Of a stretch of 64,000 nucleotides of DNA, positions 1 to 64,000 are shown piece by piece. A model generated the notes under the pieces. That model searched no databases, was not told where the DNA came from, and saw only the letters and a list, made by a program, of their open reading frames with translations. Source of the stretch: Sphingobacteriia bacterium (GTDB lineage: Bacteria > Bacteroidota > Bacteroidia > Bacteroidales > UBA7960). The DNA lies in the NCBI GenBank assembly GCA_011390575.1, contig JAABSE010000008.1, positions 1 through 64,000 of the forward strand, read 5' to 3'. The position numbers were made by a program, and so were the translations under genes. Position 1 is the stretch's first letter. Each line of letters starts with the position of its first letter.

Positions 1-797
1 CCCAGAAATACGCCGATAAATGTAGCAATGATAGGCCCCACATAAGGAATAATATTAAGCAGTCCGGCAAAAAATCCAATTACCAGGGCATTTGGCAACC
101 CAATGACCCACATGGCAAAACTAATCATCAGAAAAACCGAGGCCAGGTCTGTCAGCAATCCGGCAAAATAGCGCCTGAGCAAAACTTTGCTTTCACTGAG
201 TATTTCCCGGGCTTCTTCTTTATGGGGAGAAGGAGTAAAAAAGACAATAATATTGGAGAACAAATGCTTTTCTTTCAGGAAGAAAAAAGTAATGAAGCTG
301 ATGGCCAGAAAACCAAAAAATATTTCAATGACAAAATTGATAACCGAGTTGAAAATCAGTGAGAAACGGTCAAAGGTAGCAATGGCAATCAGTTCTGCAA
401 TAATTTTGCTTCCCAGGGTTTCTTCAGCATCCAGCAATGTCCATTCTTTGAGTTGAAATTCTAATTGCGAGAGCGGAGGCTCAAGGCTTTTACTGAGGGT
501 AGCAATGTCAAGTTCTGATACAAAAGCAGCCTGCGATGCCAGCAAAGGGAAGAAAAAGGTTACAAAGGTCAGAAATACTCCAATAATTAACAGCAACGTT
601 AAAAACGCACTTACCCCCAGGGGTATCCTGTATGAGCCAATATGAATGCGATGGAGAAAATCAGCAATCGGTTGCCCCAGCAACGATAATACCACCGAAA
701 TAATGATATAAAGCACTATCCTGAAAAAGTACCAGATAAACAGGCCTGATAATACCAATATCATCAATGCTATGATATTTTTCAACGTATTGTTCAT
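1..797 (-). CDS. AI-2E family transporter / PerM-like permease (C-terminus outside window)
   Basis: Partial gene. It starts at the ATG read from 797 down and is still open at base 1, giving about 265 residues. The translation opens MNNTLKNIIALMILVLSG and is strongly hydrophobic, with two N-terminal membrane helices, a mixed middle region (about residues 85-150) and further helices. The visible end contains NIIPYVGPIIATFIGVF, the conserved Pro-Tyr-x-Gly-Pro segment of the AI-2E/PerM (YdiK) permease family. Members of this family export small molecules or ions, and substrates are known for only a few, so the substrate here is unknown. The start lies 29 bp after the ribF stop on the same strand, so the two are probably co-transcribed. 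Family assignment is firm; function is inferred from family only. Confidence 0.85.
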   Translation of the reverse strand, partial: MNNTLKNIIALMILVLSGLFIWYFFRIVLYIIISVVLSLLGQPIADFLHRIHIGSYRIPLGVSAFLTLLLIIGVFLTFVTFFFPLLASQAAFVSELDIATLSKSLEPPLSQLEFQLKEWTLLDAEETLGSKIIAELIAIATFDRFSLIFNSVINFVIEIFFGFLAISFITFFFLKEKHLFSNIIVFFTPSPHKEEAREILSESKVLLRRYFAGLLTDLASVFLMISFAMWVIGLPNALVIGFFAGLLNIIPYVGPIIATFIGVFL

Positions 798-826
798 ATA
801 TCAGACTTTTGTTGTGGAAGAAAACC

Positions 827-1714
827 TTAGCTTAGAATCAGAAACTCATCCTCATTGGTGACAGATATATTGGCTTTATCAAGGCTTTTCAGGGCGTTTG
901 CCTTATCAATGCTTAATTGCTTTTTTAATTCCTCTAAAGAGGGGAATCGCATTTCATCCCTCAGGCGTCCTGTAAAGTGAAGGGTTACATCTTCTCCGTA
1001 CAATTCTTTTGAAAAGTCAAAAACATGAGCTTCAATGGTTACCTTGCTTAAATCGAGGGTTGGGCGTATGCCAATATTGATCATGGTCTTAAACCATTCT
1101 CCGTTGTATTTCAACAAACCGGCATATACGCCCATGGGAGGAATGAGCTTCCTGTTGTCATCGGGTTCGATATTTAAGGTGGGGTAACCCAGCTTGCGTC
1201 CGATTTTGTTACCGTAAACTACTTTACCATGCAGAGGGAAATAGTATCCAAGCTCCTTTTGCCAGTTAAAGTCTTCCATATCGTTAAAAGCCACAGACAG
1301 GAAGTTCTTCAGCAGAGAGGTATCCGTTCCTGACTCTTCAAGGCCACTTAGGAAAAAGGGCCCTTTATAAATCCCATGGCCACATGTATTGTTTTTCCTG
1401 AGTTCACTCAAAACCACCGGCCAATCTTTGGAGGAAACAGTAAGATAGTGATCAGATCCCAGTTGCCTGAGCAGGCCAATACGTTCGTGGGCACTAAGCA
1501 GCAAGGGATGTTGATCTCCAACCGGGTAAACATCCACGTACAACACATCACCATTTACCAACATGTTGATTTCCGGTAGTCGGGCAATGCATTTTCTCTG
1601 CATCTGAAAAAATGCACCTGCTACGATATGGCGAAAATCATTTTTCTCTATCTCTTTTATGCTGCTGTAATTTTGCAATGTTCTGAGGGTTTTAAATTTC
1701 GTAAGTGTATACAA
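827..1714 (-). CDS. ribF: RibF-like riboflavin kinase with degenerate FAD synthetase domain
   Basis: 295 residues. The C-terminal half (about 160-280) is a good riboflavin kinase domain: GKVVYGNKIGRKLGYPTLNI, then PPMGVYAG, INIGIRPT and the EAHVFDF segment, matching the ATP/flavin-binding core that phosphorylates riboflavin to FMN. The N-terminal half should be an FMN adenylyltransferase, but the GTFDGVHLGH nucleotide-binding motif and the ISSTxIR motif are both missing. Only weak structural echoes remain (for example DVLYVDVYPVG, and ERIGLLRQLGSDHYL where RibF has EKLELLxxLGVD). The enzyme should therefore make FMN but probably not FAD. A second intact RibF elsewhere in the genome is likely but cannot be seen here. 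The gene is upstream of the AI-2E permease gene on the same strand. Confidence 0.85.
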   Translation of the reverse strand: MYTLTKFKTLRTLQNYSSIKEIEKNDFRHIVAGAFFQMQRKCIARLPEINMLVNGDVLYVDVYPVGDQHPLLLSAHERIGLLRQLGSDHYLTVSSKDWPVVLSELRKNNTCGHGIYKGPFFLSGLEESGTDTSLLKNFLSVAFNDMEDFNWQKELGYYFPLHGKVVYGNKIGRKLGYPTLNIEPDDNRKLIPPMGVYAGLLKYNGEWFKTMINIGIRPTLDLSKVTIEAHVFDFSKELYGEDVTLHFTGRLRDEMRFPSLEELKKQLSIDKANALKSLDKANISVTNEDEFLILS

Positions 1715-1742
1715 AACTAAAAAATTAAATCATAAAAACTGT

Positions 1743-1905
1743 TTGTTGTGCGTCTGCTTGTAAATATATTTTCGGTCCCAATGTCGTTTCGTTCCAAATA
1801 TTCCGGAGGATTGATAACCCCGGGTTGTTTGCAAAGGGGACCAGAGCCCCGCTGGAAGCCCTGTAGTTTTAGTTTCGGCAATAGATAAGATTCAGCGCAT
1901 AACAA
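1743..1905. ncRNA. Candidate structured RNA (6S-like outline), strand unresolved
   Basis: This fills most of the 333-bp gap between ribF and atpD. The ends pair: 1743-1756 with 1893-1905 forms about 13 bp with one bulged T and one G-U pair. A second short helix, 1757-1761 with 1885-1889, follows, and an inner helix pairs 1774-1779 (GGTCCC) with 1837-1842. A long closed rod of about 160 nt with internal loops is the general outline of 6S RNA, but I cannot match a 6S consensus. Read on the plus strand the closing stem has a G-U pair where the minus strand has an A-C mismatch. On the minus strand the stem is followed by a short T run. A 74-codon open frame here has no recognisable protein character. 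Confidence 0.3.
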
Positions 1906-1970
1906 TTTAGCTAAAATAATGGCCCGATTGGGGAGAGTCATAATTATTATTTAAAATTACGTGATTTACG

Positions 1971-3556
<1,586 letters not shown>

Positions 3557-3560
3557 CAAT

Positions 3561-3797
3561 ATGTTTCTAAAAGTGATGTCGCCTAAAGAATTTATTTATG
3601 AAGGTGAAGTGGTGTTGGTTCAGTTTCCCGGTACCATGGGCTCTTTTGAAGTATTGCAAAATCACGCCCCATTGATTGCCCGCATTGACAAGGGAAAACT
3701 TAAAATCATTGATGAAGGCAGGAATAAATTTTTCCTGGAAGTTAGTCCGGGAATCGTAGAAATCAAGGACAATAAAATTATCGTGCTTATAGAATAG
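3561..3797 (+). CDS. atpC: F1Fo ATP synthase subunit epsilon (short form)
   Basis: 78 residues beginning MFLKVMSPKEFIYEGEV. This is the N-terminal beta-sandwich of the epsilon subunit (VQFPGTMGSFEVLQNHAPLIA is the typical core), which links the rotor's gamma subunit to the c-ring. The C-terminal helical hairpin that inhibits ATP hydrolysis in many bacteria (full length about 130-140 residues) is absent. Short forms are normal in Bacteroidota. It starts 4 bp after atpD and is followed by a strong terminator, so atpDC is a two-gene unit. Confidence 0.95.
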   Translation: MFLKVMSPKEFIYEGEVVLVQFPGTMGSFEVLQNHAPLIARIDKGKLKIIDEGRNKFFLEVSPGIVEIKDNKIIVLIE

Positions 3798-3850
3798 CTC
3801 CATCTCCATTAGAAAAAATCAGATTTTTTATTCTTGTTTTACAACGGATT

Positions 3851-3885
3851 GCCCCTCAGACCACATTTTCTGAGGGGCTTATTTG
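3851..3885 (+). terminator. Intrinsic terminator after atpDC
   Basis: GCCCCTCAG (3851-3859) pairs with CTGAGGGGC (3870-3878) across a 10-nt loop, and a T-rich stretch follows. It lies between atpC and recJ. Confidence 0.85.
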
Positions 3886-3922
3886 TATGGGATTTATTAT
3901 CTTTACCAAAACTAAAATAATA

Positions 3923-5671
3923 ATGGAAAAAAGATGGGTAGTAAAAGACCTTGCCAATGAGGAAATAACAAAAAAATTATCGGAATCGCTCAATGTAGAT
4001 ATTATACTTGCCAATCTGTTGGTTCAGAGGGGAGTAAATAGTTTTGTTGAAGCCAAAGAGTTTTTCCGCCCTTCACTGGATAGTTTGCATAATCCTTTTT
4101 TGATTAAAGATATGGATAAGGCCATAGAAAGGATTGAGCAGGCAATCAATGCCGGGGAACGGATCATGGTTTACGGAGATTATGATGTGGATGGTACCAC
4201 TGCAGTTGCTCTCACCTATGCATTCCTGAGTGATTTTCATGATAAAATCGATTTTTATATTCCCGACCGCTACAAGGAAGGATATGGTATTTCTCTGGAA
4301 GGTATTGACTTTGCGGAGAAGAACAACATAAAGCTTATTATTGCACTCGATTGTGGTATCAAGGCCATTAATCAGGTTAACTATGCTGCAGCAAAAGGGA
4401 TAGACTTCATCATTTGTGACCACCACAGGCCCGGAGATGAACTGCCTGATGCCGTGGCGGTAATTGATCCCAAAAGGGAAGATTGCTCCTATCCGTTTAA
4501 GGAGCTTTCCGGATGTGGATTGGGATTTAAACTGGCGCAGGCCTATTATCAGAAAAAAAGACTCCCTTTTGAAGAACTTAAAAAGTTCCTTGATCTTGTT
4601 GCAGTGAGTATTGCTGCCGATATTGTACCCATTATGGGAGAAAACCGGATCCTGGCCTATTATGGTTTGGAACGGCTCAATTTTCATCCCCGGGCCGGTT
4701 TCGAAAGCATCCTTTTCTACAGCAATATCATCCGCAAAAGTCAGTCTTGCGAAAAAACAGTCTTCACACGGGAAATCAATATCGGTGATGCCGTATTTCT
4801 CATTGGGCCCCGAATCAATGCCGCAGGGCGCATAGAGAGCGGAAATGCAGCGGTTGAGCTTTTGCTCTGCGAACGAATGGGCGAAACCCATAAGTTGAGC
4901 CAGAACATCAATGATAACAATACCGAAAGGCGCAGTCTCGATACTGAAATCACCCGGCAGGCGCTGGAAATGATAGATAACAACCCCGAATTGCAAAACA
5001 GTAAGTCTACCGTGCTTTTTAATGCAGAATGGCACAAGGGGGTTATAGGAATTGTGGCCTCACGGCTTACAGAGTCCTATTACCGACCCACCATAATCCT
5101 GACCGAATCCAATGGGGTAATAACTGGCTCGGCCCGTTCGGTGAAAGATTTTGATGTATATGATGCCATTGATGCCTGCAGCAATTATCTTGACCATTTT
5201 GGCGGACACAAATATGCAGCCGGGTTAAGCCTGAAGCCCGAAAACCTGGAAAACTTTCGCAAGGCTTTTGAGGAAACTGTCGCCAGCACTATTACTGACA
5301 GGATGCTCGTTCCTGAGATTGAAATTGATGCGGAACTAAAACTTTCACAGATTACTCCTAAATTTTTCAGGATTCTTCGTCAGTTCGGGCCTCACGGCCC
5401 CGCAAACATGAGTCCGGTATTTCTCACCAGGGGGGTAATTGACAAAAACACTGCAAGAGTGGTTGGTCAAAAGCATCTGAAGGTTACCGTCAGCCATCCC
5501 GATGAACCGGGTGTGAGCTTCAGTGGCATCGCTTTCCAGCAGGCGCATCACTTCGATGCTGTTGTGTGGGGAAAATATTTTGATATTGTGTACCAGATTG
5601 AAGAAAACGAGTGGAATGGATCCCGCAATCTGCAGCTTAACATCAAGGATATCAAAACTTACCTCAAATAG
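3923..5671 (+). CDS. recJ: Single-stranded-DNA-specific exonuclease RecJ
   Basis: 582 residues. 5'-3' exonuclease on single-stranded DNA, used in recombinational and mismatch repair. The DHH-family metal-binding motifs are all present: GDYDVDGTTA (about residue 84), ALDCGI, DHHRPGD (about 165) and AVIDPK. The DHHA1 domain follows, with INAAGRI and GGHKYAAGLS (about 425), then a C-terminal OB-like domain. The start is taken at MEKRWVVKDL. The frame is open 12 codons further upstream, but that stretch abuts the atpC terminator. The stop is only 80 bp from trpS, which has its own promoter-like motif. Length is normal for the family. Confidence 0.96.
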   Translation: MEKRWVVKDLANEEITKKLSESLNVDIILANLLVQRGVNSFVEAKEFFRPSLDSLHNPFLIKDMDKAIERIEQAINAGERIMVYGDYDVDGTTAVALTYAFLSDFHDKIDFYIPDRYKEGYGISLEGIDFAEKNNIKLIIALDCGIKAINQVNYAAAKGIDFIICDHHRPGDELPDAVAVIDPKREDCSYPFKELSGCGLGFKLAQAYYQKKRLPFEELKKFLDLVAVSIAADIVPIMGENRILAYYGLERLNFHPRAGFESILFYSNIIRKSQSCEKTVFTREINIGDAVFLIGPRINAAGRIESGNAAVELLLCERMGETHKLSQNINDNNTERRSLDTEITRQALEMIDNNPELQNSKSTVLFNAEWHKGVIGIVASRLTESYYRPTIILTESNGVITGSARSVKDFDVYDAIDACSNYLDHFGGHKYAAGLSLKPENLENFRKAFEETVASTITDRMLVPEIEIDAELKLSQITPKFFRILRQFGPHGPANMSPVFLTRGVIDKNTARVVGQKHLKVTVSHPDEPGVSFSGIAFQQAHHFDAVVWGKYFDIVYQIEENEWNGSRNLQLNIKDIKTYLK

Positions 5672-5673
5672 TC

Positions 5674-5681
5674 TATCTTTG
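5674..5681 (+). promoter_or_regulatory. Candidate -7 element for trpS (TATCTTTG)
   Basis: Exact match to the Bacteroidota -7 consensus TAnnTTTG, overlapping the base after the recJ stop and about 70 nt before the trpS ATG. No convincing -33 TTG is visible at the usual distance. Confidence 0.4.
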
Positions 5682-5751
5682 CAAACTGATTTTTTATCGT
5701 AATATTTGTCTGTACAAATTCTTACATAAACCTTATTTATCAATTCAATCA

Positions 5752-6747
5752 ATGGAAACAGTATTAAGTGGCATCCGATCTACCGGCAACCTGCACCTGG
5801 GCAACTACTTTGGTGCTATCAAAAATTTTATCAAAATGCAGCATGAACATCGCTGTTATTTCTTTATAGCCGATTACCATTCGCTGACAACGCATCCCAC
5901 ACCTGAAGATTTGCATCAAAACGTAAAACAGGTGCTGGTAGAATACCTGGCAGCAGGAATTGATCCCGAAGTGGCCACCCTGTACATCCAGAGCGATGTG
6001 CCCGAAGTGGCAGAGTTATACCTGTTGCTCAATATGAATGCATACATGGGTGAGCTGGAACGTTGTACTACGTTTAAAGATAAGGCACGAAAACAGTCCG
6101 ACAACATCAATGCAGGATTGCTTACTTATCCTGTGCTTATGGCGGCCGATATCCTTATTCACCGGGCAACCAAGGTGCCTGTTGGAAAAGATCAGGAGCA
6201 ACATCTGGAAATGGCCCGCACTTTTGGGAAACGTTTTAACAGAATGTATAACAATGAATATTTCCCCGAACCTTATGCATTCAATTTTGGAGTAGATCTG
6301 ATCAAAATTCCCGGACTTGACGGAAGCACCAAAATGGGGAAATCAGAGGGTGAAGGCAATGCCGTTTTTCTGGCCGATGATCCTAAAACCATTCAGAAAA
6401 AAATTATGCGTGCCGTAACCGACAGCGGCCCCACAGAAAAGAATCAGCCCAAACCCCAGGCCATTGAGAATATCTTCAACATTATGCAGGTGGTTTCAAC
6501 CCAGGATACCCTGAACTATTTTGAAGACAAATACAACAGTTGCGAAATTCGCTATGGCGATATGAAAAAACAACTGGCAGAGGATGTCATCGCATTTACG
6601 GCACCGCTCAGGGAGAAAATTCTTGAAATCGGTGCTGATGATGTGTATCTTAGCAAAGTAGCAAGAATGGGCGCTGAAAAAGCACGGGAAAGTGCTGCCA
6701 AAACCGTAAAAGAAGTTCGGGAAATTATCGGTTTCAAACCGTTTTGA
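5752..6747 (+). CDS. trpS: Tryptophanyl-tRNA synthetase
   Basis: 331 residues. Class I aminoacyl-tRNA synthetase that charges tRNA-Trp in the cytoplasm. The HIGH-type motif reads HLGNYFG in SGIRSTGNLHLGNYFG, and the KMSKS loop reads STKMGKSEG (KMGKS). FIADYHSLTT and the GKDQEQHLEMAR segment are typical of bacterial TrpRS. Length is normal for the family and no key motif is missing. No tryptophan genes are nearby. Confidence 0.98.
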   Translation: METVLSGIRSTGNLHLGNYFGAIKNFIKMQHEHRCYFFIADYHSLTTHPTPEDLHQNVKQVLVEYLAAGIDPEVATLYIQSDVPEVAELYLLLNMNAYMGELERCTTFKDKARKQSDNINAGLLTYPVLMAADILIHRATKVPVGKDQEQHLEMARTFGKRFNRMYNNEYFPEPYAFNFGVDLIKIPGLDGSTKMGKSEGEGNAVFLADDPKTIQKKIMRAVTDSGPTEKNQPKPQAIENIFNIMQVVSTQDTLNYFEDKYNSCEIRYGDMKKQLAEDVIAFTAPLREKILEIGADDVYLSKVARMGAEKARESAAKTVKEVREIIGFKPF

Positions 6748-6833
6748 TACAACAATGACGTACATTTGATACCGTTACCCTGAGCCATAAATGCTGTAAT
6801 ATATTAACCCTGTAAAACACTAAATATAGATTT

Positions 6834-7166
6834 ATGAAGCCCTGGAAAAGTCTTTCCGGCATAGCATCATGGGCGATGCGGCTGGCGCTTGTAGTTTTTA
6901 TTTACCATCGGTTTTTCGGCATATTTATGCAATTCAACCTCTCCGCACAAGGTTTCTGGTTTGCAGCGGGATTTATAGTCTTTGGGTTGCTGCTGCTTAT
7001 CGGAGGATTCACAAAAAATTCACTTACTGTGATTGCCGGATTGGGTTTATTCATATTGTCAGTGATGCAACTGGTAACAGGCTACCAGGGATTTTCAGGT
7101 ATTCTGGTGCAGTGGTTGATCATCTGCTCCCTGTCACTTTATTTTTTATCAAACGGAAACAAATAA
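6834..7166 (+). CDS. Small integral membrane protein, unrecognised
   Basis: 110 residues with about four hydrophobic segments (roughly 9-28, 34-55, 60-80 and 86-104). No motif allows a family call; the overall look recalls small DoxX-like membrane proteins, but this is weak. The stop is 9 bp before the hflX start, so it is probably transcribed with hflX. The compact length, lack of charged loops and good reading frame make it a real gene rather than a chance frame. Confidence 0.7.
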   Translation: MKPWKSLSGIASWAMRLALVVFIYHRFFGIFMQFNLSAQGFWFAAGFIVFGLLLLIGGFTKNSLTVIAGLGLFILSVMQLVTGYQGFSGILVQWLIICSLSLYFLSNGNK

Positions 7167-7175
7167 CAGTATCAA

Positions 7176-8420
7176 ATGCCAAAGGATATAACAACAGCGA
7201 AAGAAAAGGAAAAGGTTGTACTGGTAGGAGTTATTCTTGGGCGACAGTCAGAAGAAACTGCAGAGGAGTATCTTGACGAGCTTGAATTTCTGGTGGATAC
7301 AGCCGGAGGGGTTGCCCTGAAACGTTTTACCCAGAAACTGGATAAGCCGGATAAAACTACTTTTATCGGCAAAGGAAAACTGGAAGAAGTAAAGGAGTAT
7401 ATCAGCGAGCACGAGATTGATATTCTGATATTCGATGATGAATTGTCTCCCTCCCAGCAACGCAACGTGGAAAAGGCTGTAAAATGCCGTGTGCTCGACC
7501 GTAGCAACCTGATTCTTGATATTTTTGCCCTGCGTGCCCGATCGGCCAATGCCCGCACCCAGGTGGAGCTGGCACAATACCAGTACCTGCTGCCACGACT
7601 GGCCGGCATGTGGACACACCTGGAAAGACAAAAAGGGGGTATCGGGATGAAAGGACCCGGTGAAAGGGAGATTGAAACCGACCGCCGTATTGTTCGCGAT
7701 CGCATAGCACTGCTCAAAAAGAAACTCGAACAAATTGATAAGCAAAAAGCTACCCAACGCTCCAACCGGGGAAGCCTGGTGAGGGTTGCCCTTGTAGGAT
7801 ATACCAATGTGGGAAAATCCACCATAATGAACATGCTCAGCAAATCAGAAGTATTTGCTGAGGATAAACTCTTTGCCACCCTGGATACTACCGTGAGAAA
7901 AGTGGTGATAGAAACGCTTCCTTTTCTCCTTTCTGATACCGTTGGGTTTATCAGAAAATTACCCCACCACCTCATAGACTCCTTCAAATCAACACTCGAT
8001 GAGGTAAGAGAAGCAGATATTTTGCTGCACGTAGTGGATATTTCCCACCCCAACTTTGAAGAACAAATCGCTGTGGTGAAGGAAACCCTCAACGATATTC
8101 TGGGTGAAGACCAGAAAGAAACCATAATGGTTTTCAATAAAATTGACAACTATTCTTTCGTGGAAAAAGAGGAAGACGATCTCACTCCGGCTACCAAAGA
8201 AAATCTGAGTCTGGAAGAATTGAAGCAAACCTGGATGGCTCAGGAAAACGCTCCCTGTATTTTCATTTCTGCAAAGAAGAAGGAAAATTTTGAGCGTTTC
8301 AGAAGAATTCTTTATGAGCATGTGCTGGCCATACACAAGGTAAGATATCCCTATGATGTGCCACTTTATAAACCCTGGGGAATAGATGATGAATCAAAAG
8401 ATGAAGACGCTGAAGTTTAA
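7176..8420 (+). CDS. hflX: GTPase HflX
   Basis: 414 residues. Ribosome-associated GTPase that splits stalled or heat-damaged 70S ribosomes. The N-terminal HflX domain (about 20-180) carries FIGKGKLEEV, the RARSANARTQVELAQ region and the glycine-rich GGIGMKGPGEREIETDRR helix lead-in. The G domain has the P-loop GYTNVGKS (about residue 208), the DTVGFIRKLPHHL switch II and FNKID (G4). The C-terminus is acidic. It sits 9 bp after a small membrane protein gene. All GTPase motifs are intact. Confidence 0.97.
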   Translation: MPKDITTAKEKEKVVLVGVILGRQSEETAEEYLDELEFLVDTAGGVALKRFTQKLDKPDKTTFIGKGKLEEVKEYISEHEIDILIFDDELSPSQQRNVEKAVKCRVLDRSNLILDIFALRARSANARTQVELAQYQYLLPRLAGMWTHLERQKGGIGMKGPGEREIETDRRIVRDRIALLKKKLEQIDKQKATQRSNRGSLVRVALVGYTNVGKSTIMNMLSKSEVFAEDKLFATLDTTVRKVVIETLPFLLSDTVGFIRKLPHHLIDSFKSTLDEVREADILLHVVDISHPNFEEQIAVVKETLNDILGEDQKETIMVFNKIDNYSFVEKEEDDLTPATKENLSLEELKQTWMAQENAPCIFISAKKKENFERFRRILYEHVLAIHKVRYPYDVPLYKPWGIDDESKDEDAEV

Positions 8421-8510
8421 ACTGTTATTCCCTGGAGCTTTCAGATTGCTGTCAGTAAAACAGGGAAAACCCGGCACTTTAAAGGCGTATTGATTGCCAA
8501 ACCCACACTT

Positions 8511-9557
8511 ATGAAACATAAAAATCTGGTCATTCTTACCTGCAGAGACAAGTTTTTCGGGCAAACAAGAAAGCCCTGGACGAGTCTGGATGTGGACAAA
8601 ATAGCTGAGAACATCCGGGAAAAAGGTTATGAGGTAGAACTGTATGATTTTCATGAGATTATCAATTCGGACTTAAACTTACAGGACAAAACTATCATTT
8701 ATGCATTTTCGCAAAAAGACAATTACAGGGCATATATCAACGATATTGTTTTCCAGCTCTCAAAGCGTAATCAAGTAATTCCTTCATACGATCTTCTGAA
8801 ATGCCATGAAAATAAGGGATACCAGGAGATTTACAAAAAAGAAATCGGGTTGGAGAGTTTGCCGGCAACTTATTATTCATCTTACAAAGAAGTAGATTTT
8901 GCAAGCTTATCCTATCCCATCGTTCTAAAAACCACGCAAGGAACCAATGGCAAGGGTGTGTACCTGATAAAAACACCCGATGAGGTGCCGGAGGTAATCA
9001 GCAAAATTGTAAAGAAAACGAGTGTATGGACAAAAGCAGATTTTTTCAGAAGGAAGTACTTCAGGAAGAAAAAATTCCCGGAGTATCCTGGCTTTTCCGA
9101 CAGTAAAGATTTGCAGGAATACAAAGAATACCTCAGGGAAGAGCAGAACTTCATCATACAACAATACATCCCCGATCTGGATTTTGATTACCGGGTTTTG
9201 ATTGCATTTGATCGCTACTATATAATGAAAAGATCAGTGAAAAAGGGTGATTTCAGGGCCAGTGGATCTAAGCTTTTTGGGTTTGACACCCGGCCTGACG
9301 AATCCTTATTAAACTTTGCCCGGTTCGTTTATGAGAAGTTTGACTCCCCGTTTTTATCCATCGATGTGTTATTCAACGGGAAAGATTATTTCCTGGTTGA
9401 ATACCAGGCCCTGCATTTTGGTATGAGCGTGGTGATGAAATCTGCTGGTTTTTTCCATAAGCAGGCAGGAGAGGGCTCCTGGGAGTTTAAGAAGGAGAAG
9501 CCTGATGCTGAAAATGTATTTGCAAGAACATTTGTTTCCTATTTAGAGAAAAACTGA
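8511..9557 (+). CDS. ATP-grasp domain protein at the edge of a glycan gene cluster
   Basis: 348 residues, starting at the ATG read as MKHKNLVILTCRD. A TTG 7 codons upstream is possible but less likely. The middle and C-terminus have the ATP-grasp outline: IVLKTTQGTNGKGVYLI is the glycine-rich ATP loop, QQYIPDLDFDYRVLIA the next strand set, and SIDVLFNGKDYFLVEYQALHFG the metal-binding segment. In that segment the usual Glu-x-Asn of RimK-type ligases reads Glu-Tyr-Gln. ATP-grasp enzymes join a carboxylate, via an acyl phosphate, to an amine or similar group. The substrate is unknown. It lies 66 bp upstream of a glycosyltransferase gene, so modification of a surface polymer is a reasonable guess only. 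Confidence 0.75.
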   Translation: MKHKNLVILTCRDKFFGQTRKPWTSLDVDKIAENIREKGYEVELYDFHEIINSDLNLQDKTIIYAFSQKDNYRAYINDIVFQLSKRNQVIPSYDLLKCHENKGYQEIYKKEIGLESLPATYYSSYKEVDFASLSYPIVLKTTQGTNGKGVYLIKTPDEVPEVISKIVKKTSVWTKADFFRRKYFRKKKFPEYPGFSDSKDLQEYKEYLREEQNFIIQQYIPDLDFDYRVLIAFDRYYIMKRSVKKGDFRASGSKLFGFDTRPDESLLNFARFVYEKFDSPFLSIDVLFNGKDYFLVEYQALHFGMSVVMKSAGFFHKQAGEGSWEFKKEKPDAENVFARTFVSYLEKN

Positions 9558-9623
9558 TGTCGCTTTGCTTTCCGGAGTAAAGGATTTGATTTTATTTGTA
9601 TCATTCAACTTTTAGCAGCTGCC

Positions 9624-10721
9624 ATGCGCATACTATTCGTTCACTCAATAGGGAAAAATAAATATGGAGGTGGGGAAAGATGGGTTGTAAATGCTGCTTC
9701 CGGTATGCACCAAAAGGGGCATTTTGTAGTGGTTGCCGGGAGAAAAAACGCTGTTCTCCTGCATGAAGCAGCAAAAAATGGTGTGCAAACTACGGTTTTC
9801 GACATCAGGAGCGACATCAATATTTTTCAGGCTTACCGGTTATCGCGGTTTATCCGCAAAAATCAGATTGACGTTATTATTTGTAAAAGCCGTGAACTTG
9901 CTGTTTGCGGTATGGCGGCAAAATGGAGCGGGAATCCCTTGCTCATCCGTCGTACAGGTTCTCCTCCTCCCCCCGGGAGCAAAAAACTTGCCCGACGCAC
10001 CCAAAAATACGTGGATGGCGTTGTTACCAATACCACTACCATCAGGGATATCTACCATAACCTCGGGTTTACCGAAAATGATTTTGTGAAGGTAATATAC
10101 AACGGACTGCATTTTGACGATGATACACCCCCTTTTGATTTCTCCAAAGCCTTTCCCGGAAAAACCATTGGATTGTGCGTAGGCCGGGCAGTGGGGCATA
10201 AGGGCTATTTTTATCTTATTGATGCTTTGGTTGCCCTTAAAGAGGCTTATCCTGAGCTGCTTTTTTATGTTCTGGGAGACGGGAAGGATAAAGAAAGGCT
10301 GATAAGCTATGCCCGCGAAAAACAGGTAGATTCAATGATTCACTTTGCCGGATATGTGCATCAACCTGTGCCTTATTTCAAAGGATGCGATTTCTTTCTG
10401 CACCCTTCTTTATATGAAGGAATGCCTAATGCAGCTATGGAAGCAATGGCCTACGGGAAACCGGTAATCATGACCCGGGTAAATGGTGCAGACGAATTGA
10501 GCCAGAACGGACAGTTTGCCAGGCTTATCCCTGCAGCAAATGCCGAAGCCATCAGCACTGCTGTTGCAAAGGCCATGGATAACAAATCTGATTTTATAGC
10601 CATGGGGCAAAAAGCCCGGGATATGGTCAGGGAAAAATATGGAATGAACACCATGCTCACAGAACTGGAAGAATATTTGATTGCCCGGTTGGAGCATAAA
10701 GAGAAAAACATAAAGTTGTAA
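9624..10721 (+). CDS. Glycosyltransferase family 4 protein
   Basis: 365 residues with a GT-B fold. The N-terminal acceptor domain starts MRILFVHSIGKNKYGGGERW, with the Gly-Gly-x-Glu loop typical of GT4. The C-terminal donor domain has LCVGRAVGHKGYFYLIDAL, FYVLGDGKDKERL and the E-x7-E motif in LYEGMPNAAMEAMAYGKPVI. It should transfer a sugar from a nucleotide-sugar to a growing glycan on the inner face of the membrane. Donor and acceptor cannot be read from sequence. It is followed after 10 bp by a CDP-glycerol-transferase-like gene, so the two form a unit in an LPS/surface glycan cluster. Confidence 0.92.
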   Translation: MRILFVHSIGKNKYGGGERWVVNAASGMHQKGHFVVVAGRKNAVLLHEAAKNGVQTTVFDIRSDINIFQAYRLSRFIRKNQIDVIICKSRELAVCGMAAKWSGNPLLIRRTGSPPPPGSKKLARRTQKYVDGVVTNTTTIRDIYHNLGFTENDFVKVIYNGLHFDDDTPPFDFSKAFPGKTIGLCVGRAVGHKGYFYLIDALVALKEAYPELLFYVLGDGKDKERLISYAREKQVDSMIHFAGYVHQPVPYFKGCDFFLHPSLYEGMPNAAMEAMAYGKPVIMTRVNGADELSQNGQFARLIPAANAEAISTAVAKAMDNKSDFIAMGQKARDMVREKYGMNTMLTELEEYLIARLEHKEKNIKL

Positions 10722-10731
10722 GGGTTTCGCC

Positions 10732-11784
10732 ATGGTTTTATCAGGATATTTATTAAAAATTCCATACTGGTGTTGCTGGCAGATACAACGTTTGCTTGGC
10801 AAACTTGATGGCATTGTGTTTTATGTGGAGTCGGAGCATGATTATTTCATCATGGAATATATGCTTCCTCATATCAGGGAGCCTTATAAAATTATGGCCC
10901 GCAACAAAAAAGTTGCGGGTAAACTGTTGGAACGGGGTGTGAAAACCACTGTCTTGCCCGGCTTTCCTTCTTTTTTGGTCATGACACGTCATGCTTTTCA
11001 CCGGTTTCCTATTCAGGCCATCAAAAAAATAGGCATGCGGCATGGACCGTATCATTTTAAGAGAATGATTCATTCCAGAAAATACAATGCTTTCGATCTT
11101 TTTCTATTTACCTCCGAAACAGAAACTTCCATCGCTGCACAAAAAGGGATACAATGTGGCGCTGCAGGAGGATATCCGAGATTGGATGCTTTTCGTGATC
11201 CAAAAACAATACAACGATGCCACCAGCTTAGCCAAAAGTCGGGTTTTGATAACAAAAAGAAAAGCCTGCTTTTCACCTCCACCTGGGATAAATCGGGAAT
11301 GAGCGGTATTGACCATTGGGTGGGCAACCTGCATGAGCTGACAGCAGAATACAATGTAATGGTGAGTCTGCATCCCATGATGGCTCAAAGCTATGTTTCA
11401 AGGGTAAAAAACACTCCCGGTATTTTGCTGGTGGACTCTGATGAACTGCCTGCACACATGCTGCTTGCAGATTTCCTTGTAAGTGATACCAGCTCTGTAA
11501 TTGCTGAGTTTTGTGCGCTCAATAAACCCATCATTACATTCAGGGTGCCATCCGTAAAACGTCTCACGCCCGACATACAGCAAATGATAAGTGATATTTC
11601 CCTGCAAATTACCCACGTCGATGAGTTAGCAGGAGCCGTAAATCACTATCTTGAACAACCCGATTTTAAAAGAAGCAACAGGGAGTATTGGAATAAAATC
11701 ATATTTGATAATGTCCATATTTCGCATGGGGCAAAAGCGGCACAAATAATCAATGATTTTATTGCAAAGCATATAAATCAATGA
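10732..11784 (+). CDS. CDP-glycerol glycerophosphotransferase-like protein
   Basis: 350 residues. The C-terminal half resembles the TagB/TagF (CDP-glycerol glycerophosphotransferase) family: LLFTSTWDKSG, VMVSLHPMM with the conserved His-Pro, and ADFLVSDTSSVIAEFCALNKPII, the family's (L/V)SDxSSxxxE signature. The N-terminal half has KIGMRHGPYHFKRM, close to the family's Gly-x-Lys/His-acceptor region. Family members transfer glycerol-phosphate or related units to a lipid-linked or surface polymer. In a Gram-negative this suggests a phosphate-containing decoration of LPS core or another glycan. It is 10 bp after the GT4 gene and its stop is 6 bp from the convergent ligase gene. Exact substrate unknown. 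Confidence 0.78.
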   Translation: MVLSGYLLKIPYWCCWQIQRLLGKLDGIVFYVESEHDYFIMEYMLPHIREPYKIMARNKKVAGKLLERGVKTTVLPGFPSFLVMTRHAFHRFPIQAIKKIGMRHGPYHFKRMIHSRKYNAFDLFLFTSETETSIAAQKGIQCGAAGGYPRLDAFRDPKTIQRCHQLSQKSGFDNKKKSLLFTSTWDKSGMSGIDHWVGNLHELTAEYNVMVSLHPMMAQSYVSRVKNTPGILLVDSDELPAHMLLADFLVSDTSSVIAEFCALNKPIITFRVPSVKRLTPDIQQMISDISLQITHVDELAGAVNHYLEQPDFKRSNREYWNKIIFDNVHISHGAKAAQIINDFIAKHINQ

Positions 11785-11790
11785 GCCGCA

Positions 11791-13383
11791 CTATTCCTTA
11801 TCCATGGCAGGGTTCCTGTTTATCTGCGGATACAATATGCCGAAATACAGCGTGAAGAAGGTAAAAAAGGTCTGGCTTGTTTGTGAATCAATGGGATGGT
11901 TGCCTATCATCGATATCAGCATAATGACCAGAAACACGTTGAAAGGCAGGTATTGGTGGGCCCGCGTGGTTTTGAGATAAAACACATAGAGTGTATAAAA
12001 TGCCACAGAACCTAACAATCCCAGGGTCAGCAGAAACAGCAGGTATTGATTATGAGGTTTCATGCGATAGTTTTCCATCTGGGAATCAATTTTTTCCAAT
12101 CCGTATTCCATAGCAATAAAGAGATCACCCGTACCCCATCCCAACCATGGATTTTCTCTGAATGCCACTACTGAAGCCCTCCAAAGCTCAATGCGTTGTG
12201 TAAGGGTATGGCCACTGGGGTTTCCCGTTTCACGGTACCAGTATATTTCCCACACACTTTGATGAACACGAACCACAAAACCCGGCCATTGTGTATAGTA
12301 ATGATTGGGTACGCCTCTTTCAATAGCTGTAATATCCTCCTGATCGAGCTGCATGATCCCTTCGTGATCCTTGCGCAAACCCAGGGATGAAAGGTAGCGA
12401 AACAGCGTAGCTTTTAGTTCATTTCCTACCAGATCAGATCCGTCAAAATCAAGACTGCTCTTCTGATTCCATGCATTGCGCACTTCTTCTTCTGCAACGA
12501 AATAGTATACAAAATGTCCGTTTTCCCTTTTGTTATTGTTGAAGTAATGCCGGTACGGATTTCCCTTTGCTGTAAGTTCCTGCAGGCTTTCGGAACCGGG
12601 TTTAATTTCCATACTTACCTGCCGGTACATCCAGATGAGTGGGATTATGGAACCAATGGCGAGTATAACAATCATAGAACCTGCAATGATGCGGGTGCGA
12701 AAAGACGGAATCAGGTATATCTTGCGCAGGAGCAAAAATACGACAACTCCTCCCAGGCAAAGAATACCCGTCATGGAACGCAGGATAAACAGAAATACAA
12801 TCATCCAGATGGCAATAATGTAGCTTGCCCATAGGAGTTTTTTGTTTTTGGTAATTCGTTGGGTAAGCCAGGGAAGAGTGAATGCTGCCATTACCAGCAT
12901 CATTCCCAGGTAAATGTGAGAAATAAAGGGAGAAATGTCGCGGAAATCAAGATAATTGCCGGAGATAAAAATATAGAACCCAACGAAGGTTGTAATAAGC
13001 AGAAAAGCAAGGAAGATGGAAAGCAATAAATTAACCCTGAACTGTGAAAGCGGTCGCGAAGAAACCACCAGGAATGTTAGGGTAAGCATGGGTAGTTTAT
13101 CTTTCAAATCAGATCCAATACCATAAGCCAAATCCTCTGACCATAAAAGTCCAATGATATGCAAAAGGTAAAGAGAAGAGAATATCAGTGCGGGTTTGTT
13201 TTTCCAGAAACGCAGGGTTTTTTCTTTGTAGTTGCCTTCCAGGAGCCAGTTGGCGCCCAACAGAAGTTGCGTAAGGCTCATCATAAATCGCGAGGTAGGC
13301 ATAGAAGCCGCTAACATGCACAGCAGCACAAAATAAATCCAATGGTGCACAGATGGCGAAAACAGGCTTTTATTCTTTGGCAT
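11791..13383 (-). CDS. O-antigen ligase-like polytopic membrane protein
   Basis: About 530 residues from MPKNKSLFSPS; an ATG 15 codons further upstream is also open. Around ten membrane helices surround a large hydrophilic loop (about residues 240-420). The loop and flanks carry ENPWLGWGTGDLF and KPHNQYLLFLLTLG, the paired Asn-Pro-x-x-Gly-x-Gly and His-Asn-x-Tyr-Leu signatures of the Wzy_C/O-antigen ligase family. Family members join an undecaprenyl-linked glycan to lipid A-core (WaaL) or polymerise repeat units (Wzy), acting on the periplasmic side. Sequence alone cannot separate ligase from polymerase; the neighbouring LPS genes favour ligase. It is convergent with the gene before it. Confidence 0.85.
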   Translation of the reverse strand: MPKNKSLFSPSVHHWIYFVLLCMLAASMPTSRFMMSLTQLLLGANWLLEGNYKEKTLRFWKNKPALIFSSLYLLHIIGLLWSEDLAYGIGSDLKDKLPMLTLTFLVVSSRPLSQFRVNLLLSIFLAFLLITTFVGFYIFISGNYLDFRDISPFISHIYLGMMLVMAAFTLPWLTQRITKNKKLLWASYIIAIWMIVFLFILRSMTGILCLGGVVVFLLLRKIYLIPSFRTRIIAGSMIVILAIGSIIPLIWMYRQVSMEIKPGSESLQELTAKGNPYRHYFNNNKRENGHFVYYFVAEEEVRNAWNQKSSLDFDGSDLVGNELKATLFRYLSSLGLRKDHEGIMQLDQEDITAIERGVPNHYYTQWPGFVVRVHQSVWEIYWYRETGNPSGHTLTQRIELWRASVVAFRENPWLGWGTGDLFIAMEYGLEKIDSQMENYRMKPHNQYLLFLLTLGLLGSVAFYTLYVFYLKTTRAHQYLPFNVFLVIMLISMIGNHPIDSQTSQTFFTFFTLYFGILYPQINRNPAMDKE

Positions 13384-13744
13384 ATCTCTAATGTAATTTT
13401 TGAAGTAATATAGTTTTCTGCATGGCAATTAAGAGTGTAAATATACTATGTTAAGGGTTTGCTGAATAAATATTTTAACAACAGAATAATCGTTTTCTGT
13501 TACTTTCCTTAAATTTTGTGGCAATGGGCAGTCACATTAATTCGTATATACCGGAAACGATATAGATTAATTAATATTCTTTACTTTTGTGGCATTGAAG
13601 CCATTTTTGTCACTTGGCGGCGATAGTTTATGAAAAATACCATTAGCAGGTAGCTTGTTCTGTTACCTTTTCAAAAATGGGCTGGTTCCGTGGTGGAATA
13701 AGTTATGTGGATTTATGCAAATAAATATTTTAAAATTTTAACAA
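13384..13744. other. 361-bp AT-rich gap with candidate promoter for the methyltransferase gene
   Basis: A divergent intergenic region. TACTTTTG at 13582-13589 is an exact TAnnTTTG -7 motif pointing to the FkbM gene, leaving a leader of about 150 nt. No -33 TTG is obvious. On the minus side no clean -7 was found for the ligase gene. I see no further gene or strong hairpin. Confidence 0.4.
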
Positions 13745-14563
13745 GTGGAGTATAGCAGTAGTAAATGGAAACACATTTTCCGCTCAGTTTTATATAAAAG
13801 TATTCCTCCCGGCTTATATCTGAAGCTGATGCCTGCTTACCTGAGGTTGAGTAAAAAAAGAAGAGGCTGTACCTATCGCTTTAAGGCTGAAAATAAAGGG
13901 AGGGTAGTTCTTTTTGACGATACCACGCGGTTTTGTTTTATGGGATATCGCCGGCTTAACAGATACTTTTATCCTGATGGCCTGGGACGAAGAATCAGGG
14001 CGATGGAGAAAAAATATTGTATTGATCAATGTAGTATAGAGAAAGGAGACATTGTTGTAGAAGTAGGAGCCAATGTAGGAGAGTTTACCCTTATGGCTTC
14101 CCGTAATGCTGCCAGGGTTTATTCTTTTGAGCCCGATCCCAATTGCTTTTTCTGTTTGAAAGAAAATACCCGAAAGATGGAACACGTTGAAGTTATGCAG
14201 AAGGCAGCCTCTGACAGAAATAGTAATCAGGTATTTTATGTGTCGAGCGAAGATGCTGACTCTTCCCTTATCCCGCCGAAAGTCTTTACCGAAAAAATTA
14301 AGATCGAAACCATAAGGCTGGACTCATGGATGACAGCAAAAGAGCTTTCAAAGATAAATTTTTTGAAAATTGAGGCAGAAGGAGCTGAAATGGAAGTACT
14401 GGAAGGCCTCGGGGTTAAAATTAAAAATGTAAAAAAAATATCTGTTGATGGTGGGCCTGAACGTTATGGAGAACCTACGTCGGAAGATGTAGATCAATTC
14501 CTCCGGTTACATGGATTTCAAACACAGGTAACAGGTTATCATGTTTATGGCTGGAAAAAATAA
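13745..14563 (+). CDS. FkbM family methyltransferase
   Basis: 272 residues. The start is GTG (MEYSSSKWKH): a stop codon lies two codons upstream in frame and the next ATG would cut conserved sequence. The SAM-binding motif I is GDIVVEVGANVGEFTL (about 100-115). VYSFEPDPNCFFCLKEN is motif II, and IDGGPERYG-like sequence (VDGGPERYG) lies near the end. FkbM enzymes O-methylate hydroxyls and in envelope clusters usually methylate sugars. It is divergent from the ligase gene and upstream of the lipid A acyltransferase gene, which fits methylation of an LPS sugar. That role is inference. Confidence 0.9.
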   Translation: MEYSSSKWKHIFRSVLYKSIPPGLYLKLMPAYLRLSKKRRGCTYRFKAENKGRVVLFDDTTRFCFMGYRRLNRYFYPDGLGRRIRAMEKKYCIDQCSIEKGDIVVEVGANVGEFTLMASRNAARVYSFEPDPNCFFCLKENTRKMEHVEVMQKAASDRNSNQVFYVSSEDADSSLIPPKVFTEKIKIETIRLDSWMTAKELSKINFLKIEAEGAEMEVLEGLGVKIKNVKKISVDGGPERYGEPTSEDVDQFLRLHGFQTQVTGYHVYGWKK

Positions 14564-14633
14564 AAGAGTGAACCTGGCCACGAGAATATCTACCCGATAT
14601 ACACCCGGATGAATATATAAAGCCAGAAAAAAC

Positions 14634-14713
14634 GGCGCGTAGCGCTGAAATTATAGTAGCAATCCAATGCATCCACAAAAGCCAAAGGCGCGTAGCGCTG
14701 ACATCATTGGATT
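14634..14713. repeat. Pair of GGCGCGTAGCGCTGA repeats, one inside a hairpin
   Basis: The 15-mer GGCGCGTAGCGCTGA occurs at 14634-14648 and again at 14687-14701. The core GCGCGTAGCGC is itself nearly self-complementary. The second copy lies inside a 9-bp inverted repeat, AATCCAATG (14661-14669) with CATTGGATT (14705-14713). This looks like a REP-type intergenic element between the FkbM and acyltransferase genes. Confidence 0.6.
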
Positions 14714-14768
14714 TTCATGATAACGCTTAGTCATTTAAATGTCAGGCAATTACAACAAAACAAAAGAA

Positions 14769-15704
14769 ATGAACCGTAGCATTTTCAGTAAGTATGTATC
14801 AGTTTCGCTTGCAAAGCTTTTATGCTTGTTTTCATATTTGCCCCTGTGGTTTTTGTATGGAGTTTCCTGGTTATTCGCTTTTCTGATTTACCGTGTCTTT
14901 CGCTACCGGGTAAAGGTTGTTCGACAAAATCTGCGCAACGCTTTCCCTGAGAAATCATCTAAGGAGCGCCGCATCATAGAGCGAAAATTTTATCACCATT
15001 TTTCGGATGTGATGATGGAAGTATTGAAGCTTAGAACCATATCACCAGCCAATCTTAAGCAGCGTTGTGTATACAGCGAAGCTACACAAAACCTTTTAAA
15101 CAAATACTACAGCCAGGGGAGAAGTATTCTTATTGTACTTGCCCATACAGCGAACTGGGAATGGGCCGGTGCAGCTTATCCTTTGTATAACAAGCACCAG
15201 GTTATCACTGCCTACAGGCCCCTGCGCGACAAAATTTTTGACAAGGATACCCTGGATATGCGCAAAAGAACCGGAAATATTCTGGCAAGCATGAAAAATC
15301 TTGTCAGGGAAATTTTCAAACACAGAAATGAGGTTATTGCCACTGCCCTCATAGGCGATCAGACTCCACCGCCCGATAATGCTTTCTGGATAAAATTTCT
15401 GCATCAGGAGACGCCTTTTTTTAAAGGCACCGAAGTACTTGCCCGGAAATTCAATACACCTATTTTCTGGGGTTCGGTCAAAAAAGTGAGACGAGGACAT
15501 TACTTTATCCACTTTGAACTGATTACCGATAATCCACGTGAATTTACCGAGGAGGGAAGTCTTACCTGTCTTCATGCCTCTTACCTTGAACGGGATATCA
15601 AAGCACAACCCGAGAGTTGGTTGTGGTCGCATCGCAGATGGAAACATAAGCGACCGGAAGGAGCAAAACTGGTCTGCAGCACACAGAAGGCTGGCTGGGC
15701 TTAA
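14769..15704 (+). CDS. Lipid A biosynthesis acyltransferase, LpxL/HtrB family
   Basis: About 311 residues from MNRSIFSKYV; an ATG 10 codons upstream (14739) is also possible. An N-terminal membrane anchor (LLCLFSYLPLWFLYGVSWLF) is followed by the acyltransferase domain, with the catalytic H-x4-E in VLAHTANWEWAG, then IGDQTPPP and FFKGTEVLARKFNTPIFWG. The enzyme transfers a secondary fatty acyl chain to a lipid A precursor at the inner membrane's cytoplasmic face. The C-terminal SWLWSHRRWKHKRP is the typical family end. Its stop codon overlaps the stop of the convergent anti-sigma gene by 4 bp. It closes the glycan/LPS cluster. Confidence 0.92.
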   Translation: MNRSIFSKYVSVSLAKLLCLFSYLPLWFLYGVSWLFAFLIYRVFRYRVKVVRQNLRNAFPEKSSKERRIIERKFYHHFSDVMMEVLKLRTISPANLKQRCVYSEATQNLLNKYYSQGRSILIVLAHTANWEWAGAAYPLYNKHQVITAYRPLRDKIFDKDTLDMRKRTGNILASMKNLVREIFKHRNEVIATALIGDQTPPPDNAFWIKFLHQETPFFKGTEVLARKFNTPIFWGSVKKVRRGHYFIHFELITDNPREFTEEGSLTCLHASYLERDIKAQPESWLWSHRRWKHKRPEGAKLVCSTQKAGWA

Positions 15705-16816
15705 CGTCTGATTCTGAATCGTTCGCCTATTCCCAGGGAGGTAATACGGCCGGTTTCGTCAGTTTCTTTGTCAACGGTGAGCGATGTGCCTGTAATATGG
15801 CTGATACCGGCAAGCCCCATCCCGGCAATATCCCAGAGTCCGAAATTGCGATCGGTAAATGGATTCTCCATATTCTTAAGATCAACACCGGTACTTCTTT
15901 CAATCCCACTGTAAGCAAGGCTTGCCAGGGAGGTATAGCGTTGTTCTTCCATAGGTTGCGACTGGGGTAGTTCATCCTCATCTTCGTCGGCTATGTCAAT
16001 ATTGCCAGCATAGGTAAACCAGTAAAAATCTTTACGGAGGTCAATGGTTTGGGGTCGCTGATCCGGAACACTTAACTCTGTTCTTTCATGAGAATCAATA
16101 TAGGCAAGCTGAGATACATCCATACGGGCAGGCTGGCGGGTTGTTTCCTGTGGTGTAGGTTCAATGGCTGATACACTGGCAGTTTTGGGTTGAATAGTTG
16201 GTCGTGTTTCGGCCAGTACAGGCAATTCTTCAATGGGTGTTATGCGGGAGATTTCTTCTTTCTGATCCGGGATAGCCGGTACCTGTTCGTCTGCAAGCTG
16301 CTGCATGTTCAGGGAGCCAGGCAGAAGGAAATACAGAGATACCATGAAGGATAACAAGGCAGCTGCAACAGCCAGCCTGCGGATTATCAATCCCCGACTC
16401 CCTGCTATATGTTTTTTGAGTGCGGCTTTGGCAGGGAAAACGATAGAAGCATCGGCTTCCAGGCGGCTTAGGCTATAAAGGGTAAATGCCTTGCGGGCTT
16501 CAGGGCTCTCCGCAACAGCTTTCAGTACTTGTCTTTTTTCTTCATCTCCCAGATCTCCTTCATGGTAAGCGATGAGTGTTTCTTCGCTGATGGAAGGATG
16601 GTCAGTATTGCTGACAGGCTTTTTCAGAAAATTCCTGTCGAAGGGCAAGGAAATGTTTTCTTCTTCAAGCTCCACCATCTCAAAGGCCCAGAACTCCTCT
16701 TTTAAAGAAGGATTTTGTGCAAGAAACTCCATGAGTGCAGCTTTCTGACCTTCAGTCAGATTTCCCTCATGGTAGTCGAGGAAGTAAGCTTCGTAATTTT
16801 CTCTTGTGATTTTCAT
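15701..16816 (-). CDS. Probable anti-sigma factor, single-pass membrane protein with two N-terminal repeats
   Basis: 371 residues. Two copies of a short helical module, each with a Tyr-His-Glu-Gly-(N/D)-Leu core, lie at residues about 8-50 (LDYHEGNLTEGQK) and 80-125 (IAYHEGDLGDEEK). This arrangement is common in Bacteroidota anti-sigma proteins, where the modules bind the sigma factor in the cytoplasm. One membrane helix lies at about 143-166 (RLAVAAALLSFMVSLYFLL), followed by a proline/threonine-rich periplasmic region of about 200 residues with no recognised domain. It is 125 bp downstream of an ECF sigma gene on the same strand, which is the main reason for the call. The signal sensed is unknown. 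Confidence 0.7.
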   Translation of the reverse strand: MKITRENYEAYFLDYHEGNLTEGQKAALMEFLAQNPSLKEEFWAFEMVELEEENISLPFDRNFLKKPVSNTDHPSISEETLIAYHEGDLGDEEKRQVLKAVAESPEARKAFTLYSLSRLEADASIVFPAKAALKKHIAGSRGLIIRRLAVAAALLSFMVSLYFLLPGSLNMQQLADEQVPAIPDQKEEISRITPIEELPVLAETRPTIQPKTASVSAIEPTPQETTRQPARMDVSQLAYIDSHERTELSVPDQRPQTIDLRKDFYWFTYAGNIDIADEDEDELPQSQPMEEQRYTSLASLAYSGIERSTGVDLKNMENPFTDRNFGLWDIAGMGLAGISHITGTSLTVDKETDETGRITSLGIGERFRIRR

Positions 16817-16941
16817 TGCTGTAAGGTTATAAGGTCAAGTGTAAGTGTGTGGTAGTAAGTTTTTTGTAAGTGTTGTATTTCTGTGTTTAAAGGTTTCGAA
16901 TTTGTATGTCTTTGTGTGCCTTTTGTTTTCACGACAGGGTT

Positions 16942-17427
16942 TTAAATTACCATATCCGGTTTGCCAATGTAGTTTTTCAGAAAGTTTCGTGCCCTGTAAA
17001 TGTATACTTTTACCTGAGATTCATTGAGCTGGGTTATTTCTCCTATTTCCTGGTATGAGTACCCTTCATAGTCGCGTAACATGATAACATGTCTTTGTAT
17101 TTCAGGCAACTTTGCAACAGCTTGGTTAAGCACTTCTTTCAGGTCGCTGTAGCTGTTATTTACCTGGTGTTTATTAAAGGCTTCCTCATTGAGTTCTGTT
17201 TGCTTTTTATCTTTTCTGATGGCGTCAATCATGGTGTGGTAGGCGGTGGTAAACAAATAGGATTTAGCCTTTGAAAACTCAATATCACCTGCTTTGGTCC
17301 ACATTTTTTCAAAACTATCCTGTACGATGTCGCGTGCTTTATCCTCATCTTTGATGTTTTTCAGAATAAAGCGATAAACGCCGTCGGCATGTTCATCCAC
17401 ACATTGATTGTATTCCTGTGCCGTCAT
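16942..17427 (-). CDS. ECF-type RNA polymerase sigma factor
   Basis: 161 residues. Region 2 (about 10-75) has FILKNIKDEDKARDIVQDSFEKMW with the family's D-x-V-Q-(D/E)-x-F core. Region 4 (about 105-155) has LPEIQRHVIMLRDYEGYSYQEIGEITQLNESQVKVYIYRARNFL split by the usual turn of a helix-turn-helix. It should direct RNA polymerase to a small regulon, probably an envelope function, under control of the adjacent anti-sigma protein. It lies in a minus-strand series gldE, gldD, sigma, anti-sigma with gaps of about 90-125 bp, so co-transcription with gldD is possible. Confidence 0.93.
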   Translation of the reverse strand: MTAQEYNQCVDEHADGVYRFILKNIKDEDKARDIVQDSFEKMWTKAGDIEFSKAKSYLFTTAYHTMIDAIRKDKKQTELNEEAFNKHQVNNSYSDLKEVLNQAVAKLPEIQRHVIMLRDYEGYSYQEIGEITQLNESQVKVYIYRARNFLKNYIGKPDMVI

Positions 17428-17552
17428 GTAATTTAAGCTGTTGTTTTGTTGCTGTTTACGAATGTGACGAACTGTGGTGCCGGAATGTTACAGGGGGAGG
17501 AATCTTTTTTTTAAAATAATCGGAAGAGAAGAAAAACCTTTAAGAAAAAAGT

Positions 17553-18146
17553 TTACCGGGTCCACTCAAAAGTTTCTACCATATGCATGATATCTTCAGT
17601 GATGAAGTCAATAACGGGGGCCAGCGAGTCGTTGTTAGGTGTAACACCAAAATAGAGTGAGCCTCTCAAAAAGTGGTTCAAGCTGTCAGTAAGATGAAAC
17701 TGAACAGGAGTAGCAGCTTCTTTTCCCTTGATTTCGAAAAGGACTCCATAAACCTGCTGCTCATCGTTAGCGTAGATTTTTTCCTGGAAACCCGTGGATT
17801 TAGGTATATGTCTGTTGACAAAACTGCGGCTATCTTCGATATAATCGTTAAGCGCTTTTTCGTTTTCAACAGGTTTGTAGCTCATATGCACAATGGCTTT
17901 AAACTCAGGAAAGTAAATGTCTGCCCACCACGGTTCTGCATCGGCTCTCCGATCAGGGATTACCTGCGCGTATACAGGATAGCTGAACCGGTAGGGAAAG
18001 ATAGTATCGAAGTCCCGGTAATCTTTTTCGGGAAGATCAATCCGGAAATAGCCACTGGGCAGGGGAGCGTGGTCGCTCTGGCAACTGACTGCCAGCAAAA
18101 GTGCCAGAATTACAGTAACAGGTATGGGTAGGTTTCGTATCATCAA
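17553..18146 (-). CDS. gldD: Gliding motility lipoprotein GldD
   Basis: 197 residues. A lipoprotein signal peptide ends at LLAVSC, so Cys22 should be lipidated. The mature part begins with PLPSGYFRIDLPEKDYRDFD, the typical GldD opening, and continues with PFRF/YPVYA and WWADIYFPEFKA segments. GldD is a cell-envelope lipoprotein needed for gliding and T9SS function in Bacteroidota, with its biochemical role unresolved. It follows gldE by 92 bp on the same strand, the arrangement found in many members of the phylum, which supports both names. Confidence 0.9.
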   Translation of the reverse strand: MMIRNLPIPVTVILALLLAVSCQSDHAPLPSGYFRIDLPEKDYRDFDTIFPYRFSYPVYAQVIPDRRADAEPWWADIYFPEFKAIVHMSYKPVENEKALNDYIEDSRSFVNRHIPKSTGFQEKIYANDEQQVYGVLFEIKGKEAATPVQFHLTDSLNHFLRGSLYFGVTPNNDSLAPVIDFITEDIMHMVETFEWTR

Positions 18147-18238
18147 TTTATTTTTTTTGTAAAAAAGACGCAGAAAAGAGATTAATATTGTTGTGGGTAT
18201 TGAATGACTGCAAGATAAATGCTTTTTTCCTGCAACGA

Positions 18239-19564
18239 CTATTTCATTATGACCCGTATGCGTTTTATCCTGCGATTGTCTACAGCATCGACAATCAAAT
18301 CAAAGCCCATGAAACTGATTTTTTCTCCTTTGTAGGGTAATTCCTGTTTCACTTCAAGAATAAGACCGGCAATGGTATCTGCTTCTCCTTTTATTTCATT
18401 AAACCCGGCATAGTCGATTCCGGTAATTTTGCAAAAGTCTTTCAGTAGGGTTCGACCCTCAAAAACAAAGTTTTTGTTGTCTACTTTGGAATAGATGGTT
18501 TCTTCAATATCAAACTCATCATTTATTTCGCCTACAATCTCTTCCAGGATATCCTCAAGGGTTATAATGCCAGAGGTTCCGCCATATTCGTCTACTACTA
18601 TGGCCATATGGATTTTCTTTTCCTGAAATTCTTTGAGCAGATCATTGATTTTTTTGCTTTCGGGAACAAAAAAGCAGCTTCGGATAAGGCTTACCCACTT
18701 AAAATCGGGTTCTGCATTGAGATGTGGCAACAAGTCCTTTATGTAAAGAATCCCGATTACATTGTCAAAATTTTCTTTATATACGGGTATTCGGCTGTAT
18801 CCTGCTTCAACAATAATGTGTATAAGCTCATCAAAAGGAGTGTTTTCATCCACAGCCACTACATCCATCCGGCTTTTCATGATTTCGCGTGCATAAATAT
18901 TGCTGAACTGCACGATTCCATAGAGCAATTGCTTATCTTCTTCAGTCCCTTTCTCTTCGTGGGCCATATCAATGGCATGAGACAACTCATCAGCACTGAA
19001 TCCTGTTTTTTTGGCTGCCAGTTTTTTGTCAATTAAACTGGTGGTATTTACAAGCAAGGAGCTTAAAGGATAGAAAAGCCTGCGAAAGGTAAGCATGGTG
19101 CCTGAGATGAACATTGAAAATTTCAGGGCATTCTGGGTGGCATACACCTTGGGCAGTACTTCAGCAAAAAGAAGCAACAGAAAGGTAACCACAACAACCT
19201 GCACAACGAAGCCAAAGATATAATACTGTTCAAAGTTGAAAACAATGGAGGTGACAAAGGTGGAAATGATGATTATAGCAATGTTTACAACATTGTTGGT
19301 AATAAGAATCGTAGCCAGAAGCCGTTTGGGCTTTTCCATCAGGCTGATGATCTTCAGGGCCTGCCTGCTGCTATCTTCCCGTAAATCTTCTAACTGGGAA
19401 TGTTTCAGGGAAAAGAAGGCAATTTCAGAACCGGATACCAAAGCAGATAGTACCAGCAAAATTGCCATTGCAAGCAATCCTAAGGCTGCTTCGGTATTAA
19501 AAGTGTTGAAAAACGACAATGTAATTGAAACAAAACACGAATAAGGTTCAGGCGAATCTTCCAA
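18239..19564 (-). CDS. gldE: Gliding motility-associated GldE, CorC/CBS-domain membrane protein
   Basis: About 441 residues from a TTG start giving [11 protein letters not shown]. Three to four membrane helices form the DUF21/CNNM region ([24 protein letters not shown]). Two CBS domains (about 205-330) include [21 protein letters not shown] and [26 protein letters not shown], and a C-terminal CorC/HlyC transporter-associated domain ends the protein. An ATG 13 codons upstream exists, but a promoter-like TACTTTTG lies at 19590-19597 on this strand, so transcription would begin downstream of that ATG. The short Glu-Asp-Ser-Pro-Glu-Pro opening also fits GldE. Role is accessory to gliding/T9SS. 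Confidence 0.88.
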
Positions 19565-19589
19565 TGTAATAATAGCTTTGATTTCATTG

Positions 19590-19621
19590 CAAAAGTAATA
19601 CAAAATTGATCACAAATTCAA
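19590..19621 (-). promoter_or_regulatory. Candidate promoter for gldE-gldD
   Basis: On the minus strand TTG (19619-19621), 21 bp, then TACTTTTG (19590-19597) fit the Bacteroidota -33/-7 pattern. The predicted start of transcription is near 19583, before the TTG start of gldE at 19564. Confidence 0.55.
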
Positions 19622-19624
19622 CAA

Positions 19625-19657
19625 TTTGTTGATTATATACTTTTTACCGTAATTTTG
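19625..19657 (+). promoter_or_regulatory. Candidate promoter for the nucleotidyltransferase-like gene
   Basis: TTTG at 19625-19628, 21 bp, TAATTTTG at 19650-19657. This matches both Bacteroidota promoter elements. It is divergent from and partly adjacent to the gldE promoter, and gives a leader of about 60 nt before 19728. Confidence 0.55.
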
Positions 19658-19727
19658 CATCCAGCCTCTGCATGATCATAAGCCCGGGTGCATCAATGCA
19701 CCATGAAGAAAAAAGGATGGAAACTTC

Positions 19728-20840
19728 ATGAATAAAGCCGACATGTATTATTTCCTTGGCCGCATTCTGGCCCTCGATTTCAAAACCGGGAGTCAAGATT
19801 TGCTTATCAGGGATTTTTTCGTAACTCCGGTCAACTGGAATGGCTTTGTGAAACTGGGTAGCGATAACCTGGTATTGCCTGCATTATATCTCAAACTTCA
19901 AAAACATCAACTAACAGGCTATTTGCCCGAAGAGCTCAATGTGTATTTACAGGGTGTGTTGCAACTCAACCGTGAAAGAAACCGGAAAGTGTTGCAACAG
20001 GCCCGCTATGTAAAAGATACCCTGCTCACTGCGGATATAGAGTGCCTGTTTATGAAAGGCACTGGACACATGCTGGATGGTTTATACAGTGATATTGGTG
20101 AGCGAATGGTATATGATCTGGATATTCTGGTGGGCGAAAGCCAGATGATGAAGGCTGCTGAAATACTCCGGAAGAAGGGTTTTATAACGCAGAAACAATT
20201 CAATCCACGAGCCATGGATTCCACCATGCACTACCCTATATTGCTGCGCAGCGATTGGGTGGCAGGGGTGGAAGTGCATCGGATGGCAGTGCAATATCTT
20301 TATCAGAAAAATTTTACTGCCTCCCGCATCCTGGAAAACAAAGTTGCCGCTTCATCCGATAAAGAATTCACGGTGATGCAAATGCGTGACAGGATAGTTC
20401 ATAATTTTCTCCATGCGCAATTGATGCACAGCGGGCATTACCATGCCGATGTATCACTGCGAAATTTGTACGATTTGCTTTTGCTGAGCCGCAAAGAGGA
20501 TGCCCTGGATACTTTCCTGCAATTCGGTCATTACAAAAGTAAATCCCTGCCTTATCTGAAACTGATGTATAGGGTTTTTGATATGGAAATGCCCCGGGAG
20601 CTTGCCCAAAGCAATTACGGAAGTTTCTTTTTCAAAAGACAGGAATGGACTTTAAAAATGAGCGGTGCAAAATTACACCGCTATCATTTGTTGATCATGT
20701 TTTTTCAGAAATACATTGTTCTCCCCCTGCGGGTGTTGTGGAATCGTAATGCCCGCAATTACGTCTTTTCGCGTCTGACAAACCGCTCATGGTATAAACA
20801 GCATTTTGAGGCCGTCAAACGGCTGTGGGGCAGAAAGTAG
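19728..20840 (+). CDS. Uncharacterised nucleotidyltransferase-like protein (NTP_transf_5 type)
   Basis: 370 residues. The core resembles the uncharacterised nucleotidyltransferase family PF14907: CLFMKGTGHMLDGLYSDIGERM followed by VYDLDILVGES, a Lys-Gly then Asp-x-Asp pattern like the metal-binding site of the NTase fold. Later come EVHRMAVQYLY and a helical C-terminus rich in basic and aromatic residues. Such genes often lie in polysaccharide clusters, but no reaction has been established that I can name. It is convergent with deoC (3 bp between stops) and divergent from gldE. Confidence 0.72.
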   Translation: MNKADMYYFLGRILALDFKTGSQDLLIRDFFVTPVNWNGFVKLGSDNLVLPALYLKLQKHQLTGYLPEELNVYLQGVLQLNRERNRKVLQQARYVKDTLLTADIECLFMKGTGHMLDGLYSDIGERMVYDLDILVGESQMMKAAEILRKKGFITQKQFNPRAMDSTMHYPILLRSDWVAGVEVHRMAVQYLYQKNFTASRILENKVAASSDKEFTVMQMRDRIVHNFLHAQLMHSGHYHADVSLRNLYDLLLLSRKEDALDTFLQFGHYKSKSLPYLKLMYRVFDMEMPRELAQSNYGSFFFKRQEWTLKMSGAKLHRYHLLIMFFQKYIVLPLRVLWNRNARNYVFSRLTNRSWYKQHFEAVKRLWGRK

Positions 20841-20843
20841 TTT

Positions 20844-21689
20844 TTACTTCAATTCGTTGATGAGATTATCGACCAGCCTGCTGGCACCTATGCGCAGCCA
20901 TTCTTTATTGAGCCATTCGTTGCCAAGAATTTCTTCGGTAAGAATGTAATACTTCATTGCAGTTTCTGCATCACTAATGCCTCCTGCAGGTTTTATGCCC
21001 ACCATTTTACCCGTTTCATTATAATGGTCCTTGATGGCATCAAGCATCACCATCATGGCCACTTCTGTGGCTGCTGGCTGTATCTTGCCTGTTGAGGTTT
21101 TAATGAAATCTCCTCCGGCTTTGATGGCAATTTCACTGGCCCGCCTGATAAGGGTGGCGGTCTGCAACTCTCCTGTTTCCAGGATTACTTTCAGGTGTGC
21201 ATCGCGGCAAGCTTCTTTGATGGCAGCAATTTCATCAAATACCTGATTGTATTCACCCTGGAGAAATTTACCCCTCGAAATGACCATATCAATCTCATCC
21301 GCACCTTCTCCTACCGTGTACTTTACTTCTTCCAGTTTGATATGAATTGGCGACTGACCGGCAGGAAATGCACCTGCTACTGCTGCCACTTTTAACCGGC
21401 TTCCCTCCAGGGCTTTTCTGGCTGTAGCCACCAAAGTGGGGTAAACACAAACTGCAGCAACATTGGGAAGTCCAAGGCCCAGTTTTTCAATGGTCATTCC
21501 TTTTTTACACATGGCGCGCACTTTCTCATCTGTATCGGCACCCTCAAGTGTGGTAAGGTCTATTAAGCCCATGATGGACGTAAGAGTTTTCTTCCTGTCA
21601 ATATTTTCCAGCCTTGGGCTGATGAGTTCTTGTACTTTCTGATGCATTAATTCATCGGAAACAATAATGGTTTTGCTGAAGTCGTCCAT
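20844..21689 (-). CDS. deoC: Deoxyribose-phosphate aldolase
   Basis: 281 residues from MDDFSKTIIVSDE; 14 further codons upstream are open but unlikely. Cleaves 2-deoxyribose-5-phosphate to glyceraldehyde-3-phosphate and acetaldehyde in nucleoside catabolism. The Schiff-base lysine is in GGDFIKTSTGK. DLTTLEGADT near the N-terminus and VGIKPAGGISDAETAMKYY near the C-terminus complete the TIM-barrel active site. No deo partner genes are adjacent. pheT lies upstream on the same strand, 93 bp away. Confidence 0.96.
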   Translation of the reverse strand: MDDFSKTIIVSDELMHQKVQELISPRLENIDRKKTLTSIMGLIDLTTLEGADTDEKVRAMCKKGMTIEKLGLGLPNVAAVCVYPTLVATARKALEGSRLKVAAVAGAFPAGQSPIHIKLEEVKYTVGEGADEIDMVISRGKFLQGEYNQVFDEIAAIKEACRDAHLKVILETGELQTATLIRRASEIAIKAGGDFIKTSTGKIQPAATEVAMMVMLDAIKDHYNETGKMVGIKPAGGISDAETAMKYYILTEEILGNEWLNKEWLRIGASRLVDNLINELK

Positions 21690-21782
21690 AGCAGTATTTT
21701 GTTTTAACTGGTCGTGAACCAGGATTTGCAATTATTCTCCCAAAAAGCTGTGTTGTGTGTTCAACAACAGGTTCATGCTTTG

Positions 21783-24248
21783 TTACCGGATGTTTGCATT
21801 CAGTTCCTTTTGCAATGTTTTGGATATCTTGTTCATTACTTTATCTATCTCCTTGTCGGTAAGGGTTTTCTTTTCGTCACTAAGGGTAAAACTTACCGCA
21901 TAGGATTTTTTACCGGCTCCTATTTTCTCATCTTTATAAACATCAAACAGGCGAACCTTTTTCAGAAGCTTGCGTTCTGCCGTTTTTGCCAGTCTTTCAA
22001 TATCGCTGAATTTTACTTCATTGCTGATTAGCAGGGCAAGGTCTCTTCTTACTTCGGGGAATTTGGGTATCTCATGATAGCGTATCGGATTTTTATCCTG
22101 CAGTTTCAGCACCATCTCCCAGTTTACAGATGCATAAAACACATCCTGCTTCAGGTCAAAAGCCTTTAGAAAATGGCGGGATACTTCTCCCAGCTCCAGC
22201 AGTGTTTTGCCATTGACAATATATCTCATCCCGGCTTCCCAGAAGTTTTCTCCATGAATTTCTTCTGCAGTGGCATCATCCAGTCGAATATTCATTTTTT
22301 GCAGCAACACCATTACCTCTGCTTTCAAATCAAAAAGTGAAACAGTTTTGGTGGGGGCATACCAGCTTTCGGGTTGCACATTTCCGGTCATAAAGAGAGA
22401 AAGCATGCGCTGTTCTCTGTAACCGGGCAGTTTCAGCGGACCTTCATGGTCTTTGGTTTCTTCCTTAAAATAGATGTTTCCAAACTCATAAAGGCTCAGG
22501 TCTGTTACCCTACGGTTCTGGTTCCAGGCAATGGTTTCCATGCCTCCGAAAAAGAGGCTTTGGCGCATTACACCCAAATCCTGGCTTAAGGGATTGAGGA
22601 TGTGTACGATACTTTCTGGTTTGAAAAGATCACTTTTGTAATAAGATGATTTGGTGAGCGAATTGTTCATGATTTCGTTGAAACCACGACCACTGAGCAT
22701 ATCGGAAGCTACATTCTGCAGTTTTTCCTTATCCGGATTGGGAGAAGAAACAATGGAAGCATGCAGTCTTTCAGGGAGTTCAATGTTGTTGTAACCATAA
22801 ATTCTCAGAATTTCTTCTACAACATCTGCTTCTCTTGTAACGTCTACCCTGTAAGGAGGAATTTCCAGCTCGAGCCCTTCGGGAGTTTCGTGTGTGATTT
22901 TGATTTCCAGGGAAAGGAGAATGTTTTTAATGGTTTCCTTATCAATGGTTTTGCCTATAAGGCGAATGGCCGATTCATAGCGGAAATCGATGATGCAAGG
23001 TTTAACCGGGCTGGGATAAACATCCATGACATCAGAGGTTATTTTTCCCCCGGCCAGTTCTTTAATGAGCAAGGCTGCCCGCTTAAGAGCAAACACGGTC
23101 ATCGCGGGGTCTGCACCTCTTTCAAACCGGAAGGATGAATCGGTGTTGATAGTATGATGCTTGGATGATTTACGTATTCCTGAAGCCTCGAAATAGGCGC
23201 TTTCAAGGAAAATATTCTCTGTGGCGTTGCTTACGCCTGCGTCAATACCTCCCAGAATACCGGCCATACACATGGGATCCTTTTCGTTGCAAATCATCAG
23301 GTCATTGCCCGTGAGCTTTACTTCCTCTTCATCCAGGGTGAGGAAGGTAGTATCTTTTTGAGGTTTGCGGATGATGACCTTGTTGCCGGCGATTTTTGAA
23401 GCATCAAAAGCATGGAGCGGCTGCCCTGTTTCATGCAAAACAAAGTTGGTGATGTCCACCACGTTGTTAATGGATTTCAAACCAATGGTTTTCAGCCGGT
23501 TTTTCAACCAGTCAGGAGATTCCTGAACTTTCACACCGGAAATTGTTAACCCGGTATATCTTGGGCAGGCATCGCTATCCTCAATTTTAATGGAGATTTC
23601 CGATGTTTTTTCATCGGGCTGGAAATGGCTGACATCCGGTTTATGGGCCTTAATAGCTGAACCGGGTTGCACATGACTGATTACTGCAGCCAAATCGCGG
23701 GCTACACCATAATGGGATGCAGCATCGATGCGGTTGGGTGTAAGGCCGATTTCTATGCAGTAATCTTCTTCTACCCTGAAGTAAGAAGCAGCAGGTGTAC
23801 CGGTCTTGACTTCCGGTTCCAGTACCATAATACCCTCATGCGAAGTCCCCAGTCCGAGTTCATCTTCGGCACAAATCATTCCGCGGGATTCCTGACCCCT
23901 TATTTTGGCTTTTTTGATTTCAAAGCTTTCTCCTGTTGAAGTATAGAGGGTGGTTCCAACGGTGGCAACCACTACTTTTTGTCCGCTGGCAACGTTGGGG
24001 GCCCCGCAAACGATGGGAAGCACTTCTGTGCCAATGTCAACAGTGGTGACGCTTAAACGATCAGCATCAGGATGTTTCCCGCAGGTGAGTACTTCACCAA
24101 TTACGATACCTTTAAGTCCACCTTTTACCGATTCTGTTTTTTCCAGTGATTCCACTTCGAGCCCGCAATCAGTAAGCAAACGGGCAATTTTCTCAGGAGT
24201 TTCGTCAATTTGAATGTAATCTTTGAGCCAATTGAGAGAGATCTTCAT
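21783..24248 (-). CDS. pheT: Phenylalanyl-tRNA synthetase beta subunit
   Basis: 821 residues, full length. Pairs with PheS to charge tRNA-Phe. The opening MKISLNWLKDYIQIDETPEKIA is followed by a tRNA-binding OB domain (about 40-150; VCGAPNVASGQKV), B3/B4 editing region (about 215-390; RYTGL, NVVDITNFVLHETGQPLHAFD), B5 domain (about 405-475), catalytic-like core (about 490-690) and the C-terminal anticodon-binding FDX-ACB domain (about 725-820; FPEVRRDLALL). Upstream on this strand TACTTTTG (24357-24364) is a candidate -7. pheS is not in the window. Confidence 0.98.
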   Translation of the reverse strand: MKISLNWLKDYIQIDETPEKIARLLTDCGLEVESLEKTESVKGGLKGIVIGEVLTCGKHPDADRLSVTTVDIGTEVLPIVCGAPNVASGQKVVVATVGTTLYTSTGESFEIKKAKIRGQESRGMICAEDELGLGTSHEGIMVLEPEVKTGTPAASYFRVEEDYCIEIGLTPNRIDAASHYGVARDLAAVISHVQPGSAIKAHKPDVSHFQPDEKTSEISIKIEDSDACPRYTGLTISGVKVQESPDWLKNRLKTIGLKSINNVVDITNFVLHETGQPLHAFDASKIAGNKVIIRKPQKDTTFLTLDEEEVKLTGNDLMICNEKDPMCMAGILGGIDAGVSNATENIFLESAYFEASGIRKSSKHHTINTDSSFRFERGADPAMTVFALKRAALLIKELAGGKITSDVMDVYPSPVKPCIIDFRYESAIRLIGKTIDKETIKNILLSLEIKITHETPEGLELEIPPYRVDVTREADVVEEILRIYGYNNIELPERLHASIVSSPNPDKEKLQNVASDMLSGRGFNEIMNNSLTKSSYYKSDLFKPESIVHILNPLSQDLGVMRQSLFFGGMETIAWNQNRRVTDLSLYEFGNIYFKEETKDHEGPLKLPGYREQRMLSLFMTGNVQPESWYAPTKTVSLFDLKAEVMVLLQKMNIRLDDATAEEIHGENFWEAGMRYIVNGKTLLELGEVSRHFLKAFDLKQDVFYASVNWEMVLKLQDKNPIRYHEIPKFPEVRRDLALLISNEVKFSDIERLAKTAERKLLKKVRLFDVYKDEKIGAGKKSYAVSFTLSDEKKTLTDKEIDKVMNKISKTLQKELNANIR

Positions 24249-24356
24249 AAAAATATGTTGTTAAAGTATAAGCATTATGTGAAACAGCCTTTCCCGTTAA
24301 GGGAAAAAACAAAATACTCAAAATCGTTCAAATTTGTTTTTGTTTTGCAAAGAGCA

Positions 24357-24364
24357 CAAAAGTA
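24357..24364 (-). promoter_or_regulatory. Candidate -7 element for pheT (TACTTTTG)
   Basis: Exact TAnnTTTG on the minus strand, about 110 nt upstream of the pheT ATG and just past the terminator of the preceding gene. No clear -33 TTG at the expected distance. Confidence 0.35.
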
Positions 24365-24380
24365 ATAATTTTGACCCATA

Positions 24381-24415
24381 AAAAAACCGGAAGACTTTTC
24401 AGGTCTTCCGGTTTT
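24381..24415 (-). terminator. Intrinsic terminator after the coiled-coil paralogue pair
   Basis: A perfect 13-bp stem: 24383-24395 pairs with 24403-24415 across a 7-nt loop. Read on the minus strand it ends in a run of six or more T. It follows the stop at 24449 and precedes the pheT promoter region. Confidence 0.9.
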
Positions 24416-24448
24416 GAATGAATTGTTGTTTATGTTGGGGGTCAATCT

Positions 24449-25399
24449 TTAATCGAGCTGGAAGAGCTTGTATCCTACCTCTCTGCCTTCAGAAAATACA
24501 ACGATGTTGTAATAGCCTTTTTCAAATCTTTCGTCCTGATCCCATACCATGCAAACTTCCTGTGAACTGTTCTGAAAGTTTACCGTGCGTTTGAGTGAGT
24601 ATTGAATGGTCTCACCCTCAAATTCCAGTGTGTTATCAGGAGATAAAGTCATTACCTGGTTGAGAGGGTTGATAAGCCTTATAAAGAAATCATAGTTGCC
24701 CGGATTGGCTACCAGGTTTTCATTGATGGTGAAACAGATCCGGATTTTGTCTGTTCTCTTTGCTCTGTCAGTGGGTTCATCTCCCCGTCTTCTCTCTCTC
24801 AGGGCAGTACCCTCCAGATTGCTGATGGTAAGAATAGAAGCTTTATCCACTTGTTCTTCCAACTCTTCAGTTCTGCTTTCCAGTTGCTGATTGCGGGCAG
24901 AGGTTTGGGCAAGGGTTTCCCGAATCTGGGCATTTTCGCCTGTTAGAACATTGTTCTCCGATTCGGCTATTTCAAGCTGGTTTCGATAGGTTTCCAGCTG
25001 GGCCTCCAGTTCTTCAATGCGCTCACGATACTGTTCAACACCTGCTCCGTCTCCGGTACCTCCTTCGCCGTGCAACTGAGCCCTAAGCTGCCTGACCCTG
25101 CGTCTCTCGGCAGCAAGTTGTGTCTCCAGCTCCTGGTTGGTAGTTTCCAGCAGTGAATATCTTTCTTCCAGCTCATCCAGTTGAATCAGCAGCAACTCTT
25201 TTTCATCGTTTACAATTCTAATTTCGCTGGCTGCAACCTGCGAATCGTGTTTGGCCGAAAGCAATTGCCTCAGAAGCAATGCTCCTCCCAAAGCTAATAA
25301 AACCGCCAATATTGCAAGGAATATCACTACCGTTGTTCCACTGCCATTTCTTGCAGGCTCATGATAGCCATTTCCTGTTTCATTATCTCTTTCTTCCAT
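24449..25399 (-). CDS. Single-pass membrane protein with long coiled coil and C-terminal beta domain (paralogue A)
   Basis: 316 residues, no family recognised. A short charged N-terminus is followed by one membrane helix (about 22-47, TTVVIFLAILAVLLALGG), a glutamate/leucine/glutamine-rich coiled coil (about 60-185) and a C-terminal domain (about 205-316) beginning TDRAKRTDKIRICFTINEN and probably beta-rich, with two Cys residues (ICFT, EVCMVWDQDE). That domain is clearly homologous to the same region of the next gene upstream (25459-26403): TDRA(K/R)RTD, CFT, PGN, EVC and WD are shared in order. The likely topology puts the coiled coil and C-terminal domain in the periplasm. It is 59 bp after its paralogue and is followed by a strong terminator. 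Confidence 0.75.
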   Translation of the reverse strand: MEERDNETGNGYHEPARNGSGTTVVIFLAILAVLLALGGALLLRQLLSAKHDSQVAASEIRIVNDEKELLLIQLDELEERYSLLETTNQELETQLAAERRRVRQLRAQLHGEGGTGDGAGVEQYRERIEELEAQLETYRNQLEIAESENNVLTGENAQIRETLAQTSARNQQLESRTEELEEQVDKASILTISNLEGTALRERRRGDEPTDRAKRTDKIRICFTINENLVANPGNYDFFIRLINPLNQVMTLSPDNTLEFEGETIQYSLKRTVNFQNSSQEVCMVWDQDERFEKGYYNIVVFSEGREVGYKLFQLD

Positions 25400-25458
25400 A
25401 ACAACAATTTTTTTAATGTGTAAAAATTTTTGCGGTGCACTGCCAGCCGGATTTGCTC

Positions 25459-26403
25459 TTAGCGCAATGAAAACTGGGTTTCACCAAGTCTGAATTCATC
25501 GGTAAAAATAGATACCAGATACATACCCTCTTCAAAATCTTCCTGCTTGTCCCAATATAGACAAACTTCTGTATTCTGGTTAATGTAATTGAATTGACCT
25601 CTCATGGAAAACTGAAGTGTATCTTCGCCAATAGTAAAAGAATAACGATCATCTTCACCCATTCTCAGGATGCTTCCTTCCGGATCGGCAATACGCACAT
25701 AGGCATTCTTGTTTCCGGGGATGGCAACAGGGTTTTCGGCAACGGTAAAACATACCTTGACACGATCTGTTCTGCGGGCTCTGTCCGTTTCAACCTCTCT
25801 GTCACGTCCTCTCAGGCGTATAGGAGTAGCGTTGATCTGGAAAGCCCTCAGGGCAGAAGCAACTTCTACTTTGCCTTCGAGTTCCTCTTTGGTTTCAGCC
25901 AACTGGGAGGTTTGGCGTGTTACACGCTGAATTTCTTCTTTCATCTCCACATTTTCGGCCTTGAGAACCCGGTTTTCGGTATAGAGGCTGTCAATCTCAT
26001 GCACATAATTCTGGGTAATCTCCCTGAGCAGGTTGAGTTGCCTGCGGATACGACGATAATCACCTTGCTGGGCAATAAGCCTTTCTATTTCACGGGCATT
26101 TTCCTGGATGATGCTGTCTTGTTGGGTAAGAACACTGTCATATTCTAATTTTACCATGTTATATTCACTTAAGACATTGTCGAGCTCATCCTTTAATTCA
26201 AGATTCAACTCATCCACAATGGTCTTTTCTGTCGAAACTTCCTGTAGGGCCTGACGACCGGTTATCAACATAAAAGTCAGTACCCCGATAATGATTACCA
26301 ATACAAGGATGGTTCCTTTGTAAACATTATCATTACGACTTTTTGTGTCATTTGCATTGCTTTTGTCTGGCAATGGCTGATTGGGTTTTTTGCTGGTGTC
26401 CAT
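25459..26403 (-). CDS. Single-pass membrane protein with long coiled coil and C-terminal beta domain (paralogue B)
   Basis: 314 residues, no family recognised. Same plan as its neighbour: polar N-terminus (about 1-28), one membrane helix (about 29-47, GTILVLVIIIGVLTFMLI), coiled coil (about 55-185) and the homologous C-terminal domain (about 203-314) with TDRARRTDRVKVCFTVAEN, PGN, EVCLYWDKQEDFEEG and a terminal QFSLR. The membrane and coiled-coil parts have diverged more than the C-terminal domain. First gene of a two-gene minus-strand unit. Tandem duplication followed by divergence suggests the two products work together, perhaps as a heteromer spanning the inner membrane and periplasm; this is inference. 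Confidence 0.75.
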   Translation of the reverse strand: MDTSKKPNQPLPDKSNANDTKSRNDNVYKGTILVLVIIIGVLTFMLITGRQALQEVSTEKTIVDELNLELKDELDNVLSEYNMVKLEYDSVLTQQDSIIQENAREIERLIAQQGDYRRIRRQLNLLREITQNYVHEIDSLYTENRVLKAENVEMKEEIQRVTRQTSQLAETKEELEGKVEVASALRAFQINATPIRLRGRDREVETDRARRTDRVKVCFTVAENPVAIPGNKNAYVRIADPEGSILRMGEDDRYSFTIGEDTLQFSMRGQFNYINQNTEVCLYWDKQEDFEEGMYLVSIFTDEFRLGETQFSLR

Positions 26404-26703
26404 TTAGTAAGATAAAAATTAATGGGTTTGTAATAAAATTGGTTGCAAAAAGGGTTCTTACTTATCTCTCATACGCAAAAAATAATCAATGGTTTCTTTG
26501 GCCGGGATAAATAAGCAACAGTTTGGTTTGTGTAATATTGATTGTTTGCTTTGTTTTTCGTGTGCAAATTTATATTATTTTTATGATTAAAGCTTGTTTT
26601 CAATAATTTAAGGGAGGGTTTTCATGTTTAAGTTTTGCCAACAATTTAAAAACCCCGTTAAAAAACATAAAATGTCCGTTCTGATAATTTGCACGTTTTT
26701 ACT
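26404..26703. other. 300-bp AT-rich divergent intergenic region
   Basis: Separates the coiled-coil pair from comF. TAATTTG at 26684-26690 is a near -7 motif (one base short of the consensus spacing) directed at comF, which would leave almost no leader before the ATG at 26704. TAATATTG (26533-26540) is another near match on the plus strand. No gene or RNA is apparent. Confidence 0.4.
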
Positions 26704-27408
26704 ATGTGGTTGGGCAGTATAAAAACATACGCGGCAGATTTTTTATCATTGTTTTACCCCAGGTTATGCAATGGTTGCAAAAGAGCACTGATTCAGCAAG
26801 AGGAGTGCCTTTGCAGCTTTTGCCGTTATGAATTGCCATTTACGCACTTACATAACGACCGGGAAAATGCTATGTCGCAGGTTTTCTGGGGCCGCGTTGA
26901 TATTGAAACGGCGACAGCCTTGTTTTATTTTCAGAAAGGAGGGAAGGTTCAGACCCTGATTCATCAGTTTAAATACCGGGGAAAAACCGAAATAGGGATT
27001 TATCTTGGCAAGTTGCTGGGGCGACAACTTAAAAATCATCCTGTTTGGGAGCCTGTGGATGTTATCGTTCCGGTTCCCCTGCATGAAAAAAAGCAGTACA
27101 AGCGAGGCTTTAATCAGAGCGAAATATTTGGAGGTGGTATACGTGAAACTTTTGGCAGGCCCATGAATACAACTAACCTGGTCAGGATTACCAAAACGGA
27201 TACCCAAACCCGCAAAGCCCGTTTTAAAAGATGGGAAAATGTAGAAACTGTTTTTAGCATAAAAAACCCAGAAGCTTTCCGGGGAAAGAACATATTGCTC
27301 ATTGACGATGTAATAACCACCGGCTCAACCCTGGAGGCTTGTGCCCATCAGCTCAAAGCCATCAAAGGGGTAAGAGTGTGGGTAGCAACCATAGCCATGT
27401 CGGTATAA
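26704..27408 (+). CDS. comF: ComF family phosphoribosyltransferase-like protein
   Basis: 234 residues from the ATG giving MWLGSIKTYAADF; a TTG 5 codons upstream overlaps a promoter-like motif and is unlikely. The N-terminus has a zinc-finger-like pair, CNGCKR and CLCSFCRYELP. The C-terminal half is a phosphoribosyltransferase fold with the PRPP-binding loop NILLIDDVITTGSTLEAC and YKRGFNQSE. ComF proteins take part in DNA uptake/processing in competent bacteria, but the molecular activity is not settled. Stop is 7 bp from the convergent lamin-tail gene. Confidence 0.93.
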   Translation: MWLGSIKTYAADFLSLFYPRLCNGCKRALIQQEECLCSFCRYELPFTHLHNDRENAMSQVFWGRVDIETATALFYFQKGGKVQTLIHQFKYRGKTEIGIYLGKLLGRQLKNHPVWEPVDVIVPVPLHEKKQYKRGFNQSEIFGGGIRETFGRPMNTTNLVRITKTDTQTRKARFKRWENVETVFSIKNPEAFRGKNILLIDDVITTGSTLEACAHQLKAIKGVRVWVATIAMSV

Positions 27409-27414
27409 TCTTTT

Positions 27415-30400
27415 CTACCCTCCCAATACCGCAGTTTTGCGGTAGGTTTTTACAATACCTCCGGGTTCGAACAATTCAATAAAAATGATGTAAATCCCCA
27501 TGTCAGCTTTCTGATAATCATCCGTTGTGCCATCCCATGTGAGAATACCACGGATTGCCAGCAATTCTGAGCGGTAGAGGGTTTTTATATGCCTGCCACG
27601 ACTGTCATAAACCGTTAGGTTGGCTGTAAACCCCGGTGATTCCATTTCGTAAGAGATGTTGAGTACATCGTCTACCCCGTCGTTATCGGGCGAGAAAATC
27701 CTCGGGTACACTTCAATAATATTCTCCCCGGCATCCACATTCATGGTGAATTGTGAGTTTTTGTAGCCCGGTGTTCCAAAACCTGCATTGCGCGCAGCAG
27801 AATGCCAGTTGTTGCGATCCAGGGTGGGTCGGTCGTAGTTGAGGCGTTCAAGGGCAACCCCCTTTTTGTCTGTAAGCAAGGCATAGTGCATATCTTCTTC
27901 GTAAATCATCATATCAGTAATCTGGTGGCCCTTGCTGGCAAGCACTATAATACCCCGGGTATTGGTCATGGAGGAAAGGGTCATGGGGATAAACCACAGC
28001 GGGTTGGGAGTCATATATTGTTGCCTTACAATTTCCGGGTTTGGTGTTAGCACCCGGTATTCTTCGGGAAAAATCAAATGACTCTCGCTGCTGATTTCTC
28101 TTAGGGTAGTCAGGATATCTTCAATGGTGTCTTTAGAAGAAAGGATATAATGCCGGAGATCAATTATTTTTGGGGAACGATTATAAATTTCCACATATCT
28201 TTCTCCGCGATCAGGCGGGTTGAAGAGAATTTCATTGATCACTATGTCCAGGCTGTCTGCCATAGCGGGAATTCCCACTTTTGCTGTGTTCCCGTCCAGG
28301 GCATTACCGGCACAATCGGTAATGTCTTGCGAGACCGTAACTTCATAGATTGTTTCGGGTAGCAGGGGCTGCGGGAGAATCAGGTCAACCCTTCGGTTTT
28401 CCGGGGCAAACAACACAATGCTCTGGGGTTGTCCTGCTTCCTTATTTACAATATAGTAGTCCGTCACGCTTAGGGTCTCAGGTTTCATGGGTTCACTGAA
28501 AAAGAGGCTGATGCGGTCGGCCCCTTCAAAGCCGGCTCTGAGTAAATACGGCGAATCGTTATCCGGATTCTCTCCCATTACTGAGTTGGTTTCGCCCGGT
28601 GTTCCTCCCCTGGGGTCAACTGAAGCACGCCAGTTTTGTGCTTCTCCGCAAAAATTGAACGGGTCAATTTTTTCCAGTGCCCAGCCACCATCGGCTTTGG
28701 ATGCATCGCGGTACCATGATTCGTTATAACTCACAAAGGAAATAACTTCCTGCTGTGGATTTTTCAGGCTGAGGGTTTGACCACCTATGGTAAGAAAGTT
28801 GGTAGAAAGGTCAGGCACAGCAAAAACATGGGGATATTCCTGCAGGGCTGCAGCTCCTTCCGGAGTACTGAGTACCACATGGTCGCCCGGCATAACCGGA
28901 ATAAAGGGCAATTCACGGCTGGTGGTGCCATGGGTTAGGGTCCAGTCTCTTAAATGAACAGGAAATTGAGATGTGTTGTATAGTTCGATATACCGGTAAG
29001 GAGGGAGATCCACAGAAGGGGTCGGGTTGGCCATGAGTTCATTAAATACCACATCAAAGGGTTCAGCAGAATAATCGGCAAAAGTGGCAGTATTGATTGC
29101 CAGAGAATTCCCGGCACAATCCGTAATTTGTTCCGAGAGCGTAACATCATATATTGTGTTGCTTTCAAGGGGTGCTTCGAGCATGAGTACAACCTGTTTG
29201 AAAACAGGTTCCTGAACGGATACAGACATGGGATGGGTATTGTTTACCAGGTAATTTTCGGTCAGGGAAAGAGATGCTTCGTTCATGGTTTCACTAAAAT
29301 AGAGGGTTACCTGGAGCGCATTTTCCCATGCTGCACCCAGCAAAACCGGAGGTGTAGTGTCCGGGTTGTCATCTCTCACGGCGTTTTCCTGGCCGGGAGT
29401 TCCGCCCTGTGAATCTGTGCTTGCCATCCAGTTGTCCGCTTCCCCGCAAAAATTGAATGGATCAATTTTTTCCAGCGACCAGCCCCCGTCAGCTTTAACC
29501 AGGTCATCGTACCAGGTATCAGCATAGCTAACAAAAGAGACCAGTTCACCCTGATCGTCCCACAGGGTAAGTGTTGTCCCTGAATTGGTGAGTGCTGTGG
29601 CTGAGAGTCCCGGCACAGCCACCACGTTGCCAAATGGATCCAGTTCATCGATGGCACCGCTGGTAGTCAGCACCAGAAATCCACCTGCCGGAATCATTGC
29701 GAAGGGAATTTCCCGGTCCGTATTGCCATGTCGGAAGGTCCACCCTTCCAGGTTGATGTCAAATGTCGAAGTGTTGAACAGCTCAATATATTCATGGGGA
29801 GGGAGCCCCACCTCAGGCGTTGGGTTGGCCATGATTTCATTAAATACTACATCGAATCTTTGGGGTATGTACCACGAAAAATTTCCGGTAAAGTTAGCCA
29901 TGGTATTGCCGGCAAAGTCCTGTATGTTGACGATTGTAAGGTTATAAATTTCTCCCACCACGAAGTCAGATGAAAAAGTCAGTGTTACTTTGTTGGGAGT
30001 AGCTTCATTGCGAATGGCCGAGTCGGGAGTCCCTATTCCCTTGTCAACAAAATAATGGGTCACATTTTGGGCTGTAACAGGCTCCACTGCTTTGGAGAAC
30101 AATACTTCTACTGTATTGTCCGATGTTGCCATGATGCTGCTTACTTCCGGCGGAGTGGTATCGGGGATGATTTCACCCACATAAAAATCATCGAAATAAA
30201 AGCCCGAAGAATTGGTTACGGTGTAGTTGCATTTCAAACCAAACCATTGTGCAGTTGTATGCTGGTTGTCGAAAACGGTTCCCTGGGGGAGAAAAAAGGT
30301 AGCCCCGGTAGGATCCGCAAAAAACTCCCAGTTGCCTGTCTCATCACGGGTGGCTTTGATGCGTATTCGGTTGTTGCTCAAAGTGGCAATATTGGTACTG

Positions 30401-30813
30401 CCGGCCATAAGCTCGGTATGATTGTCGCCGGTTTGCCTGTAGAAATAAAGCCTTTTGTTGTCGGTTCCATCCTTGCCGATGCGGATATAATACCCATTGA
30501 GTGGCCCGGAGAGGTTATCACTATCGCTAATCAGATAAATCAGGGGATGATTGTTGCTGGATGGGGTAAAGGCTATCCTGACCCAGAACTCCCACTGGGT
30601 GTTATTAATAGCACTGCTTTGCGTTGCAAGGTATGCTTCACCGGCCTGATTGTCATTAAGGCGCAGCATCTGGCTTTCCACCAGGAACTTGTTGGCATCG
30701 CCAATCCATTGCGGATTTTGGGTAAAATCGCCATCGCTGAAATCATCTGTAAACTGGGCAAAGGAAAACAATGGCAGGAGAAAAAACAGGGGTAAAATTG
30801 CTTTTCTGTACAT
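27415..30813 (-). CDS. Large secreted protein with three lamin-tail and three Ig-like units
   Basis: 1132 residues. A signal peptide (MYRKAILPLFFLLPLFSFAQ) is followed by an N-terminal laminin-G-like region (about 20-210). A repeating pair comes next: an Ig-like domain (TTPPEVSSIMAT, TTPPVLLGAAW, DSPYLLRAGFE starts) and a lamin-tail domain (VFNEIMANPTP, VFNELMANPTP, VINEILFNPPD starts). The first two lamin-tail units share long near-identical stretches, including KIDPFNFCGEA. The C-terminal about 95 residues (FSPDNDGVDDVLNISYEM, GRHIKTLY, WDGTTDDYQKADMGIYI) form the CHU_C/FlgD-like module of T9SS and gliding-associated proteins. Lamin-tail domains in bacteria are found on exported proteins and nucleases; no catalytic domain is visible. 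Probably a surface adhesin or structural protein. Confidence 0.85.
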   Translation of the reverse strand: MYRKAILPLFFLLPLFSFAQFTDDFSDGDFTQNPQWIGDANKFLVESQMLRLNDNQAGEAYLATQSSAINNTQWEFWVRIAFTPSSNNHPLIYLISDSDNLSGPLNGYYIRIGKDGTDNKRLYFYRQTGDNHTELMAGSTNIATLSNNRIRIKATRDETGNWEFFADPTGATFFLPQGTVFDNQHTTAQWFGLKCNYTVTNSSGFYFDDFYVGEIIPDTTPPEVSSIMATSDNTVEVLFSKAVEPVTAQNVTHYFVDKGIGTPDSAIRNEATPNKVTLTFSSDFVVGEIYNLTIVNIQDFAGNTMANFTGNFSWYIPQRFDVVFNEIMANPTPEVGLPPHEYIELFNTSTFDINLEGWTFRHGNTDREIPFAMIPAGGFLVLTTSGAIDELDPFGNVVAVPGLSATALTNSGTTLTLWDDQGELVSFVSYADTWYDDLVKADGGWSLEKIDPFNFCGEADNWMASTDSQGGTPGQENAVRDDNPDTTPPVLLGAAWENALQVTLYFSETMNEASLSLTENYLVNNTHPMSVSVQEPVFKQVVLMLEAPLESNTIYDVTLSEQITDCAGNSLAINTATFADYSAEPFDVVFNELMANPTPSVDLPPYRYIELYNTSQFPVHLRDWTLTHGTTSRELPFIPVMPGDHVVLSTPEGAAALQEYPHVFAVPDLSTNFLTIGGQTLSLKNPQQEVISFVSYNESWYRDASKADGGWALEKIDPFNFCGEAQNWRASVDPRGGTPGETNSVMGENPDNDSPYLLRAGFEGADRISLFFSEPMKPETLSVTDYYIVNKEAGQPQSIVLFAPENRRVDLILPQPLLPETIYEVTVSQDITDCAGNALDGNTAKVGIPAMADSLDIVINEILFNPPDRGERYVEIYNRSPKIIDLRHYILSSKDTIEDILTTLREISSESHLIFPEEYRVLTPNPEIVRQQYMTPNPLWFIPMTLSSMTNTRGIIVLASKGHQITDMMIYEEDMHYALLTDKKGVALERLNYDRPTLDRNNWHSAARNAGFGTPGYKNSQFTMNVDAGENIIEVYPRIFSPDNDGVDDVLNISYEMESPGFTANLTVYDSRGRHIKTLYRSELLAIRGILTWDGTTDDYQKADMGIYIIFIELFEPGGIVKTYRKTAVLGG

Positions 30814-30818
30814 GGGCC

Positions 30819-30850
30819 TTGGTTTTGGGATAGTAAATATACTATTTTTG
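30819..30850 (+). promoter_or_regulatory. Candidate promoter for asd
   Basis: TTG (30819-30821), 21 bp, TATTTTTG (30843-30850), about 40 nt before the asd ATG. Matches both Bacteroidota promoter elements. Confidence 0.5.
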
Positions 30851-30889
30851 CGGGATTGACTTTATAAAGTTTTTTTAACTACAGAAATA

Positions 30890-31885
30890 ATGAAGCTTGC
30901 TCTGATTGGCGCCACCGGCTTGGTAGGCAATGTAATGATAAAAGTACTGGAGGAGAGAAATTTTCCGGTAAGCGAATTTTTTCCCGCTGCATCCGAACGT
31001 TCGGTGGGAAAATCCATTGAATTTAACGGAAAGACCCATAAGGTATGCAGCATTGAAGATGCACTTGCCGCCCGGCCTGCTATTGCGCTGTTTTCTGCCG
31101 GTGGGTCCACCTCAAAACGGTGGGCCGAAAAATTTGCTGAGCAGGGCACTTTTGTTATCGACAATTCGTCTGCATGGCGCATGGATGATAATGTTCCACT
31201 GGTAGTGCCGGAAGTCAATCCGCATACCCTCAACCAGCAAACCCGAATCATTGCCAACCCCAACTGCTCCACCATTCAGATGGTAGTAGCCCTGAACCCC
31301 CTGCACAAAGCATATGGTATCAAAAGGCTGGTAATATCGACCTATCAGTCTGTAACCGGCACCGGGGTAGCGGCAGTAAAACAGCTGGATGACGAACGGG
31401 CAGGTATAACCCCCGAAATGGTATATCCCCATCCCATCGATTTAAACTGTTTCCCCCATGGTGGTGACTTTGAGCCCAATGGTTACACCACCGAAGAAAC
31501 CAAACTGGTAAATGAAACCCGTAAGATTCTCGAAGACCAGGAAATAAGAATTACTGCCACAGTGGTGCGTATTCCGGTCAAAGGGGGCCATTCGGAAGCT
31601 GTTAACGTTGAAATGAAATCTCCTTTCCAGCTCAATGAGCTCATGAACCTGTTTGCCAATTCCCCCGGCCTGGTTGTCCAGGATAAGGTCGCAGAGAATA
31701 TTTATCCCATGCCCCGTTTCAGCCATAACAAAGACGAGGTTTTCGTGGGCAGAATCCGCAGGGATGAATCTTGCGATAATGGTCTGGATCTGTGGATTGT
31801 TGCCGACAATTTGCGCAAAGGTGCTGCCACCAACGCCGTGCAGATAGCCCAGCTGCTGCTGAAAAAAAATCTGGTAAAGGCTTGA
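30890..31885 (+). CDS. asd: Aspartate-semialdehyde dehydrogenase
   Basis: 331 residues. Reduces aspartyl-4-phosphate to aspartate semialdehyde with NADPH, on the path to lysine/diaminopimelate, threonine and methionine. The NADP-binding loop is GATGLVGNVM (about 7-16), the catalytic Cys126 is in NPNCSTIQ and the active-site His is in RIPVKGGHSEAV. Length is normal. It is followed by a lipid kinase gene with a promoter-like motif between, so it may be monocistronic. Confidence 0.97.
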   Translation: MKLALIGATGLVGNVMIKVLEERNFPVSEFFPAASERSVGKSIEFNGKTHKVCSIEDALAARPAIALFSAGGSTSKRWAEKFAEQGTFVIDNSSAWRMDDNVPLVVPEVNPHTLNQQTRIIANPNCSTIQMVVALNPLHKAYGIKRLVISTYQSVTGTGVAAVKQLDDERAGITPEMVYPHPIDLNCFPHGGDFEPNGYTTEETKLVNETRKILEDQEIRITATVVRIPVKGGHSEAVNVEMKSPFQLNELMNLFANSPGLVVQDKVAENIYPMPRFSHNKDEVFVGRIRRDESCDNGLDLWIVADNLRKGAATNAVQIAQLLLKKNLVKA

Positions 31886-31895
31886 GCATTTTTTG

Positions 31896-31903
31896 TATTT
31901 TTG
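31896..31903 (+). promoter_or_regulatory. Candidate -7 element upstream of the lipid kinase (TATTTTTG)
   Basis: Exact TAnnTTTG match 11 bp after the asd stop and 70 nt before the kinase start. The -33 side is not clear. Confidence 0.35.
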
Positions 31904-31973
31904 CAATTCGCTGAAAAACAGGTACTGTTTTGCGTAAAGCATTGAATATAAAGTATAATCAGAAATAATTATT

Positions 31974-32945
31974 TTGGAAAAACAGGATGTAGCTAATACC
32001 TGGCTGGCAGTTGTTAACCCCAATGCCGGGGTAAAGAAGTGTGAGAAAGACTGGAAGAAAATTGCAGGTTTGTTTGAAAAACACAAACTTGATTATCATG
32101 CCGTATTTACCGAAAAACGCGGCCATGCCATTGCCCTTACCCGGGAATATATTGAAAAAGGATACCGTAAAATAATCGCCGTTGGTGGCGATGGGACCCT
32201 CAATGAAATAGTCAACGGTGTATTTTATCAAAAAGTTGTTGCCACCACCGATATTACACTGGCTGCTGTATCAGTGGGTACTGGTAATGACTGGGTACGC
32301 ACCTACCACATTCCCAATGATTATGATAAATGCATTGCGCTGATCAAAAAAGAAGATACTTTTATCCAGGATGCCGGAATGGTAAATTTTGCCAATGGGT
32401 CAGGATCCAACAGCCGGTACTTTATTAATATGGCAGGGCTGGGTTTTGATGGGCTTGTGGCAAAAAAAACCAATGCTGACAAGGATTTGGGAAAGGCCAA
32501 CCCGTTGGTTTACGTTAAAAATATATTCACTTCTCTTTTTGCTTTTAAATCCGTTCCTACCCGTATCATTATTGATGATACTGAAATGAACCATCATATT
32601 TTCAGTATGGGAGTGGGTATTGGGCAGTTTAATGGTGGCGGAATGAAACAGGCTCCCAACGCCATTCCTGATGATGGACTTTTTGATCTTACCCTGATAA
32701 AGGATATGAGCAAATGGGCTGTTGTTTTCAATGTAAATCGTTTGTACAATGGTACCATCGGTAAACATAAAAAAGTGGAGATGCACCAGGGAAGACATAT
32801 TGTAATTGAACCCAAAACACCTGTTTTGATGGAGGTAGATGGTGAATCTATCGGACAATCACCCTTCAGGTTTACTTTGATTCCTAAAAGTCTGAAGGTA
32901 GTAATCAACAAAGAGAATCTTTTTAAAAGACCTGAAAATAAATAA
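31974..32945 (+). CDS. Diacylglycerol/lipid kinase family protein
   Basis: 323 residues. Start is TTG (MEKQDVANTWLAVVNPNAG); no ATG lies near the conserved N-terminus. The DAGK catalytic domain has VVNPNAG, the nucleotide-binding IIAVGGDGTLNEIVNGVF (about 64-81), VGTGNDWVRT and DAGMVNF. The C-terminal YegS-like beta domain ends with MEVDGESIGQSPFRFTLIP, as in this family. It should phosphorylate a membrane lipid such as diacylglycerol; the substrate is not fixed by sequence. glyS starts 23 bp downstream. Confidence 0.9.
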   Translation: MEKQDVANTWLAVVNPNAGVKKCEKDWKKIAGLFEKHKLDYHAVFTEKRGHAIALTREYIEKGYRKIIAVGGDGTLNEIVNGVFYQKVVATTDITLAAVSVGTGNDWVRTYHIPNDYDKCIALIKKEDTFIQDAGMVNFANGSGSNSRYFINMAGLGFDGLVAKKTNADKDLGKANPLVYVKNIFTSLFAFKSVPTRIIIDDTEMNHHIFSMGVGIGQFNGGGMKQAPNAIPDDGLFDLTLIKDMSKWAVVFNVNRLYNGTIGKHKKVEMHQGRHIVIEPKTPVLMEVDGESIGQSPFRFTLIPKSLKVVINKENLFKRPENK

Positions 32946-32968
32946 CTTAAATACAGAAAAATTGCCGT

Positions 32969-34495
32969 ATGCTTAAAGGAGACGATGTTTTCAAAAAAAT
33001 TATAGGCCATGCCAAAGAGTATGGTTTTATTTTCCAGTCCAGTGAAATCTATGACGGATTGAGTGCCGTATATGATTATGGTCAGAATGGTTCTGCCCTG
33101 AAAAACAACATCAAAGACTACTGGTGGAAATCTATGGTACAGTTTCACGAAAATATCGTGGGAATTGACTCTGCCATTTTCATGCACCCCACCGTATGGA
33201 AAGCTTCAGGGCACGTGGATGCATTCAATGATCCCCTCATTGACAATAAAGATTCCAAAAAAAGATATCGTGCCGATGTGCTCATTGAAGACCATGTGGC
33301 CAAACTGGAAGAAAAAATAAACAAGGAGGTCCAGAAGGCGGCCAAGCGTTTCGGTGAGAGCTTTGATGAGAAAATGTTTCGCGAAACCAATCCCCGTGTA
33401 GTAGCCAACCGCGAAAAGATTGACGGCATCATGAAGCGTTTCGTAAGTTCGCTGGAGGCCGAAGATCTCAAGGATGTTAAAGCATTGATCGAAGAGCTGG
33501 AAATTGCCTGTCCTGTATCAGGGTCTAAAAACTGGACCGATGTGAGGCAGTTTAACCTGATGTTCAGCACGCAGATGGGCTCCCTGAGTGAAGATACCAA
33601 TCAGATTTTCCTCCGTCCCGAAACGGCCCAGGGTATTTTTGTAAACTATCTCAACGTGCAGAAAACCGGACGCATGAAAATCCCTTTCGGTATAGCCCAG
33701 ATTGGGAAAGCATTCCGCAATGAAATTGTAGCCCGCCAGTTTATTTTCCGTATGCGCGAATTTGAGCAAATGGAAATGCAGTTTTTTGTCAGACCCGGCG
33801 AAGAGAAGCAATGGTATGAATACTGGAAGGAAAACAGAATGAAATGGCACAAATCGCTGGGTATGCCCGATGATGTGTACCGCTTTCATGATCACGACAA
33901 GCTGGCACACTACGCCAATGCTGCGGCTGACATCGAATTCGAATTTCCCTTTGGCTTCAAGGAACTGGAAGGAATCCATTCCCGCACCGATTTCGACCTG
34001 GGGGCACATCAGAAATTCTCAGGCAAAAAACTCCAGTATTTCGACCCCGAAACCAATGAGAGTTATGTACCTTACGTGGTGGAAACCTCCATCGGACTTG
34101 ACCGTATGTTTCTTGCTATTCTCAGCCATGCTTACAATGAGGAGACCCTTGATGACGGCTCGCAACGCGTAGTGATGAACCTGCCTCCGATGCTTGCACC
34201 ATACAAAGTTGCTGTGCTTCCGTTGATGAAGAAAGACGGACTGGCCGAAAAGGCACGCGAAGTGATGGACAACCTCAAATATGATTTTATGTGTGCTTAC
34301 GAAGAGAAAGATGCCATTGGTCGCCGTTACCGCCGCCAGGATGCCATAGGTACTCCCTATTGCATAACCATCGATCATCAAACCCTTGAAGATAACACTG
34401 TCACCATCCGTGAACGCGATACGATGCAGCAGGAGAGAATTCACAAAGATGAGGTGAAACGTGTAGTGATGGAGCGAACCGGCTATAAAAGATAA
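32969..34495 (+). CDS. glyS: Glycyl-tRNA synthetase, single-chain alpha2 type
   Basis: 508 residues. Class II synthetase of the homodimeric (eukaryote/archaea-like) type rather than the GlyQ/GlyS heterotetramer, as usual in Bacteroidota. It opens with KKIIGHAKEYGFIFQSSEIYDGLSAVYDYG, cut here by length rules but matching the family's N-terminal region. Motif 2 is IAQIGKAFRNEI (about 245), with RPETAQGIF before it and MRMREFEQME-like sequence after it. Motif 3 is SIGLDRMFLA (about 375), and the anticodon-binding domain begins at LAPYKVAVLPL. A strong terminator follows. Confidence 0.97.
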   Translation: MLKGDDVFKKIIGHAKEYGFIFQSSEIYDGLSAVYDYGQNGSALKNNIKDYWWKSMVQFHENIVGIDSAIFMHPTVWKASGHVDAFNDPLIDNKDSKKRYRADVLIEDHVAKLEEKINKEVQKAAKRFGESFDEKMFRETNPRVVANREKIDGIMKRFVSSLEAEDLKDVKALIEELEIACPVSGSKNWTDVRQFNLMFSTQMGSLSEDTNQIFLRPETAQGIFVNYLNVQKTGRMKIPFGIAQIGKAFRNEIVARQFIFRMREFEQMEMQFFVRPGEEKQWYEYWKENRMKWHKSLGMPDDVYRFHDHDKLAHYANAAADIEFEFPFGFKELEGIHSRTDFDLGAHQKFSGKKLQYFDPETNESYVPYVVETSIGLDRMFLAILSHAYNEETLDDGSQRVVMNLPPMLAPYKVAVLPLMKKDGLAEKAREVMDNLKYDFMCAYEEKDAIGRRYRRQDAIGTPYCITIDHQTLEDNTVTIRERDTMQQERIHKDEVKRVVMERTGYKR

Positions 34496-34624
34496 AACAC
34501 TTGCAGATAAAGGGTTATCGGGAGTTACTGCCTGATTCAGGTATGATTGTTTCCTGCCCTGCAGTTCGTTGGACAATTTTTTTATGCACAAGTAAGGAAA
34601 GATTGTTTTAGGAAACACTATGGA

Positions 34625-34669
34625 CAAAGCGGGTATCTGAAAAAAACAGATACCCGCTTTGCTGTTTTT
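34625..34669 (+). terminator. Intrinsic terminator after glyS
   Basis: A perfect 15-bp stem pairs 34625-34639 with 34647-34661 around an A-only loop, followed by CTGTTTTT. It lies 130 bp after the glyS stop. Confidence 0.9.
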
Positions 34670-34683
34670 CAGGGGATAAGCGG

Positions 34684-34712
34684 TTGCAAAACAACAAATG
34701 TGTTTACATTTG
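34684..34712 (+). promoter_or_regulatory. Candidate promoter for the S41 protease gene
   Basis: TTG (34684-34686), 18 bp, TACATTTG (34705-34712), an exact -7 match 33 nt before the ATG. Confidence 0.5.
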
Positions 34713-34745
34713 TGTTTATAAAAAACAAAACTAAAATTCCTCGCC

Positions 34746-36032
34746 ATGAAAAATTCCAGGCAACACTTGCTGATATTATTCCTGCTGGCTTTCATCCCTT
34801 TGTCAGTATTATTGAATTCCTGCAACAAGGAAGAAGATCAACCCGAATTGAATGAAGAAAACGAAGCGTTTTATCATGAAGTTATGAAAGAATGGTATTT
34901 CTGGACGGATAATATGCCCAACATCAATCCTTCTTCTTATTCCTCCATATTTGATGTGCTTGAAGCTGTGCGATACCAGCCCCTTGACCGCTGGAGTTTT
35001 ATTGCTGACTGGGAAGAGTTTTATGCTTATATCACCAATACCGAATTTGTGGGCTATGGGGTAGGATTTGCCTGGGATAATGGCGGGAACCTCAGGGTAA
35101 GCCATATTTACAATAATGTACCCATGTATGAGGAAGGGGTGAGAAGGGGTTGGATACTGGAAGCAATTAACGGTACTGTTCTGAATCCCGGAGCAAGTGT
35201 AAGCTCTTTGCTGGGTTTAGATCAGAGCGGGGTAAGCAATGACTTTCTTTTTGTTACTCCCGATGGAGAACAGGTTGCTTTTTCCCTCGAAAAGCAAGTA
35301 CTGGCAGTAAATACCGTGTTGCATCACGAGATAATTACACAAGAAGGATCGAAGGTGGGATACCTGGTTCTGCAGAATTTCTCCGGGTCAACAGAAGAAG
35401 AACTGGACGAAGTTTTTCAGTATTTCAGTGAAGAGCAAATAGATGATTTGATCCTTGATTTACGTTATAACGGCGGGGGATTAACCTCCATAGCGTTACA
35501 ACTTTCCAGCCTGATTGTGGGGTCAGATTTTTCCGGTGAACCTTTTGCAAATTATTATTACAATGCGAATCAGCAGGAAAGGAACAAAACTGAATATTTT
35601 TCCGAAGAACCTAACAGTTTAGGTCTCGACCGGTTGGTTGTTATTGCCACCGGTGCCACTGCCAGTGCCAGTGAAATGGTCATCAACGGCCTTAGACCTT
35701 ACATGGATGTGTATGTGGTGGGAGCCGATACCTACGGAAAACCTATGGGCGCCGATGTGTTGAGATTTAATGAAGTATGGGCCGTTGCTCCTATTACCAT
35801 AAGTGTGAAAAATGCTGACGATGAAGGAGAATTTTTTGATGGTATTCCTGTTGATATTCCTGCGGCAGATAATTTATCTCTGGATTTTGGTGATCCACAG
35901 GAAGCCTCCTTTCAGCAAGCCATGGCTTTCCTTGTTGGTGGTATTACCAAAAGCGAACCTGTGCAAGAGCCTCTCTACCGGCAGCCCTGGGAGGACATGA
36001 CAGGACTGAGGCGCTGGATTGGTGGATTTTAA
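34746..36032 (+). CDS. S41 family (C-terminal processing) peptidase, lipoprotein
   Basis: 428 residues. The lipoprotein signal peptide ends at LLNSC (Cys near residue 26), so the protein should be anchored to the envelope. A helical N-terminal part (about 35-90) is followed by a PDZ domain (about 95-185; GYGVGFAWDNGGNLRVSHIY, EGVRRGWILEAINGT) and the S41 protease core: VGYLVLQNF, DLILDLRYNGGG, and the nucleophile Ser in ATGATASASEMVING. The general-base Lys is in ADTYGKPMG. Such enzymes trim or degrade envelope proteins; the substrate is unknown. It stands alone between a terminator and the convergent rfaE2. Confidence 0.93.
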   Translation: MKNSRQHLLILFLLAFIPLSVLLNSCNKEEDQPELNEENEAFYHEVMKEWYFWTDNMPNINPSSYSSIFDVLEAVRYQPLDRWSFIADWEEFYAYITNTEFVGYGVGFAWDNGGNLRVSHIYNNVPMYEEGVRRGWILEAINGTVLNPGASVSSLLGLDQSGVSNDFLFVTPDGEQVAFSLEKQVLAVNTVLHHEIITQEGSKVGYLVLQNFSGSTEEELDEVFQYFSEEQIDDLILDLRYNGGGLTSIALQLSSLIVGSDFSGEPFANYYYNANQQERNKTEYFSEEPNSLGLDRLVVIATGATASASEMVINGLRPYMDVYVVGADTYGKPMGADVLRFNEVWAVAPITISVKNADDEGEFFDGIPVDIPAADNLSLDFGDPQEASFQQAMAFLVGGITKSEPVQEPLYRQPWEDMTGLRRWIGGF

Positions 36033-36062
36033 TGCCAGATTATATTTAAGGGGGCTTTACCC

Positions 36063-36557
36063 TTATTTTCCTGATAGCAGTTTTTGCAGGATTCCGGTAG
36101 TGGAATATCCTTCCAGAAAGTCGATGGTAACTACTTCGCCGCCCCTGGCTTTTACAATATCATATCCTACTATGTCTTCGGCTTTATAGTCACTGCCCTT
36201 CACCAATACATCCGGTTGAATGGCATTGATAAGATTCCACGGGGTATCTTCATCAAAAAATACCACAGCAGAAACAAAAAACAATGAAGCCATCAGTCTG
36301 GCCCTGGCATTCTGGTTATTCACAGGTCTGTCCGGGCCTTTGATTCGTTGTACGGAAGCGTCTGTGTTTAAGCCTGCCACCAGGATATCTCCCTGGTCGG
36401 CAGCTTTGGAAAGATAATCCACATGGCCCAGGTGCAGAATGTCGAAACAACCATTGGTGAATACAATTCTTTTTTTGTGCAGTCTCCAGTTTTCGAGGGT
36501 TTCAGGCAGTTGTTCGGGTGTAATGATTTTCTGTGAGATGATATCGTTTTGTGTCAT
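36063..36557 (-). CDS. rfaE2: D-glycero-beta-D-manno-heptose 1-phosphate adenylyltransferase
   Basis: 164 residues. Makes ADP-heptose precursor for LPS inner core. The cytidylyltransferase-like fold shows TNGCFDILHLGHVDYL with the H-x-G-H motif, and VKGSDYKAEDIVG near the C-terminus. It has only the adenylyltransferase domain, so the heptose-7-phosphate kinase (RfaE1/HldE-N) must be separate. The start is 11 bp after the stop of the flippase-like gene, in a minus-strand run panC, panD, flippase, rfaE2. Confidence 0.92.
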   Translation of the reverse strand: MTQNDIISQKIITPEQLPETLENWRLHKKRIVFTNGCFDILHLGHVDYLSKAADQGDILVAGLNTDASVQRIKGPDRPVNNQNARARLMASLFFVSAVVFFDEDTPWNLINAIQPDVLVKGSDYKAEDIVGYDIVKARGGEVVTIDFLEGYSTTGILQKLLSGK

Positions 36558-36568
36558 GTTGCACGGTT

Positions 36569-37705
36569 TTAAGCTGCAGGTTGCTTTTGGGTATCTTTAA
36601 ATTTTACAGACAAAATTAACCAGGAATAACCTCCCAGGATCAGGATGGTGAACATTTGTGTAGCATGAGCTATATAGGCATAGGAAGTAGCCGATTCTGA
36701 AACAATGCCCAGCAGTTCTGTCATGGTAGTGATAACAATGAAATGGTAGGCTCCGATACCCCCTGGCACAGGTGCAACAATACCCAGGCTGCCCATAGCC
36801 AGAATGGTAAACCCTGCCGGCACACCCAGCATGGAAGTGCCGGGTAAGGCAAAAAATATAAAATACACCGTAAAGAAATAAAAGGTCCAGATAGCCACGG
36901 TGAGAAAAAAGAATAACAGCTTTTGCTGCATATCTCTCAGGGTAAGAACACCTTTCCAGAAACCGATGATTTGTCTTTTTATTTTTCCTGCCAACCCTGC
37001 TTTGTTGCTGTTGATTTGTCTCAGATACCGGAAAAGGAAAAATATCAGCCCCAGAGCTATCAGCCCGGAAAAAAAAAGGAGGAGTGAATTATCTCCAACC
37101 ATTTTCATCAGTGGCTCAACGATAAAGTAACTGAGAAACCCACTGAGGTAGTTGAATTGAAAAACGATGGTCATAAAGATGAGCACCAGCAGGGTTATCA
37201 TGTCAAATACACGCTCGGCTACTACCGTGCCGGCAATGGAATTGAAGGGGTGCTTTGAGTATTTTGCCAGGGTAACACATCGGGTTATCTCTCCCAGCCG
37301 CGGAACAGCAAGGTTGGCAAGATTGCCTGTGGACAGGGCATAAAAGGTAGTAGAGGTAGAGGGCGCTTTTCCCAAAGGATTGATAAGCATGTTCCAACGG
37401 ATGGCCCTCACAAGATGACTCAGAAAGCCACTGATGATGGCCAGCGCAATCCAAAAAAAGTTGGCTTGTTGCACTTCATCCCAGATCTTTTCAAGATCCT
37501 GATTGCGTGTAATGAGCCAAAGGATGAAAACCCCAAGGAATGTAAACAGAAAAACTTTTGCATATCTTTTTATTTGTACTTTCAATGCCGGATGCTTTTG
37601 GAATGATTGTTTCTGTTTCCTGGGTTCAAATGTTTCAGAGATTTCAGAGTTTGTTATTGTCGTCAGGGAACGCAATTTTCGGGGTAAAATCCTTTGCTTT
37701 TTCAA
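36569..37705 (-). CDS. Flippase-like integral membrane protein (LPG synthase TM / UPF0104 type)
   Basis: 378 residues. About 8 membrane helices after a basic 48-residue N-terminus. The lysylphosphatidylglycerol synthase TM-region family signature is present: [37 protein letters not shown] and [13 protein letters not shown]. The family includes lipid flippases and glycan-lipid associated proteins; no aminoacyl-transferase domain is fused. The chosen ATG overlaps the end of panD by 62 bp in another frame. A start inside that overlap (for example TTG at 37675) cannot be excluded, because no later ATG precedes the first helix. Confidence 0.85.
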
Positions 37706-37988
37706 ACTCCATCATTGCGTATGACATGATAATTACTACGTCTCCTTTTTGTGCTTTGCGGGCGGCAGGTCCGTTCAGACAAATCATACCGCTTCCCCGG
37801 GGACCTTTGATAACATAAGTTTCCAGGCGTTCACCATTGTTGATGTTTACAACATGAACTTTTTCGTTCTCAATAACGCCCACGGCATCCATCAAATCTT
37901 CGTCGATGGTAATACTGCCAATATAATGCAGATCGGCCTGTGTGATTACGGCACGATGGATTTTGGATTTTAGAACTTCAATAAACAT
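37644..37988 (-). CDS. panD: Aspartate 1-decarboxylase precursor
   Basis: 114 residues. Makes beta-alanine from aspartate for pantothenate/CoA. The self-cleavage site Gly24-Ser25 is in [10 protein letters not shown], which yields the pyruvoyl cofactor on the new chain. [20 protein letters not shown] and [11 protein letters not shown] are standard family segments. The gene lies about 100 bp downstream of panC on the same strand; both supply the same pathway. Its last 62 bp overlap the flippase gene. Confidence 0.97.
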
Positions 37989-38090
37989 GGGGAATTTTAT
38001 GGCGTTTATTTTTTGATTTAACTGTTAAGCAAACAGATGATTACAGCGTTTTGTTGTGTAGTGTTTCTTTTCCTTGAACAGGGGGTAAAA

Positions 38091-38936
38091 TTACAAATTA
38101 AAAATCATATTATCAATGAGTCTTACTTGTCCCATGAAAACGGCAATGCAGGCAACAACAGGGCCATGAGGTTTATTCTCTCTAATGGGCGCCAGGGTTT
38201 CGGTATCAGATATTTCAAAATATTCAAGCTTCATTTCCGGGTTTTCATGGATGGTTTGGGTAACAAAGTCAATAACTGTTTGCACACTTTGAGTCAAATA
38301 AAGCTCTGAAGCTTTGATAAGCGTTTGGTATATCAGGGGTGCCACCCTTCGCTGGGCCGGGGTCAGCCGAACATTCCTGGAACTCATGGCCAGGCCATCT
38401 GTTTCTCTTACAATGGGGCAGGGTATAATGGCAATGTCAACAGATTCTATTTTCACAAGGGCTTTAATCACCGCCAGTTGCTGGTAATCCTTTTCCCCGA
38501 AATAGGCCTTATGCGGAATTACGATGTCAAAAAGCTTTTTTACTACGATAGCCACACCATTAAAGTGGCCTGCTCTGTAGCGACCTTCCATTACTTTGTC
38601 CAGCAATCCGAAGTCATAGGTATGGGTTACGGGTTCGGGATACATCTCTTCAACCTCAGGGTAAAAAATCACATTACACCCGATGGCCTCCAGCATTGCT
38701 GAATCTTTTCCGAAGGTTCTGGGGTATTTTTCCAGATCCCGTGAATTGTTGAACTGAATGGGGTTGACGAAAATACTGCAAACCACCAAATCATTTTCTG
38801 CCAATGCTTTTTCAACCAGCATTAAATGACCATTATGCAGGGCCCCCATGGTAGGGACAAATCCGATGCTTTTGCCGGCTTCTCGTGCAGTTACACTGTA
38901 ATCGTGCATCTGTTGTATGGTGCGGATAACTCTCAC
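38091..38936 (-). CDS. panC: Pantothenate synthetase
   Basis: 281 residues. Condenses pantoate and beta-alanine with ATP. The HIGH-like motif is in FVPTMGALHNGHLMLV, and SIFVNPIQFNN, YFGEKDYQQL, DGLAMSSRN and the KMSKS-like Ser-Ser-Arg-Asn segment are in place. Full length. First gene of the minus-strand panC-panD run and divergent from the GT5-like gene. TAAATTTG (38997-39004, minus) is a candidate -7 element. Confidence 0.97.
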   Translation of the reverse strand: MRVIRTIQQMHDYSVTAREAGKSIGFVPTMGALHNGHLMLVEKALAENDLVVCSIFVNPIQFNNSRDLEKYPRTFGKDSAMLEAIGCNVIFYPEVEEMYPEPVTHTYDFGLLDKVMEGRYRAGHFNGVAIVVKKLFDIVIPHKAYFGEKDYQQLAVIKALVKIESVDIAIIPCPIVRETDGLAMSSRNVRLTPAQRRVAPLIYQTLIKASELYLTQSVQTVIDFVTQTIHENPEMKLEYFEISDTETLAPIRENKPHGPVVACIAVFMGQVRLIDNMIFNL

Positions 38937-38996
38937 GTGCAGGTTAATTTATACATACTGTCAAAAACCCCGGTCATTTGTGTTAATTTCTCTTCA

Positions 38997-39004
38997 CAAA
39001 TTTA
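38997..39004 (-). promoter_or_regulatory. Candidate -7 element for panC (TAAATTTG)
   Basis: Exact TAnnTTTG on the minus strand, about 60 nt upstream of the panC ATG. No -33 TTG seen at the usual spacing. Confidence 0.35.
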
Positions 39005-39134
39005 GAAGTAGTGTTGCTTTTCGTGGCCTTGCCCCCGGATAAAAGGCTAAAGCATAAACATAACTATTTATACCTGAATGGCTTAATATAACTCTCCTTA
39101 GGTTTTGAATAAGCCGGCAAAGCTAAGGGAATAA

Positions 39135-39166
39135 TTTGAGAAATAGCAAAAAAAAGCGTAACTTTG
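39135..39166 (+). promoter_or_regulatory. Promoter of the GT5-like gene
   Basis: TTTG (39135-39138), 20 bp, TAACTTTG (39159-39166). Both elements match the Bacteroidota consensus with ideal spacing, 36 nt before the ATG at 39202. This is one of the cleanest promoters in the window. Confidence 0.65.
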
Positions 39167-39201
39167 CATAATAATTTTACTAACAGTCAATTAAAGCATT
39201 T

Positions 39202-40029
39202 ATGGAAAAACCCAAAGTTCTTTTCGTTCAGCAGGAAATCACCCCATATTTGAAGGAAACCCACAAAGGCCTTATTGGAAGGCAACTACCACAAGGAATT
39301 CAGGAAAGGGGAAAAGAAATCAGGACTTTCATGCCACGCTTCGGCAATATCAACGAAAGAAGAAACCAGCTGCATGAAGTAATCCGACTCTCAGGGATGA
39401 ACCTGGTAATCAACGATACCGACCACCCACTCATTATCAAAGTAGCGTCCATTCAATCTGCAAGAATGCAGATTTACTTCATCGATAACGATGACTTCTT
39501 CAAGCGCAAATTTACAGTGCTGGACAAAGCCGGTAAAATGTTTGCCGACAATGACGAAAGAGCCATCTTCTATACCCGTGGTGTAATTGAAACTGTCAAA
39601 AAGCTTAGCTGGTCTCCTAATGTGGTTCATTGCAATGGCTGGTTTACTGCGCTAATGCCTGTGTATGTTAAAATTGCCCTGAAAGATTCAGGAATGTTTT
39701 CCGACACCAAGGTTGTTTATTCTATTTACGATGATGATTTTGAAGGAAATCTTAATGCCAGTATCTCTCAGAAATTCAAAACACAAGGTGTTGGCGAAGA
39801 GTTTACTCCCAAATTGAAAGACCCATCGTTTGTTAACCTCAGCAAAACAGCTATGGATTACTCTGATGGCATTATTATCGGCAGTGAAAATATCAATCCA
39901 GAGCTGGAAGCTTATGCCCGGGAATCAGGTAAGCCTGTTCTTGATTATCAAAAGCCTGAAAACTACATGGATGCTTACAATGAGTTCTATGACGAAATTA
40001 TTGTTAATGAATCTGTGCTCACGCAATAA
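39202..40029 (+). CDS. Half-length glycogen/starch synthase-like protein (GT5 N-terminal domain only)
   Basis: 275 residues. Matches the N-terminal acceptor domain of glycogen synthase: KVLFVQQEITPYLKE, GIQERGKEIRTFMPRFG, DDFFKRKF, DNDERAIFYTRGVIETV and VVHCNGWFTALMPVYVK are recognisable counterparts of GlgA segments. The C-terminal donor-binding domain of the GT-B fold (about 200 residues) is missing, and the protein ends soon after the linker. The GlgA Lys-x-Gly-Gly loop near the start is also absent (KETHKGLIG). Half-length forms next to panC and DUF4270 genes are known in Bacteroidota. It is unlikely to be a glycogen synthase on its own; actual function unknown. Confidence 0.82.
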   Translation: MEKPKVLFVQQEITPYLKETHKGLIGRQLPQGIQERGKEIRTFMPRFGNINERRNQLHEVIRLSGMNLVINDTDHPLIIKVASIQSARMQIYFIDNDDFFKRKFTVLDKAGKMFADNDERAIFYTRGVIETVKKLSWSPNVVHCNGWFTALMPVYVKIALKDSGMFSDTKVVYSIYDDDFEGNLNASISQKFKTQGVGEEFTPKLKDPSFVNLSKTAMDYSDGIIIGSENINPELEAYARESGKPVLDYQKPENYMDAYNEFYDEIIVNESVLTQ

Positions 40030-40038
40030 TTTTTACCA

Positions 40039-40046
40039 TACCTTTG
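40039..40046 (+). promoter_or_regulatory. Candidate -7 element for the DUF4270 gene (TACCTTTG)
   Basis: Exact TAnnTTTG, 10 bp after the GT5-like stop and 20 nt before the ATG at 40066. The -33 element is not evident. Confidence 0.4.
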
Positions 40047-40065
40047 CGTTCTGCTTACGTAAAAG

Positions 40066-41490
40066 ATGATAAAAATAATTAACTCCAAATCAAATATTGC
40101 TTTGAAAAAAATCATTAATCCCCGGTATTACCGGGGTTTTTTCCGTTTAAAGTCGTTCATTGTTATTACAGGAATCCTGGTTTTCAGCCTCTCCTTTTTT
40201 GCCTGCAATGAAATGGATGAAATTGGTCTCGACCTGATAGATAATCCTCTGCAATCCAGCTCGACTGATACCATTACCCTGATTGCATATACCCAGATGG
40301 AGGATTCATTGATAACCAACAGAAATGATCTCAGCCTGCTTGGCTTTATCAATGACCCCGTTTTCGGAAAGACAGGTGCCGGTATATACACCGAAGCACT
40401 GCCCAGAAAACTTCCCCCAACTTTTGCCGAAATCCATCCCGACTCTCTCAGGATTGACTCGGTGATAATGAGCATGGTTTACGTTGGCTATTTCGGGGAC
40501 ACCACTCAAACCCATCACGTGAGGGTTTTTGAACTGGATGAAGTAATCCCTTCCGATAGCACTATCTATTCCAACAGGCAACTTGAAACCAGGGAAGAAA
40601 TCATGGTTTACAATGCTGAGTTTTTACCGTTCCCCACTGACTCTGTTTTTCTGGGTATTGACAATGAGCCTTCCAAACCACAGTTGCGCATAAGACTCGA
40701 TAATGAGCTGGGCAGAAGATTTATTGAAGATCAGGACACACTCGGCGAAATGTCTATCAATGAGGATTTCAGAACATATTTTAAAGGGTTTTATTTATCC
40801 ATTGAGGAGCTTGCTCAACCCGGCTCCATGCTCTTCTTTAACCTCAGAGACAGCCTCTCTAAATTCACCATTTATTATGGCACCCAGGGAGTAGAGGATC
40901 AATATACCCTGAATTTTTTTATGAGTGATCCTGTGGCCAGACGATACAACCACTATGAAGATTTTGATCACCAGTTTGTGGACCCAAACATTGAAACCCA
41001 AATATTTAACACTGATACGTTAATGGGAGACAGTCTGTTGTTTGTGCAGTCCATGTCAAACTTCAGGGTTAAAATTCAGCTGCCATATATGCAGAACTTT
41101 TTGGAAGAAACCCAGGGAGATATCGCTATTAACTCAGCCAGGCTCATTATCCCTGTGGAGGATGACTACCTGCAGGATACCCTTGAGTTGGCGCGTAACC
41201 TGCTGCTCTTTCGGGAAGATCCATTGCAACCCGGGAACATAATCAGTCTGGACGATCAATTTGTAGCTCCAGGATATTTTGGAGGACAGTTAGATACTTT
41301 AAAAAGAGAGTATTCTTTCAATATTACCCGGCATCTGCAGGGAGTAATTGATGATGCCAATATGAATACACCCCTTTACCTCAGGGTAAGCGGGGCGGCA
41401 CAAAACGCCGGAAGAGTAGTTTTAAACGGACCGGGAAGGGAACAACCGATGCGACTGGAAATCAGGTATACCCAACCCAATACGAATTAA
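40066..41490 (+). CDS. DUF4270 family lipoprotein
   Basis: 474 residues. A lipoprotein signal ends at LSFFAC (Cys near residue 47), followed by NEMDEIGLDLI and the DUF4270 pattern (DTITLIAYTQMEDSLIT, LLGFINDPVFGKTGAGIYTE, SARLIIPVED). The family is confined to Bacteroidota and its function is unknown; the protein should be envelope-anchored and mostly beta. The start is uncertain: ATG 40066 or TTG 40102 both lie before a terminator-like hairpin at 40120-40142 that falls inside the frame. glmS follows after 11 bp, an order I associate with Bacteroidota. Confidence 0.85.
   Translation: MIKIINSKSNIALKKIINPRYYRGFFRLKSFIVITGILVFSLSFFACNEMDEIGLDLIDNPLQSSSTDTITLIAYTQMEDSLITNRNDLSLLGFINDPVFGKTGAGIYTEALPRKLPPTFAEIHPDSLRIDSVIMSMVYVGYFGDTTQTHHVRVFELDEVIPSDSTIYSNRQLETREEIMVYNAEFLPFPTDSVFLGIDNEPSKPQLRIRLDNELGRRFIEDQDTLGEMSINEDFRTYFKGFYLSIEELAQPGSMLFFNLRDSLSKFTIYYGTQGVEDQYTLNFFMSDPVARRYNHYEDFDHQFVDPNIETQIFNTDTLMGDSLLFVQSMSNFRVKIQLPYMQNFLEETQGDIAINSARLIIPVEDDYLQDTLELARNLLLFREDPLQPGNIISLDDQFVAPGYFGGQLDTLKREYSFNITRHLQGVIDDANMNTPLYLRVSGAAQNAGRVVLNGPGREQPMRLEIRYTQPNTN
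40120..40142 (+). terminator. Terminator-like hairpin inside the 5' end of the DUF4270 frame
   Basis: CCCCGG (40120-40125) pairs with CCGGGG (40131-40136) across TATTA, followed by six T. It would end transcripts of the GT5-like gene, or act as an attenuator for the DUF4270-glmS transcript. Confidence 0.7.
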
Positions 41491-41501
41491 TACCACAGAA
41501 T

Positions 41502-43340
41502 ATGTGCGGAATAGTAGGATATATTGGGCCCAAAGATGCATACCCCATTCTTATCAAGGGTCTGAAAAGGTTGGAGTACCGCGGATACGACAGTGCAGGT
41601 ATTGCGCTTTTGAATCAGGACCTCAAGGTTTTTAAAAGCCATGGGAAAGTGACAGATCTGGAAAGAACCTTACACAATGCAGATCTTTCAGGCACCATAG
41701 GGATTGCCCATACACGCTGGGCAACACACGGTGAACCCAATGATGTAAATGCCCACCCTCACTACAGCGAATCCCAAAACCTGGCCATCATCCATAATGG
41801 AATCATTGAAAATTATGGTAGCCTCAGGGAAGAATTGAGCAATAGAAATCACCACTTCAGCAGTGAAACGGACACAGAAGTTCTGATTCACCTTATTGAA
41901 GACATTCAGCAAAATGAAGGGGTTGATTTACTGGAAGCCGTTAGAATATCGCTTAACCAGGTTATTGGCGCTTATGCAATTGTTGTTATTGACAAAAGCC
42001 AGCCCGATATGCTCATTGCTGCCAAAAAAGGAAGTCCCCTCGTTATTGGCATTGGTGAGGATGAGTTTTTTATTGCTTCGGATGCAACACCTATCATTGA
42101 GTATACCAAGAATGTGGTTTATCTTGATGATGAAGAGGTGGCAACGGTTAGCAGATCAGGTGAGCTGAAAATAAAAACCATTCGCAACAAGGAAAAACAT
42201 CCCTATATCCAGAAGCTGGAAATGCAGCTTTCTGCAATCGAAAAAGGTGGGTTTCCCCACTTCATGCTCAAGGAAATTTATGAGCAACCCCGCTCCATCA
42301 AAGATTCTATGCGCGGAAGGCTCAATGCAGAAAAAGGGATAGTTACCCTGGGTGGGATTATTGATTACGAACAAAAATTCATCAATGCCCGGCGCATTAT
42401 TATTGTAGCATGCGGTACATCATGGCATGCAGGCCTGGTAGGCGAATACATGCTTGAAGACTTTGCACGTATACCGGTTGAGGTGGAATATGCATCAGAA
42501 TTCCGCTATCGAAATCCGGTAATTTATGAAGATGATATTGTGATTGCCATCAGCCAGTCGGGTGAAACAGCCGACACCCTTGCCGCCATCGAGATGGCCA
42601 AATCAAGAGGGGCAACCATTATCGGGATTTGCAATGTGGTAGGTTCTTCCATTGCCCGCGCCACACATGCCGGATCCTACACCCATGCAGGGCCTGAGAT
42701 CGGCGTTGCTTCCACCAAAGCATTTACTGCACAGGTTACCATCCTGGGATTGCTTGCATTATCCATCGGCAATAAAAAAGGGTCAATTCCCAAAAACCGG
42801 TATTACCAATTGCTGGCTGAAATGGAATCATTGCCCGGTAAAGTAGAGCAGGCCCTGAAAGTAAACCAGCAAATCCTCGATATTTCCAAGACCTTTAAGT
42901 TTGCTCAAAACTTTCTCTACCTGGGTCGGGGCTACAACTTCCCCCTGGCATTGGAAGGTGCTCTCAAACTGAAAGAAATTTCTTACATTCATGCCGAAGG
43001 GTATCCTGCAGCAGAAATGAAACACGGACCCATCGCGCTTATAGATGCCAACATGCCCGTGGTGATTATCGCTACCCGAAAGGGCTCTTACGACAAGGTA
43101 ATCAGTAACATCCAGGAGGTGAAAGCCCGCAAAGGATCTATCGTGGCCATCGTTACAGAAGGCGATTCGGTGGTGAGCAAAATGGCAGACTATGTAATTG
43201 AAATTCCTGACACTGATGAGGCTTTCGTACCTATCGTGGCCAGTATTCCCCTACAGCTTTTGTCATACCATATTGCGGTTATGAGAGGCTGCAACGTGGA
43301 TCAGCCCCGTAACCTGGCAAAGTCTGTTACCGTGGAGTAA
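41502..43340 (+). CDS. glmS: Glutamine--fructose-6-phosphate aminotransferase (isomerizing)
   Basis: 612 residues. Makes glucosamine-6-phosphate for peptidoglycan and LPS. The N-terminal glutaminase domain begins MCGIVGYIG, with Cys2 as the nucleophile; HTRWATHGEPNDVNAHPH and GIIENYGSLRE complete that site. Two SIS sugar-isomerase domains follow (about 290-430 and 460-590; CGTSWHAGL, AISQSGETADTLAA, YLGRGYNFPLALEGALKLKE is the second-domain core). The end DQPRNLAKSVTVE is the family's conserved C-terminus. No glmS riboswitch is present: the gap to the preceding gene is only 11 bp. Confidence 0.98.
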   Translation: MCGIVGYIGPKDAYPILIKGLKRLEYRGYDSAGIALLNQDLKVFKSHGKVTDLERTLHNADLSGTIGIAHTRWATHGEPNDVNAHPHYSESQNLAIIHNGIIENYGSLREELSNRNHHFSSETDTEVLIHLIEDIQQNEGVDLLEAVRISLNQVIGAYAIVVIDKSQPDMLIAAKKGSPLVIGIGEDEFFIASDATPIIEYTKNVVYLDDEEVATVSRSGELKIKTIRNKEKHPYIQKLEMQLSAIEKGGFPHFMLKEIYEQPRSIKDSMRGRLNAEKGIVTLGGIIDYEQKFINARRIIIVACGTSWHAGLVGEYMLEDFARIPVEVEYASEFRYRNPVIYEDDIVIAISQSGETADTLAAIEMAKSRGATIIGICNVVGSSIARATHAGSYTHAGPEIGVASTKAFTAQVTILGLLALSIGNKKGSIPKNRYYQLLAEMESLPGKVEQALKVNQQILDISKTFKFAQNFLYLGRGYNFPLALEGALKLKEISYIHAEGYPAAEMKHGPIALIDANMPVVIIATRKGSYDKVISNIQEVKARKGSIVAIVTEGDSVVSKMADYVIEIPDTDEAFVPIVASIPLQLLSYHIAVMRGCNVDQPRNLAKSVTVE

Positions 43341-43360
43341 AGAACTTTATAAAACTTTTA

Positions 43361-43386
43361 AACCCGCTATTGTGCGGGTTTTTTTA
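43361..43386 (+). terminator. Intrinsic terminator after glmS
   Basis: AACCCGC (43361-43367) pairs with GCGGGTT (43374-43380) around TATTGT, followed by a T run. Confidence 0.85.
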
Positions 43387-43520
43387 TGCCCTTTTCTGGG
43401 TGTGTGGGCAGCTTTTCAAATTATTGTTATTGATTCACAACACCCTTCAAGTTCCTCCAAATAATGCGTTCTGTGTTATTTTCACCTCGTTCCGTATTAG
43501 GTATAACTCATTTAAAATAA

Positions 43521-43528
43521 TAACTTTG
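43521..43528 (+). promoter_or_regulatory. Candidate -7 element for the PfkB kinase (TAACTTTG)
   Basis: Exact TAnnTTTG, 31 nt before the ATG at 43559, identical to the -7 of the GT5-like gene. The -33 side is weak. Confidence 0.5.
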
Positions 43529-43558
43529 CTCCTTCGAAAAATCAATCTTAAAAAAATC

Positions 43559-44473
43559 ATGAGTTTATTAGTAATAGGAACTGTTGCGTTCGACGAAGTG
43601 GAAACACCCTACGGGAAGTCGGGCAAAATTTTAGGAGGCGCCGGAACATATATTGGCCTGGCTGCCAGTCATCTTGTTGATGATATCCGAATCGTATCTG
43701 TTGTGGGAGGTGATTTCCCGCAGGAGCATCTCGATTTGATGAAAAAACATAATATTGATACAGATGGAATTAAGGTAATCCCCGAGGGAAAAACTTTTTT
43801 CTGGTCCGGCAAGTATCACGAAAACATGAATATTCGCGATACACTGGTTACCGATTTAAATGTTCTGGCCGATTTCGACCCTGTATTACCTGAGGCCTAT
43901 AAAACCAGTGAGTACCTCATGCTGGGAAATCTTACGCCCTCTATACAAAAACGGGTGATTGAGCAGATGACAACCCGTCCGAAGCTTATTTGTATGGACA
44001 CCATGAATTTCTGGATGGATATTGCCCTGGATGATTTACTTGAGGTGATTACCATGGTTGATGTGCTCACCATCAATGATGAAGAGGCCAGGCAACTCTC
44101 CGGCGAATACTCGCTGGTAAAAGCTGCCAGAAAAGTACTTACCATGGGACCAAAGTTCCTGATTGTAAAAAAAGGAGAACACGGAGCCTTGCTGTTTTAC
44201 GAAGACAAAATCTTTTTGGCTTCTGCCATGCCTCTGGAAGATGTTTTTGATCCAACAGGTGCAGGTGATACTTTTGCCGGCGGATTTATGGGATGGATTG
44301 CCAAAACCGGCGATGTTAGTTTCCAGAACCTTAAGCGTGCGGTGATTTATGGTTCTGCCATGGCCAGCTTTACGGTTGAAAAATTCGGCACAGAAAAACT
44401 CACCCAGGTTAGCCCCGAAGACATTCAACAACGGCTGGATGAATTTGTACAACTTGTAGAATATAAATTTTAA
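43559..44473 (+). CDS. PfkB family carbohydrate/nucleoside kinase
   Basis: 304 residues from MSLLVIGTVAFDEVETPYGK. A further 63 codons are open upstream but run through the glmS terminator, so they are not coding. The ribokinase fold shows the glycine-rich KILGGAGTYIGLAAS near the N-terminus, LTINDEEARQLSG, LIVKKGEHGALLF and the C-terminal signature DPTGAGDTFAGGFMG, whose GAGD Asp is the catalytic base. The substrate could be a sugar or nucleoside; it is not decided by sequence. Transcribed alone from a TAACTTTG promoter. Confidence 0.93.
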   Translation: MSLLVIGTVAFDEVETPYGKSGKILGGAGTYIGLAASHLVDDIRIVSVVGGDFPQEHLDLMKKHNIDTDGIKVIPEGKTFFWSGKYHENMNIRDTLVTDLNVLADFDPVLPEAYKTSEYLMLGNLTPSIQKRVIEQMTTRPKLICMDTMNFWMDIALDDLLEVITMVDVLTINDEEARQLSGEYSLVKAARKVLTMGPKFLIVKKGEHGALLFYEDKIFLASAMPLEDVFDPTGAGDTFAGGFMGWIAKTGDVSFQNLKRAVIYGSAMASFTVEKFGTEKLTQVSPEDIQQRLDEFVQLVEYKF

Positions 44474-44505
44474 GTTGTTTTTTTCGGTACATTGTAGTTT
44501 TTTCA

Positions 44506-44685
44506 TATCTTTAGCCACTTTTTTTGAGGGGGCTGCCTGTAGCAGAAATGAAACAATCCACTGGTTGTGAAAACAAAGGATATCCTTTCCAGTAGAGCAG
44601 CCTGAAAAAACGCTGAACAGGGATTTATTTAAAACATTATAATTACCTGAATTGATAGTACCAGTTCATAAAAAACTAATTCAAA
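44506..44685 (+). promoter_or_regulatory. Structured 5' leader of the EF-G paralogue gene
   Basis: TATCTTTA (44506-44513) is a near -7 motif, leaving a leader of about 165 nt. The leader has nested pairing: GGCTGC (44531-44536) with GCAGCC (44597-44602), ACTGG (44560-44564) with CCAGT (44589-44593), and the palindrome AAAGGATATCCTTT (44575-44588). Other genes here have leaders of 30-60 nt, so this length and structure suggest post-transcriptional control. Confidence 0.4.
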
Positions 44686-46821
44686 ATGAAAGTATATCAA
44701 ACGAACGAAATCAAGAACATTGCGCTGACCGGAGGCACCAAATCCGGCAAAACCACCCTGGCAGAAGCCATGATTTTTGAAGGGGGTGTGATAAATCGCA
44801 GGGGATCTGTTGATGATAAAAACTCCGTTTCTGACTATAGAGAGATAGAGCTTGAGCGTCAGGCTTCTGTTTTTTCAACTGTTATGTATTCTGAATTTTC
44901 CGGAAAGAAAATCAATATCATTGACACCCCCGGATTCGATGATTTTATTGGAGAGGTAATTGCCGCTCTGAAGGTTGCTGATACAGCAGTTATGGTTATC
45001 AACGCACAAAACGGTGTTGAAGTAGGAACAGAGATTACCTGGAGACAAATCAACCGACTTGAAAAGCCCGCCGTATTTGTACTAAACCAGCTCGATCATG
45101 AAAAAGCCAATTTTGATGAATCGCTCCGACAACTCAAAACCCAGTTTGGTGATAAAGTGATTCCTGCTCAGTTTCCTGTCAATGCCGGTATAGGCTTTGA
45201 TAGTGTGGTCGATGTTCTGGAAATGAAAATGTACAAGTTTCCCAAAGATGGGGGCCAACCTGAAATAACCGATATTCCTGCTTCCGAAAAAGACAAAGCA
45301 GATGAATACCAGAATGCCATTATTGAAGCGGCCGCAGAAAGTGATGAAGCATTGATGGAAAACTTCTTCGAAAATGGCTCTCTTACGCCCGAAGAACTCT
45401 CCCAGGGAATTAAGCAGGGTATTGCTACACGCACCATGTTCCCCATGTTCTGTGTTTCTGCAAAACATAACCAGGGTGTAGCTCGTTTCCTTGACTTTGT
45501 TACCGTCAGTTTGCCTGCTCCCGATGAAGTGGTAAAAGAGAAAACCACAGAAGATAAAGAGCTTGCTTTTGATCCTGCAGCTCCTGCAACAGCACTTATT
45601 TTCAAAACAGCCATTGAAACTCACCTTGGGGAAATATCCTTTTTCAAGGTTTATGAAGGTGCTGTTACCGAAGCCATTGACCTTGTAAACAGCACTACTG
45701 GTTCTAAGGAAAGACTCTCCCAGCTGTTTGTTGTGGCAGGAAAAAATCGCCAGAAAGTTGAAAAAGTGGTAGCCGGAGATATCGCTGCCACCATTAAACT
45801 CAAAGACAGCCGCACCAACACAACTCTTACTACAGGCAAAAACCAGGGTTTGACGGTTTCTCCCATTGTATTCCCTGATGCCAAAATCCGCCAGGCAGTG
45901 AAGGCAAAAAACACTGCTGACGAAGAAAAACTTGCCGGCGTACTCAAGGAAATGAACAACATTGACCCCACACTTCAATATGAACACTCTAAAGAGTTGA
46001 AGCAGGTCATCCTTTCCGGACAAGGCGAATTGCACCTCAACGTGGCCAAGTGGATGATTGAAAACATCAGTAAAGTAGAAATCGAATATTTCTCCCCCAA
46101 AATTCCTTACAGGGAAACCATTACCAAAAGTGCTAAAGCTACTTACCGTCACAAGAAACAATCTGGTGGTGCAGGTCAGTTTGGTGAAGTACACATGATG
46201 ATTGAACCCTACTACGAAGGAATGCCCAACCAAACCGAATTTCCCGTGCGCGGACAGGATATCCACGAACTGGACTGGGGTGGTAAGCTCGTATTCAATA
46301 GTTGTATTGTCGGTGGATCTATCGATGCCCGGTTTATGCCCGCGATCCTCAAAGGAATCATGGAAAAAATTGAAGAAGGCCCACTCACAGGATCCTATGC
46401 CCGTGATATTGTTGTAAACATCTACGACGGTAAAATGCACCCGGTTGACTCCAACGAGATTTCTTTCAAACTTGCCGGTAGAAATGCTTTCCGCGAGGCA
46501 TTTAAAAACGCAGGACCTAAAATTCTTGAGCCTATTTATGATGTAGAAGTAATGGTTCCGGAAGAAAAAATGGGTGATGTAATGACAGACCTTCAGGGAC
46601 GACGTGCCATCATTATGGGTATGGACTCCGAAGGAAATTACCAGAAAATCAAAGCCAGAGTTCCGTTGGCAGAAATGAATAAGTTCTCTACCACCCTGAG
46701 CTCACTCACCAGTGGCCGTGGTATGTATGGTATGAAGTATGCCGAATATCAGCAGGTACCCTCCGATGTACAGGACAAACTGCTCAAAGCATACGAAGCA
46801 GAACAGGAAGAAGAAGATTAA
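44686..46821 (+). CDS. fusA2: Elongation factor G paralogue (EF-G2 type) lacking GTPase catalytic residues
   Basis: 711 residues with the five-domain EF-G layout: G domain (about 10-280), domain II (about 305-395), III (about 410-480), IV (about 485-605; RHKKQSGGAGQFGEV) and V (about 610-700; DLQGRRAIIMGMDSE). The G domain departs from true EF-G. The P-loop is GGTKSGKT (16-23) rather than GHVDAGKT, the RGIT of switch I is absent (ELERQASVFST), switch II reads DTPGFDDF (80-87) with Phe84 for the catalytic His, and G4 is NQLD. Bacteroides has a comparable EF-G2 that supports translocation without GTP hydrolysis during carbon starvation. This gene stands alone behind a structured leader, so it is probably a stress-time factor. 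Confidence 0.9.
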   Translation: MKVYQTNEIKNIALTGGTKSGKTTLAEAMIFEGGVINRRGSVDDKNSVSDYREIELERQASVFSTVMYSEFSGKKINIIDTPGFDDFIGEVIAALKVADTAVMVINAQNGVEVGTEITWRQINRLEKPAVFVLNQLDHEKANFDESLRQLKTQFGDKVIPAQFPVNAGIGFDSVVDVLEMKMYKFPKDGGQPEITDIPASEKDKADEYQNAIIEAAAESDEALMENFFENGSLTPEELSQGIKQGIATRTMFPMFCVSAKHNQGVARFLDFVTVSLPAPDEVVKEKTTEDKELAFDPAAPATALIFKTAIETHLGEISFFKVYEGAVTEAIDLVNSTTGSKERLSQLFVVAGKNRQKVEKVVAGDIAATIKLKDSRTNTTLTTGKNQGLTVSPIVFPDAKIRQAVKAKNTADEEKLAGVLKEMNNIDPTLQYEHSKELKQVILSGQGELHLNVAKWMIENISKVEIEYFSPKIPYRETITKSAKATYRHKKQSGGAGQFGEVHMMIEPYYEGMPNQTEFPVRGQDIHELDWGGKLVFNSCIVGGSIDARFMPAILKGIMEKIEEGPLTGSYARDIVVNIYDGKMHPVDSNEISFKLAGRNAFREAFKNAGPKILEPIYDVEVMVPEEKMGDVMTDLQGRRAIIMGMDSEGNYQKIKARVPLAEMNKFSTTLSSLTSGRGMYGMKYAEYQQVPSDVQDKLLKAYEAEQEEED

Positions 46822-46848
46822 TCTTTTTGTATTCTCAAATAATAGAAG

Positions 46849-46878
46849 CCCCGCTGATTTAATTCAGCGGGGTTTTTT
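46849..46878 (+). terminator. Intrinsic terminator after the EF-G paralogue
   Basis: CCCCGCTGA (46849-46857) pairs with TCAGCGGGG (46864-46872), followed by six T. Confidence 0.9.
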
Positions 46879-46890
46879 GTATATATATGG

Positions 46891-47440
46891 ACCGCACGCT
46901 GAGTGGAATTTGCAATTCCACTCGAAACATTGTTGAATTTGTAATTCAACATCAAGACAAGAATAAATTTTTATACCGTGCGCTGTCATCAACTATAGTG
47001 CATGCCAGGCCGTTGGTGCACAGCGCCTTTTTTGATGTCGCCGGGACACCCGGGGCGCTGCCCCGGGCTATGATGTATAAGGCTTTCAGCCTTTCTGCAG
47101 TAACGCATCAACAGAAAGGGAACTATCTGGGGGCCAGTAATTATCAATGAGCCTGAAGGGCTCAAACAACAAAGCCCGGGGCAAAGCGACATAGTCGTCA
47201 GGTTATGGAGCATCGCCCCGGGTTATGGCGTGCAGAAATAAACGGCGCTGCAGCAGAATGGTCCTCGTAAGCCGGAATGTTGATGCAGCGCAAAAGCAGG
47301 GGTCATGGTAGAGGGAGAAACCAGTAAACATTTAGAGACGTGAGAATAAATGTAAGTTGGAAGTGAAGGGACTGAAGCGTAGTGGAAGTCCCACGAGCTG
47401 ACGGAGGTGGGATTGGAACGTTGAGTTTTGGACACCCATT
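46891..47440. repeat. Non-coding region rich in REP-like palindromes and GC dyads
   Basis: The largest gene-free stretch here. Two similar hairpins lie side by side: GAGTGGAATT/AATTCCACTC (46901-46923) and TGTTGAATT/AATTCAACA (46931-46951). They are flanked by the imperfect direct repeat ACCGCACGCTG (46891-46901) and ACCGTGCGCTG (46975-46985). Then CCCGGGGC (47049-47056) pairs with GCCCCGGG (47060-47067), and the same 8-mers recur at 47175-47182 and 47215-47222. CCTTTCTG (47090-47097) pairs with CAGAAAGG (47112-47119). From about 47230 to 47440 the GC content stays raised, but I recognise nothing. No convincing protein is encoded; this looks like repeat elements or a decayed mobile element. 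Confidence 0.6.
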
Positions 47441-47505
47441 ATAAAACATGGAAGGAGTAAGTTTTATACTTTAATCTTTTGCCCCCCTCATATGCTTTTT
47501 TTTTA

Positions 47506-47513
47506 TAATTTTG
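47506..47513 (+). promoter_or_regulatory. Candidate -7 element for the ileS operon (TAATTTTG)
   Basis: Exact TAnnTTTG, 76 nt before the ileS ATG. A TTTG at 47478-47481 is 24 bp upstream, slightly far for a -33 element. Confidence 0.45.
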
Positions 47514-47589
47514 CGCCTTTGATTGTAGAACCTACCTGAAATGATTTTCAGGGGTTTGAATACTAATTAGCAAAAAAGAATTTCAGCAA

Positions 47590-50500
47590 ATGGAAAGAAA
47601 GTATCCTGAATACAAAAGACTCAATTTATCGCAGATTGGCAAAGAGGTATTAAAAGACTGGGAAGCCGGAAAGGTTTTTGAGAAAAGCCTTGAAATCCGC
47701 CAGGGACATAAACCATGGGTTTTTTACGAAGGCCCTCCCTCAGCCAATGGTCTTCCGGGGATACACCACGTTATGGCACGTGCTATAAAGGATATCTTCT
47801 GCAGATACCGCACCCAGAAAGGATTCCTGGTAAACAGGAAAGCCGGATGGGATACCCATGGACTGCCCGTTGAGATAGGAGTGGAAAAACTGCTGGGCAT
47901 TACCAAAGAAGATATCGGATCAAAAATTTCCATTGCTGAATACAACCAGGCCTGCCGTAAGGATGTGATGAAGTTCAAGGATACCTGGGATGAGCTTACC
48001 CGTTTAATGGGTTATTGGGTCGATTTGAGTGCCCCCTACATCACTTTCGATAATAAATACATAGAAACAGTGTGGCACCTTTTAAGCAAACTGCACGAAA
48101 AAGGGTTGCTTTACAAAGGTTACTCTATTCAGCCCTACTCTCCGGCTGCCGGAACCGGTTTGAGCACGCACGAGCTCAATCAACCCGGTTGTTACAAGAT
48201 GGTAAAAGATAATTCTGTTACCGCCCAGTTCAAAGTGGTGCGCAATGAAACTTCCGAATTCCTGTTTGCTGACGGAGAGGACGAAGTACATTTCCTGGCA
48301 TGGACCACCACCCCCTGGACATTACCCAGCAATACCGGTCTGGCTGTGGGTAAAAATATTGATTATGTAAAAATCAAGACTTTCAATCCCTATACTTTTA
48401 AACCTGTAACCGTTGTACTGGCCAAAGAATTGATGCACAGCCTTTTTGATCCCAAAAATGCAGGGCTGGCCATGGAAGACTATAACGAAGGTGATAAAAA
48501 AATCCCCTATCAGATTGTAAAAGAATACAAGGGCAAGCAATTCGAAAATATCCGTTACGAGCAGCTCATTCCTTCCATCGTTCCCGAAGAGGGAGATTCT
48601 TTCAGGGTAGTACTGGGCGACTTTGTAACCACCGAGGATGGAACAGGTATCGTGCACATCGCACCCAGTTTTGGTGCCGACGACTTTAAAGTGGGTAAAC
48701 AATACAACCTGGGTGCCCTAACCATGGTGAACAAACAAGGGAAATTTATTGACGAAATGCCCGAATTTGGCGGAAGGTATGTGAAGACTGAATATGACCC
48801 GGAATTTGATCCCAAAAACGATCGCCCGGTAGATGTAGACATCATCATCAAGCTGAAAACAGAAAACAAAGCTTTTAAAGCTGAGAAATACGAGCACTCC
48901 TATCCTCATTGCTGGAGGACAGATAAACCGATACTTTATTATCCGCTTGATTCGTGGTTTATCAAAACCACCGCCTTGAAGGACAGGATGATTGAGCTCA
49001 ACAAAACCATACAGTGGAAACCGGAATCAACCGGTACCGGTCGTTTTGGTAACTGGCTCGAAAACCTGCAGGACTGGAATCTGAGCCGCTCCCGCTATTG
49101 GGGTGTGCCCTTGCCGGTTTGGGCTTCCGAAGACAGGGAAGAGATTATCTGCATCGGTTCGCTGGAGCAGTTGAAGGAAGAATGCGAAAAATCCGTTAAA
49201 GCCGGGTTTATGAAAACCAATCCGCTGTCAGATTTTAAGGCAGGTGATATGTCGAAAGACAACTATGCTGTTTTTGATATGCACAGGCCCCAGGTGGATG
49301 AGGTTGTTCTGGTGTCGGCTTCAGGAAAGAAAATGTATCGCGAAGCGGACCTGATTGATGTTTGGTTCGATTCCGGTTCCATGCCGTATGCACAGTACCA
49401 CTATCCTTTTGAAAACAAGGAACAGTTTGAACAGAACTTCCCGGCAGATTTTATCGCGGAGGGTGTCGACCAGACCCGTGGCTGGTTCTTTACCCTGCAT
49501 GCTATAGCGACCATGCTTTTCGATTCGGTATCCTTCAAAACGGTTGTTTCCAACGGCCTGGTGTTGGATAAAAAAGGCAATAAGATGTCTAAGCGATTGG
49601 GCAATGCTGTAGATCCTTTTGAAACCATTGAAAAATATGGCCCCGACGCAACACGCTGGTACATGATTACCAATGCCCAGCCCTGGGATAACCTCAAATT
49701 CGATCTCGAAGGTGTTGCTGAAGTGCAGCGCAAGTTTTTCGGCACTTTGTACAATACCTACGCTTTCTTTGCCCTGTATGCCAATATCGATGGTTTTGCT
49801 TATGAGGAAGAAGAAATTGCCCTTGAAAAGCGCCCCGAAATTGACCGGTGGATTCTTTCAGAACTCAATACCCTTATCCGCAAAGTAGATGAATGCTATA
49901 ATGATTTTGAGCCTACCCGTGCCGGAAGACTCATCCAGGAATTCGTTGACGAGCACCTGAGCAACTGGTATGTGCGTTTGTGCCGTCGCCGGTTCTGGAA
50001 AGGCGACTACACAGAAGATAAAATTTCTGCTTATCAGACGCTTTACCGCTGTCTGGAGGTAGTGAGTCAGCTCTCCTCTCCCATAGCACCGTTTTTCAGT
50101 GATCGCCTGTTTACAGACCTTAACAAGGTAAGCCAGCGATCTGAGCATATTTCTGTGCACCTGACAGATTTTCCCGTTTATGATGCTGCCTTTGTTGACA
50201 GTGACCTGGAGGAAAGGATGCAACTGGCACAAAAAATATCCTCGCTTGTGCTGGGGCTTCGCAAGAAGGTTAATATCAGGGTGCGCCAGCCACTGCAAAA
50301 AATCATGGTCCCCGTGCTGGATGAAAAGTTCCGCGCACAGCTTGAAGGGGTTGAAAACCTTATTCTTTCAGAGGTGAATGTGAAAGAGCTTGAGTATCTC
50401 ACCGAAACTGCCGGTGTGTTGGTAAAAAAGATAAAACCCAACTTTAAAACCCTGGGCCCTAAATATGGCAAACTGATGAAACAAATTGCTGCCATAGTTA

Positions 50501-50958
50501 ACGGATTTAGCCAGGAGGATATAGCAATAATTGAAGAAGAGGGCAGTTATACAATTGAGGTAGAAGGACAGTCTGTTGTTCTGGGAACCGAAGATGTGGA
50601 AATCACTTCCGAAGATATCCCCGGCTGGCTGGTAGCTGCTGAAGGTAAGGTGACTGTTGCTCTTGATATTACCATTGGCAATGACTTAAGGCAGGAAGGT
50701 ATTGCACGGGAGCTTATCAACAGAATCCAGAATCTCAGAAAAGAAAATAACCTCGAAGTGACCGATAAAATCGAGCTATGGGTGCAAAAACATGATCAAA
50801 TATCTGATGCAATAGTCAACAATAATGATTATATTTGCTCTGAAACACTGGCTGTAAAACTACATTATGTTGAGGTTCTGGAAGAAGAGACAAAAACTCA
50901 GGTAGACATTGAAGACGAAGTAAAAACTTTTGTTTTCATCCGTAAGGCAAACAATTAA
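47590..50958 (+). CDS. ileS: Isoleucyl-tRNA synthetase, type 2 with GIHH signature
   Basis: 1122 residues. Charges tRNA-Ile. The class I HIGH motif reads GIHH at residues 57-60 (SANGLPGIHH), with first and third positions swapped. KMSKR (in KKGNKMSKRLGN) is the KMSKS loop. The connective editing domain (about 190-420) has WTTTPWTLPSNT, followed by a long helical anticodon-binding part. Length and lack of a C-terminal zinc-finger cysteine set fit the type 2 (eukaryote-like) enzymes. The GXHH variant is known to give strong mupirocin resistance in type 2 IleRS. First gene of a unit with the DksA-like gene (19 bp) and lspA. Confidence 0.97.
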   Translation: MERKYPEYKRLNLSQIGKEVLKDWEAGKVFEKSLEIRQGHKPWVFYEGPPSANGLPGIHHVMARAIKDIFCRYRTQKGFLVNRKAGWDTHGLPVEIGVEKLLGITKEDIGSKISIAEYNQACRKDVMKFKDTWDELTRLMGYWVDLSAPYITFDNKYIETVWHLLSKLHEKGLLYKGYSIQPYSPAAGTGLSTHELNQPGCYKMVKDNSVTAQFKVVRNETSEFLFADGEDEVHFLAWTTTPWTLPSNTGLAVGKNIDYVKIKTFNPYTFKPVTVVLAKELMHSLFDPKNAGLAMEDYNEGDKKIPYQIVKEYKGKQFENIRYEQLIPSIVPEEGDSFRVVLGDFVTTEDGTGIVHIAPSFGADDFKVGKQYNLGALTMVNKQGKFIDEMPEFGGRYVKTEYDPEFDPKNDRPVDVDIIIKLKTENKAFKAEKYEHSYPHCWRTDKPILYYPLDSWFIKTTALKDRMIELNKTIQWKPESTGTGRFGNWLENLQDWNLSRSRYWGVPLPVWASEDREEIICIGSLEQLKEECEKSVKAGFMKTNPLSDFKAGDMSKDNYAVFDMHRPQVDEVVLVSASGKKMYREADLIDVWFDSGSMPYAQYHYPFENKEQFEQNFPADFIAEGVDQTRGWFFTLHAIATMLFDSVSFKTVVSNGLVLDKKGNKMSKRLGNAVDPFETIEKYGPDATRWYMITNAQPWDNLKFDLEGVAEVQRKFFGTLYNTYAFFALYANIDGFAYEEEEIALEKRPEIDRWILSELNTLIRKVDECYNDFEPTRAGRLIQEFVDEHLSNWYVRLCRRRFWKGDYTEDKISAYQTLYRCLEVVSQLSSPIAPFFSDRLFTDLNKVSQRSEHISVHLTDFPVYDAAFVDSDLEERMQLAQKISSLVLGLRKKVNIRVRQPLQKIMVPVLDEKFRAQLEGVENLILSEVNVKELEYLTETAGVLVKKIKPNFKTLGPKYGKLMKQIAAIVNGFSQEDIAIIEEEGSYTIEVEGQSVVLGTEDVEITSEDIPGWLVAAEGKVTVALDITIGNDLRQEGIARELINRIQNLRKENNLEVTDKIELWVQKHDQISDAIVNNNDYICSETLAVKLHYVEVLEEETKTQVDIEDEVKTFVFIRKANN

Positions 50959-50977
50959 ACGATAAAACCCTATTGAT

Positions 50978-51373
50978 ATGGAAACCAAGAAAGAAAAAAC
51001 AAGATATTCAGATGAGGAATTGCAGGAGTTCAAAGGTATCATCATGAAGAAACTTGAAGAGGCCAAAGCAGGTCTGAAGATTCTTACAGAAGCATACACC
51101 ACCCAGAATGCCAATGATACCAACGATACATCTCCTTCCTTTAAAATTCTCGAGGAGGGCTCACAGGTATTGTCAAAAGAGGAAAACAGCCAACTGGCAG
51201 CCCGGCAGCAGAAATTTATCCGCGACCTGGAGAATGCCCTTATCCGTATTGAAAACAAGTCCTATGGAATATGCAGAGCTACAGGTAAGTTAATTTCCAA
51301 AGAACGACTGAGAAGTGTTCCCCATGCCACCCTTAGCATCGAAGCAAAACTTAATCAGAACACAAAAAAGTAA
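50978..51373 (+). CDS. TraR/DksA-like protein without the zinc-finger cysteine set
   Basis: 131 residues. A helical N-terminus is followed by the DksA C-terminal pattern KFIRDLENALIRIENKSYGICRATGKLISKERLRSVPHAT. DksA-type proteins bind the RNA polymerase secondary channel. The usual four Cys of the zinc finger are reduced to one (YGIC), with Ala and Ser at the others (RATG, LSIEAK). This reduced form is common in Bacteroidota. It lies between ileS (19 bp) and lspA, whose ATG directly follows this stop codon, so the three genes form one operon. Confidence 0.88.
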   Translation: METKKEKTRYSDEELQEFKGIIMKKLEEAKAGLKILTEAYTTQNANDTNDTSPSFKILEEGSQVLSKEENSQLAARQQKFIRDLENALIRIENKSYGICRATGKLISKERLRSVPHATLSIEAKLNQNTKK

Positions 51374-52042
51374 ATGGCTGCTTTAGGTATAAAAAAAGAG
51401 CATATTCCCTGGATTGTTGTATTTCTGATTTTGCTTATTGATCAAACTTCCAAAATCATTGTAAAAACATCAATGACCCTTGGGCAGGGTTTCCCTGTGT
51501 TGGGCGACTGGTCATACATTTACTTTATAGAAAACGAAGGGATGGCCTTCGGAATGCAGTTTGCCGGCGATTATGGAAAACTCATCCTGAGTATCTTCAG
51601 GATAGTGGCCGTGGGTTTTATCGGGTGGTATATTGTAAAGCTTCTGAAGCAAAATGCCCATACCGGGCTCATTATTTGTATTTCTCTGATCATGGCAGGT
51701 GCCTTGGGCAATATCCTGGACAGTGCATTTTACGGGATAATATTTTCGGAAAGTTCATTTCTTCAAACGGCCGAATTTTTGCCTGAAGAAGGGGGTTATG
51801 CTCCTTTCCTGTATGGCAAAGTGGTTGATATGTTCTATTTCCCGCTTATCAAAGGGAATTATCCTCAGTGGTTTCCTTTTTGGGCAGGGCAGGAGTTTAT
51901 ATTTTTCAGACCTGTATTCAATGTTGCCGATTCTGCTATTACCATTGGAGTCATTACTTTACTGGTTTTCCAGAAAAAGTTTTTTGCCCATCAGCATTCA
52001 TCGGATGAAGCTGGAGAGACCAAACAATCTCTTTTCTTTTAA
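51374..52042 (+). CDS. lspA: Lipoprotein signal peptidase (SPase II)
   Basis: 222 residues with four membrane helices. Cleaves signal peptides of prolipoproteins at the lipobox Cys, in the inner membrane. The catalytic aspartates sit in GALGNILDSAFYG and FNVADSAITIG. NEGMAFGMQF is the conserved periplasmic segment. It is longer than the E. coli enzyme (164) because of an insert between the two catalytic segments, as usual in Bacteroidota. The start codon directly follows the stop of the DksA-like gene, so translation is coupled. Several lipoproteins in this window (GldD, S41 protease, AcrA, DUF4270) would be substrates. Confidence 0.96.
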   Translation: MAALGIKKEHIPWIVVFLILLIDQTSKIIVKTSMTLGQGFPVLGDWSYIYFIENEGMAFGMQFAGDYGKLILSIFRIVAVGFIGWYIVKLLKQNAHTGLIICISLIMAGALGNILDSAFYGIIFSESSFLQTAEFLPEEGGYAPFLYGKVVDMFYFPLIKGNYPQWFPFWAGQEFIFFRPVFNVADSAITIGVITLLVFQKKFFAHQHSSDEAGETKQSLFF

Positions 52043-52102
52043 GCATCAGTTTCTTCTCTCACACTCCATTAAGATAAAATAATTTAACCCTTACTTTCAG
52101 CA

Positions 52103-52876
52103 ATGAGTGGATTTCTGTTTGAACAGATAATATTTGGACCCATAAAAAGCAGACGGCTGGGGATTTCCCTTGGGGTGAATCTGCTTCCTACTGTACGCAA
52201 GCATTGCACTTTTAACTGTATATACTGCGAATGCGGATGGACCAGAACCCATGAGGTGGAAAAGGGTTTTCCGCCGGCAGGTCAAATCAGGGAAGCTTTG
52301 GAAGAGAAGCTTGCCGGGATGAAAAAGAAAAATTCCCTGCTGGATTCCATTACTTTTGCCGGAAATGGTGAGCCTACACTCCATCCTGAATTTGACCAGG
52401 TAGTTGACATTACCATAGAATTGAGAGATAAATATTATCCTGACGCGGTTGTTTCGGTGCTTACCAATGCCAGTAAGGCCTCAGAACCTTCCGTAATGCA
52501 GGCCCTTCTCAAAACCGACCAGCCCATACTGAAGCTTGACGCAGGGACCGATGAAACTTTCCAGCTTATCAATAACCCAAGAATTAAGGTATCTCTCCCA
52601 CAAATTGTATCCTCACTGGAAGCCTTCAAAGGGAAGGCAATTATCCAGACCCTTTTTGTTAAGGGAATACATAAGGGGATAGCTATTGATAATTCTACTG
52701 ATGAAGAAGTAGATGCCTGGCTGCAACACCTGAATCGGATTCAGCCACGCCTGGTGATGATTTATCCTATTGCCCGCAGCACCCCCGAAGAAACGCTGGA
52801 AAAGGTTCCTTTTGACAGACTTATGGAAATAGCCCGAAAGGTAGAAGCCCTGGGGTTCGAAGCAGAGGTTTACTAA
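52103..52876 (+). CDS. Radical SAM protein
   Basis: 257 residues. The iron-sulphur cluster motif C-x3-C-x2-C is in HCTFNCIYCECGW (about residues 34-43). GPIKSRRLGISLGVNLLP before it and SITFAGNGEPTLHPEF after it are typical of the COG0731-like radical SAM group, which includes wyosine-type tRNA modifiers and many uncharacterised enzymes. No C-terminal accessory domain is visible. It follows lspA by 60 bp. The substrate is unknown. Confidence 0.9.
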   Translation: MSGFLFEQIIFGPIKSRRLGISLGVNLLPTVRKHCTFNCIYCECGWTRTHEVEKGFPPAGQIREALEEKLAGMKKKNSLLDSITFAGNGEPTLHPEFDQVVDITIELRDKYYPDAVVSVLTNASKASEPSVMQALLKTDQPILKLDAGTDETFQLINNPRIKVSLPQIVSSLEAFKGKAIIQTLFVKGIHKGIAIDNSTDEEVDAWLQHLNRIQPRLVMIYPIARSTPEETLEKVPFDRLMEIARKVEALGFEAEVY

Positions 52877-52902
52877 CACTGATCTGAACTATTATTGAAG
52901 AG

Positions 52903-52941
52903 CAGGCGTTTAAAGTGTAGTTATAAACCTTTAAACGCCTG
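52903..52941 (+). promoter_or_regulatory. Long hairpin immediately upstream of the pterin dehydratase start
   Basis: CAGGCGTTTAAAG (52903-52915) pairs perfectly with CTTTAAACGCCTG (52929-52941) across a 13-nt loop, ending 6 nt before the ATG. There is no T run, so it is not a normal terminator. It could block ribosome access or be a protein-binding site. Confidence 0.5.
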
Positions 52942-52947
52942 AAAACT

Positions 52948-53178
52948 ATGTGGACAGAAAAAAATAACCAACTGGTAAGAAGTTTCGAATTCAACGACTT
53001 TGTCGCAGCCTTTTCTTTTATGACCCGTGTGGCTTTTGCTGCAGAGAAAATGGGTCATCACCCCGAATGGAGCAATGTTTACAACAAGGTGGAAATAAAA
53101 CTTTCAACCCATGATGCCGGCAATACAGTTACGGACAAAGACCGCAAACTTGCCGATGCCATTGATAAATTGTTGTAA
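52948..53178 (+). CDS. phhB: 4a-hydroxytetrahydrobiopterin dehydratase (PCD/DCoH)
   Basis: 76 residues. Recycles oxidised pterin cofactor of aromatic amino acid hydroxylases. The active-site motif E-K-M-G-H-H-P-E-W is complete, with the later Tyr/His and Asp ([19 protein letters not shown]) at family spacing. It is slightly shorter than typical (about 95-105), lacking the usual N-terminal leader, but the core is complete. No phenylalanine hydroxylase gene is nearby. The ATG follows a strong hairpin. Convergent with the ACP-like gene, 2 bp apart. Confidence 0.93.
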
Positions 53179-53180
53179 TC

Positions 53181-53450
53181 TCAGGCTGCACCTTGCTGTA
53201 GATACTGCTTTTGCCTTTCCTTGTGAATGACAGTTACAAGCTGGTTGATGGTGGAAATTTGTTTTTCCAGGCCATATTCCAGTCTTATGTTAAAGTGGTC
53301 TTCAACATTATTCAGCAGCAGGTTCAGCTCCCAGATTGAAAGGCCAAAATCGTCATAAAAATTGGCGGTATACGAAGGAGAGCCATTGAAAACCCTCATT
53401 TCCTTATTGAGAATGAACTGAATTTTTCCGTGAATTTCTGAATAGGTCAT
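53181..53450 (-). CDS. Small acyl-carrier-protein-like protein, phosphopantetheine site not conserved
   Basis: 89 residues from MTYSEIHGKIQF. The frame continues 41 codons upstream but would run into the preceding gene, so the shorter start is used. The predicted helices and the segment NFYDDFGLSIWELNLLLNNVEDHFNIRL resemble the acyl carrier protein helix II region (D-L-G-A-D-S-L-x3-E-L...E-x-x-F), but the Asp-Ser-Leu that carries phosphopantetheine is not in place. It is therefore either a non-carrier ACP-fold protein or a diverged one. Last gene of the minus-strand RND efflux operon. Function unknown. Confidence 0.6.
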   Translation of the reverse strand: MTYSEIHGKIQFILNKEMRVFNGSPSYTANFYDDFGLSIWELNLLLNNVEDHFNIRLEYGLEKQISTINQLVTVIHKERQKQYLQQGAA

Positions 53451-53490
53451 ATTTTGTTGTTTTAAGGTTAAAAATGTGGTTACATCTGAA

Positions 53491-53784
53491 CTAAACCGTT
53501 TGTTCGATATGCCAGGTGAAAGCTCTGATGCCTTGCATTTCTGCTGTTTCATTGATTTTTTTAACGGCCTCAAGGAGTTTTTGAGCCAGGGTTTCGTCTA
53601 CTACCGATAGAACGGCAGAATTCATGGCGGGCCATGTGTGGGATCCCATATGCGGTTCCCCTTTTTGCGTACCCCGTCCTTTTACATCCTGCCATTGTGA
53701 AAATCCCCGGGCATTCAGTCTGTCGAGCATTTCTGTAACTCTTTCAGAAAGAGCCTGGTTATAAACGATAAATACTGCTTTCAT
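53491..53784 (-). CDS. PG0541-type transporter-associated small protein
   Basis: 97 residues. Resembles the PG0541 family of small proteins found beside RND transporters in Bacteroidota: MKAVFIVYNQALSERV, GFSQWQDVKGRGTQKGEPHMGSHTWPAMN (split by a short loop), and LSVVDETLAQKLL. The size and beta-alpha-beta rhythm recall PII-like ferredoxin folds. A sensor or regulatory role for the efflux complex is an inference from location. It lies 54 bp after acrB and 40 bp before the ACP-like gene. Confidence 0.75.
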   Translation of the reverse strand: MKAVFIVYNQALSERVTEMLDRLNARGFSQWQDVKGRGTQKGEPHMGSHTWPAMNSAVLSVVDETLAQKLLEAVKKINETAEMQGIRAFTWHIEQTV

Positions 53785-53838
53785 ATTATAATAAATTTTA
53801 TTGTAGATTCCGGGTTTGTTTAAGCTGCCTGCAAAGCG

Positions 53839-56800
53839 TTATTGGGCCTGCAATAATAGTGCCTTGCGATTGCGTTTGCGTGCTTTTTTGATTTTTCTTG
53901 CTCCGTTGAGCGTATATACCACAGGAACAAATACCAGGGTAATAAGGGTTGAGAAACTGAGTCCGCCAATCACTGCCACACCCATGGGCTGCCATATTTC
54001 AGAACCTTCAGCTGTGGAAATGGCCAATGGAATCATGGCCAGCAGGGTGGTAAGCGTGGTCATCAAAACCGGTCGCAAACGTGATTTTCCCGCCATCCGC
54101 ACAGCAGTGATAATACTTCTTCCACGACCCACTAGCAAATTGGTATAGTCAACCAGTACAATAGAGTTTTTCACCACAATCCCCACCAGGATAATAGCTC
54201 CGATAAAGGATATTACATTGAGTTCGCTTCCGCTAATGGACAAGGCGAGCAATACACCGGTGAAAGAAAACGGGACAGCCAGCATAATGATAAAAGGCAT
54301 GGAGAATGATTCGAATTGTGATGCCATCACTACGTAAACCAGGAAAATACTTAGCAACAGCAACAGGAGAAGGTCTGCAAAAGCTTCCTGCTGCTCCAGA
54401 ATTTCTCCGGCAAAGCGATAGGTGATATCTGCCGGGATTTCCATCTCATCAATGGCGGCCTGGATATCGGAGGTGACCTTGCCAAGTGACCTGCCGTGAA
54501 GCTGGCTGTTGACGGTGAGAAAGCGCATCCGGTTTTTTCGTTCAATATTGGGTGGGCTGTAAAACTCTTCAATGGAGGCAAATTCCTTCAGGCGCACCAT
54601 TTGGCCCATGGGATTCATAATTTGTATGTTTTCGATATCCGAAAAAGTGTTTCTGAACTCTTCTTCGTGACGAATGACAACTTCGTATTCCTCGCCATCT
54701 TCGCGGAAAAGGGTGGCAGTCATCCCTTCAATGCGATTGCGAATAGCCCTTGATACCGTGTTGGTGTTCAACCCAAATTTCGACATTTTTTCCTGGTCGG
54801 GGACAATACGCAACTCTGGTTTTTCCGGTCCACGACTCAGGTCTACATCTCTTGTGCCTTCAATGTTCCTCATTTTTTCAGCAAGCTCATCAGAAAATGC
54901 GGAAGTAGCATTGAAATCATCACCGTACACTTCTATCTGAATGGGTGCCCCTGCACCAAATCCCCCTCCCTCGGTTTCTACCGTATAGGTTACGATTTCA
55001 GGAAATACAGAAAGGTCTTCTCTGATGGCATCGGCAACTTCCCATACATCCCGCTCACGTTCTGTGGGCGAAGAAAGGCGGAAATCTAAATCGATAGTAT
55101 GGCTTCCTGCTCTCGGATTACCGAATATTCCTGCCGTGGTGCTGTATCCCGCACTGGTATTGACAGCTTCTATCTCAGGATAGTTTTCTTCAATGACTTT
55201 TTCAATGGCCCTGGCCGTTTGAGATGTTTCTTCCAGTCTCAGTCCTGTGGGCAATTCAATACTGACCGAAATTCTGCTGTTGTCTGCTTCAGGAAAGAAT
55301 CCTGTTCCGATAAAACCGGTCAGGAAAAGACTGGAAAAGAAAATGGAGACAGAAATGATTACCACTTTCCATTTGTGTTTTACGGCCCAACCCAGAATAT
55401 TACTGTACAGGTTGTCAAGCCCTGACAATGTTTTATCAATAAATGCACTTGTTTTGGGACCCAAACCGGTACGTTTGGCAGATGAATATTTCAGCAGCTG
55501 CGAAGAGAGCATAGGAGTGAGCGACAAAGCTGCAAGGGTAGAAACGGTAATGGTGATGGTTACAATCCAGCCCAGTTGTCTGAAAAATAATCCCATGAGT
55601 CCGCTGATAAGCGTCATGGGGAGAAATACCGCCACTACTGTAAGGGTTGAAGCTACTACGGCTAATCCTACCTCATTGGTGCCATAAATGGCCGATTCGC
55701 GGGCAGAACTACCCTTTTCTATTTGACGTGTAATGTTTTCAAGCACCACGATGGCATCATCTACCACCATACCCATGGCAATGGTAAGCGATGAAAGTGA
55801 AATCAGGTTGAGTGTATTTCCAGTATAGTACAGGTAAATAAATGCTGTGACCAACGAAACCGGGATGGTAAGAATAATAATAAAGGTTGCCCTCCATCGG
55901 CCAATAAAAAATAAAACCACCAGGGTAACAAAAATAGCAGCATAATAAAGGATGTTGATGAGATTGCTGATGGAGTTATTAATAAACTCAGAAGTATCGA
56001 AAACCACTCCAATAGTGATATCAGGAGGCAAGGTCTTGACAATCTCTTCCAGCATCTCGTTTACCTCGTTGGCAATTTTAACGGTATTGGCACCTGATTG
56101 TTTCTGAACAATCAGGCGAAGACCCTGCCGCCCGTTGATTCTTTCTTCGATGGTCATTTCCCGCAGGGTGTCCTTAACCTCGGCCACATCTCTGACATAA
56201 ACCGGATTGCCATTGAAAGTGGTGATCACAATGTCGTTGATCCGGCTGCTTTCTGCAAATTCGCCTGTAAACCTCAGTGGGTAATCTACGCTCCCAAATT
56301 TAACATTCCCCGATGGCAGGTTGATGTTTTCTGCCGCCAGAATACCTCCCAGCTGTTCCACGCTCATATTGTAGGCTTCCAGTTTGCGGGGATCCACATT
56401 GATTTGAATCTCCCTTTCCGGTCCCCCAAAAATGCCCACGGCTCCTACTCCTTCAATCCTGTTCAGCGGATTGATAAGTCTCTGATCCAAAATCTTGGCA
56501 AGGGCCGGGTAGCTTTCTTCAGCCGTAGCCGAGAGCATCATGACCGGAATCATGCTGGAAGAAAATTTAAACACAGTGGGTTGTTCTATCCCCTCGGGCA
56601 GGAAGCGCTGTATACGCCCTATTACATCCCTGATTTCGTTGGTGGCTTCGTCCAGGTTGGTTTCATATTCAAACTCCAGGGTAATGGATGAAATGTCGTC
56701 ACGCGATTGCGAGGTCATGTTCTTCAGGTTGGTGACAATACTCAGGTTGTCTTCCAGCGGCCTGGTCACGTTGGTTTCGATATCTGCTGCACTTGCTCCC

Positions 56801-56955
56801 GGGTAGATGGTAAAAACACTGATAAACGGTGGATCAATCTCAGGATACAAATCGATGGGCATGTTGCGCAAGCTGAAGACTCCCATTACAAGTACTGCAA
56901 CAAAGATTACCAGCGTGGTAATGGGTCTTTTAACGGCGGTGCTGTATATACTCAT
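53839..56955 (-). CDS. RND efflux transporter permease, HAE1/AcrB type
   Basis: 1038 residues. Inner-membrane proton-driven exporter, trimeric, with twelve helices and two large periplasmic loops. TAVKRPITTLVIFVAVLVMG is the first helix; helix 4 has GMVVDDAIVVLENI with the proton-relay Asp pair. The second half starts near KHKWKVVIISVSIF. The C-terminus is short and basic. It sits in a complete tripartite operon with adaptor (36 bp upstream) and TolC-type porin. Substrates (drugs, bile, lipids) are not decided by sequence. Confidence 0.96.
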   Translation of the reverse strand: MSIYSTAVKRPITTLVIFVAVLVMGVFSLRNMPIDLYPEIDPPFISVFTIYPGASAADIETNVTRPLEDNLSIVTNLKNMTSQSRDDISSITLEFEYETNLDEATNEIRDVIGRIQRFLPEGIEQPTVFKFSSSMIPVMMLSATAEESYPALAKILDQRLINPLNRIEGVGAVGIFGGPEREIQINVDPRKLEAYNMSVEQLGGILAAENINLPSGNVKFGSVDYPLRFTGEFAESSRINDIVITTFNGNPVYVRDVAEVKDTLREMTIEERINGRQGLRLIVQKQSGANTVKIANEVNEMLEEIVKTLPPDITIGVVFDTSEFINNSISNLINILYYAAIFVTLVVLFFIGRWRATFIIILTIPVSLVTAFIYLYYTGNTLNLISLSSLTIAMGMVVDDAIVVLENITRQIEKGSSARESAIYGTNEVGLAVVASTLTVVAVFLPMTLISGLMGLFFRQLGWIVTITITVSTLAALSLTPMLSSQLLKYSSAKRTGLGPKTSAFIDKTLSGLDNLYSNILGWAVKHKWKVVIISVSIFFSSLFLTGFIGTGFFPEADNSRISVSIELPTGLRLEETSQTARAIEKVIEENYPEIEAVNTSAGYSTTAGIFGNPRAGSHTIDLDFRLSSPTERERDVWEVADAIREDLSVFPEIVTYTVETEGGGFGAGAPIQIEVYGDDFNATSAFSDELAEKMRNIEGTRDVDLSRGPEKPELRIVPDQEKMSKFGLNTNTVSRAIRNRIEGMTATLFREDGEEYEVVIRHEEEFRNTFSDIENIQIMNPMGQMVRLKEFASIEEFYSPPNIERKNRMRFLTVNSQLHGRSLGKVTSDIQAAIDEMEIPADITYRFAGEILEQQEAFADLLLLLLLSIFLVYVVMASQFESFSMPFIIMLAVPFSFTGVLLALSISGSELNVISFIGAIILVGIVVKNSIVLVDYTNLLVGRGRSIITAVRMAGKSRLRPVLMTTLTTLLAMIPLAISTAEGSEIWQPMGVAVIGGLSFSTLITLVFVPVVYTLNGARKIKKARKRNRKALLLQAQ

Positions 56956-56991
56956 GCTAATGTTTACTTTACTGTTAAATCAAATCGTTAT

Positions 56992-58026
56992 TTATTCCAC
57001 AATCTCTACTTCAGAACCCTGAATAAGGTTGTGTTGCCCAGTAATAACCAACTGCTGCCCGGCTTTCAAACCCGAGAGGATTTCTATCCTGTCATCAAAT
57101 TTTCGTCCCGGCTCCACAGTAAGTCTTTGGGCTACATTGTCTTCTACAACAAAAACAAACCGTTCATTGGATCCGGTCTGCTTCAGCACTGATAAGGCGG
57201 GTACCAGCAAGGCTTCATGTTCACCCAGGCTTAAAGCGACCCTTACAAACATCCCGGGGCGAAGGTTTTCATCCTGATTGTCTATTACTACCTCTACACG
57301 AAAAGTGCCTGTTGCCCTGTCTATGGTAGGGTATATTCTGTTCACCTTTCCTGAAAAAACCCTGTCTGAAAATACTTCTGTGGTAACTTCTGCTTTTTGT
57401 CCTATGGTTACCTCGGGCAAATATCTTTCGGATACTCCGACAATAATTTTCACAGGCTGTATCTGGTTGATGGATACAATGGCAGGCTTGCCGGCAGGGG
57501 AGGGAGTGCCGGTAAACATTTCCCCTGCTGAGAAATACCTTGCCGTAACTACACCATTGAGAGTGGAACGCACCTGTGTATGGGTTGACAGATTTTCGAT
57601 GTTGCTTTGTGCTACCTGGTATTGTGTCTGGAGCTGATCATACGATTGCTGGGTAACAGCCCCTGCGCGGAGCAGTGTGTCAAGACGGGCAAGTTCTTTT
57701 TCCAGGTTGTCGAGCTGAACGCGCGCCTGAAATAATTGTGTGTTATCCATTTCAACCAGAAGTTGTCCTTTGGAAACCTTGTCGCCCACATCTACCAGAA
57801 TTCTGTTGATGCGTGCTGGTACTGCAGGTGCAATATGAGCCTCTTCGTAAGGCAATACCGTGCCGGTAAATTCCAGATTGTTAACTACCGTTTGAACAGA
57901 AGAAGGAGTTACTCTTACCAAAACCCTGCTGTCGGTTTCTTCCTGTTCCACAGCTGTCTGGCATGAAGCGATAAAGAGCATGACGAAAATAAGAAGGGTA
58001 GCCTGAATAATTGCTGAAGCTTTCAT
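56992..58026 (-). CDS. RND efflux periplasmic adaptor (AcrA/MFP), lipoprotein
   Basis: 344 residues. Lipoprotein signal ending at FIASC (Cys22). The membrane-fusion fold follows: lipoyl-like half (APAVPARINRILVDVGDKVSKGQLLVEMD), coiled-coil hairpin (about 90-135), second lipoyl half (VRSTLNGVVTARYFSAGEMF) and beta-barrel/MP domains (IYPTIDRATGTFRVEVVIDN, LRPGMFVRV). It bridges the AcrB and TolC parts. The gene is 58 bp after tolC. Confidence 0.95.
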   Translation of the reverse strand: MKASAIIQATLLIFVMLFIASCQTAVEQEETDSRVLVRVTPSSVQTVVNNLEFTGTVLPYEEAHIAPAVPARINRILVDVGDKVSKGQLLVEMDNTQLFQARVQLDNLEKELARLDTLLRAGAVTQQSYDQLQTQYQVAQSNIENLSTHTQVRSTLNGVVTARYFSAGEMFTGTPSPAGKPAIVSINQIQPVKIIVGVSERYLPEVTIGQKAEVTTEVFSDRVFSGKVNRIYPTIDRATGTFRVEVVIDNQDENLRPGMFVRVALSLGEHEALLVPALSVLKQTGSNERFVFVVEDNVAQRLTVEPGRKFDDRIEILSGLKAGQQLVITGQHNLIQGSEVEIVE

Positions 58027-58084
58027 TGAATTTTGTTTAATTGTTAGCGTTGAAAAATGTATTGAAAATTTTTATGTATTGTGA

Positions 58085-59425
58085 TTAATTTTGTCCAATA
58101 AACCGGTCGTACTGAGCTTTTGCCTGTAGCAGTTCATGTTTTGCCATGAGCAGGTTAAAACGGGCGCGTGTAAGGGAAACATCTGCATCGTTTACCTCCA
58201 GCAGCGTTCCCTGTCCTGATTCGTAACGAAGTCTGGCTATGTCATAACCTCTTTCTGCCAGCTCAACATTGCGACGTGCATGAACAGCCTTTTCAATGGC
58301 TACATCCATGTTTTTTAAAATGTTGGATAATTCAATACTTAGGTTATCTTTGAGATACTCGCGCTGTAGCTGGATTTGTTTGGCTCCTATTTCCAGTTGT
58401 TTTACCTGGTTGCGGTTGGTAAAGCCCCTGAAAATCGGAATACTCAGCTGCAAACCTGCAGATGCTGTGTTTACCCAGTTATAATCTCCCACCTTGAAGT
58501 CATTGGCTTCAGAAAGATACATGTAGTTACTAACAGCAGTAAGACTTGGACGTGAGGTGGCTTTAACAGATTGGGACTGTTTTAAAATCAAGTCGCGCTG
58601 CAAACCCAGATTAACATAATCGGGATTGTTGTGAAGTGCTCTTTCGGCCTGGGTAATGTTAAAGTTGCGCAACATCTCTTCTGAACTTTCCAGCAGGTCT
58701 CCTTCTATGGCAACGGGAGTTTGTTCATCAATCCCAAGGAGGGTTTTCAGGAGGTTGACGCTGAGTTCAGAGGCATTGGCGGCTTGCAAAACATCAGGTC
58801 TGAGGTTTTCGGTTTGAACCTCTGCTCTTATCAAATCGTATTCTGCCACAAGTCCTTGTGCATGCATTTTCCGGATGTTTTCAAGGTTTTCTCTGGCATT
58901 TTCAAAACTGAAATTAATAACCTCAAAAGATTCCCGGGCCAGCAAGGCATCATTCCAGGCTCTTTGTACAGTGTATGTAAGTTCGATGGACTGTGCCCTG
59001 AAGTTTTCTTCTGCAATTTTTTGTTCAGTCCGGGCGGCATCAATACCCGCGTATATGGCAGGGTTATAGAGAGGCAGAGCAAACTGCAGACCTCCCATGA
59101 ATGAATTGTCATTTCCTACCTCCAGGGCTGTTACACCCCCGAAAAGGGGTGCCATTTCCTCGGGAAAGAAAATAACCTGTTTCTTTAGGTTGCGCGTATA
59201 GGAACCTGTGGCATTAAGGGAAGGGAGCAAATTGCCACGAGCCTCATTGACACGTGCCTCAAGTCGTGCTTTTTCAAGTCGTGCAATGGCTATGGAAGGG
59301 TTGTTTTCGAGGGCCATTTCCAGCGCCGATTCCCTGGTCAGGTGCAAGGTGTCTGTCTGGGAATAGAGAGGCAGCAATGCCAGGATAAAGGAAATTGAAG
59401 AAATGAGAGCTTTAATTTTGTTCAT
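58085..59425 (-). CDS. TolC family outer membrane efflux protein
   Basis: 446 residues. Signal peptide (LISSISFILALLPLYSQ) then two repeats of the TolC outer-membrane-efflux domain (about 25-225 and 240-440), each helical with sparse beta segments, for example LTRESALEMALENNPSIAIA and ERALHNNPDYVNLGLQ. It should form the trimeric outer membrane channel of the RND pump. tetR lies 32 bp upstream. Confidence 0.94.
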   Translation of the reverse strand: MNKIKALISSISFILALLPLYSQTDTLHLTRESALEMALENNPSIAIARLEKARLEARVNEARGNLLPSLNATGSYTRNLKKQVIFFPEEMAPLFGGVTALEVGNDNSFMGGLQFALPLYNPAIYAGIDAARTEQKIAEENFRAQSIELTYTVQRAWNDALLARESFEVINFSFENARENLENIRKMHAQGLVAEYDLIRAEVQTENLRPDVLQAANASELSVNLLKTLLGIDEQTPVAIEGDLLESSEEMLRNFNITQAERALHNNPDYVNLGLQRDLILKQSQSVKATSRPSLTAVSNYMYLSEANDFKVGDYNWVNTASAGLQLSIPIFRGFTNRNQVKQLEIGAKQIQLQREYLKDNLSIELSNILKNMDVAIEKAVHARRNVELAERGYDIARLRYESGQGTLLEVNDADVSLTRARFNLLMAKHELLQAKAQYDRFIGQN

Positions 59426-59457
59426 TTTACCAGTGATTGTTTTATATAAACTATATG

Positions 59458-60081
59458 TTAATTGCCGGGATAGGGATTCTGATTGAATTTTTCGTCTATC
59501 TGCTTTAACCCCTCTTCTGTGGCAAGGCCTCTGATAAAATTCAGCAGCACCTGCCTTATAACTTCTGAGCGGGGATATTTGGTCTCAGGAAAAATATTAT
59601 CCAGCGTCATCATTTGCATTACCGAATGAATCATGGTACTTAAAATTTCCGGATGTTTGTTGTCCAGGAAAATACCTTTGGAAGCGCCCAGCTCAATCAT
59701 GGAAGTGGTAAATGCAATACTTTCCTCCTGCCTGTTTTCAATTTGCTCTTTCCAGATGCGGGGATGGTACTTCTGTAAGTCATTGAAAAAGTTTGGGTGC
59801 AGGCCGTTTAATATAATCAGTGCCTGACGAAAATGCTGATAGATAATTTCCAGGGGATCATTCTCATAAGTTGAAACGATTGTATTCCTGAACTTCAGGT
59901 TTTCCTGGTATTGAAACTCAATACAATAGGATAGTAAATCCTCCTTGTTGGAGTAACTTTCGTATAGGGTGCGTTTAGAAATCCCTATTGACCGGGCAAT
60001 TTCATCCATGGTAATGGAGCGTATACCATACCGGGTGAACATATCTGAGGCCTGTTGGAGAATTCGCGTTTTTGTATCCAT
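59458..60081 (-). CDS. TetR/AcrR family regulator
   Basis: 207 residues. N-terminal helix-turn-helix: ILQQASDMFTRYGIRSITMDEIARSIGISKRTLYESYSNKEDLLSYC, broken here across the usual T-M-D-E-I-A/G-I-S-K/T-L-Y-x-x-(F/Y) TetR pattern. The C-terminal ligand domain is helical and diverse. It is the first gene of the efflux operon, so it probably controls its own operon and responds to a substrate of the pump. The near palindrome CGTTTTAAACG at 60105-60115, about 24 nt before the start, is a possible operator. Confidence 0.92.
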   Translation of the reverse strand: MDTKTRILQQASDMFTRYGIRSITMDEIARSIGISKRTLYESYSNKEDLLSYCIEFQYQENLKFRNTIVSTYENDPLEIIYQHFRQALIILNGLHPNFFNDLQKYHPRIWKEQIENRQEESIAFTTSMIELGASKGIFLDNKHPEILSTMIHSVMQMMTLDNIFPETKYPRSEVIRQVLLNFIRGLATEEGLKQIDEKFNQNPYPGN

Positions 60082-60575
60082 ATCTGTTGAGGAAAAACTA
60101 TTTTCGTTTTAAACGTTTTGTGCTTCTAACATTAAATGTGCCAAAATGTTTTAATTCAGCTAATAAAATAGTTAATTATAATTTAAATGGTGCTATGCCC
60201 TGTTAAACAAGAACATGAAGGTAAGACGAAAATCAGGCGGAAACGTTACAAACTATTTGAGTTTTTTAAGGAATTAATCCTGCTGCTGTGTTTGCAGACT
60301 TTGTAATAGTCTTTCTGTTTGTAAGTTATGAGCATAAATTCCCATTAAAAAAAAGGGGAATTTCTCTGACAAAGGGTTTCCACTTGTTCATATTCGAACA
60401 CTCTGTGTGCGTTTTTGCACAAGCAATGAATCATGGATATTTTTTAGCCTGAATTCATTCTTCCTTTCAGCAAACAATGCTTATCTTTATAACTCTCTCT
60501 TGGGTAGGTTTTAAGTTAGCCGATACAGCAAAAGAGCTTCCTTTTTTGCCAACAGATGAATTCAAATTTATTCGA
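60082..60575. other. 494-bp divergent region with several inverted repeats
   Basis: No gene or RNA is recognised. Inverted repeats: CGTTT-T-AAACG (60105-60115) near tetR; AAATTCCC/GGGAATTT (60336-60343 and 60356-60363); TGTTC/GAACA (60385-60389 and 60396-60400); TGTGC/GCACA (60406-60410 and 60417-60421). TATCTTTA (60482-60489) is a near -7 motif for the M1 peptidase gene. These could be operators for TetR or another regulator, but none is proven. Confidence 0.35.
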
Positions 60576-62558
60576 ATGAAAATTGCTCTCCGATTGTTTT
60601 TTACTCAGTTTGTTGTGGTGTTCTTGTTGCTTGCCCCTTCTTTGCATGCACAATTTCATCAACGTGAATTTCCCCGGCACCAGTGTTCTCATTTTTGTGC
60701 CAAAGCGCGCCAGGAGGTTCCGTCCATAGGTATTTATGAGCAGGATGTCCGGGTGCATGATTATGATGTAAAGTTCTACGGTCTGGATTTGGAGGTCAAC
60801 CCCGCCAGCACGTTTGTTCAGGGTTCTGTGAGAATCGTTTCTGAAATCGTAACTCCGGATACCCGCTATCTTGTTCTTGAACTGGTGAATGAACACACCG
60901 TAAGCCAGGTTGTCAGTGAGGAAGGTAACCTGCCATTTCAGCATGCTAATGATGCGCTGGAAATTGACCTGGGCGAAATGAAACCTCAGGGAGCCATGGT
61001 TGATATAGAGATTTTTTATTCCGGAGAGCCTTCTCCGGAAGGATTCTTTTCCGGTATTCAGACAGCTGCCAATAGCTTTGGCGACCCTGTGCTGTGGACC
61101 CTTTCCGAACCCCACAACGCGCGGCAGTGGTTTCCTGTAAAGCAGGTACTGAATGACAAGGCCGACAGTGTAAATGTTTATATTACTACCCCTTCCGGCT
61201 TTATTGCTGCTTCCAATGGCTTGCTGCAGCAAGTTACTCCCTTACCGGAAGATAGGCTCAGGTATGAATGGCATTCCCGCTACTCCATTGCTTATTATCT
61301 GATTTCTATGGCGGTGGGCAATTACCAGGAGTTTAGTTTTATGGCGCCTCTGGATTCACCCAACGATAGTGTCTGGGTTCAGAATTTTATTTATAATTAC
61401 CCGGAAGTTCTCGAAAGTCAGCGCGATAATATTGAAATGACCAGCACTCTGATGGAGCTAATGTCGGAGCTATGGGGGAAATACCCCTTTTCTGCAGAAA
61501 AATATGGTCATGCCCAGGCGCCCATGGGAGGAGCTATGGAGCACCAAACCATGTCGACCATGGGATATTTCGGATTCGATATCACGGCCCATGAGCTGGC
61601 ACATCACTGGTTTGGCAATAATGTAACCTGTGCTACGTGGAGCGATATCTGGATCAATGAAGGGTTTGCCACCTATTCAGAATATCTCTCCCGTGAATTT
61701 ATCATTGGCCCTGAATCTGCCAGTGACTGGATGCAATTTGCACATGATAACATCAAATCGCAACCCGATGGCAGTGTGTATGTGCCCCCCATGCTTTTGT
61801 TTGATGTATGGAGGATTTTTAGTGGACGGCTTTCTTACCGCAAGGGAGCTGCCATTCTTCACCAGTTAAGGTTTGAGATCAATAATGACCCCCTCTTTTT
61901 CAGCATCATGGCGGAATTTCAGGAAATATATGCCGATGGTGTTGCTTCAGGAGACGATTTCAGGAGTACAGTTGATTTGATGACCGGGCAAAACTGGGAA
62001 TGGTTTTTCGACCAGTGGTACTATGGCGAAGGTTTCCCCAATTACGAAATTATCTGGTGGCAGAAAGATGGAAAACTTCACATCCGTTCCTCCCAGACAA
62101 CCTCAGCCAATCACCCCTTGTTTTTTGCCGGAACGCTCGAATTTAAAGTTGTAACGGTTGATGACAATGAGCATATTATCAGGGTTTTCCAGGAGGAAAA
62201 CCTGCAGGAGTTTGTGGCAGATATCCAGGGAGAGGTAAAAGAGTTGATTTTTGATCCACGTAATTTCATGCTCAAAAATTACATGGTCTGGGATTCAACG
62301 AGCATAAACATTCCTGACACCACCTCTTTCAGTGTTTCTCCCAATCCGTTTACCCGGACGCTTACCATCGACTATCCCGAATTATGGTTTAACGGGAAAT
62401 GGATTTTGGCGGATCTCAATGGAAAAGTTCTGATGGAGGATAATCTGAAAGAGCAAACCCGGGAAATTCATCTGGAGCATATATCCGCCGGTGTTTATGT
62501 ATTGACACTTTTTTCGCCAGGAGGAGAAAAGAGAGCTTTTAAGGTATTGAAGTATTAA
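60576..62558 (+). CDS. Secreted M1 family metallopeptidase with T9SS sorting domain
   Basis: 660 residues from MKIALRLFFTQFVVVF; 33 open codons upstream overlap a promoter-like motif and are not used. A signal peptide ends near LHAQ. The M1 aminopeptidase domain has the substrate motif GGAMEHQT (GAMEN type, with H for N) and the zinc site HELAHHWFGNNVTCATW followed by NEGFA (H-E-x2-H-x18-E). A C-terminal type A sorting domain (about 590-660) begins VSPNPFTRTLTIDYPE and ends AGVYVLTLFSPGGEKRAFKVLKY, cut here by length. The protein should be exported by T9SS to the surface or medium to trim peptides. Convergent with the cyanophycinase-like gene. Confidence 0.93.
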   Translation: MKIALRLFFTQFVVVFLLLAPSLHAQFHQREFPRHQCSHFCAKARQEVPSIGIYEQDVRVHDYDVKFYGLDLEVNPASTFVQGSVRIVSEIVTPDTRYLVLELVNEHTVSQVVSEEGNLPFQHANDALEIDLGEMKPQGAMVDIEIFYSGEPSPEGFFSGIQTAANSFGDPVLWTLSEPHNARQWFPVKQVLNDKADSVNVYITTPSGFIAASNGLLQQVTPLPEDRLRYEWHSRYSIAYYLISMAVGNYQEFSFMAPLDSPNDSVWVQNFIYNYPEVLESQRDNIEMTSTLMELMSELWGKYPFSAEKYGHAQAPMGGAMEHQTMSTMGYFGFDITAHELAHHWFGNNVTCATWSDIWINEGFATYSEYLSREFIIGPESASDWMQFAHDNIKSQPDGSVYVPPMLLFDVWRIFSGRLSYRKGAAILHQLRFEINNDPLFFSIMAEFQEIYADGVASGDDFRSTVDLMTGQNWEWFFDQWYYGEGFPNYEIIWWQKDGKLHIRSSQTTSANHPLFFAGTLEFKVVTVDDNEHIIRVFQEENLQEFVADIQGEVKELIFDPRNFMLKNYMVWDSTSINIPDTTSFSVSPNPFTRTLTIDYPELWFNGKWILADLNGKVLMEDNLKEQTREIHLEHISAGVYVLTLFSPGGEKRAFKVLKY

Positions 62559-62615
62559 GTTTTCAAATCAAGAATTAACTTTTCTCCGGTCTTCAGGCAA
62601 TTTTTTAGCCGGAGA

Positions 62616-63911
62616 TTACTTTCTGAGAATTTTCAGTGGAACCATGATGTTTTCATGCCGGATTTTCATAATGTATATTCCCGGCTTCAGGTACGAAAGA
62701 TTTACTCTGAAAACACTGCTGTTTTGAATCTCTTTTTTCGCAATCATACGTCCCGACAAGTCATGAATGCTGTAAGAGGAAAAAAGTACATCTGAATCGG
62801 CTTCAAGGGTAATATAATCCACCACCGGGTTGGGATAAAAGCGAATGATTTCGGATGAATTGCTGCTTATTGCGATAGGATCAATGTTTACCGGATCTCC
62901 TTCCATCACCATCAGTTCACCTTCTTCCACATACCATCTGAACCATTCTCCTCCATTGCCCTCGTACCAGTTGCTAAGGTTGAAGGTAGCCGATCCTTCC
63001 TTGTCTCCCTTAATACGATAAACTGCCACCGCATTTTGCCCGTTAACCCAATGCAGGGGTTCTCCTTCCTCGCAAACCTCAGGTGAGGCAAGGGTTCTGT
63101 GAAAGTAGGCAAAATCGTCATAACCCGGACTTCCGAACACTCTGGCTATACCGTCGGGCTCTACTCCAATAGCTGTGTATTCATTTACCCCAATACCTTT
63201 AGCCTCCATTTGCCAGTCTGTCATCATACGGGCCATAAAAGCCATGTGTCTGCCATGGCGATTATTGTCATCGTCATAAATGTTGTTATAGTGCGAATCC
63301 GTTACAATGTTTTCCATAAAAGGGATGTCCAGGAAATCACGGGCAAGTGTGATTCGCCAATGATAGGGATTGCCGAGGGCTTCCTCCGTCCACACGGAGC
63401 CTTCTTCAGCCGTATACACCACCTCCCCCAGAATGGCAAGTCCGGCACTGGTGCCTCCGATGGCACCCCCTTTTACGTTTACATGATTATGAATGGCATC
63501 ATGAAGGCAGGTTTCCTTCCAGTGGCTGTAGTAATTCCATTGATTTCCCCCGGCAATAAAAATAACTTCTGCATTTTCCACCACTTCACATACCCCGGGG
63601 TCATTGGCCTGGGCAGCGCTGGTGATTACAATGGATGTCACCGAGTTGACATTTACTCCAAGTTGAGAATAAATGTAATCGTTGTAGCCATCAGAGCCCG
63701 AAGCCCTTAAAACCACCACATCACCCCCGTTGGCTTTTTCAGCAAGCCATTGCATCCCATCGTCATTATCAGAGGCACCTCCGGCCAGCAATATTCCGAA
63801 TTCGGGGATGCTGTCGACATTGTCGGGCGACCCTGTGTGGTAAAATTCCTGGGTGTTACCTGAAAATGATAAGCATATAATAACTGAAAGCATGGATAAA
63901 GACTTGAACAT
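62616..63911 (-). CDS. Secreted cyanophycinase-like (S51-type) protein with T9SS sorting domain
   Basis: About 431 residues from MFKSLSMLSVIICLSF; 14 open codons upstream overlap a -7 motif. After the signal peptide the Ser-dependent class I glutamine-amidotransferase-like fold shows LLAGGASDNDDGMQWL, VIFIAGGNQWNYYSHW, the nucleophile Ser in GGAIGGTSAGLAILG, and VTDSHYNNIYDDDNNRHGR, like the Asp-x-His-(F/Y) and Arg-x-Arg motif of cyanophycinases. A type A sorting domain (about 355-431; IIRFYPNPVVDYITLE) ends in MVPLKILRK. Cyanophycinase cleaves Asp-Arg polymer; a peptidase acting on other beta-linked Asp peptides is equally possible. Confidence 0.88.
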   Translation of the reverse strand: MFKSLSMLSVIICLSFSGNTQEFYHTGSPDNVDSIPEFGILLAGGASDNDDGMQWLAEKANGGDVVVLRASGSDGYNDYIYSQLGVNVNSVTSIVITSAAQANDPGVCEVVENAEVIFIAGGNQWNYYSHWKETCLHDAIHNHVNVKGGAIGGTSAGLAILGEVVYTAEEGSVWTEEALGNPYHWRITLARDFLDIPFMENIVTDSHYNNIYDDDNNRHGRHMAFMARMMTDWQMEAKGIGVNEYTAIGVEPDGIARVFGSPGYDDFAYFHRTLASPEVCEEGEPLHWVNGQNAVAVYRIKGDKEGSATFNLSNWYEGNGGEWFRWYVEEGELMVMEGDPVNIDPIAISSNSSEIIRFYPNPVVDYITLEADSDVLFSSYSIHDLSGRMIAKKEIQNSSVFRVNLSYLKPGIYIMKIRHENIMVPLKILRK

Positions 63912-63950
63912 GGGGGAGTAGATTGAGTTTTGTAAAATTTTAAAAAACAA

Positions 63951-63958
63951 CAAAAATA
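63951..63958 (-). promoter_or_regulatory. Candidate -7 element for the cyanophycinase-like gene (TATTTTTG)
   Basis: Exact TAnnTTTG on the minus strand, 39 nt upstream of the start at 63911. It overlaps the longer possible start at 63953, which supports the shorter protein. The -33 is not clear. Confidence 0.45.
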
Positions 63959-64000
63959 GAAAAAATCACGAGATATTCCTGTTTCTCAAAAGAAACTTAT

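Follow-up and report, generated by a model that had tools for sequence, protein, structure and literature searches.

An unnamed coiled-coil envelope family with an Ig-like domain, conserved in one class of Bacteroidota

MreC proteins have one N-terminal helix, a coiled coil and a C-terminal beta domain. The GldM/PorM dimer is described in PMC5790014 as having four domains, measuring about 180 Å and spanning most of the periplasm, and the OmpA-like domain of PorE is described in PMC7192894 as binding a peptidoglycan fragment. Two adjacent genes of a Bacteroidota genome, A and B, are compared here with these systems. They lie in a 64,000-nucleotide stretch of contig JAABSE010000008.1 (assembly GCA_011390575.1), hereafter the window. 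No description of their family was recognized among titles and abstract starts of the open-licence PMC literature, and PMC1887533, a catalogue of Bacteroidetes-specific proteins, may list a homologue.

The gene pair and its shared plan

Gene A (24449-25399, minus strand; 316 aa) and gene B (25459-26403, minus strand; 314 aa) are separated by 59 nt. The original prediction of two adjacent paralogues held, with open reading frames at both positions and 88 of 297 residues identical in BLASTP (30%, 125 bits, E = 2e-38), the alignment starting at the membrane helix and running to the end of the C-terminus; A and B are thus paralogous as judged by sequence comparison. The predicted motif series TDRA(K/R)RTD, CFT, PGN, EVC and WD was present in the same pairwise alignment, in the same order in both proteins.

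Between A and pheT, fold analysis located an intrinsic terminator with a perfect 13-bp stem and a U-run (about 24380-24415, minus strand), in agreement with the perfect terminator proposed 3' of the pair. The 85-nt stretch holding this hairpin had a folding z of -4.8 relative to shuffles, and the hairpin was absent from the list produced by a simple terminator scan. The TANNTTTG promoter-like sites occurred at chance level in the window (59 found vs 58.98 expected), and an Rfam search of positions 23500-28000 gave no match. Co-transcription of A and B is plausible.

The downstream neighbor of the pair is pheT (21783-24248, minus strand), which directly follows B in seven loci without A, and a comF-like phosphoribosyltransferase gene (26689-27408, plus strand) is divergent from B. 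The product of the gene adjoining comF (27415-30813) is 1132 aa long; LTD and Big_5 domains were recognized in it, as was a type IX tail (CHU_C) barely above the cut-off. A Big_5/DUF2141 protein was also found beside comF in locus L120, and in L122 by sequence clustering.

The common plan that had been proposed for both proteins, one helix, a coil and a C-terminal domain, agreed with the hydropathy of the groups, the heptad periodicity and the structural models. The predicted membrane helix spans about residues 23-43 in A (25271-25333, minus strand) and about residues 30-47 in B (26263-26316, minus strand), according to sequence reading and group hydropathy, and the B helix was also helical in the model. 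Per group, a single strong N-terminal hydrophobic stretch was found for A and for B, with no second one. The coiled coil of A, delimited by periodicity (24845-25264, minus strand), contains a Gly-rich break (HGEGGTGDGAG), and that of B, delimited by the model and periodicity (25858-26259, minus strand), comprises helices up to residue 182 with a break at 112-115. Both coils are about 135-145 residues long, and their heptad-type periodicity was reached by 0 of 2000 shuffles (p = 0.0005 for A, and the same for B).

Across 127 members (the lipoprotein members L075 and L076 being excluded from 129), the linker between helix and domain measured 140.1 ± 7.0 residues. It was 135.9 ± 1.3 residues within the B rows, and the class rows had the widest spread (132-166, sd 9.6). 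A continuous coil would form a rod of ~20 nm at 0.15 nm per residue; both A and B have a break about halfway along the coil, so that a hairpin of half this length is possible. The full-length B model reached a pTM of only 0.42. Searches of A and B against Pfam and NCBIfam gave no model reaching its curated cut-off among the matches listed (for A, the best 25 of 43 in Pfam and the best 25 of 31 in NCBIfam), most of them being coiled-coil look-alikes, and a PDB sequence search with query A1 returned coil matches. Rz-like spanin matches in PHROGs to the helix and coil of A (E = 6.6e-5 and 4.4e-4), with none to B, were read as coil similarity.

Distribution and history of the family

Besides A and B, the genome that carries the window has one further clear member, C, on contig C154, which makes three. 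Weak matches of A in this genome were found on contigs C157 (E = 0.11, two stops) and C132 (E = 0.63). A 94-aa ORF on C157 (L007, 1525-1806) matched the family profile with an E of 5.7e-6 in a stretch with stops, and may be a coil look-alike or a remnant.

A member was present in 54 of the 59 genomes of the relatives search (own genome included) and missing from 5. In a draw of 296 genomes from the phylum, 64 (own genome included) had a member, all matches falling in the class of the window; among the same-class genomes listed, 64 of 73 were positive and 9 lacked a member, 212 rows of the draw without a match being unlisted. The nine listed same-class genomes and the five relatives without a member indicate that the function is not universal. 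Two or more members were found in 23 of the 64 positive genomes of the draw, so that roles may differ between copies. Members occur in Bacteroides finegoldii, Parabacteroides distasonis, Phocaeicola massiliensis, Prevotella sp. oral taxon 299 and Spirosoma oryzicola; the three annotated members among those of named species are labeled 'hypothetical protein'.

Outside the phylum, the family search covered plasmid, phage and viral collections and one genome-contig scan with B alone, which yielded two loci, while the viral-contig scan with query A1 detected no relative. A match in MT836022.1 (L154) was rejected as a phage gene, with TolC, HlyD and ABC permease genes downstream as in gut Bacteroidales; this record, deposited as 'Bacteriophage sp.' (UNVERIFIED), looks like a bacterial chromosomal fragment. 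Three PLSDB records likewise look like chromosomal pieces deposited as plasmids, with mdh, recG, ndk and tolQ-like genes in L132, mdh in L155, and the same TolC-HlyD-ABC genes as MT836022.1 in L131.

The history of the copies was inferred from 129 members, retained from 148 matches after removal of identical rows and of the truncated L015 (249 aa), in quick trees with SH-aLRT support only and with long-branch warnings; in a second tree the A, B and C rows were thinned, and the long-branch row L072 was among those omitted. The B rows formed one clade (31 rows, support 100), and five rows belonging to the order's other families grouped with it. The A rows formed a 22-row clade with the solitary family member L078 (support 100), all belonging to the window's family or to the MAG locus L010, and the C rows formed a third group (support 86). 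B was present in 32 of the 35 genomes of the window's family (own genome included).

Relative to the window's copies, A was less conserved than B in the ten loci of the same genus (e.g. 78 vs 90% identity in L011, 64 vs 77% in L014, and 55 vs 68% in L018). The gap was often larger in distant loci, but A and B were nearly equal in L037 (51.7 vs 51.1%) and close in L032, L038 and L039; all these identities come from partial alignments. On the basis of these trees and identities, A is mostly the faster-evolving duplicate, restricted within this sample to the window's family, and B is the copy whose clade also takes in members from the order's other families.

These data bear on the proposal that A and B are obligate partners in a heteromeric coiled-coil scaffold. 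The two genes are adjacent, co-directional and 59 nt apart, A stands beside B in 24 of the 32 B-bearing genomes of the family (two of them truncated at contig ends), and tandem pairs were also found in two other genomes. However, A was absent from the remaining 8 of these 32 genomes, all of one genus, with B directly preceding pheT in six of them and in the MAG locus L009 (the other two being short loci without pheT); among the 20 genomes of the order's other families in which a member was found, 18 showed one member only, and the lower conservation of A also speaks against a fixed partnership. As A is missing beside B in a quarter of these genomes and, in this sample, confined to the window's family while the B clade is wider, an obligate heteromer is unlikely, and the paired scaffold of the original prediction is disfavored. 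In lineages that carry both genes the two proteins may form a heteromer, but this cannot be the general mode of the family. The two other tandem pairs lay far from A and B on the tree; apart from them, no members lay close together by position in the other 63 positive genomes of the draw. That in G115 (L136, 6103-7997) fell in a four-row clade with support 98, although the sisterhood itself was without support, and that in G350 (L146, 5441-7544) in a four-row clade with support 83. The tandem arrangement of A and B is otherwise an ordinary duplication of a conserved envelope protein.

C-terminal domain and side of the membrane

Single-chain models were computed using AlphaFold2 with five sequences, for full-length B and for the isolated A domain. 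The C-terminal domain of A (24452-24844, minus strand; 131 aa modeled, with Cys222 and Cys283) was predicted as a beta-sandwich with a mean pLDDT of 81 and a pTM of 0.74, and that of B (residues 183-314; 25462-25857, minus strand; with Cys218 and Cys281) also formed a beta-sandwich, with pLDDT values of 67-93 in the ten-residue blocks that begin at residue 191. The best structural matches were Ig-like domains of GH2 enzymes, with a Z of 10.9 for A (rmsd 2.5, 103 residues aligned) and of 10.6 for B (rmsd 2.2, 100 residues aligned); AlkC and Brr2 chains were also among the matches. Names absent from the fold lists, such as GldM, were given no evidential weight. According to these models, the domain is an ordinary Ig-like beta-sandwich, a kind of fold that is common and gives little indication of function.

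The claim that this domain resembles nothing recognized thus stands for curated families, none of which was matched among the rows listed, but not for the fold, which is Ig-like (Z 10.6-10.9); the confident match that would have told against novelty exists at the level of fold and not of a named protein family. Among the 62 domain rows searched, no named Ig-like Pfam family was found, and the B row matched no family at all. The other rows had scattered weak matches, the commonest being DUF6941 (11 of 62, best E = 0.0019, among 25 of 32 families listed). DUF2914 (PF11141) matched weakly in one of the 62 rows; a search for it came up empty in the own genome and in every control genome alike, so that its absence carries no weight. 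A PDB sequence search with the domain profile gave nothing below an E of 0.15.

Extracytoplasmic placement of the domain is well supported by three independent lines of evidence, in line with the envelope location first proposed. Firstly, three of 149 distinct members (L075, L076 and L140) have, in place of the helix, a lipoprotein-type N-terminus, assigned by the lipobox pattern. Secondly, G165 encodes a 934-aa protein (L133, 6697-9498) with a signal-peptide-like start, PD40, CarboxypepD_reg and OmpA modules, and then the family domain at its C-terminus, a fusion that provides a useful functional pointer. Thirdly, the two domain cysteines were both present in 77 members, both absent in 51 and discordant in one (129 members); on the tree, seven independent pairs changed jointly and none oppositely (sign test, p = 0.0156), while in one further pair a single cysteine changed. 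Such joint gain and loss is as expected of a disulfide.

Charge is weaker and less uniform evidence for topology than these three lines. Mean net charge was more positive before the helix than after it in five of six groups, the lone L078 row being reversed, whereas raw K+R counts clearly favored the N-terminal side only in A, B and C (order rows 2.7 vs 2.8; class rows 2.4 vs 3.5).

Proposed role and comparison with known systems

The reading we prefer, to which we give about an even chance, is that of an inner-membrane-anchored, homo-oligomeric periplasmic rod with an Ig-like docking domain directed towards the wall or the outer membrane. A and B would be single-pass inner-membrane proteins with a short cytoplasmic tail and their C-terminus outside, the coil of 135-145 residues forming a periplasmic rod with the Ig-like beta-sandwich at its tip. 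The rod would most likely self-associate as a parallel homo-oligomer, and the Ig-like domain could dock on a partner at the cell-wall or outer-membrane side, giving a role as envelope tether, spacer or adaptor. B would be the member common to the order, whereas A, duplicated in tandem in one lineage, would fill this role in an accessory form; the third copy, C, is located elsewhere in the genome. Homo-oligomerization, the continuity of the rod, its docking and its function are what we infer beyond the computed features. A bolder version appears decidedly improbable, namely a trans-periplasmic ruler in which a rod of near-fixed length carries a disulfide-bonded Ig-like head that reads or holds the spacing from the inner membrane to the wall or outer membrane, with lineage copies wired to sensor kinases and efflux pumps.

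Gene neighborhoods differed by lineage. In the window's family the neighboring genes were comF and pheT. Six loci of class family f30 (L120, L122, L134, L135, L139 and L141) had comF and proS, and there too the comF relative was divergent beside the member. In eight loci of the order (L041, L048, L054, L058, L110, L111, L132 and L155), mdh stood beside a member, and the neighbors of C varied by subgroup (amidase, pyruvate dehydrogenase E1, M20 peptidase, helicase), with none common to all. As no neighbor is shared by all lineages, the neighborhood names no function. In L150, L151 and L153, gldM lay about 8-10 kb from comF-B-pheT, with a similar six-gene run after pheT, which forms a loosely conserved block.

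Some of these neighborhoods recall signaling, and the family could be a periplasmic input or accessory subunit of membrane signaling proteins, in which the Ig-like domain would sense the envelope and the coil would pass the signal to a kinase or regulator. Directly upstream of the member, and co-directional with it, lay a gene for a HAMP sensor histidine kinase in Spirosoma oryzicola, G307 and G248; in the comparison of loci, L145, L147 and L156 were the three with a HAMP histidine kinase and a response regulator. In G044 (L075, 1143-9715), the lipoprotein member lay between two protein kinases, each with a hydrophobic stretch after its kinase domain, and PP2C and FHA genes were close by; in Parabacteroides distasonis a cyclic-nucleotide-binding protein was encoded 2 nt after the member. 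Kinase-linked lineages are nevertheless few, the comF/pheT, comF/proS and mdh neighbors elsewhere are housekeeping genes, and A and B have no cytoplasmic signaling domain, all of which speaks against this reading, which is quite unlikely.

An accessory of TolC-HlyD-ABC tripartite efflux systems in gut Bacteroidales is a very improbable identity for the family. Six of 65 loci had TolC, HlyD and ABC permease genes downstream of the member (L111, L130, L131, L154 and L155) or near it (L132), with a gap to TolC of 8 nt in Prevotella, but these genes were not detected in the other 59 loci, some of them short, and none was seen among the window ORFs between 19000 and 32000.

Among described systems, GldM/PorM resembles A and B in having an inner-membrane helix and a periplasmic rod, which in A and B are predicted and in which the rod is a coiled coil. 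On this similarity of plan (as described in PMC5790014) rests the idea of a type IX secretion or gliding component, together with the finding that ten genomes of the family have gldM on one contig with the member, at a distance of about 8-20 kb. The two differ in length, GldM ORFs being about 530 aa, and hhalign of the 62-row domain alignment against three GldM sequences gave a probability of 0.4% (domain only). The phyletic pattern also differs in part, with a member but no GldM in G042 (100% complete) and GldM but no member in G037 and G052. Moreover, in three loci B (or A) is separated from gldM by pheT and another six genes, and A and B do not lie in a gldKLMN cluster, judging from gldM, the one gene of it searched, which in the own genome is on contig C137 and not beside A and B on C187. 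Membership in the type IX or gliding machinery is, on these grounds, extremely improbable.

MreC is similar to A and B in length and plan, but the own genome has a separate MreC (G000:C155, E = 2.8e-42). For B, 17 families were listed up to an E of 10, and PF04085 (MreC) was not one of them; the alignment of the NCBIfam MreC model with B was confined to 36 residues of the coil (E = 1, 8.6 of 343 bits). With the Ig-like domains of GH2 glycosidases, A and B share the beta-sandwich arrangement, but identity was 4-18% among the rows listed, and in place of a catalytic domain they have a membrane-anchored coil. The PorE-type PD40-CRD-OmpA architecture is approached by G165, which joins the family domain to PD40, CarboxypepD_reg and OmpA; A and B themselves have none of these modules, and the fusion, which is an indirect hint at binding to peptidoglycan or an outer-membrane protein, is one protein of one genome.

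An unnamed family present in 64 of the 73 same-class genomes listed shows that knowledge of the Bacteroidota envelope is incomplete, also for gut commensals (Bacteroides, Parabacteroides and Phocaeicola), and the conserved coil length and linked cysteines offer direct tests of a periplasm-spanning spacer in these bacteria. Overall, the family of A and B resembles GldM or MreC in plan and belongs to neither; it is an unnamed, broadly conserved envelope family of one Bacteroidota class and not a new kind of system.
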